The notes beneath the pieces were generated by a model that had not been told where the DNA came from, made no database searches, and saw only the letters and a program-made list of their open reading frames with translations. A stretch of DNA of 64,000 nucleotides from Calothrix membranacea FACHB-236 (GTDB lineage Bacteria; Cyanobacteriota; Cyanobacteriia; Cyanobacteriales; Nostocaceae): NCBI RefSeq assembly GCF_014696315.1, contig NZ_JACJPX010000024.1:1-64000 (forward strand), written 5' to 3'. This document shows, in pieces, positions 1-64,000 of the stretch. The translations under genes were made by a program, and so were the position numbers. Position 1 is the first letter of the stretch; each line of letters opens with the position of its first letter.

Positions 1-1
1 A

Positions 2-88
2 AAGCTGTTTGGATTAGTCAAAACCAGGCGTAAGCGCCATCGAGAGATTGACGCTTACACCCAACAAATTTGGGCTTTATCTTCTTAA
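2..88 (+). CDS. C-terminal tail of an upstream gene, cut by the window start
   Basis: The second frame is open from the first base to a TAA at 86-88 and encodes 28 residues rich in Arg and Lys (KTRRKRHREIDAY), ending in IWALSS. The other forward frame I read stops early. The fragment is too short to assign to a family. About 240 bp of AT-rich sequence follow before the next gene. It could be a chance open stretch, so confidence is moderate. Confidence 0.45.
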   Translation, partial: KLFGLVKTRRKRHREIDAYTQQIWALSS

Positions 89-166
89 GTTGACACCAAT
101 GACTGGTGCCGTGCCCCTACAAAGAATTTATCTGTCGCAAACATTATTTGAATTGGTATTAATTTA

Positions 167-196
167 TTTAACCAAAATATAATCTTCTGTTAAATT
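167..196 (+). promoter_or_regulatory. Candidate Pho box upstream of the PhoX-type gene
   Basis: Three 8-mers stand at exact 11-bp spacing: TTTAACCA (167-174), TATAATCT (178-185) and GTTAAATT (189-196). The published cyanobacterial PhoB/SphR box is three tandem PyTTAAPyPy(T/A) repeats with 3-bp spacers. The first copy fits fully, the second has one mismatch and the third two. It lies about 130 bp before a phosphatase start codon. The region is very AT-rich, so a chance match is possible. Confidence 0.4.
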
Positions 197-325
197 ATGA
201 GATTTAAATTTAACATTTAGATAGGTAATTTAATTGTTCGTAGCTTATACAAGTAATCTATATTTTTAGAATAAAATATACAATCAAAATATTATATTTT
301 AATTGTATATTTAGAGTTAATTGTC

Positions 326-2671
326 ATGATTAAATTAAGTCGTAGACAAATTTTAATATTTTTTGCCGGAAGCGCAAGTGCTGCTTTATTAGGCGATAAA
401 ATTATCAACAATCATTCTAGTAGTGCAGCAGATAAAGTTAGAAAATTCAACTTTACACCTGTACGTTTACCGCATCCGCTGCCTATTTATCAACAGTACC
501 ATAATTACTTACCAACGGGAATTGGCGAGGGCAAAGTATTAAATGCATCGCAGAATGTTAATTTAACGAGCTATAACGTAATTGATGATGTGGTAGTTCC
601 CCCAGAATACGAACGTTATGTAATTGTAAGTTGGGGCGATCGCGTGTTTTCTAATCAAGAAGAATATGTAGGCTATAACTGCGATTACACAGCTTTTATC
701 CCCTTAAGAAAAAACAAAAATGAAGGCTATTTATGGGTGAATCACGAATACGTGAGTTATCCTTTCTCTATTGCAGTATTGGAATCTGCTGGTGATTTAG
801 CAGGATTGCCCACTGCCTTTGAACCTGTAATTGGTTGGGCTTTACCTGAAAGCAGAAATCTGCAAGTTGAAGGAGAATTTTTGTATAATCTTGGTGGTTC
901 AATTATGCGGATTTCTCGCAACAAAACTAGCAAGCGTTTTGTTGTAGTGAAAGATGCTAAAAATCGCCGCATTCATGGTCTTTCTGGATTGGGAATTAAC
1001 AATCAACGCACTGATGGCTATCAAAAGGTCACGGCTTGGGGAAATCTCAGTTATCAAAAAGATGACCAAAACTATTTAATTGCTACTGGGCCAGCTGCAA
1101 CTCAAGTTTTTAATTTAAGTAGTGATGGATTAGGTAACAAAATTATTGGTACTGCCTACAATTGTTCTGGGGGGACAACACCTTGGGGGACAATTTTAAC
1201 TGCAGAAGAAAATTTTCAAAATTTAATTGGTGTAACTGAAGCAGTCAAAAGAGACGGTACTCAAATAGGTTACACCAATGGCAGTACTGGCAAAACTTTT
1301 GGTTTAGTTGGCGAAAAATACGGCTGGCTAGTGGAAATTGACCCCGCTAACCCAAAATTCCGTCCCCGAAAACACACTTGGTTAGGTCGTTACCGCCATG
1401 AAAATGTCGCTATGCGAGTTGTAGCGGGGAAAAAATTAGTCGCCTACATGGGTGATGACAGACGCGGTGGACACACCTGGAAATTTGTCAGCGCAAGAAA
1501 AGTTTCTTCACCCAGTAGTAAAAGTAATAGTCGATTGTGGGAACAAGGAACTTTATATGTTGCGCGTTACAATCCTGATGGTACAGGTGAATGGCTACCT
1601 TTACTTTTAAATACTCCTACTAATCCCATCGCCCCAACTGTTTTGTCTTCAGTAGAATTTGCGGCTTTAGAAAAAGCGCAAAAAGACGGAATTTTAGCCT
1701 TACCAAAGCGTAAAGGTATAGCAGGACAAACAGAAGATGGTGGTATATTTAAATGCGATCGCACTAACGAAGTGCAAGTCCTACCTGCTTATCAAAATAA
1801 AAAATTAGCTGATTTTTATACTAGCCAAGGTGCAGTTCTTTGTGATGCATTTTTAGCAGCCAACTTAATTGGTGGAACTCCGACAGCGCGTCCAGAAGAT
1901 TTAGAAGTACATCCCCGTACACAAGAGGTTTTCATTGCTTATACTGATGGCGCGCCGGGAAGTGATGGTTATCCTGATTCGCGCATTTTTCAAGTTGCCA
2001 AGTTAAAGAATACTGCTAACGCTACACAACAATCTGGTGGATTGTACAAAATTATTGAAGATAGCGCCGATGGTACAGGTCTTACCTTCCGTTGGCAAAG
2101 ATTAGCTCAAGGTGGAGAAGCCGGCTCAGAATCGGGTGCAGGTTTTGCTAATGTCGATAACTTAGTTTTCGACGATGCTGCTAATGTTTGGGGTGTAACA
2201 GATATGTCTACCAACACCCACAACGGTTTTAATACTGGTGCGGCGGGTAAAGCAACTACTATCGATCACACAGCTAGTGGTAACGTTTCTGATTTGACGG
2301 GAGTTTTTGGTAATAACTGGTTGTTCTTTATTCCTACTAGTGGCGCTAACGCTGGACAGGTAATACCCTTTGCTTATGGCCCTGTGCGTTGTGAAATGAC
2401 TGGCCCTACCTTTGTTGGTGATACGCTAATTATTTCTGTACAACATCCTGGGGAAGAATGCCCAATTAATGATGGTAAAATGTTGAGCCGCAGTATTGAG
2501 TTATTAGATTTGAATGGTAATATATTCAATCAAACTCGTACTGTTCCTCGTGGTAGTAGTTGGCCTAGTAATATTTCTAAATCTGATGGTGGAAAACTTC
2601 AGCCTACTGGCGTTCCCCGTCCATCTGTAATTGGTATTCGCCGCAAAAATTCCCAAAGTAAGTTTATTTAA
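326..2671 (+). CDS. phoX: PhoX-type alkaline phosphatase (DUF839 family), Tat-exported
   Basis: The 781-residue product belongs to the PhoX/DUF839 family, Ca2+/Fe-dependent phosphomonoesterases that release phosphate from organic esters outside the cytoplasm. The N-terminus has a twin-arginine signal (SRRQILIF at 5-12) followed by a hydrophobic stretch rich in Ala and Gly, so export folded by the Tat route is likely. PhoX-type motifs are visible: WVNHEYVS, TPWGTILTAEENF, GRYRHENV, GDDRRGGHTWKF and RPEDLEVHP. The ATG at 326 puts the Tat motif at the extreme N-terminus; no strong Shine-Dalgarno is present. A possible Pho box lies about 130 bp upstream, which would fit induction by phosphate starvation. 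The alternative is a PhoX paralogue of other function. Confidence 0.82.
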   Translation: MIKLSRRQILIFFAGSASAALLGDKIINNHSSSAADKVRKFNFTPVRLPHPLPIYQQYHNYLPTGIGEGKVLNASQNVNLTSYNVIDDVVVPPEYERYVIVSWGDRVFSNQEEYVGYNCDYTAFIPLRKNKNEGYLWVNHEYVSYPFSIAVLESAGDLAGLPTAFEPVIGWALPESRNLQVEGEFLYNLGGSIMRISRNKTSKRFVVVKDAKNRRIHGLSGLGINNQRTDGYQKVTAWGNLSYQKDDQNYLIATGPAATQVFNLSSDGLGNKIIGTAYNCSGGTTPWGTILTAEENFQNLIGVTEAVKRDGTQIGYTNGSTGKTFGLVGEKYGWLVEIDPANPKFRPRKHTWLGRYRHENVAMRVVAGKKLVAYMGDDRRGGHTWKFVSARKVSSPSSKSNSRLWEQGTLYVARYNPDGTGEWLPLLLNTPTNPIAPTVLSSVEFAALEKAQKDGILALPKRKGIAGQTEDGGIFKCDRTNEVQVLPAYQNKKLADFYTSQGAVLCDAFLAANLIGGTPTARPEDLEVHPRTQEVFIAYTDGAPGSDGYPDSRIFQVAKLKNTANATQQSGGLYKIIEDSADGTGLTFRWQRLAQGGEAGSESGAGFANVDNLVFDDAANVWGVTDMSTNTHNGFNTGAAGKATTIDHTASGNVSDLTGVFGNNWLFFIPTSGANAGQVIPFAYGPVRCEMTGPTFVGDTLIISVQHPGEECPINDGKMLSRSIELLDLNGNIFNQTRTVPRGSSWPSNISKSDGGKLQPTGVPRPSVIGIRRKNSQSKFI

Positions 2672-2996
2672 AAATATCAACTATCATAGCTTTTCTAGCA
2701 ATACTTCTTGTTGAAATTAAAATGCTAATTTTACAAAAAATAATGCTATAGCTTTGCTATGAATTGTGATTTTAAAAACTAAATCCAGTATTTCTATGAC
2801 AAATTAACTAGATGATTTTTGTCTCACACAGAGGCGCAAAGTCGCAAAGAAGAAGGTGAGACTGCAATCTAAAAGTTGTTAGCTATGTTGACAAAATTTA
2901 CTAAGGTAATCCCAGGTTTTCAAATAACTTAATTTCTAGATAAAAGATATGTGTATAATAATGACTCATTGTTTGTTTTCCTAAGTGGAGAAACTA
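2672..2996. other. phoX-argG intergenic region
   Basis: These 325 AT-rich bases hold no credible gene. A perfect TATAAT at 2954-2959 lies about 40 bp before the argG ATG and is a plausible -10 box, but no TTGACA stands at the right distance; one at 2888-2893 is too far away. A purine-rich stretch at 2825-2860 resembles the short intergenic repeats common in Nostoc-type genomes. Confidence 0.45.
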
Positions 2997-4196
2997 ATGG
3001 GTCGCGCCAAAAAGGTTGTCCTGGCTTATTCTGGGGGAGTTGATACTTCAGTGTGCATTCCTTACCTCAAGGAAGAGTGGGGTGTGGAAGAGGTAATTAC
3101 GTTAGCAGCAGATTTAGGTCAAGGAGATGAATTAGAACCAGTTCGAGAAAAAGCCTTAAAATCTGGTGCAAGTGAATCTCTAGTAGCAGATGTTAAAGAC
3201 AGTTTCATTAAAGATTACGCCTTTGCAGCGATTCAAGCTAACGCCCTCTATGAAAATCGTTATCCTTTAGGAACTGCGCTTGCCCGTCCATTAATTGCCA
3301 AAATATTAGTAGAAACAGCTGAAAAATACGGTGCTGATGCGATCGCGCACGGTTGCACCGGTAAAGGTAACGATCAGGTGCGCTTTGATGTTGCCTGTGC
3401 TGCATTGAATCCTAGCCTCAAAATCCTTGCACCCGCACGGGAATGGGGGATGAGTCGGGAGCAAACCATCGCCTATGGTGAACGCTATGGTATTCCCGCG
3501 CCTGTGAAAAAATCTTCTCCATACAGTATTGATAAAAATTTGCTCGGTCGTAGCATTGAAGCTGGGGTGCTGGAAGATCCAGCATTTGAACCACCAGAAG
3601 AAATTTATGAGATGACTAAAGCGATCGCGAATACTCCCGATCAGCCTGAATATATTGAAATTGGTTTCCAAAATGGGATTCCTACAACTCTCAATGGAGT
3701 GGCAAAAAACCCAGTTGAGCTGATTGAACAACTCAATCAACTAGCAGGAAATCACGGGATCGGGCGGATTGATATGATCGAAAACCGCTTGGTGGGTATC
3801 AAATCTCGGGAAATTTACGAATCCCCGGCAATGATAGTGTTAATTCAAGCACACCGAGATTTAGAAAGCTTAACTTTAACAGCAGATGTGAGCCACTACA
3901 AGCGTGGTATTGAAGAGACTTATACCCAATTAGTCTACAACGGTCTGTGGTACAGCCCTCTGAAAGCAGCCCTAGATGGGTTTATTCAAAAGACACAAGA
4001 ACGAGTTTCTGGTACTGTACGGGTGAAACTGTTCAAAGGTAATGCTACCTTAGTCGGGCGTTGGAGTGACAATTCTCTTTACACCCCTGACTTAGCAACC
4101 TACGGTGCTGAAGACCAATTTGATCACAAAGCAGCTGAGGGCTTTATTTACGTTTGGGGTTTACCAACCCGGATTTGGGCACAGCAAAACAAGTAA
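2997..4196 (+). CDS. argG: Argininosuccinate synthase
   Basis: ArgG joins citrulline and aspartate with ATP to make argininosuccinate, the penultimate step of arginine synthesis, in the cytoplasm. The PP-loop motif SGGVDTS lies near residue 12, and [14 protein letters not shown] and the [13 protein letters not shown] segment are typical. The ATG at 2997 follows a GGAG at 2987-2990 with 6-nt spacing and gives 399 residues, the usual length. A GTG four codons upstream (2985) overlaps that Shine-Dalgarno and is less likely. The gene stands alone and is followed by a heptamer repeat and a bidirectional terminator shared with the convergent DedA gene. Confidence 0.97.
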
Positions 4197-4201
4197 TACC
4201 A

Positions 4202-4232
4202 ATTCAAAATTCAAAATTCAAAATTCAAAATT
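4202..4232 (+). repeat. Short tandem heptamer repeat, ATTCAAA x4
   Basis: Four perfect copies of ATTCAAA plus a partial fifth follow the argG stop at once. Short tandemly repeated repetitive (STRR) heptamers like this are a known feature of heterocystous cyanobacterial genomes. Confidence 0.85.
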
Positions 4233-4313
4233 AGGAAAAACACACACCACAAAGGTTTGTGAGTTTGAAACTGTTGCTGGATTTTGGAGAATTGGTATAA
4301 ATATATAAAGTAA

Positions 4314-4351
4314 AAAGGCAAAAGCTCAAGTAAATGAGGACTTTTGCCTTT
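4314..4351. terminator. Bidirectional terminator between argG and the DedA gene
   Basis: AAAGGCAAAAG (4314-4324) and CTTTTGCCTTT (4341-4351) form an 11-bp perfect stem with a 16-nt loop. It sits between two convergent genes and its A- and T-rich arms serve both strands. Confidence 0.75.
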
Positions 4352-4373
4352 GGAATGTTTACTTTTTAGTTTA

Positions 4374-5003
4374 TTATTCTCCCGCGGCGCGCTTGACTTG
4401 GCGAGATTCCAACCACAGGGGTATAACAATCAAGGCTACTAAAATTAGTAAGGCCGCGATCGCAAAATGGCTTACCCAGGAAACCAGTTGTTCTAAAGAA
4501 ACAACTCTTCCTGCGAAGAAAGCTAATGTCACCATCACACCAGCCCAAGCACTAGCCCCTGCTAAGTTGTATACAAAGAATTTCCCGAAGGACATTTCAG
4601 CTATCCCAGCTAGTGGAGCTGCAAAAATTCTTAGTAATGCAAAAAAGCGGCCAAAAAATACAGCTTTACCTGCATTTTCACTAAATTGCGCTTTAATATT
4701 TAGTAGTTTTTCTTCAGATATCCGGAATAACTTACCCATTTGCAGTAAGAAACTCCACCCTCCGAGTCTACCAATCCAATAGCCACAAGTGCCACCAAGC
4801 ACAGCACCGGCAACGGCGTTCCCAAGCACAAACCAGTAATTAAGTTCATTACTGCCGGCTAAAAACCCACCCACAAGAGTTACGGTTTCGCCAGGAAGGG
4901 GAATGCCCAAATTTTCTAGCAAAATTCCCAAAAATATTGCCCAATAACCATAATGGTGGGCGAATTCCTGGATGTTTTCTAGTGAAATCAACTCAAGAGA
5001 CAT
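4374..5003 (-). CDS. DedA-family membrane protein (SNARE-associated/VTT domain)
   Basis: The 209-residue protein is a DedA/TVP38-type integral membrane protein. It has the conserved ENLGIPLPGETVTLVGGFLAG segment early, GGTCGYWIGRLGG in the middle, and the FFGRFFALLRIFAAPLAG motif with its conserved arginines. At least four hydrophobic segments are visible. Family members take part in membrane lipid (undecaprenyl phosphate or phospholipid) translocation and membrane homeostasis; the substrate here cannot be read from sequence. The gene is monocistronic and convergent with argG. Confidence 0.88.
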   Translation of the reverse strand: MSLELISLENIQEFAHHYGYWAIFLGILLENLGIPLPGETVTLVGGFLAGSNELNYWFVLGNAVAGAVLGGTCGYWIGRLGGWSFLLQMGKLFRISEEKLLNIKAQFSENAGKAVFFGRFFALLRIFAAPLAGIAEMSFGKFFVYNLAGASAWAGVMVTLAFFAGRVVSLEQLVSWVSHFAIAALLILVALIVIPLWLESRQVKRAAGE

Positions 5004-5467
5004 TCCGCACCGCCGTCTTTACAAATTTTTACTTGTATTATAATCTTGGCTCCTTTTTGGCTGGCCTGTCAATCAAGCCATTTACAGGGTTTTATAGTCT
5101 CTAATCTATCTTAGCTATTAACTATCGGCTCTTGACTATTGGTCTTTAATAAGTTATTAGCATAACCGTATAGTTACTGATGCTCAGTATAATCTTTTTA
5201 TAAAAAATTTATTAAAAAGCTACTAAATATAAAAATCTTGTAAAAGATACCTAGGATACTGCCAATCTTAGGGGGTTATGCCTATATTGATGAAAGTTAA
5301 GACAAATTATACGGCATGAATACTGAAACAACTTGTCTCAACTGCTATGCTGTAATTACCCAAATACTGGGATAGTACTGCCACGGCTGTTGTCAAGCGA
5401 ACATAGTATTAATGCCCATTTTTTGTTTTTTGTTTGTTATAGTGTTGCAATTAATTCAGTGAAATTC
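5004..5467. other. Divergent intergenic region, DedA to STAS gene
   Basis: This 464-bp AT-rich stretch lies between divergently read genes and must carry both promoters. I see no clear -35/-10 pair, no RNA-like structure and no gene. Frames open upstream of the STAS start look unrelated to the family and have no ribosome binding site. Confidence 0.4.
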
Positions 5468-5821
5468 ATGACTCTAAAACAGAAACTTCAAGTGGTTTTA
5501 TTCAAACCTCAAGGCAGCATTGATTTAGAGGGTGGTATAGCTTTAAGTAATGAGATGGCTCAAGTAATACCCCAACCTCATCAACTTTGGGTGATCGATT
5601 TAGCTGCAGTGGATTTTATGGATAGTTCTGGATTGGTCTCCCTAGTCAAAGGATTAAAAGCTGCACGCCAAAGTGGATGTCGCTTAGTTCTTTGCAATGT
5701 AGAAGCACCTGTCCGGTTGATTTTAGAAATAACTCAACTGGATTCAGTATTTGAAATTTTTGATACTTATGAAAATGTTCTCTCTCTTGTCCACGATCGC
5801 AGACTGGCTCTAGCAAGTTGA
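5468..5821 (+). CDS. STAS-domain protein (anti-sigma factor antagonist-like)
   Basis: The 117-residue product is a single STAS domain. The segment VIDLAAVDFMDSSGLVSLVKGLKAAR holds the DSSGL motif whose second serine is the usual phosphorylation site of SpoIIAA/RsbV-type anti-anti-sigma factors. Such proteins bind and sequester an anti-sigma kinase when dephosphorylated. I chose the ATG at 5468 because the domain begins directly after it; the frame is open further upstream (to 5333), but those residues are Cys/Phe-rich and unlike the family. No kinase or phosphatase partner lies alongside. Confidence 0.85.
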   Translation: MTLKQKLQVVLFKPQGSIDLEGGIALSNEMAQVIPQPHQLWVIDLAAVDFMDSSGLVSLVKGLKAARQSGCRLVLCNVEAPVRLILEITQLDSVFEIFDTYENVLSLVHDRRLALAS

Positions 5822-6162
5822 ATCTACATTTCATCGGAAAATGCATGGTGAGGTCAACAAATTTTATAAATTCTTAATAATGGCTCTGGGTAAGGCATCC
5901 TCACCATGATTAACGATACCAGACTGGTGCTTACACAATTTCTTGAAATTTCAACTATCCCAGAGACAACCGCTCATTAAGCGTCAATAAAACACCTTAA
6001 GGGCAATTGCCCTTGGGGCATCTACATAAACTTATATTTTTAGAACTTTAAGTTTGATTATAAAAAATTAGGTAAGACTAAGGGATAAACGATACAAAAC
6101 TCCAAAATTTATTTAAATTTTGACTTTTGAATCTTCAGCCCTACTGAATGACAGATTACTAA
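5822..6162. other. Convergent intergenic region with a 14-bp palindrome
   Basis: The space between two convergent genes holds a perfect palindrome, AGGGCAATTGCCCT at 6000-6013, which could act as a hairpin terminator for either side. A longer imperfect direct similarity around CCTCACCATG occurs at 5849 and 5900. No gene is visible. Confidence 0.45.
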
Positions 6163-6726
6163 TTAACTATTGGGTACAGGAGAAATAGAAGTTTCTTCTG
6201 ATGCTGGGCGGGGAAAACTGGGCAAATCAATGCCACTATGGTTAGCGTTACGGCTTTTTAGCGCTAGTCGGTAACTTACGCTTTGTAATTCTGCTTGCAG
6301 TTGCCGATTTTCTCGTTGTAGCATTGCTACTTTTTCTCTCACAGGAGCCATGCGCTCCTCGAATTTGCGACGATATATTTGAGGTAACTCCTGTACTACT
6401 TGCTCCAACATCCGACTGCGATCAGTTAATTCCTGCACATTCTGCCGCAATTGGTAAATTTCGGTATCACGTGCAGTAATTTGCTCTTGGTAGAATGTCA
6501 CCTGTTGTTCAATAGCTTGCAGTTGTTCCTGCAAAGCCTGCAACTGCTTGGTATCTTGCTCTGGCTCTGGTGGCTTTGGGGGCATAAAGCTAGTATTGCC
6601 CTTCACCAGTCGGAAGAGTTCTTGTGATAGCTGTTGCACTAATTGATCGCGAAGCTGCAACTCCTGGCGCAGTTGCGATACTTCGGTAGAGAGAGCTTGG
6701 ATGTTGGATGTATCAGATTGGCTCAC
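6163..6726 (-). CDS. Coiled-coil protein of unknown function
   Basis: The 187-residue product has no catalytic motif I recognise. Residues 5-50 and 60-150 are rich in Gln, Glu and Leu with heptad spacing (LRQELQLRDQLVQQLSQEL; LQALQEQLQAIEQQVTFYQ), so a long coiled coil is likely. The tail (about 155-187) is Ser/Pro-rich and probably disordered. There is no signal peptide or membrane segment. It lies upstream of nothing obvious and is separated from rpsF by a hairpin, so the two are probably separate units. Confidence 0.7.
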   Translation of the reverse strand: MSQSDTSNIQALSTEVSQLRQELQLRDQLVQQLSQELFRLVKGNTSFMPPKPPEPEQDTKQLQALQEQLQAIEQQVTFYQEQITARDTEIYQLRQNVQELTDRSRMLEQVVQELPQIYRRKFEERMAPVREKVAMLQRENRQLQAELQSVSYRLALKSRNANHSGIDLPSFPRPASEETSISPVPNS

Positions 6727-6878
6727 AGCGGCTTACAGCTCCCATTCAAAATCTTATGCACTTTTAGGTAGAACTGCGGTCATACTTGCTTTGGCAAGTA
6801 CTTGTTAATTTAGCATTACTAGCCAATTTAGTCAGAAAAAAAAGCACATTTTTTTTGAGTTTTATGTTACCCAATTTT

Positions 6879-6907
6879 AAGTGCTGAGGAGGTAACTCTC
6901 AGCACTT
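6879..6907 (-). terminator. Hairpin downstream of rpsF
   Basis: AAGTGCTGAG (6879-6888) pairs perfectly with CTCAGCACTT (6898-6907) around a 9-nt loop, 7 bp after the rpsF stop. There is no U-tract, as is common for cyanobacterial gene-end hairpins. Confidence 0.6.
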
Positions 6908-6914
6908 AACTTGC

Positions 6915-7241
6915 TTAAGCGGTTACAGCCACTTGTTCTGCTTTTTCCTCGTGAACATCCTGTTTAATAGTCAGGTAGCGAATGACTTCTTCGCTTAAAC
7001 GCATAGCCCTTTCTACAGGGGCGATCGCAGTTCCCGGGCCAGTATAGTTGAATTGAATGTAAATGCCATCCCGCTGCTTTTTAATTTCATAAGCTAGACG
7101 ACGCTTGCCACGATTTTGAATTTGGATATCTTCTGCACCGTGTTCTTTGAGCAAGTTCTGATATTTAGTAATCGCTTGCTCTACTTGTTCGTCTCCTAAG
7201 TCAGGACGCAGGATGAACATTGTTTCATAAACTATCGACAT
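6915..7241 (-). CDS. rpsF: 30S ribosomal protein S6
   Basis: The 108-residue protein matches bS6, which binds the 16S rRNA central domain with bS18. The start [11 protein letters not shown] and the segment [22 protein letters not shown] are typical. The ATG at 7239-7241 is preceded by AAGGAG (complement of 7252-7257) with 10-nt spacing; a TTG eight codons upstream would precede that site and is rejected. The C-terminus ends [11 protein letters not shown], a short acidic tail. It is a single gene here, not next to rpsR or ssb. Confidence 0.95.
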
Positions 7242-7474
7242 GGTTTTTCGTCTCCTTATGGACAAAATGGCTGCTGGTGCTAACTTATACTTTAACTGCC
7301 AGAAGCAAGCTCAGTAATAATCAACATCTGAAGCAACAAGGAACTATAATCTTACCAGTTTTCAAATTGAATCTTGAGCCAAATTAGCCAAAGTTCCAAA
7401 TCTCTTAGCTAACTTAAAGGTTGCTCTTGGGATCACAGCTTGTAATTGCATCCAAAAGGACATAAATCAAGGTT

Positions 7475-8248
7475 ATGGCACAACGCTATGTGCGAGTTCA
7501 AAATCAGGAAGGACAGATTTACTATGGGTTGTTACAACTCTCCCTGAATGTCCAGGTGCTAGATGCTCCACCTTGGCTACAGGGACAACCTACAGATTTA
7601 ATCTTGGAACCAGAAGAATATCAAATTCTGGCTCCTTGTGCTCCCTCAAAAATTGTCGCAGTGGGTAAAAATTATGCTGATCATGCAGCAGAAATGGGAA
7701 CTCCTGTACCAAGTGAGCCACTCCTATTTCTCAAACCGCCAACATCAATTATTGCCTCTGAGACTGAAATCAAGTATCCAGTACTATCACAACGAGTAGA
7801 CTACGAAGGCGAATTGGCGTTAATCATTGGCGATCGCACCAGTGAATGTACCCCGGAAGAAGCCCAAACTAAAATTTGGGGTTACACCATTGCTAATGAC
7901 GTAACAGCCAGGGATTTGCAAAAAAAAGATGGACAATGGACGAGAGCCAAAGGTTTTGACACCTTTTGTCCTTTAGGCCCTTGGATTGTCCGAGAATTAA
8001 ACCCGGGAGCGAGATTGCAGACCTTTCTCAATGACAATGTCAATCCAGTACAATCTAGCTGTATTGATCAAATGGTATTTCCACCAGATTTTTTGGTGTC
8101 ATATATCAGTCAAGTAATGACACTAATGCCTGGAGATATAGTACTTACAGGTACCCCAGAGGGTGTAGGTTCCTTACAACTAGGCGATCGCGTCCGTGTG
8201 GAAATTGAAGGCATTGGTCGCCTAGAAAACATCGTTGTATCTCGTTAA
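7475..8248 (+). CDS. Fumarylacetoacetate hydrolase family protein
   Basis: The 257-residue product has the FAH catalytic fold. An N-terminal part of about 60 residues precedes the core, which starts with KIVAVGKNYADHAAEMG. The metal-binding acidic residues lie in VDYEGELALIIG and the family segments LFLKPPTSI, GYTIANDVTARDLQ and GDIVLTGTPEGVG are present. Family members hydrolyse or decarboxylate beta-keto acids such as acylpyruvates or oxaloacetate; the substrate is not evident. The start follows AAGG. The stop lies 3 bp from the stop of the convergent Tic20-like gene. Confidence 0.9.
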   Translation: MAQRYVRVQNQEGQIYYGLLQLSLNVQVLDAPPWLQGQPTDLILEPEEYQILAPCAPSKIVAVGKNYADHAAEMGTPVPSEPLLFLKPPTSIIASETEIKYPVLSQRVDYEGELALIIGDRTSECTPEEAQTKIWGYTIANDVTARDLQKKDGQWTRAKGFDTFCPLGPWIVRELNPGARLQTFLNDNVNPVQSSCIDQMVFPPDFLVSYISQVMTLMPGDIVLTGTPEGVGSLQLGDRVRVEIEGIGRLENIVVSR

Positions 8249-8251
8249 TCG

Positions 8252-8728
8252 CTACCGCACTTGCATATAAACAGCATCCGAAATTGCGGGAATTTCTGCG
8301 TAACGTCCCATTAAAGACTGGGCAACAGAATATACCACTGCTGCTACCAAGCCGAGAAAGATTGTGCTAGCTACTGTTTGCACAGCAAAAACTATCCCAG
8401 GGAGTGCGACAACCCGCAAAACTATACTGCCAAGAAACACAATAATGTCTAAAAGAATTGCCTGCATAGTGTTATAGCGAATGAAATGATTGATTTTTTC
8501 ATTTCTCACTACTAAAAAAAATAAAGCAAAGAAAACAATTAGTTGCCCAAATTGCCCTAAACTACCATAAATGAGAAGAACAGGCTGAAGAGGCACCAGC
8601 AGCACTTGCAGCGCTGGAAAATCTCTGAATAAAGACACACCGAACATCAGTCCATCAATCAAGGGCAGTAAATAAGGTAAGCAAGCAAGAATCCGCTCCC
8701 AAACCGTTGTAGACCCACGCCAAGCCAT
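8252..8728 (-). CDS. Tic20-family membrane protein
   Basis: The 158-residue protein has about four membrane segments and the Tic20 signature region WERILACLPYLLPLIDGL near the start, with NEKINHFIRYNTMQAILLDI in the middle. Tic20 is the channel-type subunit of the chloroplast inner-envelope import complex; cyanobacterial homologues are its ancestors and their own role is uncertain. The ATG follows AGGAG with about 8-nt spacing. The 3' end nearly touches the convergent FAH-family gene, with no room for a separate terminator. Confidence 0.88.
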   Translation of the reverse strand: MAWRGSTTVWERILACLPYLLPLIDGLMFGVSLFRDFPALQVLLVPLQPVLLIYGSLGQFGQLIVFFALFFLVVRNEKINHFIRYNTMQAILLDIIVFLGSIVLRVVALPGIVFAVQTVASTIFLGLVAAVVYSVAQSLMGRYAEIPAISDAVYMQVR

Positions 8729-8809
8729 TGTGCGTTCTCCTGTGGCAAAAATTCAACAGTTACTTGAGCCTAGGATAACGCAGTTACTTGCTCTTGCTAG
8801 CAAATCTAA

Positions 8810-9007
8810 TTATTCAATATTGGCAATGCGGAAACCCATCATACATTCAAACTGCTCTGGCTGTTGTGCAGTGAGTTTGTTGACTTGGTGACCGCAACGC
8901 AGTTGACCTTGACTCCAACGGGGTTGACCACTCCTATCAGCTAATAAACAAGACTGGCAAACCTTCCCAGGAGTAAGGATTTGATCTTCCATTAAAATGA
9001 CTAGCAT
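8810..9007 (-). CDS. Small conserved Cys-containing protein
   Basis: This encodes 65 residues: MLVILMEDQILTPGKVCQSC, then LLADRSGQPRWSQGQLRCGH and a tail ending in MMGFRIANIE. Four cysteines (two in a CxxC) and a His suggest a small metal-binding or redox fold, but I do not recognise a named family. The ATG at 9005-9007 has an AGGAGG (complement of 9014-9019) 6 nt upstream, which decides the start against an ATG 12 codons earlier. It is read alone, after the Tic20-like gene in the same direction. Confidence 0.72.
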   Translation of the reverse strand: MLVILMEDQILTPGKVCQSCLLADRSGQPRWSQGQLRCGHQVNKLTAQQPEQFECMMGFRIANIE

Positions 9008-9142
9008 CTCATGCCTCCTGTAAATCCTCACTGTGACCCACATTTTACTGAGGAAAGGATCGGCCTTTCAGACGCTCAAGCCGTAGAATTACCTGATGTT
9101 CCAGCTTTGCTCAGTCTAGACTGTGGAAAAAGTGGATTGTGA

Positions 9143-9532
9143 TTCAAAATGGCAATGAACGCCTAAAATCAACCTTTCAGGCTTTCCTGGGCAACAATGT
9201 GGGCAAGCGCAACTCAAACAAAATTGTCCAGTAGCCTTTAAATTTATTGTATGTTGTCTATATTTTGAGAAGAGTTTTTTTAGTTAAAAGTAATACACGG
9301 ATTGGTGAATGGGTAATTGGTAGTTGGTAATTGGTAATGGGGATTGGGACAAAGCTGAGGATTAGAGGAGAAATAATCAATGCCCAATGCCCCATTTCCA
9401 ATGCCTAATAATTTATTTTCAAAACCCATTGAACTATAGGCTTTGAAATATGTAATCTTGACTGTGGACTGTTGCTAAAATGTGACACTCAGGCAAAATA
9501 CACAGTTGGGCAATCCCCTAAGGATAGCGGAA
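9143..9532. other. Intergenic region before glyA with degenerate repeats
   Basis: About 390 bp without a convincing gene. The stretch 9300-9420 is built of degenerate short repeats (GGTAATTGGTA, GGCATTG, AATGCCC types) like those elsewhere in the window. A GTG at 9482 is in frame with glyA but would add 17 unconserved residues. Confidence 0.45.
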
Positions 9533-10816
9533 GTGACTAAGACAAACTCAGACATTCTTAACTCTAGCGATCCGGCGATCGCAGAGCTACTTAATCAAGA
9601 ACTACAGCGTCAACGCGACCATTTAGAGTTGATTGCTAGTGAAAACTTTACCTCTGCGGCTGTACTAGCAGCTCAAGGTTCTGTACTGACAAACAAATAT
9701 GCTGAAGGACTTCCTGGTAAACGTTACTATGGCGGTTGTGAATTTGTCGATAAAGTTGAGCAGATAGCAATCGACCGTGCAAAACAGCTTTTTGGTGCTG
9801 CTCATGCCAATGTTCAACCCCATTCCGGCGCACAAGCAAATTTTGCGGTGTTTTTAACACTGTTAGAACCTGGTGACACAATCATGGGGATGGATTTGTC
9901 TCATGGGGGACATCTGACCCACGGTTCACCTGTGAATGTGTCCGGTAAGTGGTTCAAAGTGAAGCACTACGGTGTTAGCCAACAAACAGAACAACTCGAC
10001 TATGACCAAATTCGCGAGCTGGCGCTGAGGGAGCGTCCTAAGCTACTAATTTGCGGTTATTCGGCTTATCCCCGCATCATTGACTTTGAAAAGTTCCGCA
10101 GTATCGCAGATGAAGTTGGTGCTTACCTACTAGCTGATATTGCTCATATTGCTGGTTTAGTCGCAACTGGTCTGCACCCCAACCCAATTCCTCACTGTCA
10201 TGTGGTGACCACTACTACCCATAAAACTCTACGCGGCCCTCGTGGTGGGTTGATTTTAACAGGCGACGCAGAATTGGGTAAAAAGCTGGATAAATCAGTT
10301 TTCCCCGGAACTCAAGGTGGGCCTTTAGAACATGTAATTGCGGCGAAAGCTGTAGCTTTTGGTGAAGCACTCAAGCCAGAATTTCAAACTTATTCTGCCC
10401 AAGTGATTGAGAATGCCCGTGCTTTGGCCACTCAACTGCAAAATCGTGGTTTAAAACTAGTATCAGATGGGACAGATAACCATCTCATGCTAGTAGATTT
10501 ACAGTCTATCGGCATGACAGGTAAGCAAGCAGATCAGCTAGTGAGTGGCGTAAATATTACTGCTAACAAAAACACAGTTCCCTTCGATCCACAGTCACCA
10601 TTTGTCACCAGTGGACTGAGATTAGGTTCACCAGCTATGACCACTAGGGGTCTAGGTGTGGCAGAATTTACCGAGATAGGTAATATTATTGCCGATCGCT
10701 TATTATCTCCAGAATCAGAGGAAGTTGCAGCTGATTGTCGGCGCAGGGTAGCAGCATTATGCGATCGCTTCCCCCTCTACTCTCATCTAGAGATTCCTGT
10801 ACCAGCTTTGGCATAG
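9533..10816 (+). CDS. glyA: Serine hydroxymethyltransferase
   Basis: GlyA is the PLP enzyme that converts serine and tetrahydrofolate to glycine and methylene-THF, feeding one-carbon metabolism and, with thyX in this window, dTMP synthesis. The PLP lysine is in [26 protein letters not shown], the [15 protein letters not shown] segment and QPHSGAQAN are diagnostic. The GTG at 9533 gives 427 residues beginning VTKTNSD, the expected cyanobacterial length; the GTG at 9482 would add 17 residues. The next gene lies 150 bp on, after degenerate heptamer repeats. Confidence 0.96.
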
Positions 10817-10969
10817 GGTATGGGGCATGGGGCATTGGGCATTGGGTAATTGATATATTGATTTCCCCTGATTCTCCTCTGCTTCCTATGCTCCCCCGCT
10901 TTTTCCCATTACCAATTACCAATTACCTAATCTTCAATCCCTAAACAATTTACTTATTGAAAATTACAG

Positions 10970-12010
10970 ATGCCTCCTGAGATTTATCATCTTATTTCCT
11001 TCCTAGTTGCGGCTGTAGTCGTTCTCTGGACAACACCAGATATTAGGAAAATAGGTATAAAAAGTGGACGTGTAGATCAACCTGGTGAGCGAAAAGTGCA
11101 TCAGCGCCCGATGGTACGCCTGGGAGGAGTTTCTATTTTCGCAGGGACTATAACTTCTCTACTCATTGTCTGGTGGTTAGGTGGATTTGGCAGTCTACCC
11201 CCAGACAAAGAATGGCAAATTTGGGGTGTAACTTTAGGTGGTCTCGGCTTTTTCCTCATTGGTTTAGCTGACGATTTGCTGAACTTGTCACCCTTATCGC
11301 GTCTGCTAATGCAAGTAATTGTGGCAGCTGGTGCGTGGAAAGCAGGGGTGAGTATAGATTTTATAACTATTCCCACAATGGGGATTGTCAACCTAGATTG
11401 GCTGAGTTTGCCGATTACAGTAATTTGGCTAGTGGGGATGGTCAATGCCATTAATTGGATTGACGGTTTAGATGGATTAGCTGCGGGAGTCAGTGGAATT
11501 GCGGCTGTGGTGATGCTAGTTGTAGCACTATTTATGCACCAACCAGCCGCCGCCCTCATCGCCGCCGCCCTTGCAGGCGCAGCACTAGGATTTCTCCGCT
11601 ACAATTTCAACCCCGCTCAAATCTTTATGGGAGATGGCGGGGCTTATTTTATGGGATTTACCCTAGCGTCTGTAGGTGTAATTGGTTTGGTAAAAATTCC
11701 TGCTTTCACAGCCGTATTATTGCCTTACCTGATTCTTGCCGTGCCGATTGTCGATATGTCAGCAGTAATTTTAGCGCGGCTAAGACGTGGTAAATCTCCG
11801 TTTACAGCCGATAAAAGCCATCTACACCATCGATTACTTAAAGCAGGTTTATCCCATCGCTGGACGGTTTTATTTATTTATTCTCTAACCCTATGGGTGG
11901 GAAGTTTAGCCTTAGCTATTGCTGGAATACCCAGTGGTATTGCTTACGCCTGTGCTGGTACTTCGTTGCTGAGTTTCGCAGTTTGGCGAGTTTGGAAAAT
12001 ATCTCGATAA
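10970..12010 (+). CDS. Polyprenyl-phosphate N-acetylhexosamine-1-phosphate transferase (WecA/TagO type)
   Basis: The 346-residue multi-pass protein belongs to the MraY/WecA superfamily and links a UDP-sugar phosphate to undecaprenyl phosphate, starting cell-surface glycan assembly at the cytoplasmic membrane. Key motifs are GLADDLLNLSP (Asp pair), NAINWIDGLDGLAAG, FMGDGGAYFMGF and SHLHHRLL. About ten hydrophobic segments are visible. WecA rather than MraY is favoured by the HLHHRLL motif and the lack of mur/fts neighbours. It may be co-transcribed with cinA, 135 bp downstream. Confidence 0.88.
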   Translation: MPPEIYHLISFLVAAVVVLWTTPDIRKIGIKSGRVDQPGERKVHQRPMVRLGGVSIFAGTITSLLIVWWLGGFGSLPPDKEWQIWGVTLGGLGFFLIGLADDLLNLSPLSRLLMQVIVAAGAWKAGVSIDFITIPTMGIVNLDWLSLPITVIWLVGMVNAINWIDGLDGLAAGVSGIAAVVMLVVALFMHQPAAALIAAALAGAALGFLRYNFNPAQIFMGDGGAYFMGFTLASVGVIGLVKIPAFTAVLLPYLILAVPIVDMSAVILARLRRGKSPFTADKSHLHHRLLKAGLSHRWTVLFIYSLTLWVGSLALAIAGIPSGIAYACAGTSLLSFAVWRVWKISR

Positions 12011-12145
12011 AATCAAGTATTTTAAATGTGTTAATTAAGTTTGTAGTCAGGAATTTAATCTTTGATTTAAAGCATTAAAGTCCTGACTGAAAAACTATCA
12101 ATATACACTAACTGATATTTACGAATAATCTAAATCTAAAATTTT

Positions 12146-13402
12146 ATGAGTGCAGAAATTATTTGTGTTGGTACAGAAATGTTGCTCGGAGATATTCTCA
12201 ACAGCAATGCCCAATTTCTAGCGAAACAATTAGCTCAACTAGGGATTCCCCATTACTATCAAACCGTAGTAGGAGATAACCCAGAACGGCTAAAACAAGT
12301 TATAGAGATTGCAATTTCCAGAGCGCAAATTTTGATTTTTACAGGTGGTCTTGGCCCCACACCAGATGACCTCACCTGCGAAACCATTGCTGATTTTTTT
12401 GGCGTTCCCTTGGTAGAACGTTCTGAAATCATCGAAGATATGACCGAGAAATTTGCCCAACGCGGTCGGGTGATGACTTCTAGTAACCGCAAACAAGCTT
12501 TGATTCCTGAAGGTGCAGACATATTGCCCAACCCTACGGGAACAGCACCAGGGATTATTTGGCAACCCCGACCTAATGTGACTATTTTAACTTTTCCTGG
12601 TGTACCTTCCGAAATGTACCGGATGTGGGAAGAAACAGCAGTACCCTATCTCAAAAGCCAAGGCTGGAGCAAAGAAATTATTTACAGCCGGAGTTTAAGG
12701 TTTTGGGGAATTGGTGAATCTGCTTTGGCGGAAAAAGTCGCCTCCTATTTTAATTTGCTTAACCCGACAGTTGCGCCTTATGCAGGTAACGGAGAAGTGC
12801 GGTTAAGAATTTCTGCTAAAGCCGCTTCCGAAGCAGCAGCAGAGGATTTAATCGTCCCAATTGAGAAACAAATTAAAGAAATTGCTGGCTTAGATTTTTA
12901 CGGTGTCGATAATGAAACTCTGGCTTCAGTAGTTGGGAAGTTATTGCTACAGTCAGGTGAAACCCTATCAGTAGCAGAATCCTGTACAGGTGGAGGGCTA
13001 GGGCAAATGCTGACGGAAATTTCTGGTAGCTCAGAATACTTTTGGGGCGGGGTAATTTCTTATGACAACTCTGTGAAAGTAGGAATGCTAGGGGTTAACC
13101 CAGATGACTTGGCTAAGCTGGGCGCTGTTAGTGCTACTGTTGCAGAGCAAATGGCAGTTGGGGTAAAAACTCGCCTTTCTACAACCTGGGGATTGAGTAT
13201 TACTGGTATTGCAGGCCCTACTGGCGGTACAGATACCAAGCCTGTGGGTTTAGTTTACATAGGTTTAGCAGGGCCTAAAGATGAAGTAGCTAGTTTTGAA
13301 TATCGATTTGGACAAACGCGGACTCGTCCTTTTATTCGCCATGTCAGTGCTTGTACAGCATTGGATGTACTGCGACGCAAGCTATTGACGAGAGAAGGCT
13401 AA
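12146..13402 (+). CDS. cinA: CinA: NMN amidase fused to a molybdopterin-binding-like domain
   Basis: The 418-residue protein has an N-terminal MoCF-like domain (about 1-170; EIICVGTEMLLGDILNSNAQ, FTGGLGPTPDDLT) and a C-terminal PncC-type nicotinamide-nucleotide amidase domain (about 255-415; SVAESCTGGGLGQML, FWGGVISYDNSVK, TGIAGPTGGT). It salvages NMN to nicotinate mononucleotide in NAD recycling; in some bacteria it is linked to competence. The length is typical. No ribosome binding site is evident before the ATG. Confidence 0.93.
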   Translation: MSAEIICVGTEMLLGDILNSNAQFLAKQLAQLGIPHYYQTVVGDNPERLKQVIEIAISRAQILIFTGGLGPTPDDLTCETIADFFGVPLVERSEIIEDMTEKFAQRGRVMTSSNRKQALIPEGADILPNPTGTAPGIIWQPRPNVTILTFPGVPSEMYRMWEETAVPYLKSQGWSKEIIYSRSLRFWGIGESALAEKVASYFNLLNPTVAPYAGNGEVRLRISAKAASEAAAEDLIVPIEKQIKEIAGLDFYGVDNETLASVVGKLLLQSGETLSVAESCTGGGLGQMLTEISGSSEYFWGGVISYDNSVKVGMLGVNPDDLAKLGAVSATVAEQMAVGVKTRLSTTWGLSITGIAGPTGGTDTKPVGLVYIGLAGPKDEVASFEYRFGQTRTRPFIRHVSACTALDVLRRKLLTREG

Positions 13403-13419
13403 ATCTAGCTGATTACAGC

Positions 13420-13662
13420 TTAATTACCTTTTAGCGTTTGTTTAATAGTCTCGATGACTTGAGCTTCTGCTGGCGTAATTACTCCATCTAAATGAGCGAT
13501 TCTATGGCATTGAGCTATTAAAGGTACAGCAAAATCACTGTTAACCTGAGCCAGCAATGTTTCTAAGGATGGTGGTGATTTAATATGAGAAGCGATCGCA
13601 TCGATAGAAGCCGTACTAAAATTAGCAATTCTTCTGCTGCATTTTCTATCTGATATCTTGCC
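13420..13662 (-). pseudogene. TerB-like gene remnant without a start codon
   Basis: A frame is open for 80 codons between a TGA (complement of 13663-13665) and a TAA at 13420-13422. The last 66 residues read like a real protein end: FSTASIDAIASHIKSPPSLE, then LLAQVNSDFAVPLIAQCHRI and a TerB-like segment LDGVITPAEAQVIETIKQTL. It has no ATG or GTG upstream, and the first 14 residues look random, so it seems to be the C-terminal stub of a decayed gene. TerB-like tails of this kind end several bacterial stress and metallopeptidase-type proteins; which parent it came from is unknown. Confidence 0.5.
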
Positions 13663-13733
13663 TCATAAATAAAATACCTACTCGGTATTCAGTAAAAATG
13701 CAACCGATAACAGAAATCAAAGTGCTTAATTAA

Positions 13734-14717
13734 CTACTTTCGCTCAAATAATGCAATTAGAGGGTGATGAGATACTAGGTATTGATTGAGAGTTTCGAGG
13801 GCTGATTGTTGATGACAAACATAGGCATTAATGAATAACCCAATCGTTTCTGCTATTAAATTCCGTAGTTGCTCTTCGGGTTGAGTTGCTGGAAAATCTA
13901 AGAAAGGTCTACCCGTGGTGGAATCGAAGGGATAGCATATAGAAAAATGGTTAGCACCCTCTAAAAGCAGCAAATAATTATCTCCTCTATGACTAAAGAT
14001 TGCTTCTTTGAAAGTTCTGACTATTGGGGTTGTTGGATCTTCCCAAGTGACTCCATAACGATGGCTGCTTTGAAAAATTACGCCATCACAAGTGCCGCCA
14101 ATTAACATTAGTGGTACAGCATTGGGCAAGGGTAAGATTGTGCCGGATGGATATCCTATCTGTACACCTGCTGCAGTATGGGCACCATAGGCAAAAGCCG
14201 CTACAACTTGGGGAAAAAACTGTGGATTTGCACTTTCGATTGCAACTCTACCCCCAGCAGAATGACCTCCTAAAATAATATGCTGTAAATCAAGCAATCC
14301 AGCTAGAATACCCTCTGATTGTAAACGCTCTAATTGGGCTAGCAATGTTGGTAAAGCAGAGGCTGTTGGCCCTGAACCATAAGTGTTTGGAGTCAACATT
14401 TTAATATCAACACCAGGGGTCAAAGACACCATTCCGGGTAAGTTTTGGGCAACCCATGAAAATGTCACAACTACAAGCCCACATTCTGCCAATTTCACAG
14501 CAAGCCATTGATATATTTCCGGGCCACAGTTGATGCCGTTAAAAAAAATCACTACTTTAAAGGGAGCCAGTTGAGAATCAGCAGGAACAATACCCATATC
14601 TTGTTCCTGATTACTACCTGACATTTGACCTGGATAGAAAACTTTCAAGTGAATGGTGTCATATGGGGGAAAAGCATCTTCGACTTTGGTAGCGTGGAAA
14701 AATGCTCGAACGCTCAT
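13734..14717 (-). CDS. Alpha/beta hydrolase
   Basis: The 327-residue protein has an alpha/beta-hydrolase core without a signal peptide. The nucleophile elbow is GGHSAGG at 150-156 (Ser153), the oxyanion strand is VVIFFNGINCG at 55-65, an acidic residue follows in GGTCDGVI, and the catalytic His is likely in GANHFSICYP. The overall look is closest to chlorophyllase/PAF-acetylhydrolase-like dienelactone-fold hydrolases, but the substrate cannot be named. It lies 53 bp upstream of a methyltransferase gene's end and reads in the same direction, so the two may form a unit. Confidence 0.78.
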   Translation of the reverse strand: MSVRAFFHATKVEDAFPPYDTIHLKVFYPGQMSGSNQEQDMGIVPADSQLAPFKVVIFFNGINCGPEIYQWLAVKLAECGLVVVTFSWVAQNLPGMVSLTPGVDIKMLTPNTYGSGPTASALPTLLAQLERLQSEGILAGLLDLQHIILGGHSAGGRVAIESANPQFFPQVVAAFAYGAHTAAGVQIGYPSGTILPLPNAVPLMLIGGTCDGVIFQSSHRYGVTWEDPTTPIVRTFKEAIFSHRGDNYLLLLEGANHFSICYPFDSTTGRPFLDFPATQPEEQLRNLIAETIGLFINAYVCHQQSALETLNQYLVSHHPLIALFERK

Positions 14718-14770
14718 ACCCTATAAAATTTGATTTACTTCGGTTTAGTTAATTTTAGCGAAATATGACC

Positions 14771-15397
14771 TCATGATTTTTTAGCTTGAATTACTTGTAA
14801 ACTTCCACCAGCATATAAAGTTTTTTTACTAACTTCAAAGCCAATTTCTGTTAATAAATTTGGTAAATCAGTCTTGAGTAATTGCCATGCTGTTTCCGTC
14901 TCAAACAACAGCAAAAATAGTGATACCCCAGGCCAAAATATGGGATTGGTGGGAGCGTGAAAATCTACCAATGTAAACATACCCCCTGGTTTCAGAACTC
15001 GATAAACCTCACTAATAATTTGCTGCAATTGCTGAGGTTCCATTTCGTGTAATGCCACACTTGTATGCACTACATCAAATTCACCATCTGCAAAGGGCAT
15101 ATTTTCTGCAAATGCTTCGACATAGGAGGCGCTAGGTACATTTTGCCTCGCCCGCTTTAACGATAAGGGAGAAGCATCTAAACCTGTTACGTTTTGTGAA
15201 AATTTCACTAAAAATTGTGTAGCCTGACCACTACCACAACATAAATCTAAAATTTTAGTGTTTGAGGAAATGGTTAAGCCTTGCAAAGCTAGTTGCCGAA
15301 ACCGAGTTTCACCGCCTACACTTAACGCCGCTAAACCTGATATGCCGTCATACAACCACTGATAACGATAGCTCCAGTCTCTTAAAATTGTTGCCAT
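14771..15397 (-). CDS. Class I SAM-dependent methyltransferase
   Basis: The 208-residue product has motif I ILDLCCGSGQAT at 49-60, an acidic motif at the end of strand 2 (VTGLDASPLSLKRA), motif II FDVVHTSVALHEM and motif III VLKPGGMFTLVDF. The pattern resembles UbiE/MenG-type C-methyltransferases and methyltransferase domain 11 proteins. The substrate is unknown. It precedes the alpha/beta hydrolase gene in the same direction and is divergent from hemH. Confidence 0.85.
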   Translation of the reverse strand: MATILRDWSYRYQWLYDGISGLAALSVGGETRFRQLALQGLTISSNTKILDLCCGSGQATQFLVKFSQNVTGLDASPLSLKRARQNVPSASYVEAFAENMPFADGEFDVVHTSVALHEMEPQQLQQIISEVYRVLKPGGMFTLVDFHAPTNPIFWPGVSLFLLLFETETAWQLLKTDLPNLLTEIGFEVSKKTLYAGGSLQVIQAKKS

Positions 15398-15490
15398 GAC
15401 ATCATTGAGTCCTGTTAACCTTTATATTTAATAAAGATATATTGTTAACATTAGTAAAAAAACTGAAAGGGTTGGGGGAAAGTAACTGCT

Positions 15491-16654
15491 ATGGGTCGTG
15501 TAGGCGTTTTATTACTCAATCTCGGTGGGCCAGATAAGTTAGAAGATGTTGGGCCATTTTTGTTTAACCTGTTTTCTGATCCAGAAATTATTCGCCTACC
15601 ATTTCGTTGGCTGCAAAAACCTCTAGCTTGGTTTATTGCTTCACGGCGTACGAAAACATCACAAGAAAACTACAAGCAAATTGGCGGCGGTTCACCACTG
15701 CGACGCATTACGGAAGCGCAAGGAGAAGCACTAAGAGAACAATTGAGTGAGTTAGGACAAGAAGCCAAGATTTATTTGGGAATGCGTTATTGGCATCCCT
15801 ATACTGAAGAAGCGATCGCACAACTAACTCAAGATCAGATCGAACGGTTGGTTATCTTACCCCTATACCCACAGTTTTCTATTAGTACCAGTGGTTCTAG
15901 CTTCCGTCTTCTAGAAAAACTTTGGCAAGAAAACCCCAAGCTTCAACCTCTGGAATATACTGTTATTCCCTCTTGGTATAAACAACAGGGCTATCTACAA
16001 GCAATGGCAGCACTCATTGCCCAAGAACTCGAGCAATATCCCAATCCTGATGAAGTTCATATCTTTTTCAGCGCTCATGGCGTACCTAAAAGCTACGTTG
16101 AAGAAGCAGGTGACCCCTATCAGCAGGAAATTGAGGAATGTACTGTTTTGATCATGCGTACCCTCAATCGTCCTAACGCCCATACCTTAGCTTATCAAAG
16201 TCGTGTAGGCCCTGTAGAATGGCTGCAACCCTATACTGAGGATGCGCTGAAAGAATTAGGAGAAAAAGGCATTAAAGATTTAGTTGTCGTACCTATCAGT
16301 TTTGTCTCAGAACATATTGAGACATTGCAAGAAATTGATATTGAGTATCGCGAAATAGCTGAAGAAGCCGGGATTCACAATTTCCGTCGTGTACCTGCTC
16401 CTAATACCCATCCAGTCTTTATCAAAGCATTGGCAGATTTAGTGATTGATTCTTTAAAGCAGCCTAGCTTGAAGCTATCACAAGTCACTCAAATGAAGAA
16501 GAAGGTGAAAATGTATCCCCAAGAGCGTTGGGAATGGGGCATTACAACCAGCGCCGAAGTCTGGAATGGCCGAATTGCTATGCTGGGCTTTATTGCTCTC
16601 ATCATTGAGCTAGTCACCGGACGGGGGCTGCTGCACATGATTGGCTTGTTGTAA
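15491..16654 (+). CDS. hemH: Ferrochelatase with C-terminal CAB-like membrane tail
   Basis: HemH inserts Fe2+ into protoporphyrin IX to make heme. [14 protein letters not shown] at the start, the FSAHGVP active-site His segment and [10 protein letters not shown] are diagnostic. The last 40 or so residues carry a chlorophyll a/b-binding (HLIP-like) helix with the motif [12 protein letters not shown], as known for cyanobacterial and plastid type II ferrochelatases; this tail anchors the enzyme to the thylakoid and tunes activity to chlorophyll supply. GGGGGAAAG precedes the ATG. The 387-residue length fits a tailed enzyme. Confidence 0.96.
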
Positions 16655-16733
16655 CTTCTACGCAGACTAACAACGGAACAGAGTGTTATTGAAAGAGTCG
16701 AGTCATTTATAAAGCTTGAGGTGCAAACCTACA

Positions 16734-17786
16734 ATGACTCTCAACCCAATTCTTTGGAAAGCACTCACAGCATTGACTCTTACCTTAGTAACTACTGCTG
16801 TTTCCGGTTGTACTGCATTTACTTCCAGAACTCAGGACTTAATCACCCAATCTTCTCCAAATAGTCAACCACTCCGCAAACTCTCAACAGAGTCAGATTC
16901 GGGTTATTCAGTTGCTTATTCTCCAGAAGTATCTAGGGCGAAAAATCCTGTAAATTCTGTTCTTGCCAGTGCTGGTGCTAAAACTGTTAAACTTTGGAAT
17001 CCCAGCACGGGAAAACTCATTCGTAGCTTTAACGGACAGGCTTGGGCTGTGAATTTTAGCCCAGATGGTCAGATTCTGGCTAGTGGTAGTCAGAATGGAG
17101 ATCTCAATCTCTGGAATATTAATACTGGAGAACTAATCCGTAACCTCAAGCATTCAGAACCAGTGATTGATGTGGTCTTTAGTCCTGATGGGCAAACACT
17201 AGCTACTAGTCTCGACCAAGGCGCTAATATCAGGCTGTGGAATTGGCGGACTGGAAATATTATTCCCATCCCTGATGACTCGAACGCTTCTGCAAGGGGA
17301 TTTGATAATTTCAAATCTGTACCCATCGCTTTTAGCCCAGATGGTCAAGCATTGTTTGCCAGAAGTGGTTCAGGTAGTACTAGTCAGTTGTGGAATCTTA
17401 GTACTGGTAAAGTTATCCGTAGTTTCGATGCTAAATCATTGATTAACGATGTCGCTATCAGCCCAGATGGAAAAACCCTTGCCACTGGCGTTCGTGACAA
17501 TGCTATTAAGTTGTGGGATGTTAATTCTGGCAAACTCATCCACACTTTGACTGGTCATACAAGTGAAGTGAGATCCGTTGCTTTCAGTCCAGATGGAAAA
17601 AGTCTCGCTAGTGGTAGTCAAGACGGTAGTATCAAGCTATGGAATATTAGCACAGGTAAACCACTCGGCACTTTTACGGCTCACAAAGAACAAGTTTGGT
17701 CTGTAGCTTTCAATCCAGATGGAAAAACTCTTGCTAGTGGCAGTCAGGATGGCACTATCAAGATTTGGCAGGTACTACCACAATGA
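16734..17786 (+). CDS. WD40-repeat lipoprotein
   Basis: The 350-residue product starts with a lipoprotein signal: a hydrophobic stretch and the lipobox AVSGC with Cys26. About six or seven WD40 repeats follow, with the repeating pattern VAFSPDGKSLASGSQDGSIK..W, so a beta-propeller facing the periplasm is expected. WD40 propellers are scaffolds; the partner is unknown. The ATG at 16734 is preceded by GAGGT; a TTG six codons earlier is less likely and would disturb the signal. The stop lies 3 bp from the stop of the convergent DUF4126 gene. Confidence 0.88.
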   Translation: MTLNPILWKALTALTLTLVTTAVSGCTAFTSRTQDLITQSSPNSQPLRKLSTESDSGYSVAYSPEVSRAKNPVNSVLASAGAKTVKLWNPSTGKLIRSFNGQAWAVNFSPDGQILASGSQNGDLNLWNINTGELIRNLKHSEPVIDVVFSPDGQTLATSLDQGANIRLWNWRTGNIIPIPDDSNASARGFDNFKSVPIAFSPDGQALFARSGSGSTSQLWNLSTGKVIRSFDAKSLINDVAISPDGKTLATGVRDNAIKLWDVNSGKLIHTLTGHTSEVRSVAFSPDGKSLASGSQDGSIKLWNISTGKPLGTFTAHKEQVWSVAFNPDGKTLASGSQDGTIKIWQVLPQ

Positions 17787-17789
17787 CCC

Positions 17790-18365
17790 TTAACCCCTGA
17801 ATTTTGACTGCTGACGGCGATATTGCCAATACCAGTCATACCATTGCTTCGCACTATGAATTGCAAACCACAGAAGGGCAAAAGTGATTAATCCTCCCGG
17901 CCAGGGAGCATTAAAGGCAAATATTACTAAAACAACGCACAAAAAATCTTGGAGAAATACTGCCCACAATGGTAATCCACGCAAGCGATAAAACCAACCG
18001 ACTTGCACTAGTTGAAAAACCAACGCTAACAAACCCCCAGTAAAAGCTATTAGCCATTGTGGAGCTACTGTTGTAGAAGATACAGCTAACCCCATAATTG
18101 CACCCACAATAGGAGATAGCAATAACTCAAATATTTGTAGTACTCTTTGACCCAAACGTTTTTTGGAAGCAAATAGCTCCAGCAAAGACCAAATACTAAA
18201 GAAACCTAGCAACACCGATGGCGAAATGTGAGCCAAAAGCGGGACTTTTGACCACAATTGGCCTCCATGCAACAATCCAATAATCAGTAGAGGTATACCA
18301 ATTCTAATTCCTGCAGCCGCAGAAGCAGAAAGTGTGGCTAGGATCTCAATCATTAGTGCATTCAA
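17790..18365 (-). CDS. DUF4126 family membrane protein
   Basis: The 191-residue protein has about five hydrophobic segments and starts with the family-like stretch LATLSASAAAGIRIGIPLLI. DUF4126 proteins are small membrane proteins of unknown function. A second Met (MIEILATL) four codons in is an alternative start. The C-terminus is charged and aromatic (HSAKQWYDWYWQYRRQQSKF). It converges on the WD40 lipoprotein gene with a 3-bp gap. Confidence 0.75.
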   Translation of the reverse strand: MNALMIEILATLSASAAAGIRIGIPLLIIGLLHGGQLWSKVPLLAHISPSVLLGFFSIWSLLELFASKKRLGQRVLQIFELLLSPIVGAIMGLAVSSTTVAPQWLIAFTGGLLALVFQLVQVGWFYRLRGLPLWAVFLQDFLCVVLVIFAFNAPWPGGLITFALLWFAIHSAKQWYDWYWQYRRQQSKFRG

Positions 18366-18568
18366 ATTGCTACTAAATAGTCTTATAGTTATTAATTATA
18401 CTTTGTAAAAAAATTAATCAACAGTTGGAAATTACATAATTTACGTATATAAGATATATAATATTTTACAAAAAATTCATCCGTTTGAGTTTGGGGCAAG
18501 GGGGATGAGGGGGATAAAGGGAAATAACAAGCTTCAATTACCCATTCCCCATTCCCCATTCCCCATTT
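18366..18568. repeat. Intergenic heptamer repeats upstream-side of purB end
   Basis: The stretch 18485-18570 holds a GGGGGATGA-type tract and three to four copies of the CCCCATT heptamer just after the purB stop. No gene. Confidence 0.6.
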
Positions 18569-19864
18569 TTAAATCCCTAGCCGTTGATAAACCTGTTCTA
18601 AATGCCGCAGATGTTGTTGGGGGTCAAAACACAACTCTATTTCTGCTGGAGATAGCTTTTGGGTAACACGCGGGTCTTTGGTAATTAAATCGTGGAAATT
18701 GCCTTCCGGCTTGTTCCAAGCGGTGTGAGCATTTTCTTGGACGATGGCATAGGCTTCTTCGCGGTTAGTTCCCTTTTCCACTAAAGCTAGTAGTACTTTT
18801 TGGCTAAATACTACTCCCCCATAGCAGTTGAGATTTCGTTGCATATTCTCGGGATACACCAGCAGGTTGGTTACCAATTCAGTAATTTCTACCAGCATAA
18901 AATGGGTCAAAATACAAGCATCTGGCAAAATTACCCGTTCTACAGAACTGTGAGAAATATCTCTTTCATGCCAGAGGGCGATATCTTCTAAAGCTGCACC
19001 GGCATGACTTCTCACTAGCCGCGCCATCCCTGTTAACCGTTCGGAACGGATGGGATTACGTTTGTGTGGCATAGCTGAAGAACCTTTTTGACCTTTGGCA
19101 AAAAATTCTTCAACTTCGAGAACATCTGTTTTTTGCAGATTGCGAATTTCGACAGCAAAGCGTTCAATAGATGCGGCAACTAAAGCTAATTGCTGTACAA
19201 AATCAGCGTGGATATCGCGAGATATGACTTGTGTAGAAGCAGTATCAGGCTTTAGTCCAAGTTTTTGACAGGCGATCGCTTCTACACGTGGTTCAATATT
19301 GGCATAGGTTCCCACTGCACCAGAAATTTTACCCACAGCAATTGTTTTGCGGAGAGTTTGCAAACGTTCTTGGTGTCGCAATACCTCTGCTAACCAACCA
19401 GCTAACTTAAATCCAAAGGTGATGGGTTCAGCATGAATGCCATGAGAACGCCCAATCATTACCGTATTACGATGTTCTTTTGCCTTTTTACGAATCGCCT
19501 GAATTAAATCTTCGAGGCGCTGTAAAATCACATCTAAACTGGCTATCAATTGCAATGCTAAAGCTGTATCAAGCACATCAGAACTAGTTAAACCCAGGTG
19601 AATATAACGCCCGGCATCACCAACATATTCATTGACATTTGTTAAAAAGGCGATGACATCGTGGCGGACTTCAGCTTCAATTTCTAGCACCCGCTTTGGG
19701 TCAAAATTCGCCTTTGCTTTAATTTCTTCAACTGCCTGAGATGGGATGTAACCAAGTTCAGCCTGTGCCTCACAAACAGCAATTTCTACTTGCAACCAAG
19801 TTTTTAGTTTATAGGCTTCACTCCAAAGATTACCCATTTCGGGCAAGGTATAACGCTCAATCAC
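18569..19864 (-). CDS. purB: Adenylosuccinate lyase
   Basis: PurB catalyses two fumarate-releasing steps in purine synthesis (SAICAR to AICAR, and adenylosuccinate to AMP). The fumarase/aspartase signature GSSAMPHKRNPIRSE is present, with TSSDVLDTALALQL and GRSHGIHAEPITFG. Length (431) and N-terminus (MIERYTLPEMGNLWSE) are typical. It is read alone; a DUF421 gene lies just upstream in the same direction with a 40-bp gap. Confidence 0.97.
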   Translation of the reverse strand: MIERYTLPEMGNLWSEAYKLKTWLQVEIAVCEAQAELGYIPSQAVEEIKAKANFDPKRVLEIEAEVRHDVIAFLTNVNEYVGDAGRYIHLGLTSSDVLDTALALQLIASLDVILQRLEDLIQAIRKKAKEHRNTVMIGRSHGIHAEPITFGFKLAGWLAEVLRHQERLQTLRKTIAVGKISGAVGTYANIEPRVEAIACQKLGLKPDTASTQVISRDIHADFVQQLALVAASIERFAVEIRNLQKTDVLEVEEFFAKGQKGSSAMPHKRNPIRSERLTGMARLVRSHAGAALEDIALWHERDISHSSVERVILPDACILTHFMLVEITELVTNLLVYPENMQRNLNCYGGVVFSQKVLLALVEKGTNREEAYAIVQENAHTAWNKPEGNFHDLITKDPRVTQKLSPAEIELCFDPQQHLRHLEQVYQRLGI

Positions 19865-19904
19865 AGTCCGCCACAGAATACAACCGTCATATTTTACATT
19901 TTTA

Positions 19905-20456
19905 TTAGGGCAGATCGCTTTTTGTTTTAGATTCTTGGTTAACTATAGAACTAGTTTTGGAGTCGGATGTAATGACACTAATGCTACCGTCAGCTTCCAT
20001 ATAAGCCAACTTGACATCAGTCAAAAATTCTACACTTTGTTGGCGTAGCTTACTCATCAACTCATCCTCTGTAATCAACTCTCGTTCTAAATGCCGATGA
20101 ATAATCCGACCATTTTTTACCAGTAATAGTGGAGAGGGATTGAGAAATCGCTGGAACTCAGGAAGTTTGTACCCCAACCAGTTAAGTAAGTAGCTCCAAA
20201 AAATTACGGTTCCTACTAGGATAGCTCCTTCAGTAATAGACGTATAATTACTGGCCATCGCATTTTGAGCAGCTTCTGCGAATAACACAACTACTAATAA
20301 ATCGGTAATTCCTAGAGTTCCCATTTGTCGGTTAGGAAGCAAGCGTAACACTGAGAATAATGCTAGATACACTAACGAGCCACGTATAATTAATTCTAAA
20401 ATACTGATACTAGGGACAAAGATTGCTTGCCAATCAACAAAAAAGAATTTTTCCAT
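19905..20456 (-). CDS. DUF421 (YetF-like) membrane protein
   Basis: The 183-residue protein has about three N-terminal hydrophobic helices followed by a soluble DUF421-type domain. Segments LRLLPNRQMGTLGITDLLVV and NGRIIHRHLERELITEDEL match the YetF/DUF421 pattern. Function is unknown in general; YetF-like proteins are associated with spore or stress membranes in Bacillus. The tail after the domain is Ser/Lys-rich. It may be co-transcribed with purB, whose start lies 40 bp downstream. Confidence 0.8.
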   Translation of the reverse strand: MEKFFFVDWQAIFVPSISILELIIRGSLVYLALFSVLRLLPNRQMGTLGITDLLVVVLFAEAAQNAMASNYTSITEGAILVGTVIFWSYLLNWLGYKLPEFQRFLNPSPLLLVKNGRIIHRHLERELITEDELMSKLRQQSVEFLTDVKLAYMEADGSISVITSDSKTSSIVNQESKTKSDLP

Positions 20457-20964
20457 GATTGCTAATTTTCTTATGGTTTTCTAGATGCAATACCTCTGTG
20501 GGGCATTCAAAATTAAAATTTCAAAATTAATTACCCTACACATAAATCTAAAGGATTACATTAAAGCTTCGATTATGCTTGGCTCTAATATTCGTGCCAA
20601 CCTAAGTATTAATGAACTGTCACGGTTTTACCTTATCTATAAATCAATTAATGGCGCTATTTACCTTATTTTACGTGATATTAATAATATTTTTAAATGT
20701 ATTTATTAATAGCTTTACCTAAAACATTAATTATATAAAAACCAAAATTTATCATTATTTTTAATAGGAAATATTCTAAAAATTATATTTAATTTTTTAA
20801 AAAAAGTATATTTTCATTTCTTCTTCTCTGCTTCCTATTCTCTGTTCTCTTACTACACAAATAATTTCATGAATCAAAGGAGATTTCTATAGTATTATTG
20901 ATAATTGATTGTCAGCACTTGGCTTAATATACAGTAATTCTAGATAGGTCAATAAACAAAAAAT
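20457..20964. other. AT-rich intergenic region before the RNA candidate
   Basis: About 500 AT-rich bases. A 74-codon frame at 20485-20709 has no ribosome binding site and an Asn/Ile/Lys-rich composition that looks like chance. Nothing else supported. Confidence 0.4.
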
Positions 20965-20970
20965 TATAAT
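20965..20970 (+). promoter_or_regulatory. Perfect -10 box (TATAAT) of the RNA candidate
   Basis: TATAAT stands about 7 bp before the start of the structured block. The matching -35 position (about 20942-20947, AGATAG) is not TTGACA-like. Confidence 0.45.
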
Positions 20971-20976
20971 GGCGAA

Positions 20977-21171
20977 GTGTGTTAGGGGAGCCTATCGCAG
21001 GGAAGGGTATTGCTGACACCTACACGAGGTAGACTTAAGCAAGCCATGCATAGGCTCTTGTAGACAGTAAACCCATGAGGTAGAGGGTAGTAGAAGTATC
21101 CAGGTTTAGGAACGCAAAAATTCTCCTAAAAGCTTTTTATTTAATATCTTCGATGTAGTATATAAAAGCTT
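20977..21171 (+). ncRNA. Probable structured small RNA or long leader upstream of por
   Basis: A GC-richer block sits in AT-rich DNA with no open frame. Pairings I can see: GAGCCTAT (20988-20995) with ATAGGCTC (21050-21057), 8 perfect bp; inside it TTGCT (21010-21014) with AGCAA (21038-21042) and ACCT (21018-21021) with AGGT (21027-21030); TAAACC (21068-21073) with GGTTTA (21103-21108). The ends also pair: TTAGGGGAG (20982-20990) with TTCTCCTAA (21121-21129), with two G-U, as an alternative to the first helix. AAGCTTTT (21130-21137) and AAAAGCTT (21164-21171) form a final hairpin. A TATAAT lies upstream. It may be a free sRNA (6S-like closed rod is one idea) or the por leader. I do not recognise a named family. 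Confidence 0.5.
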
Positions 21172-21295
21172 ATCTATGCATAAACTGTAGCTCTTTAGTG
21201 AAAAGATAAGAATCTTTTTAATTGGATATTACTTGTGTTAATAGAAGCCATTGGCGTGAGATTCTAGATAAAGTCAACACGTCACAGGAGTTTAA

Positions 21296-22264
<969 letters not shown>

Positions 22265-22462
22265 TTACCCAGTCGGTAGTTGTGCAAAATTAAATTCATC
22301 GAGAGAGAATAGGGAACAGGGGAGAGAAAAAAAGAACATTTAATAATTCTGTTTAGGTACTTATTGGGTATGGGGCATGGGGCATGGGGCATTGGGCATG
22401 GTTGATTTAATGAGAATTTCTCTCCTTGTCTCCTTGTCTCCCCTGCTCCCTACGCCCTTGCC
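22265..22462. repeat. Heptamer-type repeats between por and the hybrid kinase
   Basis: The convergent gap holds GGGGCAT/GGGCATT-type repeats (about 22368-22402) and CTCCTTGT-type repeats (about 22420-22445). No hairpin terminator is obvious. Confidence 0.6.
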
Positions 22463-25400
22463 TCACGAAAGTGGGTGTAGCAATTGAGCAACGGATTGCA
22501 CTAACATCTCTGGTTGTACAGGTTTGGAGATATGTAACTGAAATCCAGCGGCTAGGGCTTGTTGTTGATTGATTTCTCCGGCGTAAGCAGTGAGGGCGAT
22601 CGCGGGAATGGTTCCTCCCTGTTCTGATGACCATTGTCTGATTTGCCGAATTAAGGAGTAACCATCCATTTCTGGCATACCAATATCACACAGTAGTAAA
22701 TCGGGCTGAGATTGCTTTAACAGCGTCAAGGCTTGTAATGCGGAAGCGGCTGTTGTTACTTGTGCGCCCGATTGTGTGAGGATAAATTCTGCCAACTCTC
22801 GCATATCTGCATCATCATCGACAACCAAGATGTTAATATCTGTGAGGTCGATGACACTTTCGGACGCGCAGTCATCATGAGATAGCTGCTGCTCGACAAT
22901 ATTTAACGGTAGTAGCACTGTGAAGGTTGCCCCTAAATTCTGTCCAGGGCTGCTGGCTTGAACGGTGCCGCCATGCAGTTCGGTAAAATGACGGACGATC
23001 GCTAGTCCTAATCCTAATCCACCAAATTGTCTTGTGGTTGTGCCATCTTCTTGGCGGAAGTATTCAAACACAAAGGGTAAAAACTCGGGCTTGATGCCAA
23101 TTCCTGTATCTTTAACTTGAATTTGGGCATACATTCCCACTTGCTCTAGTTTTACCTCTATTTTTCCGCTTGATGGTGTGAATTTCACAGCATTAGAAAC
23201 CAAGTTCCAGACAATTTGTTGTAGACGATTGGCATCACCTGTGACAGTACCGGCGACTGGATTAATTGTGGTTTGGATTTCGATGCTTTTGGCTTGTGCT
23301 GCCAATTGTACAGTTTCTAGGGCGGCTGTTATGGTGCTAGCTAAATTAACTGGCGCAACGTTTAAGGTCATTTTGCCTTGGAGGATGCGGGAGACATCCA
23401 ACAAATCTTCAATTAATTGCGCTTGCAATTTAGCGTTGCGTTCGATGGTTTCTAAGGCTTGGTCGGCTTTTTTGCCCTCTAGTCGCTTACTGCGGAGAAT
23501 TCTTGTCCAACCAAGAATGGGATTAAGGGGCGATCGCAATTCGTGGGAAAGTACGGCTAAAAATTCGTCTTTAATGCGGTTGGCGGCTTCGGCTTTGACG
23601 CGATCGCTTTGTGCGACTCGATACAACTGAGCATTGTCGATGGCGAGGGAAGCACGACGGGCTAATTCTTCTGCTAGTTGTAAATCGCTTTGAGTATAGC
23701 GTCGCCCAGATTCGGCACTGACAAAGGAAATTACCCCTAAAATTCGGGCTTGGGTGCGGAGTGGTACTGTCATGACAGATTTAAACCCAACAGAGCGCAG
23801 AATTTCTAAATGTTCTGGATCACGGGCTGCTTGGACAATTAATTCATCGGGAATATCTGCCAAAATATCAGATTGCCCTGTACGTAATGTCAAGGCAGCG
23901 CCACGAGGATTATTTGGGTTCAAAGGATATTTACTATTGGTTTGCTGCGCCCATTCTAATTTTGCGGGGTCGCTGTGAGCTACTGCAATCTGATCAATGC
24001 CACCATCTTCTGCAACTATGTGGACTGTACACCAATCTGCCAAATCTGGTGTTGCCAACTGTGCTACTTGTTCTAAAGTAGTTTGGTAATCGAGAGAGGA
24101 AGCTAAAACTGCACTGGCTTCTGCTAAAAATCTTTGGGCACGCTCTAACAGTACTTGCTCTGTCACATCGATAACATAGGCTAAAACATCTTCTATCTGA
24201 CCCTGTAAGTTGATATTAGGTAGATAGTAAAGATTGTAATAACCGGGGCATCGATCGCTGCGTCCGGGAGCATTGACAGCAAAGCTATTGACAATAAAGG
24301 GATTGCCTGTTGTGTAAATTTCCGAGAAAAGTGCAACTATATTGGGGTCTATTTCACCAAAAAGCTCGGCAACTGAATGCCCTAAGTGTTGTTCGCGGGT
24401 TAAGCCGTTAATTTGGGCTAATGCTTCGTTGATGGCAACAAATCGTTGCTCGGCATCTAGCAGAGCCATACCTACTGGAGCGGTATCAAAAATGCTTTCT
24501 AATTGGCGCTGTACTGCTTCAGCTTGAGTACGGGCAATGCGTTCGCGTTCTAGTAATAGTTCTCGTTCTTGTTCAGCCTGTTTGCGTTCTGTAATGTCAA
24601 TGAGAACGCCAATCATTTGGATGGGCTGCCCTTGGGCATTGTATAAAAACCTGCCTCTAGCTTCTATCCAATGAATAGAGCCATTTTCCCAGAGCGTGCG
24701 ATATTCATGATGATATTCAGTTTTATTGAGCATGGCTTGTTGCAGCGCTAATTCAGTGTGCCCTAAGTCATCGGGATGAACGCTGTTAGCCCAAAGTTCA
24801 TAGCTGGGTGGGTACTCATATGGTTGCAGTCCCATGATGTTGTAATGACTATCTGACCAGGTGAGGGTATTGATTTGCATATCCCAATCCCAAGTACCCA
24901 TACGTCCAATTATCAAGGCTAGTTGTAGGCGAGTTTTGCTGTGTCGCAATTCTTCTTCTGCCCGCGATCGCTCTACCGCTAGCCAGGTTTTTTGGGCAAT
25001 TCGCTCCATGAGTATTACGTCGTCCTCTGTCCACTGGCGGGGGGTGACATGGTGTAAGACAAATAGGGCGACAAATCGTTCTTCTTTCACCAAAGGCACG
25101 CACAGCAGAGATTTTGTTTGGATAGCATTAAAAGCCGTAGCCCCACTTCCAGTAGTCCGCGGATCGGTATCGACATTATTCACAAAGATGGTTTTGCCTT
25201 GCTTAAGTTCAGCAATGATTTCCACGCCAAAAGAATTTAGGTAGTGACTACCAGCGACGCTCATGACACCATTGCAATAGTCGCGATCGACAATTACGTA
25301 TTTTTGACTACCATCAATCTCACCGTAGGTACATCGGGTAACTTGGAAATGTTGCCCCGTAGTACGAACTACTTCCCACATAATTTCTTTAGAGTCTTGA

Positions 25401-27760
25401 ATGGCGCGAATAGTGTCATTTAATTCAATTAAAAACTGCTGCTGTTTTTCCTTGTGCTGTAACTCTTGTAGTAATTGTTCAATTTGTTGCCTTGCCCGTA
25501 CTTGGGCTGTAACTTCAATTCCATGAAGCAAAACACCCTGAATTGTCCCTTCAGCATCGCGTAAAGCTGGAAAGACACAGTTAAAAAATGCTTCTTCTAA
25601 GACACCATCACCGTTGCGATCCCAATATACAGGTGACTCGTCCTGAATAAAGGGTTCTCCAGTTTGGTAAATTTGATCGAGCTTTTCAAAATAAATTTGC
25701 CCCTCTGTCTCCGGCAAAACTTCCCGAATTGATTTGCCGATAATATCGGGAGTGCGTCCAGTCAATTGTAGATAGGTGGGATTAGCAAATTCAAATATAT
25801 GTTCTGAACCAGTCACGATCGCAATCATCGCTGGTAACTGCATGAGGATTTCATACAGACGTTTGCGCTCGGTTTCTGCTTCTAATCTGGCAACTTGTTC
25901 TCTCTCAAAAAGGCGATCGCGTTCGGCTTCAATTTGTTTGCGTTCTGTAATGTCAACTGAAACGCCAGTCATCCGCACTCTTTGTCCCGCCGCATCGTGA
26001 ACTCTTCCTTGGCTGTTAAGCCAGTGTATAACGCCCTGGGGAGAAACAACGCGATATTCTTGATTGTAGAAAAGTCCTCCAGCGATCGCTTGTTGCACTG
26101 AGTCTATTACCTGCTGGCGATCGTCTGGATGAATCAGTGCAAAAAATTCTGCGGCCGTTCCTACTTGAATACCCCAAACTGAAAGCGCATTGGGAGAACA
26201 TACCACCTGATTGGTGATTAAATCCATGTCCCAAGCAAACATATGTGCTGAAGATAAAGCTAACTGTAAGCCTTCTTCCGTCCGTCCCAGATTTTCTTCA
26301 ATTTGCTTGAGCCTAGTCACATCTTGAAACATGGCAATCCCAATAGCTGGATGTCCATACATATCTGGCAAAATTTCGCCCCAGCAAAGCATGGAGCGAA
26401 TACCACCTGGTGTATGCCAGTTCATCTCATAATTTTGTACCTTTTCTCCTTGTGCAATCAGTACAGCAGGCATTCTGGCTGTAGGGATGCGATCGCCATA
26501 AGTATCAGTGCAGTAGTAAGCTTCGGCATACTCATCGAGGGATTTATTTTTTGGAAAATCTCCACCCGCTAATTCATTGGCAATTTGGTTAGCAAAAGTA
26601 ACTTGTGCTGTGCCTGGCTCAATAAATATCATTGGCGTTGGCATCAAATTTAATACTGTTTCCAACCATTTCTGCTGATTTTGCAGCGCCAATTCTGCCT
26701 GTTTGCGTTCTGTGACATCTTGAAAGATGATAACAGCAGCAACTATTTGATTTTGCTGGTTGAGAATCGGTGCAGAATTGACATTAATTAAAGTTTGGCT
26801 GCCATCACTGTAATGCAAGTATATTTCTTCATTAGCAATCACTTCACCTTGGAGGAGCGATCGCATTAGCGGATAATCTTGCGCCTCGTAGCGTCGGCCA
26901 TCACCATCAAAGCCGACAAAGGGAGTTAGCGGTTCATATTCTTCTAGGTTTAACGACTGTTCGTAGCCAAACCTCAGAATCTGTTTGGCTTGGTCGTTGG
27001 ATAAAACCAACTTCCCAGAAGCTGCATCTGCTATTAGCACTCCGGCTGGCATTTGGCGTAAAACTGCTTCTAAGCTACTGCGTTCAATTTCTAATGCGTA
27101 CATTAACCTCTCGCGCTCCGCTTCCGCTTGTTTGCGCTCTGTGATATCACGAAAATACACTGCCAAACCATAAGCTGAGGGATAGGCATTCACTTCTAAC
27201 CAACGCTGAACAGGCTCTCCAAATTCTTCCCATGAAACAGGGGTTTGTTCTGTAATTGCTCGATGTAGGTTTTGGTAACCTATGCTACCCACAAGCTCAG
27301 GAAAAATTTCTGTCCAAACATTCTTGCCAATCAATTCTTCTGGTTTTTTGTGCAGAATTTTAACTGCCGCACCATTTACGTATGCATAGCACCAATTTTT
27401 ATCAAAAGCTACAAAAGCATCAGTAATACTTTCGAGGATTAGGGTCACCGTGCGCTCAGTAGCTTGAGGATCGGGAGCATTTGCAAGTCTAGATTCTAGT
27501 TCCTGGTTCTGATGTTGCAACAGTGCGATAACTTCTTGCTGTTCAACTATCTGTGCTTCCAGTACAGCTGTCTTTGCAGATGCGGGATTTTTTTCAAAAC
27601 TGCGAGCAACTTGTTCAATTAATTCCGAGCGAGAAATTCCCTGCTTGTGAGCTTCTTCATCCAGCGATCGCCAAGCCGTACTGGTAAGAGATATGCTAAA
27701 TCTTTGTTTCTTTTCGGAATCCCAATTACTAACAAACTTACCAGTAATGTCACGCTTCAT
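22463..27760 (-). CDS. Giant hybrid sensor histidine kinase with N-terminal ribbon-helix-helix
   Basis: The 1765-residue soluble protein reads, in order: a ribbon-helix-helix-like segment (about 17-57; FSISLTSTAWRSLDEEAHKQ, GISRSELIEQVAR), a short coiled coil, PAS (about 100-210), PAS (225-355), PAS (360-485), PAS (490-615), PAS (640-765), GAF (790-940), PAS (950-1070), PAS (1095-1215), GAF (1230-1385), HisKA with His1406 in LSHELRSPLN, HATPase with an N box (WNLVSNAVKF, about 1519), DTGIGI (about 1551) and GGLGLGLAI (about 1580), and a receiver (1641-1765) with phospho-acceptor Asp1692 in LLLCDIGMPE. DITERKQAE linkers mark the PAS ends. There are no membrane segments. Neither GAF shows an obvious bilin-binding Cys. 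Signal and output are unknown; a DNA-binding-like domain on a kinase is unusual. Confidence 0.92.
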   Translation of the reverse strand: MKRDITGKFVSNWDSEKKQRFSISLTSTAWRSLDEEAHKQGISRSELIEQVARSFEKNPASAKTAVLEAQIVEQQEVIALLQHQNQELESRLANAPDPQATERTVTLILESITDAFVAFDKNWCYAYVNGAAVKILHKKPEELIGKNVWTEIFPELVGSIGYQNLHRAITEQTPVSWEEFGEPVQRWLEVNAYPSAYGLAVYFRDITERKQAEAERERLMYALEIERSSLEAVLRQMPAGVLIADAASGKLVLSNDQAKQILRFGYEQSLNLEEYEPLTPFVGFDGDGRRYEAQDYPLMRSLLQGEVIANEEIYLHYSDGSQTLINVNSAPILNQQNQIVAAVIIFQDVTERKQAELALQNQQKWLETVLNLMPTPMIFIEPGTAQVTFANQIANELAGGDFPKNKSLDEYAEAYYCTDTYGDRIPTARMPAVLIAQGEKVQNYEMNWHTPGGIRSMLCWGEILPDMYGHPAIGIAMFQDVTRLKQIEENLGRTEEGLQLALSSAHMFAWDMDLITNQVVCSPNALSVWGIQVGTAAEFFALIHPDDRQQVIDSVQQAIAGGLFYNQEYRVVSPQGVIHWLNSQGRVHDAAGQRVRMTGVSVDITERKQIEAERDRLFEREQVARLEAETERKRLYEILMQLPAMIAIVTGSEHIFEFANPTYLQLTGRTPDIIGKSIREVLPETEGQIYFEKLDQIYQTGEPFIQDESPVYWDRNGDGVLEEAFFNCVFPALRDAEGTIQGVLLHGIEVTAQVRARQQIEQLLQELQHKEKQQQFLIELNDTIRAIQDSKEIMWEVVRTTGQHFQVTRCTYGEIDGSQKYVIVDRDYCNGVMSVAGSHYLNSFGVEIIAELKQGKTIFVNNVDTDPRTTGSGATAFNAIQTKSLLCVPLVKEERFVALFVLHHVTPRQWTEDDVILMERIAQKTWLAVERSRAEEELRHSKTRLQLALIIGRMGTWDWDMQINTLTWSDSHYNIMGLQPYEYPPSYELWANSVHPDDLGHTELALQQAMLNKTEYHHEYRTLWENGSIHWIEARGRFLYNAQGQPIQMIGVLIDITERKQAEQERELLLERERIARTQAEAVQRQLESIFDTAPVGMALLDAEQRFVAINEALAQINGLTREQHLGHSVAELFGEIDPNIVALFSEIYTTGNPFIVNSFAVNAPGRSDRCPGYYNLYYLPNINLQGQIEDVLAYVIDVTEQVLLERAQRFLAEASAVLASSLDYQTTLEQVAQLATPDLADWCTVHIVAEDGGIDQIAVAHSDPAKLEWAQQTNSKYPLNPNNPRGAALTLRTGQSDILADIPDELIVQAARDPEHLEILRSVGFKSVMTVPLRTQARILGVISFVSAESGRRYTQSDLQLAEELARRASLAIDNAQLYRVAQSDRVKAEAANRIKDEFLAVLSHELRSPLNPILGWTRILRSKRLEGKKADQALETIERNAKLQAQLIEDLLDVSRILQGKMTLNVAPVNLASTITAALETVQLAAQAKSIEIQTTINPVAGTVTGDANRLQQIVWNLVSNAVKFTPSSGKIEVKLEQVGMYAQIQVKDTGIGIKPEFLPFVFEYFRQEDGTTTRQFGGLGLGLAIVRHFTELHGGTVQASSPGQNLGATFTVLLPLNIVEQQLSHDDCASESVIDLTDINILVVDDDADMRELAEFILTQSGAQVTTAASALQALTLLKQSQPDLLLCDIGMPEMDGYSLIRQIRQWSSEQGGTIPAIALTAYAGEINQQQALAAGFQLHISKPVQPEMLVQSVAQLLHPLS

Positions 27761-27859
27761 GAATTATTCATCCGTATGCATACACGGTTTCTTCTATTGA
27801 ATCTGACTTATACCCACATCAGGATCTCCCTTCAGACTGAGGTTTGATTGTCAAGATCT

Positions 27860-27920
27860 GTAGAGACGCGATTCATCGCGTCTCTCCCTTGAATAAAGAC
27901 GCGATGAATCGCGTCTCTAC
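27860..27920. repeat. Paired palindromic repeat (AGACGCGAT family)
   Basis: Two near-identical palindromes face each other. Unit 1 (27860-27885) contains AGACGCGAT-TC-ATCGCGTCT; unit 2 (27897-27920) contains AGACGCGAT-GA-ATCGCGTCT. Each has 9-bp arms with a 2-bp centre, and unit 2 is the reverse complement of unit 1 out to GTAGAG/CTCTAC. A third copy occurs at 34275-34302. This is a REP-like dispersed family between two divergent genes. Confidence 0.85.
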
Positions 27921-28061
27921 AAGAAAGAAAGCTGTTTGGATATTTGACATTTGGCGCTGAAAGGCTTTTGATATTGTGAAGCTCAACAGTCAATGTGATA
28001 AATCACACAAAAATGGCTTAACAATCTCCCTTCCCAGCCAACAGTCAACACTATTGAGAAG

Positions 28062-28619
28062 ATGAACGAAGCATCAGGAGAATGTTGGAAAGTTCAGCGT
28101 CGATTTGTGGAAATGCGCTCAAATTGGCTAACTGTGATTGGCGAACATCTTCAAGACGATCGCGGACAAATTTTGGAATACTGGCGTGTAGAAAAAGCCG
28201 ACTCTGTGGTGATTTTACCAATTCAGTCTCATCAGATAATTTTGCCACCCCCAAGTTACAGACCAGGATTAGGTGAACTCACTTTAGATTTCCCTGGTGG
28301 TCGCGTACCCCAGGGACAAACCCCAGAGGTTGCAGTACCAACTATTCTGCAAAGAGAACTAGGAGTTGAAGCTATAGCAATTAGTCAACTTACAGCCTTG
28401 AATACTGAAGGTTGGCCTGTAAATAGTTCTTTTTCTAATCAAAAGCTTTATGGTTTTGTTGCTCATCTTCAATCTACTCCCACAATTGCAGCTGAGTATA
28501 TAGGAGCAACTTATCCCGCAACTTCCACAGGTGTACATGATTTACTTCAAAGTCTCATCTGTCTTCAATGTCGTGCTGTATTAATGCAGTGGTGGTTAGG
28601 GTTTGGTACTTCCCAGTAA
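28062..28619 (+). CDS. Nudix-fold hydrolase with a degenerate Nudix box
   Basis: The 185-residue product resembles ADP-ribose-pyrophosphatase-like Nudix proteins, with KADSVVILPIQSHQIIL and LTLDFPGGRVPQGQTPEVAV. The Nudix box should read GX5EX7REUXEEXGU. Here GGRVPQG...TILQRELGVEAI keeps the first Gly pair and REL but has Val for one of the metal-binding glutamates and Ile for the last Gly. Catalysis may therefore be weak or lost; a ligand-binding role is possible. The frame starts at ATG 28062, divergent from the hybrid kinase. Confidence 0.75.
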   Translation: MNEASGECWKVQRRFVEMRSNWLTVIGEHLQDDRGQILEYWRVEKADSVVILPIQSHQIILPPPSYRPGLGELTLDFPGGRVPQGQTPEVAVPTILQRELGVEAIAISQLTALNTEGWPVNSSFSNQKLYGFVAHLQSTPTIAAEYIGATYPATSTGVHDLLQSLICLQCRAVLMQWWLGFGTSQ

Positions 28620-28659
28620 ATAACTATTCCATTGCTTTTGAACTTTTGAGCCTTAAAGG

Positions 28660-28860
28660 TGCAACTTTCCAGTTCAAAACCGCAACTTTCCGATTCAAAA
28701 CCGCAACTTTCCGATTCAAAACTGCAACGTTCAGCTTCCAAGCCTCAATCGTCAGCCTCAAAACCTCAACGTTCAGCTTCCAAGCCTCAACTTCCAGCCT
28801 CCAAACCTCAACGTTCAGCCTCAAAACCTCAACTTCCAGCCTCCAAACCTCAACTTCCAG
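28660..28860. repeat. 21-bp tandem repeat array (about 9.5 copies)
   Basis: Units begin at 28660, 28681, 28702 and every 21 bp to 28849. Typical units are CGCAACTTTCCGATTCAAAA and CTCAACTTCCAGCCTCCAAA, each plus a final C. Because 21 is a multiple of three, frames on both strands stay open; the minus frame spells seven-residue repeats such as LEVEVWR and LNVEAWK. No spacer-repeat structure is present, so this is not CRISPR. It separates the Nudix gene from the VOC gene. Confidence 0.85.
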
Positions 28861-28861
28861 T

Positions 28862-28903
28862 CCCCAATCCCCAATCCCCAATCCCCAATCCCCAGTCCCC
28901 AAT
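28862..28903 (+). repeat. Heptamer repeat CCCCAAT x6
   Basis: Six consecutive heptamers, five CCCCAAT and one CCCCAGT, directly follow the 21-bp array. This is a classic STRR unit of heterocystous cyanobacteria. Confidence 0.9.
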
Positions 28904-28942
28904 ACAATTAAAATAAACGCGATCGCACCCATCTCACAGACA

Positions 28943-29302
28943 ATGCAAATTATCAACAGTCTTCATACCGCCATTCTCGTTACTGACCTGGAACGCTCTG
29001 AATTCTTTTATGGCAAAGTATTAGGACTAGCTAAAATTGATCGCTCTCTGAAATACCCTGGAGCATGGTATCAAGTCGGTAACTACCAAATTCACTTGAT
29101 CGTCGCACCATCTTCCCCTACAGATAACCAAAACGAAAAATGGGGACGCAACCCCCATGTTGCTTTTTCTGTTGCAGACTTAGAAATCGCCAAACAAGAA
29201 TTACTCGCCCACAATTACCCTATCCAAGCCAGCGCCTCTGGTCGTCCTGCTGTATTCACCCAAGATCCCGACGGGAATATTATTGAGTTGAGTCAGCAGT
29301 GA
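28943..29302 (+). CDS. VOC family (glyoxalase-like) protein
   Basis: The 119-residue product is one vicinal-oxygen-chelate module: LHTAILVTDLERSEFFYGKV at the start, GAWYQVGNYQIHLIV in the middle, and HVAFSVADLEIAKQEL with DPDGNIIELSQ at the end. The metal ligands (His near residue 8, His near 71, Glu near 115) appear kept. VOC proteins act as glyoxalases, dioxygenases or resistance proteins; the substrate is unknown. The ATG at 28943 starts the domain exactly. The frame is open further upstream only because it runs through the 21-bp and CCCCAAT repeats. Confidence 0.85.
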   Translation: MQIINSLHTAILVTDLERSEFFYGKVLGLAKIDRSLKYPGAWYQVGNYQIHLIVAPSSPTDNQNEKWGRNPHVAFSVADLEIAKQELLAHNYPIQASASGRPAVFTQDPDGNIIELSQQ

Positions 29303-29314
29303 GGGGACTGGGGG

Positions 29315-29377
29315 GATGAGGGAGATGAGGGAGATGAGGGAGATGAGGGAGATGAGGGGGATGAGGGGGATGAAGAG
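29315..29377 (+). repeat. 9-bp tandem repeat GATGAGGGA/G
   Basis: Four perfect GATGAGGGA units (29315-29350), two GATGAGGGG units and a degenerate seventh lie 12 bp after the VOC stop and about 30 bp before the recombinase ATG. No coding role is likely. Confidence 0.85.
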
Positions 29378-29408
29378 ACAAGGGGAAATCTCAATTACCA
29401 AATGACAA

Positions 29409-30749
29409 ATGAAAATCATCGCCTACAGCTACACCGATCCTTTGTTAGAAAATCCTCCTGATGTTGATAGTTGGGGGTGGGAAGTAGATCGAGTTTATTA
29501 TGATCTGGGAGAGCGAGAGTCCTTGGGACATGGTACGCGAGATTCCTGCGGAAACGCTGGGCGAGTGCAGTTACAACAATTAATCAAAGATTGCCAAGCT
29601 GAGGCTGCAAGTTATCTGCTCATCCGGCGATTGGAAGAATTGGGTGATACTGTCAAAGAAGTAAGCGATCGCCTCAATGAATTGGAAGCTATGGGTATTG
29701 TGGTCATCGCTACGGAACAACCTTACACTTCAGAACATGGTAATCTCCGCGCTCAATTGCTGACATTGTTACAAGAAATTCAATACCAGCAACGTAGCCG
29801 CCGTATCCGCCAAGGACACGCCCGTAAGCGTTTAGATATTGCACCTCCACCAGGTAAGCCGCCATACGGTTACAAAAAAAGTAAAGATAAATACACGATT
29901 GATAGAAGCACTTCGCCAGTTGTTAAGGATTTTTTTGAACAATTTTTGCTCTATGGTTCTTTAAGGGGAGCAGTTCGCTATTTAGCTAAAAAATACGGTA
30001 AGAAAATCTCGGTAACCACAGGGAAGCGCTGGTTAACTAATCCAGTTTATCGGGGGAACACAGCTTATCAAGATGGCGAAATTATCTCGAATACCCACGT
30101 TCCCATAATTTCCCCAGAAGAAGCCGCTCAAATTGACAGGCTTTTACGCCGTAATAGTCGGTTACCATCTCGCACAGCTAGCGCGCCACGCTCTTTAGCA
30201 GGGTTAGTAATTTGCGGCGAGTGTCAATCTCACATGACTGTCACCCGCGTTACCCAACGTCGCCAAAACAAAGAGTATCTTTATTTACGTCCAATTAGCT
30301 GTCCTAAAAATCCTAAGTGTAAGGCTTTGGCTTATGATGCAGTTTTAGACAAGACAATTACCAAGGTTTGCCAAGAATTACCCCAAGCTGTGGCTGGGAT
30401 GAACTTTCCCCAGTTGGATGCAATTAAGAATAGTTTAGGAGATGCGATCGCTCGTCAACAACAAATACTTACCCAGCTACCTGCTTTAGTAGAAACTGGG
30501 GTTTTAGATCCAGAAACAGCAAAGTTACGAGCATACAAAATTCACACAGAAATCTCTGCACTTCAAGCCAAGTTAGCTACTCTTCCACCAGTAAACTTAG
30601 GTTCAGTGGCTCAAGCTGTTTCCATTCCCCAATTCTGGTACGATTTATCAGAATCAGAACGAAGATTTTATTTAAGAGAATTTATTAGCCGCATAGAACT
30701 GATTCGTCAAGAACCACAATGGAGTTTGCAAATCATTCTGATTTTTTAA
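29409..30749 (+). CDS. XisF-like serine-recombinase family protein with an atypical catalytic domain
   Basis: The 446-residue protein follows the large-serine-recombinase layout: a resolvase-like N-terminal domain (about 1-140), a Recombinase domain (about 145-250; PPPGKPPYGYKKSKDKYTID), a zinc beta-ribbon (GLVICGECQSHM ... CPKNPKC) and a C-terminal helical region. It resembles XisF, the fdxN-element excision recombinase of Anabaena. The usual catalytic residues are not visible: YxRxS reads YSYTD, and the L-D-R-L-G-R helix reads LEELGDT. An insertion-like stretch (about 34-52, GERESLGHGTRDSCGNAG) interrupts the N-terminal domain. No element boundaries or xisH/xisI neighbours are seen. It may act without recombining DNA. 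Confidence 0.72.
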   Translation: MKIIAYSYTDPLLENPPDVDSWGWEVDRVYYDLGERESLGHGTRDSCGNAGRVQLQQLIKDCQAEAASYLLIRRLEELGDTVKEVSDRLNELEAMGIVVIATEQPYTSEHGNLRAQLLTLLQEIQYQQRSRRIRQGHARKRLDIAPPPGKPPYGYKKSKDKYTIDRSTSPVVKDFFEQFLLYGSLRGAVRYLAKKYGKKISVTTGKRWLTNPVYRGNTAYQDGEIISNTHVPIISPEEAAQIDRLLRRNSRLPSRTASAPRSLAGLVICGECQSHMTVTRVTQRRQNKEYLYLRPISCPKNPKCKALAYDAVLDKTITKVCQELPQAVAGMNFPQLDAIKNSLGDAIARQQQILTQLPALVETGVLDPETAKLRAYKIHTEISALQAKLATLPPVNLGSVAQAVSIPQFWYDLSESERRFYLREFISRIELIRQEPQWSLQIILIF

Positions 30750-31485
30750 GAATGAACTGTAAATTATGAATTAAAAATTTAACTCTCAAAGAAGTTTAAA
30801 AGCTGCAAAAATATTTTTTCCCTAGGGGCTTCCCTGCCCGGATTGTGCAATTACAAAATCATCCAATTCAAAAATTATACTAAATCAAATAATGTTGGCG
30901 ACATATCAATATATTCTAGAGGGCACAGCACTGAGGTGACCCTACAATCTTTCGCATTCTTTTTTCAATTTGGCTATATATTTCTTGAAGTGATAACGAG
31001 CAATTGCAGATTTATCATGAATGACATTTTCACTTTGTAATTAAATTAGCTATTTTTAAGTTGTGGAAATTACAAGTCATCAGAGTTTAATGAATGAGCT
31101 TCCGTGTACAGTTTTTTGAGGAAACACTGCGGCTGTGATTACTTGAGAAATTACATCAACAAACGGTGTGGTATCCATCAACAGATATCATAGCCTTAGA
31201 GCTTTTAACATTAAAATACTCAGATTTACTCAAGCAGACTAGAGTAAGTTAAAGCTAGCATCATGGTATTAATTATATCTTTTAAGCAAAGAATATTTTA
31301 GAGATATTCAACTTTTAAAAAGTTAGGTGTTTTCGTCACAAAAAAAAATTCCTATTTTGATAAATTTGAGTTAATTTGGAATCTAGCAATTACCAAACAC
31401 ACAGTTGATTACCGGGTGGCAACATTAGAGATTCGCTCTAATCTCTATGTAATCAAACCAGCAAACAAGATGATTATCATAGAAT
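30750..31485. other. Long AT-rich intergenic region with a dispersed repeat copy
   Basis: The gap of 736 bp holds one copy (30882-30965) of a dispersed repeat also present at 40974-41057. A 65-codon frame at 30843-31040 runs through that repeat and is not a credible gene. Otherwise AT-rich, without visible structure; the promoter of the GT39 gene must lie here. Confidence 0.5.
30882..30965. repeat. Dispersed repeat, degraded copy
   Basis: AAATCAAATAATGTT, CATCAATATATTCTAGAGGG-type and CTACAATCTTT-CATTCTTTTTT blocks match 40974-41057 in order and spacing at roughly 85% by eye. The central palindrome that is perfect in the other copy is degraded here (GGGCACAGCACTGAGGTGAC). Confidence 0.75.
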
Positions 31486-33105
31486 ATGCAAGAAAGAAGC
31501 TTTATTTGGGGTCATCTAGGACAACGGTACCGCACAGTTGAAACATTAATTGATGGGGTATGGATAATTGTCCTGCTTGTAGCAGCAGTATTATTGTTTA
31601 GCATCAATCTTGGCGGCGCACCGCTGCGAGATTGGGATGAAGGTACTGTGGCACAGATTGCGCGTGAAATTGTGCGTTCCCCAGCGGGTTCTCTAAATTG
31701 GCTTTACCCCACCCTGGGAGGTGTACCTTATCCCCACAAGCCGCCTTTGATGCATTTGCTAGTTGCTTGGGCTTATCAACTAGGAGGCATTAATGAATGG
31801 ACTACACGCCTACCTGGAGCCATTTTAACAGCTTGTTCCGTACCTTTACTGTATTGTATTGGTCGAGAAGCATTTCGCCAACGCTGGGCGGCGATTTATA
31901 GCGCCTTAATTTACCTGACAATGCTTCCTGTGGTGCGTCATGGTCGATTGGCAATGATTGATGGCGCAGTGGTAAGTTTTTTGATGGTGATGATGTGGTG
32001 CGTTTTGCGATCGCGCCGAGATTTGCGTTACTGTCTGGGTGTTGGTTTGGCCTTTGGCTTAATTTGCCTAACTCAAGGGGTATATGGTGTATTGTTAGGT
32101 GCGATCGCCATTGTCTTTTTATATTGGGATACCCCCCGACTCCTCACTTGTTACTACCTTTGGATTGCCGTCTTTCTGGGTATCTTACCAGTACTTGGTT
32201 GGTATGCTGCTCAGCTGCTACACTACGGTCACACTTTCCTGCAAATGGCTTTTATCAGTCCAGCCAACAATCAACTAGGAACAGGTGCGGCGGGTAATTC
32301 TAGAACATCTTGGTACTATCTCAAAGAGATATTGATGTATGCATGGCCTTGGCTACTGTTTTTACCCCATAGTTTGCGTTTAGCCTGGGAAAATCGCAAT
32401 TTGAGTTGGGCAAAACTTGTATTAGCCTGGAGTGGTGTTTACTTAGTAATTATTGCCTGTATGGGGAGTAAAATTCTCTGGTATTTATTCCCGATTTACC
32501 CAAGTTTAGCTTTAGCTTTGGGGGCGCAACTCGCGGAAACTGAGAATTTACCTTTACTCTCATCCTATCCCCGTTCTTGGATAGCTGGTTTATCGATACT
32601 TGCATTAGCGGCTTCTGCTGGAAGCATTTTTTTTAGTTCAGGTGCAAACCCGAAAACCGACTTACAGGTAATTTTTGCCGCAGTTGCTTTAACAATGACT
32701 TTAGCAGCTATTTACGCAGAGCGTGGCGATGGGCAATTCCTGAAGATTCTGTTTTGGGGAAGTTATATTTCACTGCTGTTGTTAATGAAATCTAACTACT
32801 GGGTGTGGGAATTAAGCGATGCATATCCCGTCAAACCAGTAGCTAGCATGATAGTAAGAGCAAATCCAGCAGTCAAAAAGATTTACACATCCTTTGCTTA
32901 CAATCGTCCTTCCTTAGATTTTTATAGCGATCGCACAATTATTCCTGCGAGTTTAGGGGAACTGCAATACTACTGGCGCTACAACGGACAACCCTATTTT
33001 TTGCTGAATGCATCTGCTTACAAAAGTCTCAAACTCGATTCCATTAAGCTGATTGATGAAGCAGAAGGTTGGAAACTGATTACTAAAGATACCAATCGCT
33101 TGTAA
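31486..33105 (+). CDS. Family 39 glycosyltransferase (ArnT/PMT-like membrane enzyme)
   Basis: The 539-residue membrane protein has about ten to twelve hydrophobic segments and the GT39/GT83 signature: PLRDWDEGTVAQIAREI with Asp51-Glu52 in the first periplasmic loop, then LYPTLGGVPYPHKPPLMHLL. Such enzymes move a sugar from a polyprenyl-phosphate donor to a lipid or protein on the outer side of the membrane. Acceptor and sugar are unknown. The C-terminal soluble part (about 430-539) is periplasmic. It stands upstream of msrA with an 80-bp gap. Confidence 0.87.
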   Translation: MQERSFIWGHLGQRYRTVETLIDGVWIIVLLVAAVLLFSINLGGAPLRDWDEGTVAQIAREIVRSPAGSLNWLYPTLGGVPYPHKPPLMHLLVAWAYQLGGINEWTTRLPGAILTACSVPLLYCIGREAFRQRWAAIYSALIYLTMLPVVRHGRLAMIDGAVVSFLMVMMWCVLRSRRDLRYCLGVGLAFGLICLTQGVYGVLLGAIAIVFLYWDTPRLLTCYYLWIAVFLGILPVLGWYAAQLLHYGHTFLQMAFISPANNQLGTGAAGNSRTSWYYLKEILMYAWPWLLFLPHSLRLAWENRNLSWAKLVLAWSGVYLVIIACMGSKILWYLFPIYPSLALALGAQLAETENLPLLSSYPRSWIAGLSILALAASAGSIFFSSGANPKTDLQVIFAAVALTMTLAAIYAERGDGQFLKILFWGSYISLLLLMKSNYWVWELSDAYPVKPVASMIVRANPAVKKIYTSFAYNRPSLDFYSDRTIIPASLGELQYYWRYNGQPYFLLNASAYKSLKLDSIKLIDEAEGWKLITKDTNRL

Positions 33106-33185
33106 GCATTCTCTGCGATCGCTTACCAGAATCGTTAAAATATTAAGTAAGGTAAAGACATTTATGAGAAATCAACATCAAAATC

Positions 33186-33854
33186 ATGGGATTATTTGGA
33201 TTTGGCAAGAAAACAGCAATACCTAAGCCTGAGGAAGCCTTACCAGGAAGAGCAGCAACAATGCCTGTACCTGCTCATCACCATGTCAATGGTAATCCTC
33301 TCAAGGCACCTTTTCCCGATGGATTAGAAACAGCTTTATTTGGTTTAGGCTGTTTTTGGGGTGCAGAACGTAAATTTTGGCAGCTTAAAGGAGTTTACAC
33401 CACAGCAGTTGGCTATGCGGCTGGATACACACCCAACCCTACCTACCAAGAAGTATGCACCGGATTGACTGGTCATAACGAAGTAGTATTAGTTGTGTTT
33501 GACCCCAAAGTAATTAGCTATACCGAACTGCTGAAAGTGTTTTGGGAAAGTCACAACCCCACCCAAGGGATGCGCCAAGGTAATGATGTCGGTACTCAGT
33601 ATCGCTCCGGAATTTACGTCTATTCTGAAACTCAAAAGCAGCTAGCAGAAACATCACGCGACGCATATCAGCAAGCACTCAAAGATGCAGGCTACGGCAA
33701 AATTACCACAGAAATTTTAGACGCGCCTGAGTTCTACTACGCCGAAGAATATCATCAGCAGTACCTTGCTAAAAACCCCAATGGCTATTGCGGCTTAGGC
33801 GGAACCAACGTTTCTTGCCCTGTAGGAATTGCTGAGTCACAACTTAGTAGTTAA
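33186..33854 (+). CDS. msrA: Peptide methionine sulfoxide reductase MsrA
   Basis: MsrA reduces the S-epimer of methionine sulfoxide in proteins, repairing oxidative damage. The catalytic [11 protein letters not shown] motif places Cys56 as nucleophile. [40 protein letters not shown] and the C-terminal [18 protein letters not shown] follow, with resolving cysteines near the end. The first 45 residues form a Lys/Pro-rich extension without a signal peptide. A long perfect hairpin follows the stop at once. Confidence 0.96.
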
Positions 33855-33858
33855 GTAT

Positions 33859-33904
33859 CAAATCATTTGTTGTCAGCCTACTACAGTTGACAACAAATGA
33901 TTTG
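33859..33904 (+). terminator. Long perfect hairpin after msrA
   Basis: CAAATCATTTGTTGTCA (33859-33875) and its exact reverse complement (33888-33904) form a 17-bp stem with a 12-nt loop, 5 bp after the msrA stop. No T-run follows, so it is either a strong gene-end hairpin or an mRNA-stabilising structure. Confidence 0.75.
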
Positions 33905-34466
33905 GGGCAATGGTAATAAGTAATAGGTAAAAATTTTGCCTCAAGCACCCTTGATTCGGGTTCAGCATAATTTCTAGCATTTTGGATTTTTTCAGCTTAT
34001 TTTTGGTTAATTACCATAAATTAGCGGAAATTGGGCATTGGGAATGATGTTGTTGTCAGAATTTATTTGCGAAGATAACGAGAATTGTGCTGTTGGTGAC
34101 CAAAGCGATCGCCACACGGGAATACAGTTTTTACATTAAATTAATGATTATTTTGCAATTTGTCGCTGCAAAACAGCCACCTTAGCTGTAATCATGAATG
34201 AAGTTCATAGTATTGTTGTTTGTCTGAGGCGGATACCGATGGCAAGGCCTATCCGCCTATTTATCTAAAAGAAAGCAGAGACGCGATGAATCGCGTCTGT
34301 ACAAGATAATCCCCAATTCCCAATTCTAAAGTTTTGCTGTAATTCCACCATAGCTGACATATAGCTTCAGACCTAGGACTGATAAGCATTGCAAGAGCGA
34401 TCGCACGTCCCCAAGTCAAGCTATTATGTAGTCGGAAACTATGCAGCATCAAACTAAAGGTTTTGC
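33905..34466. other. Intergenic region with a third AGACGCGAT palindrome
   Basis: The gap of 562 bp between msrA and the dehydrogenase holds AGACGCGAT-GA-ATCGCGTCT at 34275-34302, a third copy of the family at 27860-27920. A 63-codon minus-strand frame across it is not credible. The rest is without visible features. Confidence 0.6.
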
Positions 34467-35495
34467 ATGAAAGTAGCAGTCTTCAGTACTAAAGCCTACG
34501 ACCGGCAGTTTTTGGAAGCTGCAAATTCTTCTAAACAGCACGAATTGGTATTCTTTGAACCCCGTTTAGATAGAGATACCGCCATTTTAGCCGCTGGCTT
34601 TCCAGCCGTTTGTCCCTTTGTTCATGACCAGGTTGACGCTTCAACTTTAAAGATTCTCGCCAAAAACGGAACTCGCCTGGTTGCTTTGCGCTGTGCCGGA
34701 TTTAACAATGTAGATCTCAATACGGCAGCCGAATTAGGGATGCAAGTATCCCGTGTCCCAGCTTACTCGCCCTATGGTGTCGCAGAACACGCTGTAGGTT
34801 TGATTTTAAGCCTCAATCGTAAAATTCATCACGCCTATAACCGAGTTCGGGATGGTAATTTCTCCCTCAACCGCTTACTAGGATTCAATCTGCATGGACG
34901 CACAGTCGGGATTGTTGGGACTGGAAAAATCGGTTTAATTTTAGGGCAAATTATGAGAGGTTTTGGCTGTAACCTCCTCGCCTATGATGTCTATCAAAAC
35001 CCTGGAATAGAAGCAATGGGTGGTAAGTATGTAGAATTACCAGAACTATTTGCTAAATCTGATATCATCTCGCTACATTGTCCCCTGACTCCAGAAACTC
35101 ATCACCTGATCAATGAAGATGCGATCGCTAAAATGAAACCAGGTGTGATGTTAATTAACACTAGCCGAGGTTCCCTTATTGATACCCAAGCCGTGATTGA
35201 AGGCTTAAAATCTGGTCAAATTGGCTACTTGGGTGTTGATGTATACGAGCAAGAATCAGAATTATTCTTTGAGGATTTGTCAGGCGCAATCATTCAAGAT
35301 GACACATTCCAAAGGCTGACAACATTCCCCAACGTTCTAATCACTGGACATCAAGCCTTTTTTACAGAAGAAGCTCTGCGTAACATTGCGGATACTACTC
35401 TGTCAAATATCACCGACTTTGAACAGGGAAAAGCTTGCCCTTATGAAATTTGTCCGCAACCACAACCCGGACATAATAAGGTGTTGGTAAGCTAA
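34467..35495 (+). CDS. D-2-hydroxyacid dehydrogenase (LdhA/D-lactate dehydrogenase type)
   Basis: The 342-residue protein is a D-isomer-specific 2-hydroxyacid dehydrogenase close to fermentative D-lactate dehydrogenases. It starts [20 protein letters not shown], has the NAD-binding [13 protein letters not shown], the substrate Arg in [13 protein letters not shown], a Glu in [10 protein letters not shown] and the His in [10 protein letters not shown]. It reduces pyruvate to D-lactate with NADH, a sink for reductant in the dark or under anoxia; phenyllactate-type substrates are the alternative. AAAGG precedes the ATG. Confidence 0.87.
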
Positions 35496-35663
35496 GCTTC
35501 AAAAGAGGCAGGGGAGCAGGGAGCAGAGGAGCAGGGGGAAAATGCAGATTTGATACACTATGTTCTCGCAGCTTCATATCAAGGATTCAGAAGATTTTCC
35601 CCGTTTCTCCCTGCCCCCTGCCCCCTTGCAGCCTTAACGAACAGTTTTTCAGCGAACACGATA

Positions 35664-36281
35664 TTACTTCTCCCGAATCCACAGCGCCAATCCACCGCCA
35701 CGACCACGAGCAGCGATAAAATTTTCTGTAGCTAAGAAAAAGGCGAAAAAGGCTTGCTTTGCGATTGGCTGAGTGTAAAAATCTTGATTCTCAACTTTAC
35801 CAGAGCCAATTTGTCCGTTGTACACAATACGATTAAATAGACTAATTTGCATTTGCGTAAAGTCAAACGCCAAGAGATTTTTCTTCCCTAAATATTTGGC
35901 TGGCCCTGTCAACTTCAATAATACTGGGCCGACTTGTACCTGATTCCCTATTTCGCCTTTACCTAAATCTGCTTCGGAAGTCTTACTAAAAGAAATATGT
36001 GCGGCGGCAAATTTGGGCATATATATACCCTTACCTAAGACAATTCCTCCCCGCTGTCTTACCTTGCGAGTACCCGTAGCAAAGCACAGCCGCCATTTTC
36101 CAACAAGCGACTCAAAATTATAAGTTAATCGTTGCTGCTTGGCTGCTTTTTCTGCTGCTAGCAACGCATCCACCACCAAAGCAGTAGCCGGAAGTTTACC
36201 ACCTTCACCGCGATAAGCAGCCGCAGCTTGGAATAATATCGCCAAATCAGGTGTAGCCGTAGGTGTTACTTCAGCAGTCAT
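35664..36281 (-). CDS. Conserved protein, possibly fibrillin/PAP-like
   Basis: The 205-residue soluble protein has LVGKWRLCFATGTRKVRQRG in the middle, then GIYMPKFAAAHISFSKTSEA and IGNQVQVGPVLLKLTGPAKY. The pattern of a Trp-containing G-x-W strand followed by beta strands resembles lipocalin-like plastid-lipid-associated (fibrillin) proteins, which bind hydrophobic molecules at thylakoids. I am not certain of the family. The C-terminus (FIAARGRGGGLALWIREK) looks conserved. It lies downstream of the amidase gene in the same direction, 120 bp apart, with purine-rich repeats between. Confidence 0.6.
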   Translation of the reverse strand: MTAEVTPTATPDLAILFQAAAAYRGEGGKLPATALVVDALLAAEKAAKQQRLTYNFESLVGKWRLCFATGTRKVRQRGGIVLGKGIYMPKFAAAHISFSKTSEADLGKGEIGNQVQVGPVLLKLTGPAKYLGKKNLLAFDFTQMQISLFNRIVYNGQIGSGKVENQDFYTQPIAKQAFFAFFLATENFIAARGRGGGLALWIREK

Positions 36282-36403
36282 AAATACACTCTTGAAATTC
36301 TCTGATCGTATGGTAAATCAACACGTCAGAAGGGGAAGGGGGAAAGGGACAAACCTTTAACCTTGAACCTTTCCCCTTTTCCCCCTGCCCCTGCCCCCCT
36401 GCT

Positions 36404-37777
36404 TCAAACTACTGGCGCTGAGACTATACCCTGCGCTTCGAGGAATGATGCAACTTTTAAAATTAATGCTTCGTTATAGGGTGCAGTGATTAATTGCACG
36501 CCTAAAGGTAAGGCATTGGGGCGTTGAATTGGCACTGAGATTACAGGTAAGCCAATAAAAGATAATGGTTGCGTAAATAATCCCAGATGGGGACGAATGA
36601 TAATTTCTTGTCCATCTAAAACCATAGTTGTTTGCCCAATTAATGGCGCTACCATTGGTGTAGTTGGAGCCAGAATTATATCGACATTTTGAAAGATTTC
36701 TCGCACGCGATCGCGGTACCATCTTCTAAATCTCTGGGCTTGTAAGTACCATTGACTGGGGATTAAAGCCCCAGCTAAAAAGCGATCGCGTGTGGCAAAA
36801 TCAAAATCTTGGGGACGCGATCGCAATCTCTCTATATGCAGATTTGCGCCTTCGCTGGCTGTAATCACAAATGCTGCAGCCCTAGCGCGATGTGATTCTG
36901 GTAGCGTTACATACTCAGTTACATTCAAAGCCCGCGCCACTTGTTCGACTGCTAACAAAGCTTCTGGTTCTGCACCCTGAGTATAATAATCCCCGGCAAT
37001 GGCAAATCTAATCCCAGATATATCTTCATTAATTTGGGGTAAACATAATTCCGGTGGACGCTTTGTACATACCGGATCGCGATCGTCTTCTCCCTGGAGA
37101 ATATCAAAAGTTGTCGCAATATCCCGCACCGAACGGGCAAAGGGGCCAACATGGTCAAAACTAGTAGAAAATAAAGCTACCCCAGCCCGCGATAACCTAC
37201 CGTAAGTCGGTTTTAAACCAAAAATTCCACAAAAAGCGGCGGGAACGCGAATCGAACCGTTAGTATCAGAACCTAGCGTCAACGGAACCAACCCCGCAGC
37301 CACCGCCGCCGCCGAACCACCCGAAGAACCACCAGTGACGCGCTGTAAATCATGGGGATTATGAGTAGCACCGTAATGGGCATTTTCCGTCATAAACCCA
37401 TAGGCGTACTCATCCATATTTAACGCCCCAACTAACACCGCACCAGCTTGTTTCAACCTGGCTACTAAGGTTGCATCTTGGGTAGCTGGGGGATTTTCGG
37501 CATTAATTTTCGCACCCGCTAGAGTTGTTAAACCAGCGACATCGAAAAGGTTTTTGACTGCAAAAGGTACACCCGCCAAAGCACCAGGATTGTTACCTTG
37601 GGCAATTTCTTTGTCGATGCGTGCTGCATCAGCCAAAGCAGTTTCCGCAATTACCGCCGTAAAAGCATTGATTTCGCGATCGCGCGCCGCAATTTTGGTT
37701 AAAACATCTTTGGTAACTTCTACAGCGCTAACCTTACCCGCACGTACAGCCGCCGCTATTGATACAGCATCATTCAT
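36404..37777 (-). CDS. AtzE-like amidase (amidase signature family)
   Basis: The 457-residue enzyme has the Ser-Ser-Lys amidase-signature triad: Lys in GVPFAVKNLFDVAG, the Gly/Ser-rich RVTGGSSGGSAAAVAAGLVP, and LTLGSDTNGSIRVPAAFCG. It resembles AtzE, which hydrolyses 1-carboxybiuret in Pseudomonas, and the GatA subunit in general. The start overlaps the stop of a small AtzG-like gene by 4 bp (ATGA), the same two-gene order as in characterised AtzE-AtzG. No cyanuric acid or allophanate genes are seen here, so the substrate may be another ureide or amide. Confidence 0.85.
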   Translation of the reverse strand: MNDAVSIAAAVRAGKVSAVEVTKDVLTKIAARDREINAFTAVIAETALADAARIDKEIAQGNNPGALAGVPFAVKNLFDVAGLTTLAGAKINAENPPATQDATLVARLKQAGAVLVGALNMDEYAYGFMTENAHYGATHNPHDLQRVTGGSSGGSAAAVAAGLVPLTLGSDTNGSIRVPAAFCGIFGLKPTYGRLSRAGVALFSTSFDHVGPFARSVRDIATTFDILQGEDDRDPVCTKRPPELCLPQINEDISGIRFAIAGDYYTQGAEPEALLAVEQVARALNVTEYVTLPESHRARAAAFVITASEGANLHIERLRSRPQDFDFATRDRFLAGALIPSQWYLQAQRFRRWYRDRVREIFQNVDIILAPTTPMVAPLIGQTTMVLDGQEIIIRPHLGLFTQPLSFIGLPVISVPIQRPNALPLGVQLITAPYNEALILKVASFLEAQGIVSAPVV

Positions 37778-37962
37778 GGTTCAAACACAGGTGCAACTTC
37801 AACTTCTTCAGCTATAGGAAACTCATTCACGAGTTGAGCGATCGCTTTTATTCTCTCAAAATTTGCCACCACTCCATCACGGTACTCATCCCGCAGTTGT
37901 AAATTTACCAACAACGCCATCTGCTCAACATACTCACCCACATCGAATTCGCGATTTTCCAT
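37774..37962 (-). CDS. AtzG-like small partner of the amidase (DUF4089)
   Basis: The 62-residue protein (VGEYVEQMALLVNLQLRDEY ... FPIAEEVEVAPVFEP) matches the AtzG/DUF4089 type, a GatC-like strap that wraps around the amidase subunit and stabilises it. The ATG at 37960-37962 follows GAGGAA closely; a TTG five codons earlier is less likely. It is translationally coupled to the amidase gene by an ATGA overlap, strong context support. Confidence 0.85.
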   Translation of the reverse strand: MENREFDVGEYVEQMALLVNLQLRDEYRDGVVANFERIKAIAQLVNEFPIAEEVEVAPVFEP

Positions 37963-37977
37963 ATTTCCTCTTCGCAA

Positions 37978-38297
37978 TTGTTTCAGCTACATTTACAGCT
38001 ATTTGCCCCTGATGCCAAATTAATCACCTGAAACAAAATTTACCAAATTATGACTCCAAAGCTTTAAAGTTGGGGCTAGCTTCTGGTCAACAAGAGGAAA
38101 AGGGGCAGGGGGCAGAGGGGGAAGACCGGAACGGATCTCAATACTTGTCGGTTAAGGGCAAAAGGGGAAGGGAAAAAGGGGCAAGAAAAAACCTTTAACC
38201 CTTACCCTTTCACCTTTTCCCCAAACCAAATTTCGACTTGAAAATCCTTAACCGAGCAGTATTGGAACGGAGCTTGGACTTCGCCGCGTATAAGCCA
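37978..38297. other. Purine-rich intergenic repeats
   Basis: About 320 bp with G/A-rich tracts (38090-38180), an AAAGGT/ACCTTT-type stretch and CTTGTCGGTTAAGGG, which recurs inverted near 44850. No gene seen. Confidence 0.4.
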
Positions 38298-38450
38298 ATA
38301 CAGTTCAGTTAAGAAAATAAATTGACAACAAAAACAATAATTTTGGAGGGGGTTTGGGGGACGCAACCGTCACCCAATCGGGGGTTTGGGGGAGAATCCC
38401 CCAATTGTGCTAGCTGTTTCCACAAGTGACAAATCAATCACTAATGAGCA
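38298..38450 (+). repeat. MITE-like dispersed repeat, copy 1
   Basis: This 153-bp block recurs inverted at 51729-51912. Shared landmarks in order: ATACAGTTCAGTTAA, AACAATAATTTTGGAGG, then an identical core of about 60 bp that includes GGGACGCAACCGTCACCCAA, a GGGGG-n5-CCCCC hairpin, and AGTGACAAATCAATC with CTAATGAGC at the far end. The 5-nt hairpin loop is AGAAT here and its reverse complement in the other copy. No coding capacity. Confidence 0.85.
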
Positions 38451-38655
38451 TATCTGGACTGTATTGCTGTATAAGCACTCCTTATGAATGGGGCTTGTAC
38501 GAGATGCTTATTTCCCTTACCTCTTCTGGTAACACTACGCGAACAAACCTGTGGAAATTTTAAATTTTCAATCGTCAATCCAACATTCAAAATCTCAAAT
38601 CTAAAATTCGGTAATAATTAACGCTGTTGGATTTAGTACAAGGCTAGGGGCATTT

Positions 38656-39840
38656 ATGGGACAGGATTTTCAAGAACTAGCTGAACTTTACAAAAACACG
38701 CTGCTGCACGATGTACTCCCATTTTGGGAAACATACTCAATTGATTGGGAACAAGGCGGTTATTTTACTTGCCTAGATCGTGAGGGTAAAGTGTATGACA
38801 CAGATAAATTTATCTGGTTGCAAAATCGTCAAGTGTGGACTTTTTCTATGCTTTACAACCAGCTAGAAAAACGCGACAATTGGCTCAAAATTGCTACTAA
38901 TGGCGCGAATTTCCTTTCTCAACATGGTAGAGATAACGATGGTAACTGGTACTTTGCCTTAACTCGTGAAGGTGAGCCTTTAGTCCAACCTTACAATATT
39001 TTTTCTGATTGCTTTGCAGCAATGGCTTTTAGCCAATACGCCCTCGCCTGTGGTGAAGATTGGGCAAGGGATATCGCTATGCAAGCTTACAATAATGTTT
39101 TGCGCCGCAAGGATAACCCCAAGGGCAAATATACCAAAGCTTACCCAGGTACACGCCCGATGAAATCCTTGGCTGTACCGATGATATTAGCTAACCTCAC
39201 CCTGGAAATGGCATGGTTGCTACCTAGCGAAACCCTAGAGAAAGTCTTAGATATGACTGTTGAGGAAGTGATGAACGATTTCCTCGACAAAGAACGGGGG
39301 CTGATGTATGAAAGCGTTGCCCCCGATGGTTCTCACGTTGATTGTTTTGAGGGGAGATTAATTAACCCTGGACATGGTATTGAAGCGATGTGGTTCATTA
39401 TGGATATTGCCCGTCGCCGCAATGATACCAAAACAATTAACCAAGCTGTGGATGTGGTGTTAAATATCCTCAATTTTGCTTGGGATGATGAATATGGCGG
39501 ATTGTATTACTTCATCGATGCAGCGGGACATCCTCCCCAACAACTGGAATGGGATCAAAAGCTGTGGTGGGTGCATTTAGAATCTTTGGTGGCGTTGGCC
39601 ATGGGCGATCGCTTAACGGGGCGTGCGGAGTGCCGAGAGTGGTATAATAAGATGCACAACTATACTTGGTCACACTTTGCCGATCCCGAATATGGCGAGT
39701 GGTTTGGCTATTTAAATCGGCGTGGGGAAGTGTTGTTAAATCTTAAAGGCGGTAAATGGAAAGGCTGTTTTCATGTACCCCGTGCGTTGTATCTTTGCTG
39801 GCAACAATTTGAGGCGTTGAGTTCGCAAACTGTTGGATAA
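38656..39840 (+). CDS. N-acylglucosamine 2-epimerase family protein
   Basis: The 394-residue enzyme matches the AGE family, (alpha/alpha)6 barrels that interconvert N-acetylglucosamine and N-acetylmannosamine. The two essential histidines reported for Anabaena AGE correspond to His240 in [10 protein letters not shown] and His373 in GCFHVPRAL. The segments [17 protein letters not shown] and [17 protein letters not shown] fit. AGE-type enzymes usually need ATP as an allosteric effector. AGGGG precedes the ATG. A GGGCAAGGCA palindrome follows the gene. A related-sugar kinase may be the phosphotransferase gene at 49.9-51.1 kb. Confidence 0.9.
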
Positions 39841-39916
39841 TTAACCGCCGATAAACGCAGGTAAAATTAACCTGATGTAATGCTGGGTTTTTCTGATAGA
39901 TGAATTGCACAGGTAG

Positions 39917-39937
39917 GGGCAAGGCAATGCCTTGCCC
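39917..39937. repeat. GGGCAAGGCA palindrome, first copy
   Basis: GGGCAAGGCA and TGCCTTGCCC are perfect 10-bp arms around a single A. It lies between convergent genes and can act as a terminator. The same palindrome occurs at 41013-41033, on the other side of the AbiEii-like gene. Confidence 0.85.
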
Positions 39938-39966
39938 TAAAGACTCGCAATTTTATTATTACTATA

Positions 39967-40914
39967 TTATTCTGCTGGATATTCGCTAAAAGTTCTGGCT
40001 GTTTTTTCTAAACAAAAATCCGTCGCCATTAAATCAATACCATCAATAATTTTACTTTGTTGGTTAATTCCCAAAGCGGTAAAACATTTGTCTCGATAAT
40101 CGGGATGATTTTGGAAAAATAATATCGCTTGTTTTAAAGGTTCAATCACAGGATAAGCTGCTTCTGCTTTATTAATAGCTGCTTGGGGAATTGGAGAATT
40201 TAGACGTTGAATAGCTAAATCAATTAAATCTCTGGATTCAAAAGAGGAATCATTCCATCTATCAGAATTGGCTAAAAGTTTTTCCGCAAAAATATCAATT
40301 TGATTGAGGCATGGTACAGGCGACCAACTGGGATATTCTGGTTCTCCCAATTCCATACGTCCTTCCATAATAATTTCAAATTTAATTAAAACTTCATCAG
40401 CTAGAATTGCAAATCTCACACCATATTGGTCAGCTTTGATTTCTCTGGGTAATCGGAAGTTATTTTGCGTATTAAAGATGGCATTGTATTGATGTTCAGA
40501 TATTGCTTTTCGTAATAACCTATAGCCTGTACCTGTGGAACAGAGAAAATCTATATCCTTGCTTAATCTATATTCGCCATTATTTAAACTAATGAGAGTA
40601 CCACCGCCAAAATATGCACCACATTCTAATAGAAAATTAGCATTTACTTGATTAAGTACATTAAAAATTTTTTGATGAAAGTCCCTGGCAAACATCTGCG
40701 TCCCTAACCATGAATCATAATATTTAGCTAAATTTTCCACAAATAATGCTTCTGTTTGGCTTAAATCACCTAAAATTCCTCGATAATGCCAGCCTCGCTC
40801 ATATATTTTGAGCATTTCTAAAAGAGTAAGATTTTGTAAATCCGCTCTTTGCCAGCATAATTTTTCTAAAAAAGGTAATTTGTCAGGAATTTTAATGTGA
40901 GGTGTAATTGTCAT
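39967..40914 (-). CDS. AbiEii-like nucleotidyltransferase
   Basis: The 315-residue protein has the polymerase-beta-type nucleotidyltransferase core of the AbiEii/AbiGii toxin group: YFGGGTLISLNNGEYRLSKD with the DxD aspartates at 120 and 122 (KDIDFLC). The C-terminal half has IDIFAEKLLANSDRW and ESRDLIDLAIQRL, as usual in these proteins. In AbiE systems this toxin transfers nucleotides to tRNA and is held by AbiEi; no AbiEi-like antitoxin gene lies next to it. It could be an orphan, or use a distant partner. Confidence 0.8.
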   Translation of the reverse strand: MTITPHIKIPDKLPFLEKLCWQRADLQNLTLLEMLKIYERGWHYRGILGDLSQTEALFVENLAKYYDSWLGTQMFARDFHQKIFNVLNQVNANFLLECGAYFGGGTLISLNNGEYRLSKDIDFLCSTGTGYRLLRKAISEHQYNAIFNTQNNFRLPREIKADQYGVRFAILADEVLIKFEIIMEGRMELGEPEYPSWSPVPCLNQIDIFAEKLLANSDRWNDSSFESRDLIDLAIQRLNSPIPQAAINKAEAAYPVIEPLKQAILFFQNHPDYRDKCFTALGINQQSKIIDGIDLMATDFCLEKTARTFSEYPAE

Positions 40915-40973
40915 AGGCCATTACATATAGCATGGGAAATTTTAGGTGCGCTACCCTTGGCTTGAGTAATACA

Positions 40974-41057
40974 AAATCAAATAATGTTTGCGACACATCA
41001 ATATATTCTAGAGGGCAAGGCAGTGCCTTGCCCCTACAATCTTTTGTATTCTTTTTT
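40974..41057. repeat. Dispersed repeat with perfect central palindrome
   Basis: This is the better-kept copy of the repeat at 30882-30965. Its centre (41013-41033) is GGGCAAGGCA-G-TGCCTTGCCC, the same palindrome as at 39917-39937. The repeat ends in a T-tract, so it could terminate transcription read from left to right. Confidence 0.75.
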
Positions 41058-41100
41058 TAAATCGGTACAACTTTTGCTTTAATGTTTTCTTGTTTTGTTA

Positions 41101-41333
41101 AAGCTGTAGCAGCTTTCGTTAAAGCTGTAGCAGCTTTTGCTTTAACATTTCGGTGTTTCGCGCAAGCTTTAGCAGCTTCTGCTTGAACATTTCGGTGTTT
41201 CGCGCAAGCTTTAGCAGCTTTTGCTTTAACGTTTTCGTATTCCGTTCAAGCTTTAGCAGCTTTTGCTTTAACGTTTCCGTATTCCGCGCAAGCTTTAGCA
41301 GCTTTTGCTTGAACGTTTCCGTATTCCGCGCAA
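41101..41333. repeat. 42-bp tandem repeat array (5.5 copies)
   Basis: The marker AAGCTTTAGCAGCTT (or AAGCTGTAGCAGCTT) occurs at 41122, 41164, 41206, 41248 and 41290, exactly 42 bp apart, with a half unit at 41101. The second half of each unit varies around TTAACGTTTCCGTATTCCGC. Since 42 is a multiple of three, frames stay open on both strands; the minus strand spells a 14-residue leucine-heptad-like unit (ARNTETLKQKLLKL), but that frame has a stop before it and no start codon. There are no unique spacers, so it is not a CRISPR array. Confidence 0.88.
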
Positions 41334-41412
41334 GTTGTAACGACTTCTATCTTGATATTTTGAACTTAGGGACTTTCAGAACAGAAATTACCCAATTTAC
41401 TCAGATTATATT

Positions 41413-43335
41413 TTATTGGATGAGGATGATTGCTTCTTTTACTTTGGTGGAAAGTGCAGCCTCTAATCCTTGCTCAACTTTGGCGATTAATTTGTCAAAA
41501 GCTTCTTGATTTGCTGTTAGTTGTTCTTGAAAAACTTGCTCTAACTCAGGCTGGATTCTCTCGCACATTTCGTCAATTTTTTTGTCATTTAAAAAACTAG
41601 AACGCAACCAACCAGGAACATCTACATTGGCTTTGATTGCATCTTGTACACCTTTACGATTGAATTCCATTCCAGCTGCGATCGCAGAAGCACCATATAC
41701 TAATGCGATGGGCCAGGTAAAATGTCCGGTGAGTACTAGGGTGATGATACTAGCAAGAGTACCGCCGCCAATGATAACGTTAACAATCAACCCTACAGTT
41801 TCGGCAAGAATTGCATCACCAATTCTTAATTCTGGGTTGACAAAAGCCGGGTCTATACTATCTTCAAATCTTAAACTACTTCTAGGAATTTGAAACTTAC
41901 GGCAGATGGGATCGGTTTCTGCGGCTAAGTCTGGTTGAATTTTTTTGTTAAACCAACTAATACATTGATTGTTAATTATTTGCTGGGCAATATTCCCTTG
42001 CAACCAATCCTCTGCGCGATTTTTCATCGAGGTTTCTAAATCGCTTAAGGTCTTGATTTTATTTGTCTGCCAGTCTTTAATTCCTGGGCGTACTGCATTT
42101 TCAATTAAACCATTAGCTAGGGGCTGAGTTAACAATTCAATTAATTCGGGAATATGTCGCGAAATTAATTCTTCTAGCTTGTTTGATTCTACCAGTTTGT
42201 TAACTTCTTGTTTAAAGGCAGTAGCCCGCAAATCCCATCGACCAACACGTGCTAAACCCAATGCTATACAACGTTCTGGTTCTGGGTCAGGTCGTAGTAA
42301 AGTTTCCGGTTCGGGAAAGATTTCTTGACAGATTTGGTGAGTAAATTTCATCCGCGATGCACCACCAGTCATCAGCAAAATTTTCGGTACAATTCCTTGT
42401 TTATCGAGTTGTTCTTTTGCTTCTTTGACTGCTTCACGAAATGCTTGCATCCAACTTTTTCCTTGCAATGCAGCTAAAGGTTGATGCAAGATTTCCTCCA
42501 TAATTAATTTATTAACTTGGGGGATAAAATAAATTTGTTCATTGATAGACTCAAAGCCACGGGCAAATGATTGAGAATCGCTATATAGCTGTTCGTTAGA
42601 AAAGTAATCTTCTTTAGTTTTGCGACAAGCAAGTTCACAACGTGCTTGGTGATGGGGATATTCTGTAAAGACTTTCTCTAGTAAGTTTCTTTGCTCGTGT
42701 TGGGCAAGAGTGCGTTCAAAAATAGCTTTGTCAATTAATGATGCACCTAAGATATTACTACCAAAATCTATAGGAATTTCCTGTAAACTTTTCACCAGGG
42801 TAAAATCTGTAGTTGAAGAACCAATATCAACAATTAATACTGAAGAAAGCAGTTTTTCATACTCTAATTTCCCGGCTTCTTTGGCTTGCATAAAAGCAGC
42901 CCGTGATTCGGGGATAACATTGAGGAAATCAATCCCGGCTGATTGTAGTAGCTTTTGATATTCTATGCGATCGCTCACTAACCACCCAGAAGGACAACCA
43001 ACATAAAAGTATGTAGTTTCGCCGCCTTCAATTTGTTTACTTTCTTTTAACAGGCGGTAGTAAGTTGCCACAAATGTGCTAATAGTTTCGCGATATTTAG
43101 CATCATTTTTGGGTTTTTCTTTGAAAGAAATTTCTAGTTGAGTAACCCCAGCTTGAATTAAAGCTTGTTCTCCAACAAGATAGCCCAATCGAGGATGCCA
43201 ACCAAGGGCTGTAATTTGATTTTTCTTATTATTAACCTCTAGCATTTGTGGAGGTTCAATACTCTCGACTATAGCTTTGGCTACAGCTGTTTCACCATGT
43301 CCTAAATCAAAACCGACTATTTCTAAAATTTCCAT
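41413..43335 (-). CDS. Hsp70/actin-fold ATPase with a C-terminal membrane segment
   Basis: Numbering from the in-frame ATG at 43353: phosphate-1 loop VGFDLGHGET (13-22), phosphate-2 VLIVDIGSSTTDF (172-184), adenosine motif ILLMTGGASRMK (325-336), so an intact actin/Hsp70 ATPase fold. The Hsp70 substrate domain is absent. Instead there is a helical region (about 375-515), a hydrophobic membrane segment (about 517-562) and a C-terminal helix-rich tail (580-646) somewhat like that of bacterial dynamin-like proteins. I prefer the ATG at 43335 (MEILEIVGFDLG), because the six codons before it lie in a CATTGGT-type repeat. It follows the GrpE-like-tail gene in the same direction, with a MITE-like insertion between. 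The role is unknown. Confidence 0.78.
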   Translation of the reverse strand: MEILEIVGFDLGHGETAVAKAIVESIEPPQMLEVNNKKNQITALGWHPRLGYLVGEQALIQAGVTQLEISFKEKPKNDAKYRETISTFVATYYRLLKESKQIEGGETTYFYVGCPSGWLVSDRIEYQKLLQSAGIDFLNVIPESRAAFMQAKEAGKLEYEKLLSSVLIVDIGSSTTDFTLVKSLQEIPIDFGSNILGASLIDKAIFERTLAQHEQRNLLEKVFTEYPHHQARCELACRKTKEDYFSNEQLYSDSQSFARGFESINEQIYFIPQVNKLIMEEILHQPLAALQGKSWMQAFREAVKEAKEQLDKQGIVPKILLMTGGASRMKFTHQICQEIFPEPETLLRPDPEPERCIALGLARVGRWDLRATAFKQEVNKLVESNKLEELISRHIPELIELLTQPLANGLIENAVRPGIKDWQTNKIKTLSDLETSMKNRAEDWLQGNIAQQIINNQCISWFNKKIQPDLAAETDPICRKFQIPRSSLRFEDSIDPAFVNPELRIGDAILAETVGLIVNVIIGGGTLASIITLVLTGHFTWPIALVYGASAIAAGMEFNRKGVQDAIKANVDVPGWLRSSFLNDKKIDEMCERIQPELEQVFQEQLTANQEAFDKLIAKVEQGLEAALSTKVKEAIILIQ

Positions 43336-43375
43336 ACTCTTGTTATTGGTCATTGGTCATTCGTCATTGGTCATT

Positions 43376-43541
43376 AGAGATAATTTATAAAGTAAACCTT
43401 AAATTGTAGGATGCGTTAGCGATAGCGTAACGCATCGATAAAGATGGTGCGTTACGGCTAAATTTCATTGTCTCTAAGTCCGAAATCCTTGCACAGCCGT
43501 AACACACCCTACTTAATATTTACTTTATAAATAGCCTCTTA
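43376..43541. mobile_element. MITE-like element with terminal inverted repeats, copy 1
   Basis: About 166 bp. Left end AGAGATAATTTATAAAGTAA, right end TTTACTTTATAAATAGCCTC: the arms match over ATTTATAAAGTAAA with a few differences outside. Inside are GGATGCGTT/AACGCATC palindromes and a GGTGCGTTACGGCTAAATTT block that ends near CCGTAACACACCCTACTTAA. A longer copy is at 63318-63520. No coding capacity, so it would need a transposase supplied in trans. It sits between two genes read in the same direction. Confidence 0.75.
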
Positions 43542-43722
43542 GTGTTTTGTCCTTTGTCAATGCAATGACTAATAATAAATAACAAAGGACAACCTAATGT
43601 GTTTTTACTTAGGGATTTCTATAAAATAATTCAATTTGCAACAGAGAATATTTTCTTTCTCCCCCCTGCTCCCTGCTCCCTGCTCCCCTGCCAAAAAAGC
43701 AATAATATATTTTGGAAGCCCC

Positions 43723-44634
43723 TTATGATTCTTTAACCTGGGAATACGCTGGTTCAATGACTCGACCGCGTCGCAGCAAGCGATCGCCTTTTAGCAGCGC
43801 TGGTGTTAAAGTAACGTAATCTTGGGTGTCAGGGTCGATACTCGGCTCAAAATCGAAATAATTGCGATCGCTTGTGGGGTCGTTGGCTTTGTAAATTTGC
43901 GCCCGAATTCCCTGTTCCATTAAAATTTGGGGGAGAAGTTGCGTCAGTGCGATCGCCATTTGGGGTTTATCCAAAAATGATGCACCCATCAGCTTTTGCA
44001 AAAAACCCAACAACTCTGGAAGTTCTTCTATACCAGTCTCACCCGTTGATTTGTTTCCTTCTTCAAATCTAGCAACTGCTAAGTCGATAGTGTTGAGTGC
44101 ATCAGCCAGGTTATCTAACAAAATTTTGCTATCAACCCGCAGAGAAGGTTGAGATAATTTCAAAGTTTCTGCTGATGTTGAATTCTCTTCTGCATTGCTT
44201 TTATCGAGTTGTAGCACTACTTCTAAACCCAAAAGCACAGCAGTTAATAAAATCCCCATCCAAGCACCAGGTGTAGTTTTACTTAAATAAAATAACCAAG
44301 CTACAATTCCTAAATAAAGCAGCACTTTGAGAAATTTGATAATTAATCTGTTGGCGGAAACTTTGCTAACTGGGTTAATAATTTGCTCTGCTTTTGTTGC
44401 AGTCATGGGTGCAAAATTTGCTGCTGCGAGATTGCTGATAGATTGTCTCAGCATATCTAGAAAAAATGCCGCCAAGCGCACCTGTGTTAAATTTAGTTCA
44501 CTAATGTAAACTCTTTCTAAATTATCTAATCGATTTTGAACTAGCTTAACTACAGCATCAATACTATTAGCATTTTCAATATCTATCTGTAGTTGGTTGC
44601 GTTCTTCACTAAAAAGCGTGGTAATTTTTTTCAT
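43723..44634 (-). CDS. Two-TM membrane protein with a GrpE-like tail, partner of the Hsp70-like gene
   Basis: The 303-residue protein has an N-terminal helical part (1-90), two hydrophobic helices (about 98-118 and 122-142; FLKVLLYLGIVAWLFYLS, WMGILLTAVLLGLEVVLQ), an acidic Ser/Thr-rich linker and a C-terminal domain (165-303). The end, LKGDRLLRRGRVIEPAYSQV (282-301), resembles the last strand of GrpE, the nucleotide exchange factor of DnaK. With the Hsp70-like gene next in the same direction, a membrane-bound ATPase/exchange-factor pair is a fair inference. I do not recognise the N-terminal part. The GrpE link rests on the tail alone. Confidence 0.62.
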   Translation of the reverse strand: MKKITTLFSEERNQLQIDIENANSIDAVVKLVQNRLDNLERVYISELNLTQVRLAAFFLDMLRQSISNLAAANFAPMTATKAEQIINPVSKVSANRLIIKFLKVLLYLGIVAWLFYLSKTTPGAWMGILLTAVLLGLEVVLQLDKSNAEENSTSAETLKLSQPSLRVDSKILLDNLADALNTIDLAVARFEEGNKSTGETGIEELPELLGFLQKLMGASFLDKPQMAIALTQLLPQILMEQGIRAQIYKANDPTSDRNYFDFEPSIDPDTQDYVTLTPALLKGDRLLRRGRVIEPAYSQVKES

Positions 44635-44697
44635 AGTTTTTAAATATACTTTAAATATTACTAATATTAGAGTAATTCAATTAGCAATTAAATTGCT

Positions 44698-44723
44698 GTA
44701 GGATGCGTTGTAACGCATCCTAC
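44698..44723. repeat. GTAGGATGCGTT palindrome
   Basis: GTAGGATGCGTT and AACGCATCCTAC are perfect 12-bp arms around GT. Related copies are at 49360-49385 (centre GC) and, degraded, inside the MITE-like element near 43407-43436. It is a REP-like family. Confidence 0.88.
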
Positions 44724-44775
44724 GCTTTTACGTTCCCAGGCGCTTCAAGGGTAAAAGGTTCAAGGTTTTTTATTT

Positions 44776-44840
44776 CCCATTCCCCATTCCCCATTCCCCA
44801 TTCCCCATTCCCCATTCCCCATTCCCCATTCCCCATTCCC
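44776..44840 (+). repeat. Heptamer repeat CCCCATT, about nine copies
   Basis: An almost perfect run of CCCCATT heptamers, the longest STRR tract in the window, lies in the gap between the GrpE-like-tail gene and the Mrp operon. Confidence 0.9.
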
Positions 44841-45343
44841 CTTTTTCCCTTAACCGACAAGTATTCCTCATAGCGAATCATTGTATTAATATATGCAGTC
44901 CATAAAGACTACTGATGCCAAATTCTTGCTTTGAGTACCACAAACGACATATTCTTGAGTTAAGAAGCGTGTCAAATTATTAAGAACACTAAAGCATAGT
45001 GTCAAAAATCATGGATGTGTTCAGAACATTCTCCAAATTTGTTCAATCCCAAAGAAAAACAAGAACTCCTTTTCTTGTCATCAGAGGTTGGGGAAATTAC
45101 CTGATATCAAGGATTTCCTAAAATTTGCATATCCTGATTGTGGTTAAAGCTTTTTTTCATAGTAGGTAGTCAAGCATAATCAAATACAAGATTTCCTGGC
45201 GAATCAAGCGTTAGTATCTCTAACTTGCTAAAAAGTCTTGCGTTTTTTATTGAGTAAAAGACTGTAATTAGCGTATATATTTTGCTTTTCTACTTATCAA
45301 CATATTTCTGCAAAATTAATTAAGGTTAACCCTGACTTTACAG
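44841..45343. other. Upstream region of the Mrp operon
   Basis: About 500 AT-rich bases that must hold the operon promoter. No -35/-10 pair stands out, and no riboswitch-like structure or gene is visible. Confidence 0.4.
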
Positions 45344-45688
45344 ATGATTCCTGTATTAGAAGCAAGTGTCTTTGCCACCATATTGTGCGGATTTTTTGGC
45401 ATCATTCTCAAAAAAAATCTGGTGATGAAAATCGTCTCAATGGATGTCATGAGTACAGGGGTGATTGCCTATTACGTACTGATTGCATCACGGGAAGGCT
45501 TATTTACTCCAATTTTATCAACTGTCAACAAGGGCGCTTTTGCCGATCCAGTTCCCCAGGCTGTTATCTTGACGGCGATTGTCATCGGCTTTTCGATTCA
45601 AGCTTTAATGCTGGTCGGTGTCATGAAATTGTCACGGGATAATCCCACCTTGGAAAGCAGTGAAATCGAGAAGAACAATACACCATGA
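45344..45688 (+). CDS. mrpC: Mrp antiporter subunit C (NuoK-like)
   Basis: The 114-residue protein has three membrane segments and is homologous to NuoK: CGFFGIILKKNLVMKIVSMD, then FADPVPQAVILTAIVIGFSI, the conserved loop DPVPQA before helix three. It is the first gene of the Mrp (multi-subunit Na+/H+ antiporter) operon. The stop overlaps the mrpD start by 4 bp (ATGA). Confidence 0.92.
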   Translation: MIPVLEASVFATILCGFFGIILKKNLVMKIVSMDVMSTGVIAYYVLIASREGLFTPILSTVNKGAFADPVPQAVILTAIVIGFSIQALMLVGVMKLSRDNPTLESSEIEKNNTP

Positions 45689-47112
45689 CTACCATTACAC
45701 TCGCCTGGATCGCACTACCATTTTTGGTGGGTTTCGTAATTTATTTAGTCCCGAAGCTGGACAAATACCTGGGAATAGCGATGGGTTTGGCTTCGGCTGG
45801 ATATGCGGCGCAATTATTTTTGCAGCGATCGCCACTGGAATTAAAATTGCTGGATAACTTCGGTGTTACTTTAACACTGGATGAATTGACTGCTTACTTT
45901 ATTCTAACAAATGCCCTGGTAACGGTTGCAGTCATTCTCTACTGTTGGCAAAGTGATAAGACAGCTTTTTTTTACGCCCAAACCATGATGTTACATGGTA
46001 GCGTCAATGCTGCTTTTGCCTGTGCAGATTTTATCAGTTTATATGTGGCGTTAGAGGTCAGTGGAATTGCGGCCTTTCTGTTAATAGCTTATCCCCGAAC
46101 TGATAGGTCAATTTGGGTGGCTTTGCGCTATTTGTTTATCAGCAACGTTTCCATGCTGTTTTATCTGGTAGGCGCAGTACTGGCTTATCAAACAAATCAT
46201 TCTTTTGCCTTTTCTGCCTTACGTGGCGCGCCACCAGAAGCTTTTGCCTTGATTGGCTTGGGATTACTAGTCAAAGGTGGGGTGTTTGTATCGGGGTTAT
46301 GGTTACCTTTGACTCACTCCGAATCGGAAACGCCAGTCTCAGCGTTACTGTCAGGAGTTGTTGTCAAAACCGGAGTTTATCCCTTAGTACGTTGTGCGCT
46401 GGCTTTGGATGAAATTGACCCCATCATCAGAATTTTTGGTGTAGGAACAGCACTTCTGGGAGTGTTCTACGCCATGTTTGAAAAAGATACCAAACGGATG
46501 CTGGCGTTTCACACTATTTCCCAGTTAGGTTTCATCTTAGCTGCCCCAGCAGTCGGGGGTTTTTATGCGCTGACACATGGCTTGGTAAAATCCGCACTAT
46601 TTTTGATTGCGGGTGTTTTACCCAGTCGCAACTTCAAGGAACTGCAACACAAGCCTATTAATACCGCAGTTTGGATTGCCCTGGTTATTGCTAGCTTCTC
46701 CATATCCGGCTTTCCCTTATTATCTGGGTTTGGGGCAAAAGTTTTGACAATGAAAAATCTCGCACCTTGGCAAGTTATCGCCATGAATGTTGCAGCTTTG
46801 GGAACAGCAATATCTTTTGCCAAATTCATCTTTTTACCCCGTGGCGGTACAGGAGAAGTCAAACCCAGTTTTTGGCCTGGGGTAATACTGTTAATTGGTG
46901 GGCTGATTGTCGCAAATATTGCCTATTACGATGCTTATACTGTTGCGAATATCGTCAAACCACTTTTAACCATAGCAATTGGCTGGCTTGTATATTTTTT
47001 CATAGTGCAAAAATTAGCAATCAAGCTGCCTCGTGTACTGGAGCAATTTGACCATCTCATCGGTTTTATGAGTCTGATGTTGGTACTACTTTTCTGGATG
47101 GTATTTCCCTAA
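45685..47112 (+). CDS. mrpD: Mrp antiporter subunit D (NuoL/M/N-like)
   Basis: The 475-residue protein has about 13 to 14 hydrophobic segments and the proton-channel pattern of NuoM/N-type subunits: LYVALEVSGIAAFLLIAYPR, the Lys-containing GLLVKGGVFVSGLWLP, HSESETPVSALLSGVVVKTG, and FEKDTKRMLAFHTISQLGFI. It is the main ion-translocating subunit here, because no full-length MrpA is present. A 117-bp gap separates it from mrpE. Confidence 0.93.
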   Translation: MTTITLAWIALPFLVGFVIYLVPKLDKYLGIAMGLASAGYAAQLFLQRSPLELKLLDNFGVTLTLDELTAYFILTNALVTVAVILYCWQSDKTAFFYAQTMMLHGSVNAAFACADFISLYVALEVSGIAAFLLIAYPRTDRSIWVALRYLFISNVSMLFYLVGAVLAYQTNHSFAFSALRGAPPEAFALIGLGLLVKGGVFVSGLWLPLTHSESETPVSALLSGVVVKTGVYPLVRCALALDEIDPIIRIFGVGTALLGVFYAMFEKDTKRMLAFHTISQLGFILAAPAVGGFYALTHGLVKSALFLIAGVLPSRNFKELQHKPINTAVWIALVIASFSISGFPLLSGFGAKVLTMKNLAPWQVIAMNVAALGTAISFAKFIFLPRGGTGEVKPSFWPGVILLIGGLIVANIAYYDAYTVANIVKPLLTIAIGWLVYFFIVQKLAIKLPRVLEQFDHLIGFMSLMLVLLFWMVFP

Positions 47113-47229
47113 TTTCTGTAGATTTTTAATACACAACGCAAGCAGAAAAAACTTGTTTTTGAATTTAACAATTTTGAGTACAAGCCTAGATTAATAGCAA
47201 TTTTGAATTTTGAATTGGAGTGAAGCGAC

Positions 47230-47616
47230 TTGACTGGATATCTAAATATATTATTGCGGCTGGCTATTTGGTTCTTACTCACTGCTAATTTTAGTGTGGC
47301 AAATATTATCATTGGTGTCAGTATTGCCCTGTTATTGCCACACAATCACCAATCACGAGAAAAATTAAAAGATTGGCTGCGGGCTTTGTGGCAAGGATTA
47401 AAAGCAATTCCCACCGCCTATATCGAAGCATTGCAAATCATTTTCCAGCCCCATACAGAAGAAGAAATAGTCATGGAACGTGTTCCCGCCAGAAGAACAC
47501 CCGGACTCATCTTTTTAGATATTTTCATTATTACCTTTACACCCAAAACCATTGTCGTGAAATATCACGAAGATGGCTGGTATGAAGTCCACCGGATTCA
47601 ACGGAGGAAAGCCTGA
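47230..47616 (+). CDS. mrpE: Mrp antiporter subunit E
   Basis: The 128-residue protein begins with two hydrophobic segments (LLRLAIWFLLTANFSVANII) and continues with a soluble domain containing GLKAIPTAYIEALQIIF, as in MrpE/MnhE. The likely start is a TTG at 47230, decided by a GGAG (47217-47220) nine bases upstream. The stop TGA overlaps the mrpF ATG by one base. Confidence 0.88.
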   Translation: MTGYLNILLRLAIWFLLTANFSVANIIIGVSIALLLPHNHQSREKLKDWLRALWQGLKAIPTAYIEALQIIFQPHTEEEIVMERVPARRTPGLIFLDIFIITFTPKTIVVKYHEDGWYEVHRIQRRKA

Positions 47617-47867
47617 TGAACCTGGTAGTAATTGCCATGATTTTGGCTTTACTTATACCCATCTACGAAGCATGGAAAAACGATCACGTTTGGCAAAAGA
47701 TGTTGGCATTTGCCAGTATTTCTTCTAAAGCTTCCGTGATGATTTTGGTTGTCTCAGTCTTACGTGATGACTGGATGATTGGCATTGTTGGGGTGATCAT
47801 CCTGAGTGTGGGGAATGCGGCGTTAATGCTGCTGGCAAATGTACTAAAACGGATGAGTGATATATGA
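47616..47867 (+). CDS. mrpF: Mrp antiporter subunit F
   Basis: The 83-residue protein has three membrane segments and fits MrpF by size, hydropathy and place between E and G. Conservation is low, so the letter rests partly on gene order. It overlaps both neighbours (1 and 4 bp), a sign of translational coupling. Confidence 0.85.
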   Translation: MNLVVIAMILALLIPIYEAWKNDHVWQKMLAFASISSKASVMILVVSVLRDDWMIGIVGVIILSVGNAALMLLANVLKRMSDI

Positions 47868-48142
47868 TTAACGTTTTAAGTTATACCTGCATAATTATCG
47901 GTATTTGCTTCTGGTTTTGGGGAACATCATTTCTCTTGGGGAAGCGATCGCTTTTATTCAAGCTGCATACTCTTTCGGTTTCCGATACCCTGGGTTCGAT
48001 GAGTATCGTCTTTGGTTTGCTGCTGAAAATACCTAGAGAATGGCCATTGCTGATTCTTGGCATTCTTTGCTTGGCAATCTGGAATACAATGCTGGGTTAC
48101 GTGTTGGCGTACTGTTCTACAAGTGGAGGTAATGATGACTAA
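47864..48142 (+). CDS. mrpG: Mrp antiporter subunit G
   Basis: The 92-residue protein has three membrane segments with FKLHTLSVSDTLGSMSIVFG, resembling the MrpG pattern RLHAxTxxDTLG that lies after helix one. Its stop lies inside the first codons of the next gene, so the two are coupled. Confidence 0.88.
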   Translation: MINVLSYTCIIIGICFWFWGTSFLLGKRSLLFKLHTLSVSDTLGSMSIVFGLLLKIPREWPLLILGILCLAIWNTMLGYVLAYCSTSGGNDD

Positions 48143-48701
48143 ATACGATTTATTTATCTATTTCATCACTGCCTTGCTGCCCTTGTCTGCTTGTATGCTG
48201 ATAGTGCAAGTCAATCCCTACAATGCCTTAGTAATTCGGGGAATACTGGGAGCCGTAGCCGCATTATTATATGTGCTTTTAGGCGCTGCCGATGTAGCTT
48301 TAACTGAAGCATTAGTAGGTACAATGCTGGCGATTACACTGTATGCGATCGCAGTCCGTTCATCCCTAGTCATGCGTCTGGGTATCATCCAAGATGGTGA
48401 TGCTTTACCAGACAGCCATTTTGGGCAAATTACGGACGAGTTACGCAGAATTTTTAGCAAACGCCACATGCGCCTAGAACTCGTTCCCTACCCAAACGAA
48501 CAAGCTTTAGAACGGGCGCTGTTAGATAAGGAAGTTCATGCTAGCTGTAGCAAACTTGAACAAAATGATGAAAACTTCGCCTATCACACTGCTGTCAGGG
48601 TAAAACGAGTTTACGACATTATGCAAAGCGAACTTTCATTACCAGCAACCACCCTCACCTATGTAAATACACCAGAGTTAGGGGAGGGGCATAAATCATG
48701 A
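48135..48701 (+). CDS. MrpA C-terminal-type subunit (DUF4040, MbhD-like)
   Basis: The 188-residue protein has three membrane segments with the DUF4040 pattern RGILGAVAALLYVLLGAADV followed by ALTEALVGTMLAITLYAIAV, then a soluble tail of about 90 residues. It corresponds to the C-terminal piece of MrpA, supplied as its own gene. The large NuoL-like N-terminal part of MrpA is missing, as in known cyanobacterial mrp operons with a truncated mrpA. The ATG at 48135 follows GGAGG (48125-48129) with 5-nt spacing; ATG 48132 is too close. Confidence 0.88.
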   Translation: MTKYDLFIYFITALLPLSACMLIVQVNPYNALVIRGILGAVAALLYVLLGAADVALTEALVGTMLAITLYAIAVRSSLVMRLGIIQDGDALPDSHFGQITDELRRIFSKRHMRLELVPYPNEQALERALLDKEVHASCSKLEQNDENFAYHTAVRVKRVYDIMQSELSLPATTLTYVNTPELGEGHKS

Positions 48702-49363
48702 TGAAATGGATTTACATTGCAGCTGGGGTAGCGCTGTATATCAAAATGATTGTCTTACCCAATCCTGCACCACAAATACCAGATTTCTCCATTGTGGAAT
48801 CGATTGTTAAAGATGGTGGTATCCCCAATGCGGTAACAGTCATTATTCTCCGCAATCGGCTTTATGACACGATTTTTGAAGTTATAGTATTCACAATCGC
48901 CATCATGGGCGCTTATTTTCTGCTGGCGAACGAAAGACCGTCCTGCGCCATTTATAATTTCACTGATAAACCCTCAATTGTGCTAGCGCGTTTAGGTGCC
49001 ACAATTACCTCATTAGTAAGCATCGAGTTAGCAATTCGCGGACATTTGACACCAGGTGGTGGTTTTGCTGCTGGTGTAGCCGGAGGAACTGCGATCGGAC
49101 TTATAGCAATTACCTCATCCCCAGAGTGGATGCAAGCAATTTACCAACGCTGGCACGCTGCTAAATGGGAAAAAGTTTCCGTGCTGATTTTCATTGTACT
49201 GTCGGTAATCACCTTATCCGGTTATGAATTACCCCAAGGAGAAATGGGCGCACTTTTTAGCGGCGGAATTATACCTATTCTCAATATTTTGGTTGCGATT
49301 AAAGTAGCGTTGGGTTCTTGGGCGGTGATTTTGGTGTTTATTCGCTATCGCGGATTGTTGTAG
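48698..49363 (+). CDS. mrpB: Mrp antiporter subunit B
   Basis: The 221-residue protein has an N-terminal extension with one helix followed by the MnhB domain: RLGATITSLVSIELAIRGHL, PGGGFAAGVAGGTAIGL, and GYELPQGEMGALFSGGIIP. The PGGGF motif is the MrpB signature. It is the last gene of the operon; its TAG stop is the second to fourth base of a GTAGGATGCGTT palindrome that probably forms the terminator. Confidence 0.9.
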   Translation: MMKWIYIAAGVALYIKMIVLPNPAPQIPDFSIVESIVKDGGIPNAVTVIILRNRLYDTIFEVIVFTIAIMGAYFLLANERPSCAIYNFTDKPSIVLARLGATITSLVSIELAIRGHLTPGGGFAAGVAGGTAIGLIAITSSPEWMQAIYQRWHAAKWEKVSVLIFIVLSVITLSGYELPQGEMGALFSGGIIPILNILVAIKVALGSWAVILVFIRYRGLL

Positions 49364-49385
49364 GATGCGTTGCAACGCATCCCAC
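49360..49385. terminator. GTAGGATGCGTT palindrome at the end of the Mrp operon
   Basis: GTAGGATGCGTT-GC-AACGCATCCCAC forms an almost perfect 12-bp stem and includes the stop codon of mrpB. It lies between convergent genes (gap 25 bp) and is a copy of the palindrome at 44698-44723. Confidence 0.75.
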
Positions 49386-49388
49386 AGC

Positions 49389-49940
49389 TTAATTTGCCGG
49401 AGGTAATTCCAAAATAAAACTATCTCGCAGGTGAAAATCAGCCTCATCACCTCGATGAGTTAAAGCCCAATAAGTTACATCACCATCTTGGGTTTTAATC
49501 ACAGTGGTAATCGCAACTTCTAGTGCTTGTTCTTTGCCAATAATTTTATCCAAATCCAAATCTAGAGTCAGTTCTACATTCTCCGTTTGCTGCTGCACAA
49601 TAAACGGAAGCCTAGAAAAAGCTGTTTCCTCTTCCATTCCTTGACGATAATCATCAAAGCAGTAAATATTCCAATCACCACTAGGAGATAGGTTAAATTC
49701 CCAATATTGGGGAGAATTCCTAACACCAATAAAGAACTCAAAGCAAGTATTTTGCCATAATTCGTGCTTTCGCAATGGTATAGGCGATGGTGGCGTAATG
49801 GCAATTTCTTTAATATCACCCAACAGGCTATATTGAATAGTCAATTTATTTCCATTACGGGTAATATTACCTGCAATTTTGACATCGGGAAATTTTTCAG
49901 TTCCCGGAAAAGGTTGCAGAGAAAATGACTGATGATTCAT
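49389..49940 (-). CDS. DOMON-like domain protein
   Basis: The 183-residue protein lacks a signal peptide and resembles the cyanobacterial 'DOMON-like' group: WQNTCFEFFIGVRNSPQYWE followed by FNLSPSGDWNIYCFDDYRQG, then LEVAITTVIKTQDGDVTYWA and DFHLRDSFILEL. DOMON folds bind heme or sugars; the role here is unknown. Its ATG overlaps the stop of the phosphotransferase gene by 4 bp, so the two are co-translated and probably work together, perhaps on a sugar. Confidence 0.78.
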   Translation of the reverse strand: MNHQSFSLQPFPGTEKFPDVKIAGNITRNGNKLTIQYSLLGDIKEIAITPPSPIPLRKHELWQNTCFEFFIGVRNSPQYWEFNLSPSGDWNIYCFDDYRQGMEEETAFSRLPFIVQQQTENVELTLDLDLDKIIGKEQALEVAITTVIKTQDGDVTYWALTHRGDEADFHLRDSFILELPPAN

Positions 49941-51061
49941 TTCACATCCCCAATTATGGCGCGAATTGCTGTTTCTTGAGATTCGATGCTTTTTGTCAGC
50001 GCAAATTGCACCAGCGCCCTTGCTAGGTTATGTTCTGGATGCTTAACTTTGAAATAGACATTCCCAGCTAAATAATCAGCAAAAAATCTCAACCCTAATT
50101 CAAAAGCAATCAAACGAATTGCATCATATATATAGGCATAGTCATTTTCTGTCATAAACGCCTTGGCAACACAGAGATAACCTTGCAATATACCTTGGCA
50201 AGTCTCAGTATCAAAAGTCACGCTTTCCCAATCTTCAGTTTCTTCCCCAACGGGATTGCAACCAGAACGCAAACAGTCGCCAATATCGTAATGTACTAAA
50301 CCTGGCTTGACAGTGTCCAAATCGATGACACTGACAGCAAGCTGAGTTGCGGTGTCAAACATCACATTATTAATCTTTGGATCGCCATGCATTAGCCGCA
50401 GTGGTAACTTACCCGCAGCTTTTGCATCTTCCAGGGTACTAGCAAAAAGTTGGCGATCGCTCACAAATTGCAAGCAATAATTTACCTCTGGCGTTTTCTT
50501 AACAGTAGTTTTCGGCAAAACCTCGTTGTAATTTTGCAGGTAGCGCGGCGTAATGTGGAAGCCTTCTAAAGTATCAGCGAGTTTTTCTGGTGGTAAATCG
50601 CTGATCAGATTATGGAACATTCCCAAAGCATAGCCGACTTCGGGCGCTTGGGAGCGATCGCCCATAGTGTCAAAGGACTGCGAACCTGCAATAAAACTAA
50701 TCGCCCGCCAAAATGAACCATCTGCATCCCGCCAATGGTCTTGTGTATTCTTGGTCAATAGTACACGTGGTACTTCCCAACGGCGATTAAGTGGTTTTTG
50801 CTCTAGCTTTTTACGAATATGCTCAGTAAAAATACACATATTACGCATAATCAGTTGAGGCTGGCGGAATACTTGTGTATTAATCCGTTGGAGGACAAAA
50901 TTATGATTTTCTAAGGAATTTGTAGTTACTAAAAAAGTGTCATTAATATTACCGCTACCAAAAGCCTGAACACTTGTAACCTCACCCTGAAGCGCGAATT
51001 GTTCAGCAATAGTAACTAGATTGTCTGTACTTTGGGTTTTGATATCTTCTATGATGCTCAT
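49937..51061 (-). CDS. APH-fold phosphotransferase, possibly an N-acetylhexosamine 1-kinase type
   Basis: The 374-residue protein is an aminoglycoside-phosphotransferase/choline-kinase fold. The catalytic loop is LRLMHGDPKINNVMFD (221-236, Asp227) and the metal-binding DLDT is at 247-250 in VIDLDTVKPGLVHYDIGD. GSGNINDTFLV near 36-45 is the nucleotide loop. This DPKxNN/DLDTVxPG pattern is shared with NahK-type anomeric kinases of N-acetylhexosamines, which would fit with the AGE-type epimerase at 38.7 kb. Coupled by ATGA overlap to the DOMON-like gene. Confidence 0.75.
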   Translation of the reverse strand: MSIIEDIKTQSTDNLVTIAEQFALQGEVTSVQAFGSGNINDTFLVTTNSLENHNFVLQRINTQVFRQPQLIMRNMCIFTEHIRKKLEQKPLNRRWEVPRVLLTKNTQDHWRDADGSFWRAISFIAGSQSFDTMGDRSQAPEVGYALGMFHNLISDLPPEKLADTLEGFHITPRYLQNYNEVLPKTTVKKTPEVNYCLQFVSDRQLFASTLEDAKAAGKLPLRLMHGDPKINNVMFDTATQLAVSVIDLDTVKPGLVHYDIGDCLRSGCNPVGEETEDWESVTFDTETCQGILQGYLCVAKAFMTENDYAYIYDAIRLIAFELGLRFFADYLAGNVYFKVKHPEHNLARALVQFALTKSIESQETAIRAIIGDVK

Positions 51062-51175
51062 ATTTAACCTGGACTACTCCCCACGTAACGAACCAAGAGG
51101 AATAGGGGATATCGTAGCCTAAGTTTTACATAAGGTCTGTGTATAAGTGTTGCAGTTTTTGCGATTTGCTACAGG

Positions 51176-51640
51176 CTAAAAACATTTGAGAGATATTTCT
51201 GCACCAGCTGCTTCTAAATCTCTCTTAAATAACTCTGCCTTTCTTTGTTCTATATCCCTCATGATAATTTCGGGGATATTATCAAGTAAGCTCTTAACTT
51301 CCATCAAACCTAAACCAGTAATTTCTCGTAAAACTTTCATCACATCTAGGCGCTTTGAGGAGTCAAAACTTTCAATCTTAATACTACACATAGCCTCCTC
51401 ATCCTTGCGCCTAAAATTTGCCTGGGGTAGTTGAAAGTTAAAGTCTCCTGTTTTACTGACAATCAACACCCCCAGCGAAGCTTTACAACCACAATAGGGA
51501 CAAGTACTAGTAGATACTCGTTCAATATATTCATCATCAAAATCCTCTAGCATAAAATTAAGTGATGGTCTGTACCATGCATCGTAGTATTGACCACACT
51601 GTGGACACTCTACAGTAATTTCTGCTGGAGGACTTGTCAT
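51176..51640 (-). CDS. Zinc-ribbon protein with an L7/L12 C-terminal-like domain
   Basis: The 154-residue protein has two CxxC knuckles (VECPQCGQYYD near 10-20 and STCPYCGC near 45-52), a linker, and a C-terminal domain like that of ribosomal protein L7/L12: KRLDVMKVLREITGLGLMEV, KSLLDNIPEIIM, then FKRDLEAAGAEISLK. In L7/L12 this domain recruits translational GTPases. The fusion suggests a ribosome- or GTPase-linked accessory factor, but that is inference. It is a lone gene, not near rplJ/rplL. Confidence 0.8.
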   Translation of the reverse strand: MTSPPAEITVECPQCGQYYDAWYRPSLNFMLEDFDDEYIERVSTSTCPYCGCKASLGVLIVSKTGDFNFQLPQANFRRKDEEAMCSIKIESFDSSKRLDVMKVLREITGLGLMEVKSLLDNIPEIIMRDIEQRKAELFKRDLEAAGAEISLKCF

Positions 51641-51728
51641 AAATCAAAATAAGCTTGGTTTGGTGACCAACATTGTAACTTTGGTGATAAACTCAACGCT
51701 TAACGATAAGCTAATACGCTTGGGTTAA

Positions 51729-51912
51729 GCTCATTAGCGATTGATTTGTCACTGATTAAAAAAGCCAGAAGAATTGGGGGAGAATCCCCCAAACCCCCGA
51801 TTGGGTGACGGTTGCGTCCCCCAAACCCCCTCCAAAATTATTGTTCTGTTTTTTGGTTGAGTAACTAGTTTTTTGGTTTTGTTATCAATTAATTTTATTA
51901 ACTGAACTGTAT
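51729..51912 (-). repeat. MITE-like dispersed repeat, copy 2 (inverted)
   Basis: This is the inverted, longer copy of 38298-38450. It keeps the same ends (GCTCATTAG ... GATTGATTTGTCACT and TTAACTGAACTGTAT) and the identical core, but carries about 30 extra bases with a TTTTTTGGTT-type duplication around 51848-51880. It abuts the stop codon of the M50-like gene exactly, so insertion may have replaced the original gene end or terminator. Confidence 0.85.
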
Positions 51913-52650
51913 TTAACGATAAGCAACTTGGAGACTACGGACTAAAATCACCAAAGATGCGATCGCCATTAATCCACCCCAAAACCAATAAGGTAAAAAC
52001 AGATACCTTTCCATTTGCCCTGTATCCGAAAGTCCAAGCGGGCCTGCGTTATAGCTAAATAAATAATTCAGTTGATGGTATGTACTGATACAAGCTTGTA
52101 CACCTAAAAATTGAATTGCAAAACCTTGTACCCAGCGCGGTGCTTTGAAAGCAATACCTAAAATAATTAAACCCAGCAAGGGAATTGCCACAATTCCAAA
52201 TAAGGAACGTACCCATACTAATGTAGACAGCAGCAAAAAGCCACCTAAGATTTTCAAACTCAGGGAAGCAACTTTAAAACTACGGGAAGCCAAAATTAAA
52301 GCTGCACCAGCAATTGGCGGCCCCATTGGCCCAGCTGCGGCAACAAATGCTGGCCCAATGGGCCCTAATGATCTAGCAATGCGATAACTTGCAACACCCG
52401 AACCATTGCCAAAAATCTGTAATTTATCAAACTGTCCCCCCAAAATCATCGCCATTAAGCCGTGAGCCATTTCATGAAACCAAGTAGCCAGGATAGTAAA
52501 GGGGTATAAAATATAATCGCCTCCTGGCACTTGCCACAACACAACAGTTGCGATCGCAGCTGCAATTAGCCAGGTTAGCCCCATTCGTTCTACTTCTTTA
52601 GGCGTTTCTTGGGGGAGCAAGTTTTCAAAATTTTTTCCTGGTTCCCGCAT
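51913..52650 (-). CDS. M50-like membrane metallopeptidase family protein
   Basis: The 245-residue membrane protein has about six hydrophobic segments and HEMAHG (about 59-64) in the second, the HExxH zinc motif of M50 proteases. A matching downstream Asp motif (NxxPxxxLDG) is not evident, so it fits the M50B-like (peptidase M50-like, formerly DUF) group rather than RseP. The segment LGPIGPAFVAAAGPMGPPIAG is Gly/Pro-rich. Its last codon touches a dispersed repeat. Confidence 0.8.
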   Translation of the reverse strand: MREPGKNFENLLPQETPKEVERMGLTWLIAAAIATVVLWQVPGGDYILYPFTILATWFHEMAHGLMAMILGGQFDKLQIFGNGSGVASYRIARSLGPIGPAFVAAAGPMGPPIAGAALILASRSFKVASLSLKILGGFLLLSTLVWVRSLFGIVAIPLLGLIILGIAFKAPRWVQGFAIQFLGVQACISTYHQLNYLFSYNAGPLGLSDTGQMERYLFLPYWFWGGLMAIASLVILVRSLQVAYR

Positions 52651-53113
52651 GGGTCACTTTCCTTAACGTAATTACTTCCAAGGCTTGAGTGTATTTTCTT
52701 CCATGCTAATCTACTTGTTTAGGTTTCAGCGGGAAAGCAAAAATAATTTTAGCTTCGTTGTTTTTTCCATAAAACTACAACGATTTACTTAGCTTTTGTG
52801 AAATTATCGCTACTGTTTCACAATTACTGATTATTGGATTTTCTACTTTAGTTAAGTACAAATTTATCGGCAGGGCGGTTGCTTCCCTGCGGGTTCCACA
52901 TTAGCGGTACAATTCGGAGAAACGTAAGGGCGCACTGCCTTATTTATCTGCCTTTATCCTTTGATATCGGCGGTTAATTTGTGATTGCTGTACCTCATCA
53001 ATATGGGAGACACTATATTTTATTTTCTGTTTCAAGCTTTATGAATTAAAGTTATTCTTTTTTCAAAATGGTATAAACTTTTGACACTTAACCTTTGACC
53101 CTAGACAATCCTA
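52651..53113. other. Divergent promoter region, M50-like gene to MFS gene
   Basis: About 460 bp. A GC-richer stretch at 52865-52950 (GGCAGGGCGGTTGCTTCCCT, AAGGGCGCACTGCC) looks like dispersed repeat sequence. No gene or clear promoter box is seen. Confidence 0.4.
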
Positions 53114-54355
53114 ATGAACAACTTTGATGACGTAAAACTATTTGGCTTACCTGCCGAAAAAGGACGATGGCTACTAATTCCCTTGGGTATAATTGTCCTA
53201 CTTTGTTTAGGTACTGCTTATTCTTGGAGTATTTTTCGGAATACGATTGAAAAATCTCTCGAGGTAGGAGCAACACAAAGCTTACTACCTTTCACAATTT
53301 TATTGGTAGTCTTTTCAATTTTGATGCCCATTACTGGGTTTTATATTGAAAAAATCGGCCCGCGCCTAGTAACTGCGGTGGGGGCAATTGTGATGGGGAT
53401 TGGTTACGCCGCTTCGGGTTTAGTAAATAGTATCCCTTTGTTAACTATTACTTACGGTATTATTGCTGGTGCTGGTGTAGGCATTGTTTACGGTGTACCA
53501 CTTGCCGTTAATGCTAAATGGTTCCCCGATAAAAAGGGTTTAGCTGTGGGTACAACGGTGATTGGTTTTGGTTTATCACCCCTTGTAACTGCGCCTTTAG
53601 CTAAGAATTTAATTGCTGCTAATGGTGATAAGGGTTGGCAACCAACATTAATCATTTTTGGTATCGCTTTTACCCTGATAATTTTAGCGATCGCCCCTGT
53701 GATGAAATATCCGCCTAGAGAATGGCAACCTGCAGGGTGGACACCGCCTGTTAAACTGAGTGAATCTGAAAGCAAGATTAATACACCTTTATTAAAATCC
53801 CTCAGCTTTTACGGCTTGTGGTTATGCTTTACTATTGGTACTTTTGCCGGGTTAGCTGCTATTGGGATTGCTAGTCCAGTGGGTACAGAAATTATTGGTT
53901 TAGATAAAAATACAGCAGCTAATGCGGTGTCATTATTTGCAGTGTTTAATGGTTTAGGCAGACCGTTATTTGGTTGGCTTGCCGATAAATATAAACCAAA
54001 AAATGCAGCAATCATTTCTTATGTATTGATTATTATTGCCTCAATTATGATGCTCAGTACTACTAAGGGAGCGATCACAACTTACCTAGTAGCTTTTAGT
54101 TTGATTTATCTTGCCCTTGGTGGTTGGTTAGCAATTGGGCCGACATCTACTTTAATTCTGTTTCGGAGCCAAGATTATGCCAAAAACTACGGCGTAGTCT
54201 TTACTGCCTTTGGCATGGGTGCGTTACTAGGAACTTTACTTGTTGGTAATATCCGCGATATTTTTGGTAATTATTTACCGTTCTTTAATGTCACGATGGG
54301 ATTATCAGTTTTAGGAATTATCCTGGCTGTATTTTTGTTGAAGCGCAAAGATTAA
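53114..54355 (+). CDS. MFS transporter of the oxalate/formate antiporter (OFA) family
   Basis: The 413-residue protein has 12 membrane segments and begins LPAEKGRWLLIPLGIIVLLC, with GTAYSWSIFRNTIEKSL in helix one, as in OxlT/OFA transporters. ADKYKPKNAAI between helices eight and nine is the MFS loop motif. The family moves small carboxylates such as oxalate, formate or lactate; the substrate is not decided by the sequence. A 20-bp perfect hairpin follows. Confidence 0.85.
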   Translation: MNNFDDVKLFGLPAEKGRWLLIPLGIIVLLCLGTAYSWSIFRNTIEKSLEVGATQSLLPFTILLVVFSILMPITGFYIEKIGPRLVTAVGAIVMGIGYAASGLVNSIPLLTITYGIIAGAGVGIVYGVPLAVNAKWFPDKKGLAVGTTVIGFGLSPLVTAPLAKNLIAANGDKGWQPTLIIFGIAFTLIILAIAPVMKYPPREWQPAGWTPPVKLSESESKINTPLLKSLSFYGLWLCFTIGTFAGLAAIGIASPVGTEIIGLDKNTAANAVSLFAVFNGLGRPLFGWLADKYKPKNAAIISYVLIIIASIMMLSTTKGAITTYLVAFSLIYLALGGWLAIGPTSTLILFRSQDYAKNYGVVFTAFGMGALLGTLLVGNIRDIFGNYLPFFNVTMGLSVLGIILAVFLLKRKD

Positions 54356-54381
54356 AAAATCTCAATTTAATTTAATTATTC

Positions 54382-54430
54382 GTAGTCAGAAGCTTTAGTT
54401 CTTCAAATTAGAACTAAAGCTTCTGACTAC
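54382..54430. terminator. 20-bp perfect hairpin between convergent genes
   Basis: GTAGTCAGAAGCTTTAGTTC (54382-54401) is exactly complementary to 54411-54430, with a 9-nt loop. It lies between the MFS and FHA genes and fits a bidirectional terminator; the TAGTCAGAAGC type is probably a repeat family. Confidence 0.85.
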
Positions 54431-54439
54431 AAAATTTAT

Positions 54440-55351
54440 CTAAGCGAGTTGGAAGAGGAATGTTACCATATCGCCTTTACCCAAACTGATGCGATCGCCT
54501 GGGCGAAGGCGGTGTCTATTCCCCGGTAATAGTGGCAAATTGTTGATGTAGGTGCCATTAGAACTACCCACATCTTCTATATAATGAGCATCTCCCTCAA
54601 CGCGAATATCTGCATGAATTCGCGAGACAATTTCTGAATTGGGAAACCCAGAAACATCCACATCTGGGGGAATACGGTCATTAGGTTTGCCGATATGAAT
54701 TACAGACAAAGTTTGTGGTAATTCAATATTCATGTTGCTTTGAACATGGAATAAACTTGCCGTTACCTGTTGTAATTGCGTTCTTGCAGGACTAACGGCG
54801 GGTGCAGGCGCGGCTGCTACTGGTTCCGGTGCAGGTGGATCTGGCACTGGTTCTGGTTCTGGTTCTGGTGCGGCTGCTACTGGTTCTGGTTCTGGCATAG
54901 CAGCAACTGGCTCTGGCTCAGGTGGTGGAGTTGGAATACCTTGCCCAGAAACAACAGGTTGTGCAGGAGTAATTTCTACTGCTACAGGTGACGGTGCTAC
55001 TGGTGGTACTTCTGGGGGAACTGCCACCGCTGTTGGCGGTAAAGTTGAAGCTGCAGGAGGATTAGCAATTGCTAAGGGATCAGGTTGTATCAGTTCTACA
55101 AGTGGATCAGGAGTAACCAACGGTGGTACTTCTAAAGGAACATCGGGAGCAACTGTAGGTGCTACCGCTGTTGGGGGCGCTGCGGCATTAGCGCGCAGAT
55201 TAAAACCACACTGACCACAGAAAGCGGCATCTGCCTGCACAGTTGCCCCACAGCTGGGACAGTTGTTAGTCGCTGGTAACGGCGTATAACATGCTTCACA
55301 CTGGACAGCGCCGTCTGGATTGGGATGATTGCAATTAGGGCAGACGATCAT
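54440..55351 (-). CDS. FHA-domain protein with N-terminal zinc ribbons
   Basis: The 303-residue protein begins with two zinc ribbons (MIVCPNCNHPNPDGAVQCEA, and CPSCGATVQADAAFCGQCGF), then a long Pro/Ala/Glu-rich linker (about 55-200) and a C-terminal FHA domain that binds phosphothreonine: IVSRIHADIRV and DVGSSNGTYINN carry the Ser-Arg-His and Ser-Asn-Gly-Thr signatures. I prefer the ATG at 55351, which starts on the ribbon; an ATG 15 codons earlier (55396) is possible. It likely reads Ser/Thr-kinase signalling. No kinase lies alongside. Confidence 0.85.
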   Translation of the reverse strand: MIVCPNCNHPNPDGAVQCEACYTPLPATNNCPSCGATVQADAAFCGQCGFNLRANAAAPPTAVAPTVAPDVPLEVPPLVTPDPLVELIQPDPLAIANPPAASTLPPTAVAVPPEVPPVAPSPVAVEITPAQPVVSGQGIPTPPPEPEPVAAMPEPEPVAAAPEPEPEPVPDPPAPEPVAAAPAPAVSPARTQLQQVTASLFHVQSNMNIELPQTLSVIHIGKPNDRIPPDVDVSGFPNSEIVSRIHADIRVEGDAHYIEDVGSSNGTYINNLPLLPGNRHRLRPGDRISLGKGDMVTFLFQLA

Positions 55352-55407
55352 GGATTTAAGCCTTTGTTCAAGCTCATCATAAAATGGTACTGGCAAGCAG
55401 AGAGAAC

Positions 55408-55480
55408 TCCCAGTGGCGGCTACCCTTCAGGAAGGCTTAACGGCGAACCGTCGTAGACGCGCCCGGGCTTGCCGCTGGTA
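55408..55480. repeat. GC-rich dispersed-type repeat
   Basis: This block (AGTGGCGGCTACCCTTCAGG ... CGTCGTAGACGCGCCCGGGC) is far GC-richer than its surroundings. It contains CTTCAGGAAG and near-palindromic CCAGTGGCGG/TGCCGCTGG ends, like the GC-rich repeats of Nostoc genomes. No second full copy is seen in the window. Confidence 0.5.
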
Positions 55481-55543
55481 TCAAAAGTTAGGTATAAGAA
55501 AGATCCTAGCTTTCGATTCTCACAATTACTCCTGATAGGATAC

Positions 55544-56266
55544 TTAGGTTTGGAGTTCCGCACCCGCCGCCGCATCTAGCAACCACCAAAGCTCACCTTG
55601 GGGCTGAATGAGACGGGAGGGGTAAGTAAATTCATCAGCTGCGGGTGCAAATACTTGAGCTAACGCTGGTCGTTTATTAGCACCTGCAACTACAAACATA
55701 ACGCTGCGAGCCGCATTGATAAATGGGTAAGTAAAAGTAATGCGGATACTGCTATCTTTATTACCCACAGTAATTAAGCGATCGCGTACTTTTAACGCTT
55801 CTGTGTGGGGAAACAAAGATGCTGTGTGTGCATCATCACCCATTCCTAGCAAGACTACATCTAAAGCAGGAAACTCTCCAGGTGCAGTATTAAAAAAGTT
55901 GTGCAGATGCTTGTCGTACTTCACTGCTGCAACTGCGGGATCAGCTTCCAAGGTCGGGATGGCGTGAATGTTAGCCACTGGCATCTTAACGCGGTCTAGC
56001 CACGCACGACGCGCCATCAACTCGTTGCTATCGGGATGATCTGGTGGTACATAACGTTCATCACCCCAGAACACATGAATTTTATCCCAAGGCAGTTTTT
56101 GCTGAGCGATCGCCTCATACAATGGCTTAGGTGTACTGCCACCAGACAAGGCAATGGTAAACCGCCCCCGCTCTTGAATAGCAGTATCTATCTTAGACAG
56201 AATCAACTCTAGCGCCCGTCCAACTAGCGCCGACTGATCTGGTAGAACTTCGACCTTTTTGTTCAT
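55544..56266 (-). CDS. pgl: 6-phosphogluconolactonase
   Basis: Pgl hydrolyses 6-phosphogluconolactone in the oxidative pentose phosphate pathway, the main source of NADPH in the dark. The 240-residue protein carries FTIALSGGSTPKPLYEAIAQ, HVFWGDERYVPPDHPDSN and LLGMGDDAHTASLFPHT, all diagnostic. It stands alone here, not next to zwf. Confidence 0.95.
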   Translation of the reverse strand: MNKKVEVLPDQSALVGRALELILSKIDTAIQERGRFTIALSGGSTPKPLYEAIAQQKLPWDKIHVFWGDERYVPPDHPDSNELMARRAWLDRVKMPVANIHAIPTLEADPAVAAVKYDKHLHNFFNTAPGEFPALDVVLLGMGDDAHTASLFPHTEALKVRDRLITVGNKDSSIRITFTYPFINAARSVMFVVAGANKRPALAQVFAPAADEFTYPSRLIQPQGELWWLLDAAAGAELQT

Positions 56267-56343
56267 GGCTTTATCATCACTTTGCCTGCTTCCAGCAATA
56301 CCATACCTAACTTATAGCTGTTCTCCTTTTTAACTTTTGAAAC

Positions 56344-56524
56344 TTTTAACAACATTAGTGGGGATTGGGCATTGGGCATTGGGCATTGGGCATTTGTCAT
56401 TTGTCATTTGGTAATGGGTAATTGAGATTTCTCCTTGTCCCCTTGTCCCCTTGTCCCCTTGTCCCCTTGTCTCCTTGTCTCCCTAATCCCCAGTCCCTAA
56501 TCCCTAATCCCCAACCCCTAACCC
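56344..56524. repeat. Heptamer repeats GGGCATT and CCCCTTG
   Basis: GGGCATT occurs about four times in tandem near 56365-56392, and CCCCTTGT-type units about six times near 56434-56475, followed by CCTAATCC/CCCTAAC-type repeats up to the rph stop. These are STRR tracts; no gene. Confidence 0.85.
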
Positions 56525-57268
56525 CTAACTCCCGACAAATATCGCATTCCAATCTGTAATCGCTTCTCGCTGGGCGATTAATAATTCTTGAATTCCTGTT
56601 TCTGCTAAATCTAATAACTGATTCAACTGGCTGCGGGTATAGCTGCCTTCTTCTGCTGTTCCCTGCACTTCGATGATTCCCAAATCTTGATTCATCACGA
56701 CGTTGAAATCTACTGTGGCAGCTACGTCTTCAACATAGTTGAGATCTAAAAATCCCTCTCCTTCCAATAAACCTACTGAGACAGCTGCTATTTGTCCGCA
56801 CAGGGGCGATCGCGTTAAGACTCCTTGTTGTAATAATCGGGAAATAGCGTTAGCTAACGCCACAAAAGAACCTGTAATTGCGGTTGTTCTCGTTCCTGCA
56901 TCGGCTTGCAATACATCAGCATCTACAGTTAAAGTGCGTTCGCCCAATACTTCAAAATCTATTGCTGCCCTTAAGCTACGCCCAATCAAGCGTTGAATTT
57001 CTTGCGTCCGTCCAGATAATTTCATCAATTCTCTTTCTTGCCGTTGTTGGGTGGCGCTTGGTAGCATCCGATATTCAGCAGTTAACCACCCCTTGCCACT
57101 TCCAGCTAAAAATTTTGGGACTCCTTCGGTAACGCTAACAGTACAAAGTACTTGAGTATCACCACATTTTGTCAGCACAGAACCAGGCGCATAACGGGTA
57201 AAGCCACTGTCAAAGTTGATGGGACGGAGTTGGAAGGGTTGCCGACCATCTGGACGCTGCCAAGCCAT
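56525..57268 (-). CDS. rph: Ribonuclease PH
   Basis: RNase PH is a phosphate-dependent 3'-exonuclease that trims tRNA precursors. The 247-residue protein has [20 protein letters not shown] at the start, [36 protein letters not shown] and [18 protein letters not shown], all typical. Length is usual. The 3' end is followed at once by STRR repeats. Confidence 0.96.
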
Positions 57269-57402
57269 TGGAGTTTCCTCAACATTTTCATAAGAGAATA
57301 TGCCTTAAGGTTACCTTAGTGTTGCAATCTCTCTAGACCCCTAATAATTGAGTCAGCACAAAACTTAGGTAATGAAACTTGGTAGTTAAATTAAAGATTT
57401 TT

Positions 57403-58011
57403 TTAAGCAACGGCAAGTAGGTTAAGAATACTTTGATGGACTGCGTCCGGTAACTGGTCGCCATTAATCGTTAATAAACGGCGACGACGGTCATAATATT
57501 CCAAAATAGGGATAGTGCGATCGTAGAATAACTCAATGCGGCGCTGTACGATTTCCGGTTGCTCATCAGGAAGCGATCGCCCCAGACAGCGATTCACCAT
57601 CGTCGCTTCTGGTACTTGTAAATAAATTGCCCAATCTAATTTTTGTCCTAAATATTCCAATAAAAAATCTAATTCCTCTGCTTGGAAAGCCGTACGCGGA
57701 TAGCCTTCCAATAGCCAACCAGATGGGATATTAACCTGTGTTAGCTGCATCCGAATCAAGTCAATCATCATTTCATCCGGGACTAGCTCCCCTTTTTCTA
57801 CGAATGGCTGTGCATAGTGTCCCAAATCGCCTAAATTAGCATTAACACTGAGACGCAAAGCGTCTTCCCGTAAAGCTAGTGGCTTGTCACCAGACATCGC
57901 TTCTCGTAAAATTTCACCTGTAGAAATCTTAGGGATCTCAAAGTGTCTACAAAGGCTTTGTGCTTGAGTGCTTTTCCCCGATCCTGAACCTCCCAGAATC
58001 ACTAATCTCAC
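57403..58011 (-). CDS. adk: Adenylate kinase family protein
   Basis: The protein (202 residues from the GTG at 58011) has the P-loop LVILGGSGSGKSTQAQ, the NMP-binding ISTGEILREAMSG, GWLLEGYPRTAFQAEEL and a LID-region Arg in GRSLPDEQPEIVQRRIELFY. It interconverts AMP, ATP and ADP. The usual GFPRT reads GYPRT, and the LID is short. This is typical of the second cyanobacterial adk copy, so the ribosomal-operon adk may lie elsewhere. GTG 58011 follows GAGGAG at nine bases; a TTG eight codons earlier is the alternative. Confidence 0.87.
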   Translation of the reverse strand: MRLVILGGSGSGKSTQAQSLCRHFEIPKISTGEILREAMSGDKPLALREDALRLSVNANLGDLGHYAQPFVEKGELVPDEMMIDLIRMQLTQVNIPSGWLLEGYPRTAFQAEELDFLLEYLGQKLDWAIYLQVPEATMVNRCLGRSLPDEQPEIVQRRIELFYDRTIPILEYYDRRRRLLTINGDQLPDAVHQSILNLLAVA

Positions 58012-58035
58012 AACAATTCGCTCCTCACCTGTCAA

Positions 58036-58353
58036 ATTTACTACTTGTCAACCATGTTGTGCCCAAACAAATGGGAAATCTAACATCTACGATTTTCAGC
58101 CCTTGCACCCAACTTTTTGCTTGAATCTTACTATTATTACTGCGTTCCTATTTTTACAGCCACTTGCTTTTAGCAGCTATTCATGTCAATATCATTAACT
58201 CTTGACTTGAACACAAACCTAGTGGTTGACTAAGAATGCAACTTGCAAACTAGAATACACTTGTAAAATTCAGATTGATTATACAGCTAGATTTGCGATC
58301 GCTCACCTCAGCAATATCTCTTTGATAATTTGTAATATTTTAAACTCAGTTAT
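58036..58353. other. Divergent promoter region, adk to CobO-like gene
   Basis: These 318 bp lie between divergent genes. No gene, hairpin or strong -35/-10 pair is seen. Confidence 0.35.
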
Positions 58354-58890
58354 ATGGTTGCCCAGTTAGATACCCCAAGTGTCAATTCGACCCTCAGTGT
58401 AGCATCTCCCATTGCCGGGCTAGTACAAGTTTTTACTAGTAGTCACCGTAACTTTTTTACTAACGTCATGGCTCAAGCACTGAGAATTGCCGGTCAAGGT
58501 ACTTCAGTGTTAGTCGTGCAATTTCTCAAAGGTGGTATTCGTCAAGGGCACGAGCGACCCATGCAATTGGGTCAAAATTTAGATTGGATTCGTTGCGATT
58601 TACCTCGTTGCATTGACACACCCCAGCTAGACGATACGGAAAATGAGGCTTTACAAAAGCTGTGGCAACATACACAACAGGTAGTATTTGAAGGTAAGTA
58701 TTCTCTCGTTGTCTTAGATGAGTTAAGTTTAGCGATTAACTTTGGCTTGATTCCAGAAAACGAAGTATTAGCGTTTTTAGCAAAACGTCCTTCCCATATT
58801 GATATCATCCTCACCGGGCCCGAAATGCCAAAATCTCTGTTAGATGTAGCCGATCAAATTACAGAGATCCGGCGTAGTCATAGCCCATAA
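58354..58890 (+). CDS. CobO/BtuR-like protein without a Walker A motif
   Basis: The 178-residue protein follows the CobO (cob(I)alamin adenosyltransferase, P-loop type) layout: GLVQVFTSS at 22-30, ALRIAGQGTSVLVVQFLKGG at 42-61, YSLVVLDELSLAINFGLI and ILTGPEMPKSLLDVADQITE. In true CobO the first block reads like GKGKTT; here it is FTSSHRNFFTN, so the ATP-binding lysine is missing. Activity as an adenosyltransferase is therefore doubtful. It may be a ligand-binding or regulatory relative. It is 55 bp before dcd in the same direction. Confidence 0.82.
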   Translation: MVAQLDTPSVNSTLSVASPIAGLVQVFTSSHRNFFTNVMAQALRIAGQGTSVLVVQFLKGGIRQGHERPMQLGQNLDWIRCDLPRCIDTPQLDDTENEALQKLWQHTQQVVFEGKYSLVVLDELSLAINFGLIPENEVLAFLAKRPSHIDIILTGPEMPKSLLDVADQITEIRRSHSP

Positions 58891-58945
58891 AGATTGGTCT
58901 ACTTCGCGATATCCTAGTAAGTCGATTTAAATTAGCCCTGAACTT

Positions 58946-59545
58946 GTGATTAAAAACGATATCTGGATTACAGAAATGGCTCAAAAGGGCATGATTTCCC
59001 CCTTTGAGCCAAGTTTAGTCAGAAAAGTACAACCAGAGCCAGATGTAGCGGTTCGTCCTGTAATCAGCTATGGTTTATCTTCCTATGGCTACGATATTCG
59101 CCTTTCTCCTGCAGAATTCCGCATTTTTCGCCACATTCCTGGCACTGTAATTGATCCTAAAAACTTTAATCCACAAAATTTGGAATCAACCCAACTACAT
59201 ACAGATGAAAATGGTAGCTATTTTATCCTACCTGCTCATTCATATGGATTGGGCGTTGCATTAGAAAAGCTAGCTGTTCCAGACTATATAACTGTAATTT
59301 GTATAGGTAAATCCACATATGCACGTTGTGGAATTATAGCAAATTTAACACCTGCAGAGGCTGCTTGGCGAGGTCATTTAACCTTGGAATTTTCCAATTC
59401 TTCCAGCGCTGATTGTCGCATCTACGCTAATGAAGGTGTAGTGCAATTGCTATTTTTAGCAGGTGAACCCTGCGCTATCAGTTACGAAGCAAGACAGGGT
59501 AAATATCAGGATCAATCTGAGATGGTAACGTTAGCTAAAGTTTAA
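58946..59545 (+). CDS. dcd: dCTP deaminase
   Basis: Dcd deaminates dCTP to dUTP, the source of dUMP for thymidylate synthesis. The 199-residue protein has SYGLSSYGYDIRLS, the HSYGLGVALEKLAVPD segment and IGKSTYARCGIIANLTPAEA with the catalytic Glu, then GHLTLEFSNSS. The start is a GTG at 58946. thyX, the next enzyme class in the route, lies just downstream in the opposite direction with a 16-bp gap. Confidence 0.95.
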   Translation: MIKNDIWITEMAQKGMISPFEPSLVRKVQPEPDVAVRPVISYGLSSYGYDIRLSPAEFRIFRHIPGTVIDPKNFNPQNLESTQLHTDENGSYFILPAHSYGLGVALEKLAVPDYITVICIGKSTYARCGIIANLTPAEAAWRGHLTLEFSNSSSADCRIYANEGVVQLLFLAGEPCAISYEARQGKYQDQSEMVTLAKV

Positions 59546-59561
59546 ATTCCGCGTAGCGGTG

Positions 59562-60284
59562 CTAAGGTGCTAATCTAGCTTTACCTAAACGAGACTTTTC
59601 ATACCATTCTGCGATCGCAGGTACCCACTCAGCAAAATGGGGCCACATCATTTCACATAACTTTTGAATTTCAAGTTGAGCGTCTTTCTTATTTCTTAAA
59701 TCACAGAAATGTAAGAAAGACCTTAAATTGAAACTTACTACAAAATGCTGGCGATAATCAAAGGGCATTTTACCTCTAGCGTGTTCCTCAGACATACCAC
59801 CTTCAAAGTCAGCTTTATATCGTTTAGCAGCTTCTAAACACCACTCTAAGTCTTTTGCTCTTTGCTCTGGTGAGTAATAATATTTTTTACCTTGTCTATC
59901 AGTGTAATAACCAACAGGACGCAGATAGAAAACATCTTCAATATCTTTCTTTCCAGTCACTACATCAATAAACTGGTTACCCGTATACCTTAGAGATTGT
60001 ACATCAAATGATACCGCTACCCTATGAGTACGGGCCTGTTGCATCACACTGTGGGGGAAGAAGCCACAGTTAAAAACAATTTGGGGATGTTCTAGAGGCC
60101 CGTAATGTCCTCTCTCCCCTGCTAAAAGTCGCTTCACAATAACTTCACCACATTGAGACTCCGAGGGCCATGAGTCCCGTTCGTCATACACGAACGCCTC
60201 AGTGTAGTCCTGGTGCATGGCGGCGTAAATCACCTGCTGAGGATTTGGTGTTTTAGCAATAACCTCTACCCGGAATCGATCCAT
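59562..60284 (-). CDS. thyX: FAD-dependent thymidylate synthase
   Basis: ThyX makes dTMP from dUMP with methylene-THF and NADPH using FAD, replacing ThyA. The 240-residue protein has the cyanobacterial form of the ThyX motif, RTHRVAVSFDVQSLRYTGNQ, and FNLRSFLHFCDLRNKKDAQL with catalytic and substrate-binding residues. The motif differs from the textbook RHRxxS by one inserted residue. It is convergent with dcd. Confidence 0.94.
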   Translation of the reverse strand: MDRFRVEVIAKTPNPQQVIYAAMHQDYTEAFVYDERDSWPSESQCGEVIVKRLLAGERGHYGPLEHPQIVFNCGFFPHSVMQQARTHRVAVSFDVQSLRYTGNQFIDVVTGKKDIEDVFYLRPVGYYTDRQGKKYYYSPEQRAKDLEWCLEAAKRYKADFEGGMSEEHARGKMPFDYRQHFVVSFNLRSFLHFCDLRNKKDAQLEIQKLCEMMWPHFAEWVPAIAEWYEKSRLGKARLAP

Positions 60285-60421
60285 GATCTGCTAGTTAAAA
60301 CTTGATTGGTGGTTGAGAGTCCCTACTAATCAGTTGTTTAGCCTGTTCGTGAGACATCTCCATGAGAACGATTCATTATCATATCTCTGCCTTGGGCTTC
60401 ATCTTCAAGATACTCATTTAC

Positions 60422-60460
60422 TTTACAAAAATTAATAAACGCGTTACACTTTGTTACATA
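60422..60460 (+). promoter_or_regulatory. HLR1 (RpaB-binding) element upstream of the hli gene
   Basis: The HLR1 consensus is two (G/T)TTACA(T/A)(T/A) half-sites 2 bp apart. GTTACACT (60443-60450), TT, GTTACATA (60453-60460) fits with one mismatch. A further perfect half-site TTTACAAA stands at 60422-60429. HLR1 is the known binding site of the response regulator RpaB at high-light genes, and the gene that follows at 60484 is an hli gene, which makes the call credible. Confidence 0.75.
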
Positions 60461-60483
60461 GTGAATTAAAGCGGGAAAATCTT

Positions 60484-60699
60484 ATGCGTACAAATGCTTC
60501 TATCGTTGACGACCAAGGTTTAATGAATAACTTTGCGATCGAGCCTAAAGTATATGTAGATGAGCAAGGCGATCGCACTGGATTTACAACCTATGCAGAA
60601 CTCCTCAATGGTCGTTTAGCAATGATTGGTTTCGTCTCCCTCATTGCATTAGAAGTTGTCACAGGACATGGTATTTTTGGTTTGTTAGCAAATCTGTAA
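60484..60699 (+). CDS. High-light-inducible protein (one-helix CAB-like)
   Basis: The 71-residue protein has one membrane helix with the chlorophyll-binding motif [20 protein letters not shown], and a soluble N-terminal part. HLIPs bind chlorophyll and carotenoid in the thylakoid and protect photosystem II assembly and chlorophyll recycling. The ATG at 60484 follows GGGAAAA; a TTG at 60451 lies inside the HLR1 element and is rejected. A strong terminator follows. Confidence 0.93.
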
Positions 60700-60731
60700 A
60701 TACTAATTTTAATTTTTAATATTAAAAATTT

Positions 60732-60775
60732 AAAAAAATATAGAGGCAGGATAATTCTTGCCTCTATATTTTTTT
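60732..60775 (+). terminator. Rho-independent terminator of the hli gene
   Basis: AAAAAAATATAGAGGCA (60732-60748) pairs exactly with 60759-60775 around a 10-nt loop, ending in a run of Ts. It is the cleanest intrinsic terminator in the window. Confidence 0.92.
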
Positions 60776-61155
60776 TTGCATAAAGCATTATGTAAATATC
60801 CAAAATTTGCTATTTTATCCAGTAAATTATCTACAACACTTTATTTAATAAGTAGACTCACTTAAGAAATTACCGAAACTATTTGAGCAAAGAATTAATA
60901 GTAAATAACTAAATAAGTAATTTAGACATTTATGATCTAGCGAGACTTTTGCTAGCCTCGTAAGTATTCATCTATCAACAATAAGTTGATTATTCACTAT
61001 CGCTCAGTCTATATACTTCATATTAAGAATACAAAAGCATTTGTAAACTAACTTATTCCTCAAAGATTCAAACAAAATATACTGATTGGCAAAGTAATGA
61101 TTATATGACATAACTTTATTCTAACCAAATGCCAAATATCTAAAGCTTATCAATC
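60776..61155. other. AT-rich intergenic region before the DUF4114 gene
   Basis: About 380 AT-rich bases without a credible gene. CGAGACTTTTGCTAGCCTCG at 60940-60959 is an imperfect inverted repeat (CGAG...CTCG). Nothing else noted. Confidence 0.4.
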
Positions 61156-63270
61156 ATGGATTTATCTATTATCTCAGCAACGGAGCGAAGTTATTTTAAT
61201 CCTCTAGAAAACTCTACTTTGCCAACAAGTTCCTGTAGTGTTACAGATTTTTTAGGGGAATCTAAATATCACGGACAGATGTCGCTAGAACTATCTTCTG
61301 CCCTTTTGGAAGTAGGCAGTAAGTTAGACAATTTTCTTCAGAAACCAGATTTTCTTAATCAGATGCAACTGGCTTTTGGTAAAGGCTGGGAGCTGCAACA
61401 GGCAACAAATTTGATAGTGGGGATCGTTAATGGCGAGTCTATACCCCAAATTGATATTTTGCCTGTTGATTTATTAAAAGCTCAAGGAGCTTATGCTGGA
61501 GATAGCATCTATTTAGCGCAAGAATTATTCGGTGATTCAACAAAACCACAAGCATTAGTCTCAGTTTTATTAGAAGAACTTGGACATTATCTTGATTCGC
61601 ATTTGAATGTTCAAGATTCCCCTGGAGATGAAGGGGCAATCTTTGCCAAACTAGTGTTAAACCAATCGCTACAAGGTGAAGAACTGTTAGCTTTAAAAGC
61701 TGAAGATGACAGCGCGATATTAAATTTAAAGGGTCAAAGCATTTTAGTAGAGCAATCTGCCTTAGATTCTGGTACATTTACCGTCGGCACGGATGGTAAA
61801 GTCAGCATTGAGTTTTTAGCTGATGCTGGTAGTTATCATAGTGAACTGGGAATTTTTAGTTTGCAGGGAATGGAAAAATTACAACCAGGTTCTTTGGAAT
61901 TTATTCAAGAATCTGCGCGCCGTGTTCTCAGCAATTCTAATTCTGGTTACTTAGCAATTTCTGATGCAGCAGAAGGAGCAAAATTTAGCGGTGATTTAGG
62001 CGAAAGTGAAAGAAATGATGGCAAATTCTCAGGAGAGAAAAACTTTGCCATGACTGCTGGAGATCAGTTTGCTTTCTTACTGGTACCGGATGGAAAAATT
62101 AAGGAATTGTTAGATAATCCCAATTCAGCCAAGGATAAAAATCCCCTAGTCTCTATCGCCTCAGCTAATTCTGACGGTTCTGTACATTTTGCTCAACTAG
62201 GACAAGGAACAACGAAAGGTGGGACTTTTGGTGTAGAAGATATGCTGGCTAGCCAAGGAGCAGATTGGGATTACAACGACTTCATATTTCAAATTAAAGG
62301 TGCTACCGGAAAAACTGCTCCCCTAGAGACATTTATTCAGTCAAAAAAAGAGTGGTGTAATACCCAGTCAGCCAAAGAATTAATTGAATACGCTAAACAA
62401 GTCAGCCAATTTCTCACTTTAGCTGCTCCCTTCAATAGTTCTTACACTGTCGCTAGTTTGGGTGAATTACCAGGATTACCAACTCCTTACGTAGGATTAG
62501 CCTTTAAAGCTGACGATCCTAATACTTTGTATATTGGTTCAACACCGCAAGGAGAAAAAGCCGAAATTTTTGCGATCGCACTTAAACGTGATGCTAATAA
62601 TCGTATTGTAGGGTTTACAAGCTCGGCTAAGTTGCTCTCCTCAGCACCAGGCCTCAATGGTGGGTTGAATGATGCTGGCTTGGCTTTTGGCCCTAATAAC
62701 GTTTTGTTTTATACAACCTGGAATGACAACACAGTTGGGCAAATCAAAGTTGGAAGTTCTAATCCTGACAAACAAGTAGAGTTAACTTCTCTTGGGTATC
62801 AGCCTTCTGTCGGTGGCTTAACTTTCGTTCCCCAAGGTTTCCCTGGTGCAGGAAGGCTAAAAATTACCTCCTACGATACTGGGAATTTTTATGACACAAC
62901 TGTATCCGCCGATGGTACAGGTACTTGGAATATTGCACCTGCAACAAAATCAGTGCAAATTACCGGGGGGCCAGATGCTTTTATCTATGTATCTGCTTCC
63001 ATGCCACAATTTACTAGCGATGGCTCTGCCAACGCCTTCAGCGAACGCATTTTAGTTGCAGAACAAGATACAGATACAGTCAGCGCCTATAATATTGATG
63101 CTAATGGCGATCCCATTCCTACCACTCGCCAAGAATTTTTAACCGGAATAGACGGCCCCATCGGTGCAGCCATTGATCCCTTGACAGGTGATTTCTTCTT
63201 CTCTACCTATTCCTTTGGCGATTTTAATCCCCAAGGATTCAATCAGGTAGTAGTCGTGCGGAAAGGATGA
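61156..63270 (+). CDS. DUF4114-containing protein with a C-terminal propeller-like region
   Basis: The 704-residue protein has no signal peptide. Residues 95-200 carry a segment found in large cyanobacterial secreted Ca2+-binding proteins, VLLEELGHYLDSHLNVQD with ELGHYLD at 141-147 (EExGH, not a full HExxH). A DUF4114 domain spans about 205-380, ending with the acidic GADWDYNDFIFQIKG. Residues 440-704 are Gly/Asp-rich strands reminiscent of a beta-propeller (LAFGPNNVLFYTTW, IDPLTGDFFFSTYSFG). It may be exported by a type I system without an N-terminal signal. Function unknown. Confidence 0.75.
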   Translation: MDLSIISATERSYFNPLENSTLPTSSCSVTDFLGESKYHGQMSLELSSALLEVGSKLDNFLQKPDFLNQMQLAFGKGWELQQATNLIVGIVNGESIPQIDILPVDLLKAQGAYAGDSIYLAQELFGDSTKPQALVSVLLEELGHYLDSHLNVQDSPGDEGAIFAKLVLNQSLQGEELLALKAEDDSAILNLKGQSILVEQSALDSGTFTVGTDGKVSIEFLADAGSYHSELGIFSLQGMEKLQPGSLEFIQESARRVLSNSNSGYLAISDAAEGAKFSGDLGESERNDGKFSGEKNFAMTAGDQFAFLLVPDGKIKELLDNPNSAKDKNPLVSIASANSDGSVHFAQLGQGTTKGGTFGVEDMLASQGADWDYNDFIFQIKGATGKTAPLETFIQSKKEWCNTQSAKELIEYAKQVSQFLTLAAPFNSSYTVASLGELPGLPTPYVGLAFKADDPNTLYIGSTPQGEKAEIFAIALKRDANNRIVGFTSSAKLLSSAPGLNGGLNDAGLAFGPNNVLFYTTWNDNTVGQIKVGSSNPDKQVELTSLGYQPSVGGLTFVPQGFPGAGRLKITSYDTGNFYDTTVSADGTGTWNIAPATKSVQITGGPDAFIYVSASMPQFTSDGSANAFSERILVAEQDTDTVSAYNIDANGDPIPTTRQEFLTGIDGPIGAAIDPLTGDFFFSTYSFGDFNPQGFNQVVVVRKG

Positions 63271-63317
63271 TTCACTGGGGGTAATTTCGTAGTTATAATT
63301 AGTGATGGCTTGTACTG

Positions 63318-63520
63318 AGAGATTATTTATAAAGTAAAAATAAATACTGTAGGGTGTGTTAGGCGCTGATTAGCAAGATAATTTGTTGCAAAAGAACTAT
63401 CTAGCGCCTAACGCACCACTGGGATGGTGCGTTACGGCTAAATTTCATTGTCTCTAAGCTCCAAATCCTTTCACAGCCGTAACACACCCTACTTAAGATT
63501 TATTTTATCAATTGTCTCTT
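63318..63520. mobile_element. MITE-like element with terminal inverted repeats, copy 2
   Basis: About 203 bp. Left end AGAGATTATTTATAAAGTAA, right end TTTATTTTATCAATTGTCTC. Interior GATGGTGCGTTACGGCTAAA, TTTCATTGTCTCTAAG and CCGTAACACACCCTACTTAA match copy 1 (43376-43541) almost base for base. The left interior differs: GTGTGTTAGGCGCTGATTAG and GCGCCTAACGCACC form an outer palindrome here. Confidence 0.78.
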
Positions 63521-63557
63521 AATTACGAATTAGCAATTATTTCCCAGGGTTATAACT

Positions 63558-64000
63558 ATGGCTTTAACTGCATCTACAATGCTGCCTCTAGGTACTGTGG
63601 CTCCAGATTTTCAGCTACCAGACGTAGTATCTCAAGAGATAATTTCGTTAGCTAGTTTTGCTGATAAAAAAGCTCTCTTGGTAATGTTTATTTGTCGGCA
63701 TTGCCCTTTTGTAAAGCACATTCAAGAACAATTAGCGCTAATAGGTAAAAACTACTTTGAAAGTGATTTGGGAATTGTAGCTATTAGCTCTAATGATGTT
63801 GAAAATTACCCAGATGATGCGCCAGATTTATTAAAAACAATGGCGATAGAATTGGGATTTAAATTTCCCTGTTGCTATGACGAAACCCAAGAGATAGCCA
63901 AGGCTTATACTGCCGCTTGTACCCCTGATTTTTTTGTATTTGATGGGGAACGCAAACTTGTTTATCGCGGACAACTAGATGATAGCCGACCCAGCAATGG
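63558..64000 (+). CDS. Thioredoxin-fold peroxiredoxin-like protein, cut by the window end
   Basis: The first 147 residues are visible. GTVAPDFQLPDVVSQEIISL begins an AhpC/TSA-type fold, VMFICRHCPFVKHIQEQLA holds a CxxC, FICRHCPF, in the position of the thioredoxin active site, and VAISSNDVENYPDDAP and YTAACTPDFFVFDGERKLVY follow. It matches the 'thioredoxin family protein' group with a R-H-C-P-F-V motif, often called AhpC/TSA family. Partners are unknown. The start ATG is 63558; the 3' end is missing. Confidence 0.85.
   Translation, partial: MALTASTMLPLGTVAPDFQLPDVVSQEIISLASFADKKALLVMFICRHCPFVKHIQEQLALIGKNYFESDLGIVAISSNDVENYPDDAPDLLKTMAIELGFKFPCCYDETQEIAKAYTAACTPDFFVFDGERKLVYRGQLDDSRPSN

Follow-up and report, generated by a model that had tools for sequence, protein, structure and literature searches.

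The window, that is, the whole 64,000-nucleotide stretch of Calothrix membranacea FACHB-236 analysed here, carries on its reverse strand two neighbouring genes, A and B, whose products would together constitute a membrane-bound, nucleotide-switched complex of the Hsp70 type, a reading that we regard as moderately probable. In particular, gene A is confirmed to encode an Hsp70-type nucleotide-binding domain with intact active-site motifs, whereas B encodes a partner with two predicted transmembrane segments that nearly always accompanies A. The co-occurrence of A and B shows a functional link between them, not contact.

An Hsp70-type ATPase domain in gene A

Gene A (41413..43353, -) encodes a membrane-anchored Hsp70-type ATPase of 646 amino acids without a recognisable substrate-binding domain, as delineated by its open reading frame, HHalign, Foldseek and dN/dS. 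A profile built from 100 A rows, namely the window and 99 loci, aligns with DnaK-type proteins in HHalign with a probability of 97.7 and an E of 1.7e-12 over 315 columns. Six loci in which no A-B pair was found (L084, L090, L092, L093, L114 and L157) and four with partial sequences (L094, L095, L158 and L163) were left out of this set. Against full-length DnaK-type proteins the alignment is confined to residues 11-368 and stops at the end of the ATPase domain; the HHalign columns and the invariant motifs place the nucleotide-binding domain at about these residues (42250..43323, -). The proposal of the first-pass annotation that the ATPase motifs are intact was borne out. Specifically, three Hsp70-type motifs are found, VGFDLGHGET (residues 13-22), VLIVDIGSSTTDF (172-184) and ILLMTGGASRMK (325-336), and D16, G18, K78, E149, D176, G178, T181, D183 and G330 are identical in 100/100 aligned rows, four of which are duplicates. 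Among these residues, D16, G18, K78, E149, D176, T181 and G330 probably represent the phosphate and adenosine motifs of the Hsp70 catalytic site, with K78 about two columns off the DnaK lysine in the HHalign alignment. Moreover, a conserved RCELACRKTKEDYF stretch (residues 238-251; 42601..42642, -), defined by invariant residues and the DnaK alignment, contains C239, E240, C243, R244, K247, E248, Y250 and F251, all invariant in 15/15 rows; HHalign pairs it with the corresponding stretch of DnaK, presumably in the region of Hsp70 subdomain IIB.

The predicted structure of A is of moderate quality (pLDDT 70.8, pTM 0.52, residues 17-61 below 50). When it was submitted to Foldseek, all 50 entries among the matches listed belonged to the Hsp70 family, with E from 1.1e-8, the best of them having TM-scores of 0.34 and 0.53. 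The alignments for structure prediction consisted of 49 rows each, that is, the window and 48 of the 76 usable named loci (L158 and L163, in which the genes are cut off, were not used), the named loci being the best 80 of 190 relatives. Up to E 1, the Pfam families listed for the window's A do not include HSP70, and A is absent from the six matches over the curated cut-off in its own genome; two divergent A relatives reach 19.9 and 19.2 bits, just below that cut-off of 20.6. Gene A is under purifying selection, with an NG86 dN/dS of 0.06-0.09 against six relatives (dS > 1 in two).

Among the alternatives, the one that survives best, although improbable, is that A is a filament-forming actin-like membrane ATPase, as FcmB/CorM, MreB and FtsA are, with B as its tether and with polymerisation instead of chaperone cycling as the output. 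Weak Pfam matches point in this direction, as three divergent A proteins match MreB_Mbl (2e-5 to 6e-4) better than HSP70 and the window's A matches the ParM domain at 0.012. Similarly, a search of the PDB with the family profile of A retrieves BiP and DnaK at E 5e-5 to 2e-4 and MreB close behind, at E 2.4e-4. Two A relatives (L272 and L276) contain tandem ATPase domains, which fits a protein acting as a dimer or polymer, and the accessible part of PMC12645912 describes a second shape-controlling actin system, FcmBC, in filamentous cyanobacteria. Nonetheless, compared as single sequences, A scores 63-69 against three DnaK proteins, far above the 38 obtained with one MreB and the 20-38 obtained with three ParM-like proteins that the window's genome encodes; by this measure A lies nearer to Hsp70 than to the actin-like proteins. 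Furthermore, the accessible part of the same source presents FcmB as a ParM-type protein of all heterocyst formers whose gene stands ahead of that of its partner, whereas A is absent from 64/145 genomes and stands behind its partner. The ParM-like genes of the window's genome are located away from A, and from their location and the low ParM-like scores we reject the identity of A with FcmB.

C-terminal to the ATPase domain, A has helices and a membrane segment in place of a substrate-binding domain. The absence of a recognisable substrate-binding domain and the presence of a membrane segment, both anticipated by the first-pass annotation, agree with the end of the HHalign alignment at residue 368 and with a single strong hydrophobic peak at residues 523-541 (41731..41787, -; Kyte-Doolittle peak 2.18), which is followed by a weaker hydrophobic stretch. 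No LLLD interdomain linker was found in A. One or two hydrophobic peaks are present in 76/76 class I rows, and two in 9/9 class II rows. On the other hand, the description of the tail as dynamin-like was not sustained, as no dynamin family is among the eight Pfam families listed up to E 1.

Gene B and its association with A

Gene B (43723..44634, -), located upstream of A and recognised by its open reading frame and its co-occurrence with A, encodes a protein of 303 amino acids. As the earlier reading had it, this is a two-TM protein just upstream of A, with hydrophobicity peaks of 2.19 and 2.06 at residues 97-115 and 123-141 (44212..44346, -). Two or three such peaks are found in 76/76 class I rows of B. 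The gene is under purifying selection, with an NG86 dN/dS of 0.12-0.20 against six relatives (dS > 1 in two). The AlphaFold model of B has a mean pLDDT of 58.6, falling below 50 at residues 255-303, and Foldseek matches to it are at chance level only (best E 0.45).

The distribution of the pair was studied in 145 genomes of the window's family; several of the genome searches made in this work evaluated just a handful of candidates in each genome. Gene A is present in 81 of them and missing from 64; the count fell from 82 when G042 was dropped, its match being 25% in a 731-aa frame at E 8.5e-4. B is found in 78/81 of the genomes that carry A and in none that lack it, so that the co-occurrence on which the first-pass annotation had made its proposal depend is observed in related genomes. 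Counts by class and same-contig pairs were tallied by hand. In a count of neighbours at 100 loci, made without L087-L095 and corresponding to 96 distinct loci as four stretches occur twice, B is near A in 93/96 distinct loci (97/100 with the duplicates), while the next commonest neighbour reaches 25/100. B lies upstream of A on the same strand in 78/80 named loci. The gap between the two genes is 369 bp in the window; across the 78 named loci where both genes occur its median is 14 bp, and in 75 of these 78 it does not exceed 210 bp.

Possible likeness of B to GrpE

The likeness of the C-terminus of B to GrpE is only suggestive, as judged from sequence comparison. In the best HHalign run, residues 198-297 of B (43744..44043, -) align collinearly with the GrpE C-terminus over 99 columns, with a score of 30.3, a P of 0.0029 and a probability of 10.7%. 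The C-terminal end of B is LLRRGRVIEPAYSQVKES. As controls, 36 decoy families, which were families of neighbouring genes not picked as helical, gave against GrpE a best score of 22.0 and a P of 0.012, so that the P of B is only four times better; 60 column permutations gave a best score of 19.3. Different subsets of B scored from 17.7 to 30.3, values not significant by usual standards, with the C-terminal ends paired in all of the ranges listed and only 18 columns in the first run. When the 15 divergent B rows were used by themselves, the score was 19.8, below that of the best decoy. The Pfam families listed up to E 1 for the window's B do not include GrpE, and neither do those listed up to E 10 for 20 B relatives, in searches whose HMMER filters drop most weak matches, and a search of 29 genomes with PF01025 lists no match at the B locus. 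Of the earlier claim of a GrpE-like end, what stands is an in-register alignment whose best run exceeds all controls, whereas the low probability, the lack of a listed Pfam GrpE match and the model pLDDT below 50 weigh against it.

Gene order offers a parallel, since grpE precedes dnaK in the window's genome just as B precedes A. Moreover, GrpE-like genes lie directly 5' of an Hsp70 gene in L207, L211, L212 and L221. We tentatively infer that B would most likely serve as an exchange factor whose C-terminal domain is GrpE-like, an assignment that we hold to be possible and still somewhat doubtful.

Genomic neighbourhood

The first-pass annotation had taken an AbiEii-like gene and repeat arrays close to the pair as signs of an accessory or defence locus, an interpretation that finds no support in the window. 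Since AbiEii occurs in only 2/21 compared stretches and only B is widely shared, a defence island at this locus is not supported; specifically, no neighbour except B is common to more than 25/100 loci. The 17-base core of the 42-bp array has three matches in the genome, all inside the window, and patterns related to the array have none in eight relatives; the array was rejected as a part of the system.

We judge it quite unlikely that the A-B pair serves an anti-phage or conflict system as its membrane module, sensing or triggering while other parts act as effectors. A divergent branch of five loci (L074, L075, L271, L275 and L276), scattered across four families, has B and A followed by a HerA/FtsK-like ATPase, with a 105-113-aa protein in 4/5 and a zincin-like protein in 4/5. 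In L297 the HerA-like, small-protein and zincin-like genes (the latter in two pieces) are kept together, but the Hsp70-like domain beside them is a different one. For the divergent branch, with its HerA-like ATPase and in most loci a zincin-like protein, a conflict role is possible, and the accessible part of PMC7159879 reports GAP1-N2 conflict systems that combine Hsp70 and GrpE, with a second Hsp70 domain devoid of the peptide-binding part. In contrast, no third gene is widely shared within the window's branch, whose 13 nostocalean rows form one group (99/100) in a tree built from 40 A and two DnaK rows. AbiEii is rare, as said, and PADLOC returned only partial matches at chance level for A (0.029, PDC-M09A) and B (0.0063, Cmr5).

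Proposed mechanism and significance

In the nucleotide-switched complex that we favour, A and B would act together as one membrane assembly. The cytoplasmic nucleotide-binding domain of A would be coupled to a helical C-terminal region inserted in the membrane, not to a peptide-gripping domain. ATP binding and hydrolysis by the ATPase domain, which its intact motifs suggest, would serve as the switch that alters the conformation or assembly of this region. B would be the membrane-resident partner that holds A at the membrane and acts on its nucleotide state. The pair would most likely help filamentous cyanobacteria under stress to maintain or remodel their membranes or membrane proteins, although this is a weak inference. 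The first-pass annotation had envisaged a membrane-anchored chaperone-type ATPase with its own exchange factor: the Hsp70-type ATPase, the membrane segment and the near-obligate pairing support this picture, whereas the exchange-factor part leans on the weak GrpE alignment. It is very unlikely that A is instead a true chaperone whose helical region handles clients among the membrane proteins, B being a tether or a co-factor other than an exchange factor. The intact motifs of the Hsp70-type ATPase speak for this, as does the precedent of DnaK3, a membrane-binding cyanobacterial Hsp70 (PMC7281324, accessible part). Against it, A has neither a recognisable substrate-binding domain nor the LLLD linker, and the Pfam listings for 21 B proteins contain no J-domain; what comes closest is a single HSCB_C match at chance level (0.021, L083).

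A bolder and improbable proposal is that the pair represents a third use of the Hsp70 engine. In other words, a membrane-integral ATPase with a dedicated membrane-resident exchange factor would employ its nucleotide cycle to drive membrane-inserted helices, as a mechanochemical membrane machine and functional counterpart of dynamin-like proteins, and in the divergent branch a HerA-type motor and also a zincin-like protein would have joined this machine in a multi-gene conflict system.

Hsp70 proteins are regarded as chaperones defined by their peptide-binding domain. A conserved, almost strictly paired membrane form of Hsp70 without this domain would reveal further uses of the ATPase switch, and B would offer a candidate membrane-resident exchange factor. 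Filamentous cyanobacteria with large genomes commonly carry the pair, including Nostoc and Anabaena species, and as deletions are routine in these two genera, knock-out and biochemical tests are feasible.

Comparison with known systems

No published A-B system was recognised in the literature searched by titles and abstract starts, a coverage that lies outside most subscription journals. Looking there for CorM and CorR likewise brought up nothing of relevance. The comparisons that follow, apart from that with the DnaK-GrpE pair, refer to the accessible parts of the cited sources. CnuD of CoCoNuT is reported to combine an NBD with an SBD, to have degenerate motifs of the Walker A-like kind and to occur with homologues of McrBC, and type III-C of CoCoNuT is mainly cyanobacterial (PMC11090510). 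Like A, CnuD is an Hsp70-like ATPase carrying an extra helical region; unlike it, A has no recognisable SBD, its motifs are invariant and there is no widely shared third gene. Going by the published features, membership of A-B in CoCoNuT is unlikely (PMC11090510).

The GAP1-N2 conflict systems contain Hsp70/GrpE pairs with genes for GAP1-N2 GTPases, mainly in actinobacteria and firmicutes (PMC7159879). They resemble A-B in having Hsp70 and GrpE in one neighbourhood and, in some cases, second Hsp70 domains without the peptide-binding domain; they differ in their GTPase neighbours and in that the accessible text mentions no membrane anchoring, whereas A-B has no widely shared third gene. FcmBC of Nostoc punctiforme is a ParM-derived shape system in which FcmB, related to ParM/AlfA, is reported from every heterocyst former among 126 species and is encoded by the first gene of the operon (PMC12645912). 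It shares with A-B a membrane-associated, two-gene unit of an ATPase and a partner in filamentous cyanobacteria, while A is of the Hsp70 type, patchy and second. DnaK3, a membrane-binding chaperone of the Hsp70 family (PMC7281324), is likewise a cyanobacterial Hsp70-family protein at membranes; A differs from it in having no recognisable substrate-binding domain and in possessing its own membrane segment and partner. With respect to the DnaK-GrpE pair, A has no recognisable substrate-binding domain, both A and B have predicted membrane segments and B has no recognised GrpE domain; what the two pairs have in common is an Hsp70 ATPase domain with intact active-site motifs and a partner gene that lies just upstream in the same direction.

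Two genes under selection and their association

In the window, gene B (43723-44634, minus strand, 303 aa), which encodes a protein with two predicted membrane segments, is followed 369 bp downstream by gene A (41413-43353, minus strand, 646 aa), the putative membrane-anchored ATPase. The first-pass annotation had read a pair of genes here, and both open reading frames are indeed in place. Both are real genes, as they are under purifying selection: in comparisons with six relatives, dN/dS is 0.06-0.09 for A and 0.12-0.20 for B. The genome carrying them measures 8.8 Mb, and among the best 80 of 190 relatives, Nostoc linckia FACHB-104 and Nostoc carneum NIES-2107 have proteins 97% identical to A of the window.

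The co-occurrence of the two genes, proposed earlier as a check, is striking. A was matched in 82 of 145 genomes of the family (81 after one weak Hsp70 match was set aside), and B in 78, every one of which belongs to the 81 with A. In the three remaining genomes (G002, G085 and G135) the A matches are partial or broken. The genes share a contig in 77 of the 78 genomes and lie on different contigs in one (G109). Among the best 80 of 190 relatives, B is upstream of A on the same strand in 78 of 80 named loci, with a median gap of 14 bp (no more than 210 bp in 75 cases, and 2776 bp in the widest); at the two loci where no B was found, L157 and L114, the A match begins 218 and 2388 bases from the contig end, respectively. 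Clustering of the neighbours of 100 loci (96 distinct) finds B in 97 (93 of the distinct ones), while the next commonest family occurs in 25 of 100, mostly in Nostoc among the 15 loci listed. A and B have stayed together through the turnover of their other neighbours.

An Hsp70-type ATPase without a recognisable substrate-binding domain

No Pfam or NCBIfam model matches A at cut-off, the best PADLOC match stands at 0.029, and a Pfam HSP70 search of the window's own genome missed it. At the level of sequence profiles, comparison by HHalign with six DnaK-type proteins settles the fold as that of an Hsp70-type ATPase (97.7%, E 1.7e-12, 315 columns, residues 11-368), with the alignment stopping at the end of the ATPase domain. 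Some results lean away from Hsp70 and towards the actin-like MreB: in a PDB profile search MreB appears at E 2.4e-4, behind leading Hsp70 entries at 5e-5, and Pfam ranks MreB_Mbl over HSP70 for three divergent A proteins. Single sequences of three DnaK proteins score 63-69, against 38 for MreB and 20-38 for three ParM-like proteins encoded in the window's genome. The structure model of A (pLDDT 70.8, pTM 0.52; parts of the first lobe poorly modelled) has 269 Foldseek matches in the PDB with E no higher than 0.001. Every one of the 50 listed is an Hsp70-family entry, with E starting at 1.1e-8, and the first has TM-scores of 0.34 and 0.53.

The phosphate and adenosine motifs and lysine 78 do not vary across the 100 aligned rows, which include four repeats. 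The LLLD interdomain linker of Hsp70 is absent from A; past the ATPase domain, the model predicts long helices (373-487), then a hydrophobic region of low confidence (about 513-562) and two further long helices at the C-terminal end (590-645). At loci L272 (7437-10808) and L276 (5771-9007), a single chain carries tandem Hsp70-type ATPase domains, the second being the A protein, which suggests that these domains work in pairs.

Protein B and the question of GrpE

B has helices in its N-terminal part, then two hydrophobic segments (97-115 and 123-141), and a domain at its C-terminus. All 76 rows of class I, the window's branch, show two or three peaks of hydrophobicity. In nine rows of class II, a compact group from other genera of the family, the same threshold gives two peaks in 2 and none in 5, and the corresponding region, rich in glycine, matches glycine zippers weakly; membrane insertion is for these reasons less certain for class II B than for class I.

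The end of B had been proposed to resemble GrpE, making it an exchange factor. When 56 B sequences were compared by HHalign with 43 GrpE and GrpE-like sequences, 99 columns aligned up to both C-termini (score 30.3, P 0.0029). All 36 decoy families of neighbouring genes scored lower (best 22.0, P 0.012, at most 46 columns), B against the same families reached 20.4 at best (P 0.066), and the best of 60 column permutations and the reversed alignment gave 19.3 and 14.7. With 62 B sequences the score was 28.7, against 23.6 for the best of 100 permutations; 47 close rows scored 25.8, and 15 divergent rows 19.8, under the best decoy. In the best run the resemblance exceeds every decoy and permutation, but the HHalign probability is 10.7%, Pfam finds no GrpE in 21 B proteins and the C-terminal region is without a confident structure model. 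A PDB profile search with B gave no credible match. Homology to GrpE is a lead, not a demonstrated relationship, and we regard it as less likely than not. The gene order is that of DnaK and GrpE: grpE precedes dnaK in the window's genome, and in four other stretches (L207, L211, L212 and L221) the gene immediately before an Hsp70 gene is GrpE-like. Nine further GrpE-like proteins of 216-270 aa from cyanobacterial genomes (L206, L208, L210, L213, L214, L219, L220, L222 and L223) have no Hsp70 gene detected within their 9-10 kb stretches.

Distribution and variant loci

In the phylum samples, the credible matches are confined to one order: 11 of 292 genomes match A, two of them through weak Hsp70-like matches, and 16 of 386 match B, two at E 8e-4. 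Within the order, the A profile is matched at E 1e-12 in 52 of 291 genomes. Filamentous forms make up most of the named hosts among the best 80 of 190 relatives; one MAG labelled Aphanothece and one labelled Chroococcidiopsidaceae are also present. In the A tree, class I, which joins the window's A to oscillatorian and nostocalean rows (all 13 nostocalean ones grouping at 99/100), is split at 100/97 from a second set, comprising class II and long branches of unsure placement. Across 56 genera of the family sample, class I occurs in 17, other forms in 15 and both in none, with a probability of 0.0015 under independence of genera, an assumption that does not hold. This fits one function served by forms that replace each other; descent alone could also produce it. 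One class I pair among the best 80 of 190 relatives is plasmid-borne (L100/L086, Calothrix brevissima NIES-22 plasmid2), so that descent has not been purely vertical. On this plasmid, the frame of B is broken near its end.

In five loci spread over four families (L074, 5676-14171; L075, 2746-9702; L271, 3472-9936; L275, 1732-7814; L276, 794-10012), a gene for a HerA/FtsK-like ATPase of 902-926 aa (889-926 aa counting L297) comes after A and B. Four of the five also encode a 105-113-aa protein and four a zincin-like protein, its HEVGH motif read in two. At locus L297 (7076-12934) the ATPase and the small protein are present and the zincin-like gene is split in two, and the place of A is taken by a different Hsp70-like protein of 295 aa. 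Of 281 genomes in the order, 4 encode a full-length relative of the HerA-like ATPase, counting the genome of the query. This scattered gene set is possibly an undescribed conflict system.

At the window itself, the defence role suggested earlier finds no support. Between A and an AbiEii-type nucleotidyltransferase gene (39967-40914), a 42-bp repeat is present in about five copies (41057-41334); its 17-base core is found nowhere else in the genome, nor are related patterns found in eight relatives checked. Residues 6-73 of the nucleotidyltransferase match the PADLOC AbiEi model (1.1e-24), and the protein may be a fused AbiEi-AbiEii.

Proposed function and known systems

The pair combines an Hsp70 ATPase fold, intact active-site motifs, predicted membrane segments and near-strict pairing. 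A would bind and hydrolyse ATP in the cytoplasm, and its nucleotide state would alter the helical membrane region in place of gripping a client; B would hold A at the membrane and tune its nucleotide exchange. From anatomy and distribution, the role is most plausibly the upkeep of membranes in filamentous cyanobacteria with large genomes, which is a guess.

A literature search, with most subscription journals outside its coverage, recognised no published pair of this kind. GAP1-N2 conflict loci contain Hsp70-GrpE pairs, some with Hsp70 domains devoid of the peptide-binding domain (PMC7159879); CoCoNuT systems include CnuD, an Hsp70-like protein whose motifs are degenerate (PMC11090510); the FcmBC shape system of filamentous cyanobacteria derives from ParM (PMC12645912); and DnaK3 is a cyanobacterial Hsp70 that binds membranes (PMC7281324). 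In the parts of their descriptions consulted, none is a membrane-anchored Hsp70 lacking the substrate-binding domain and accompanied by an obligate two-TM partner.
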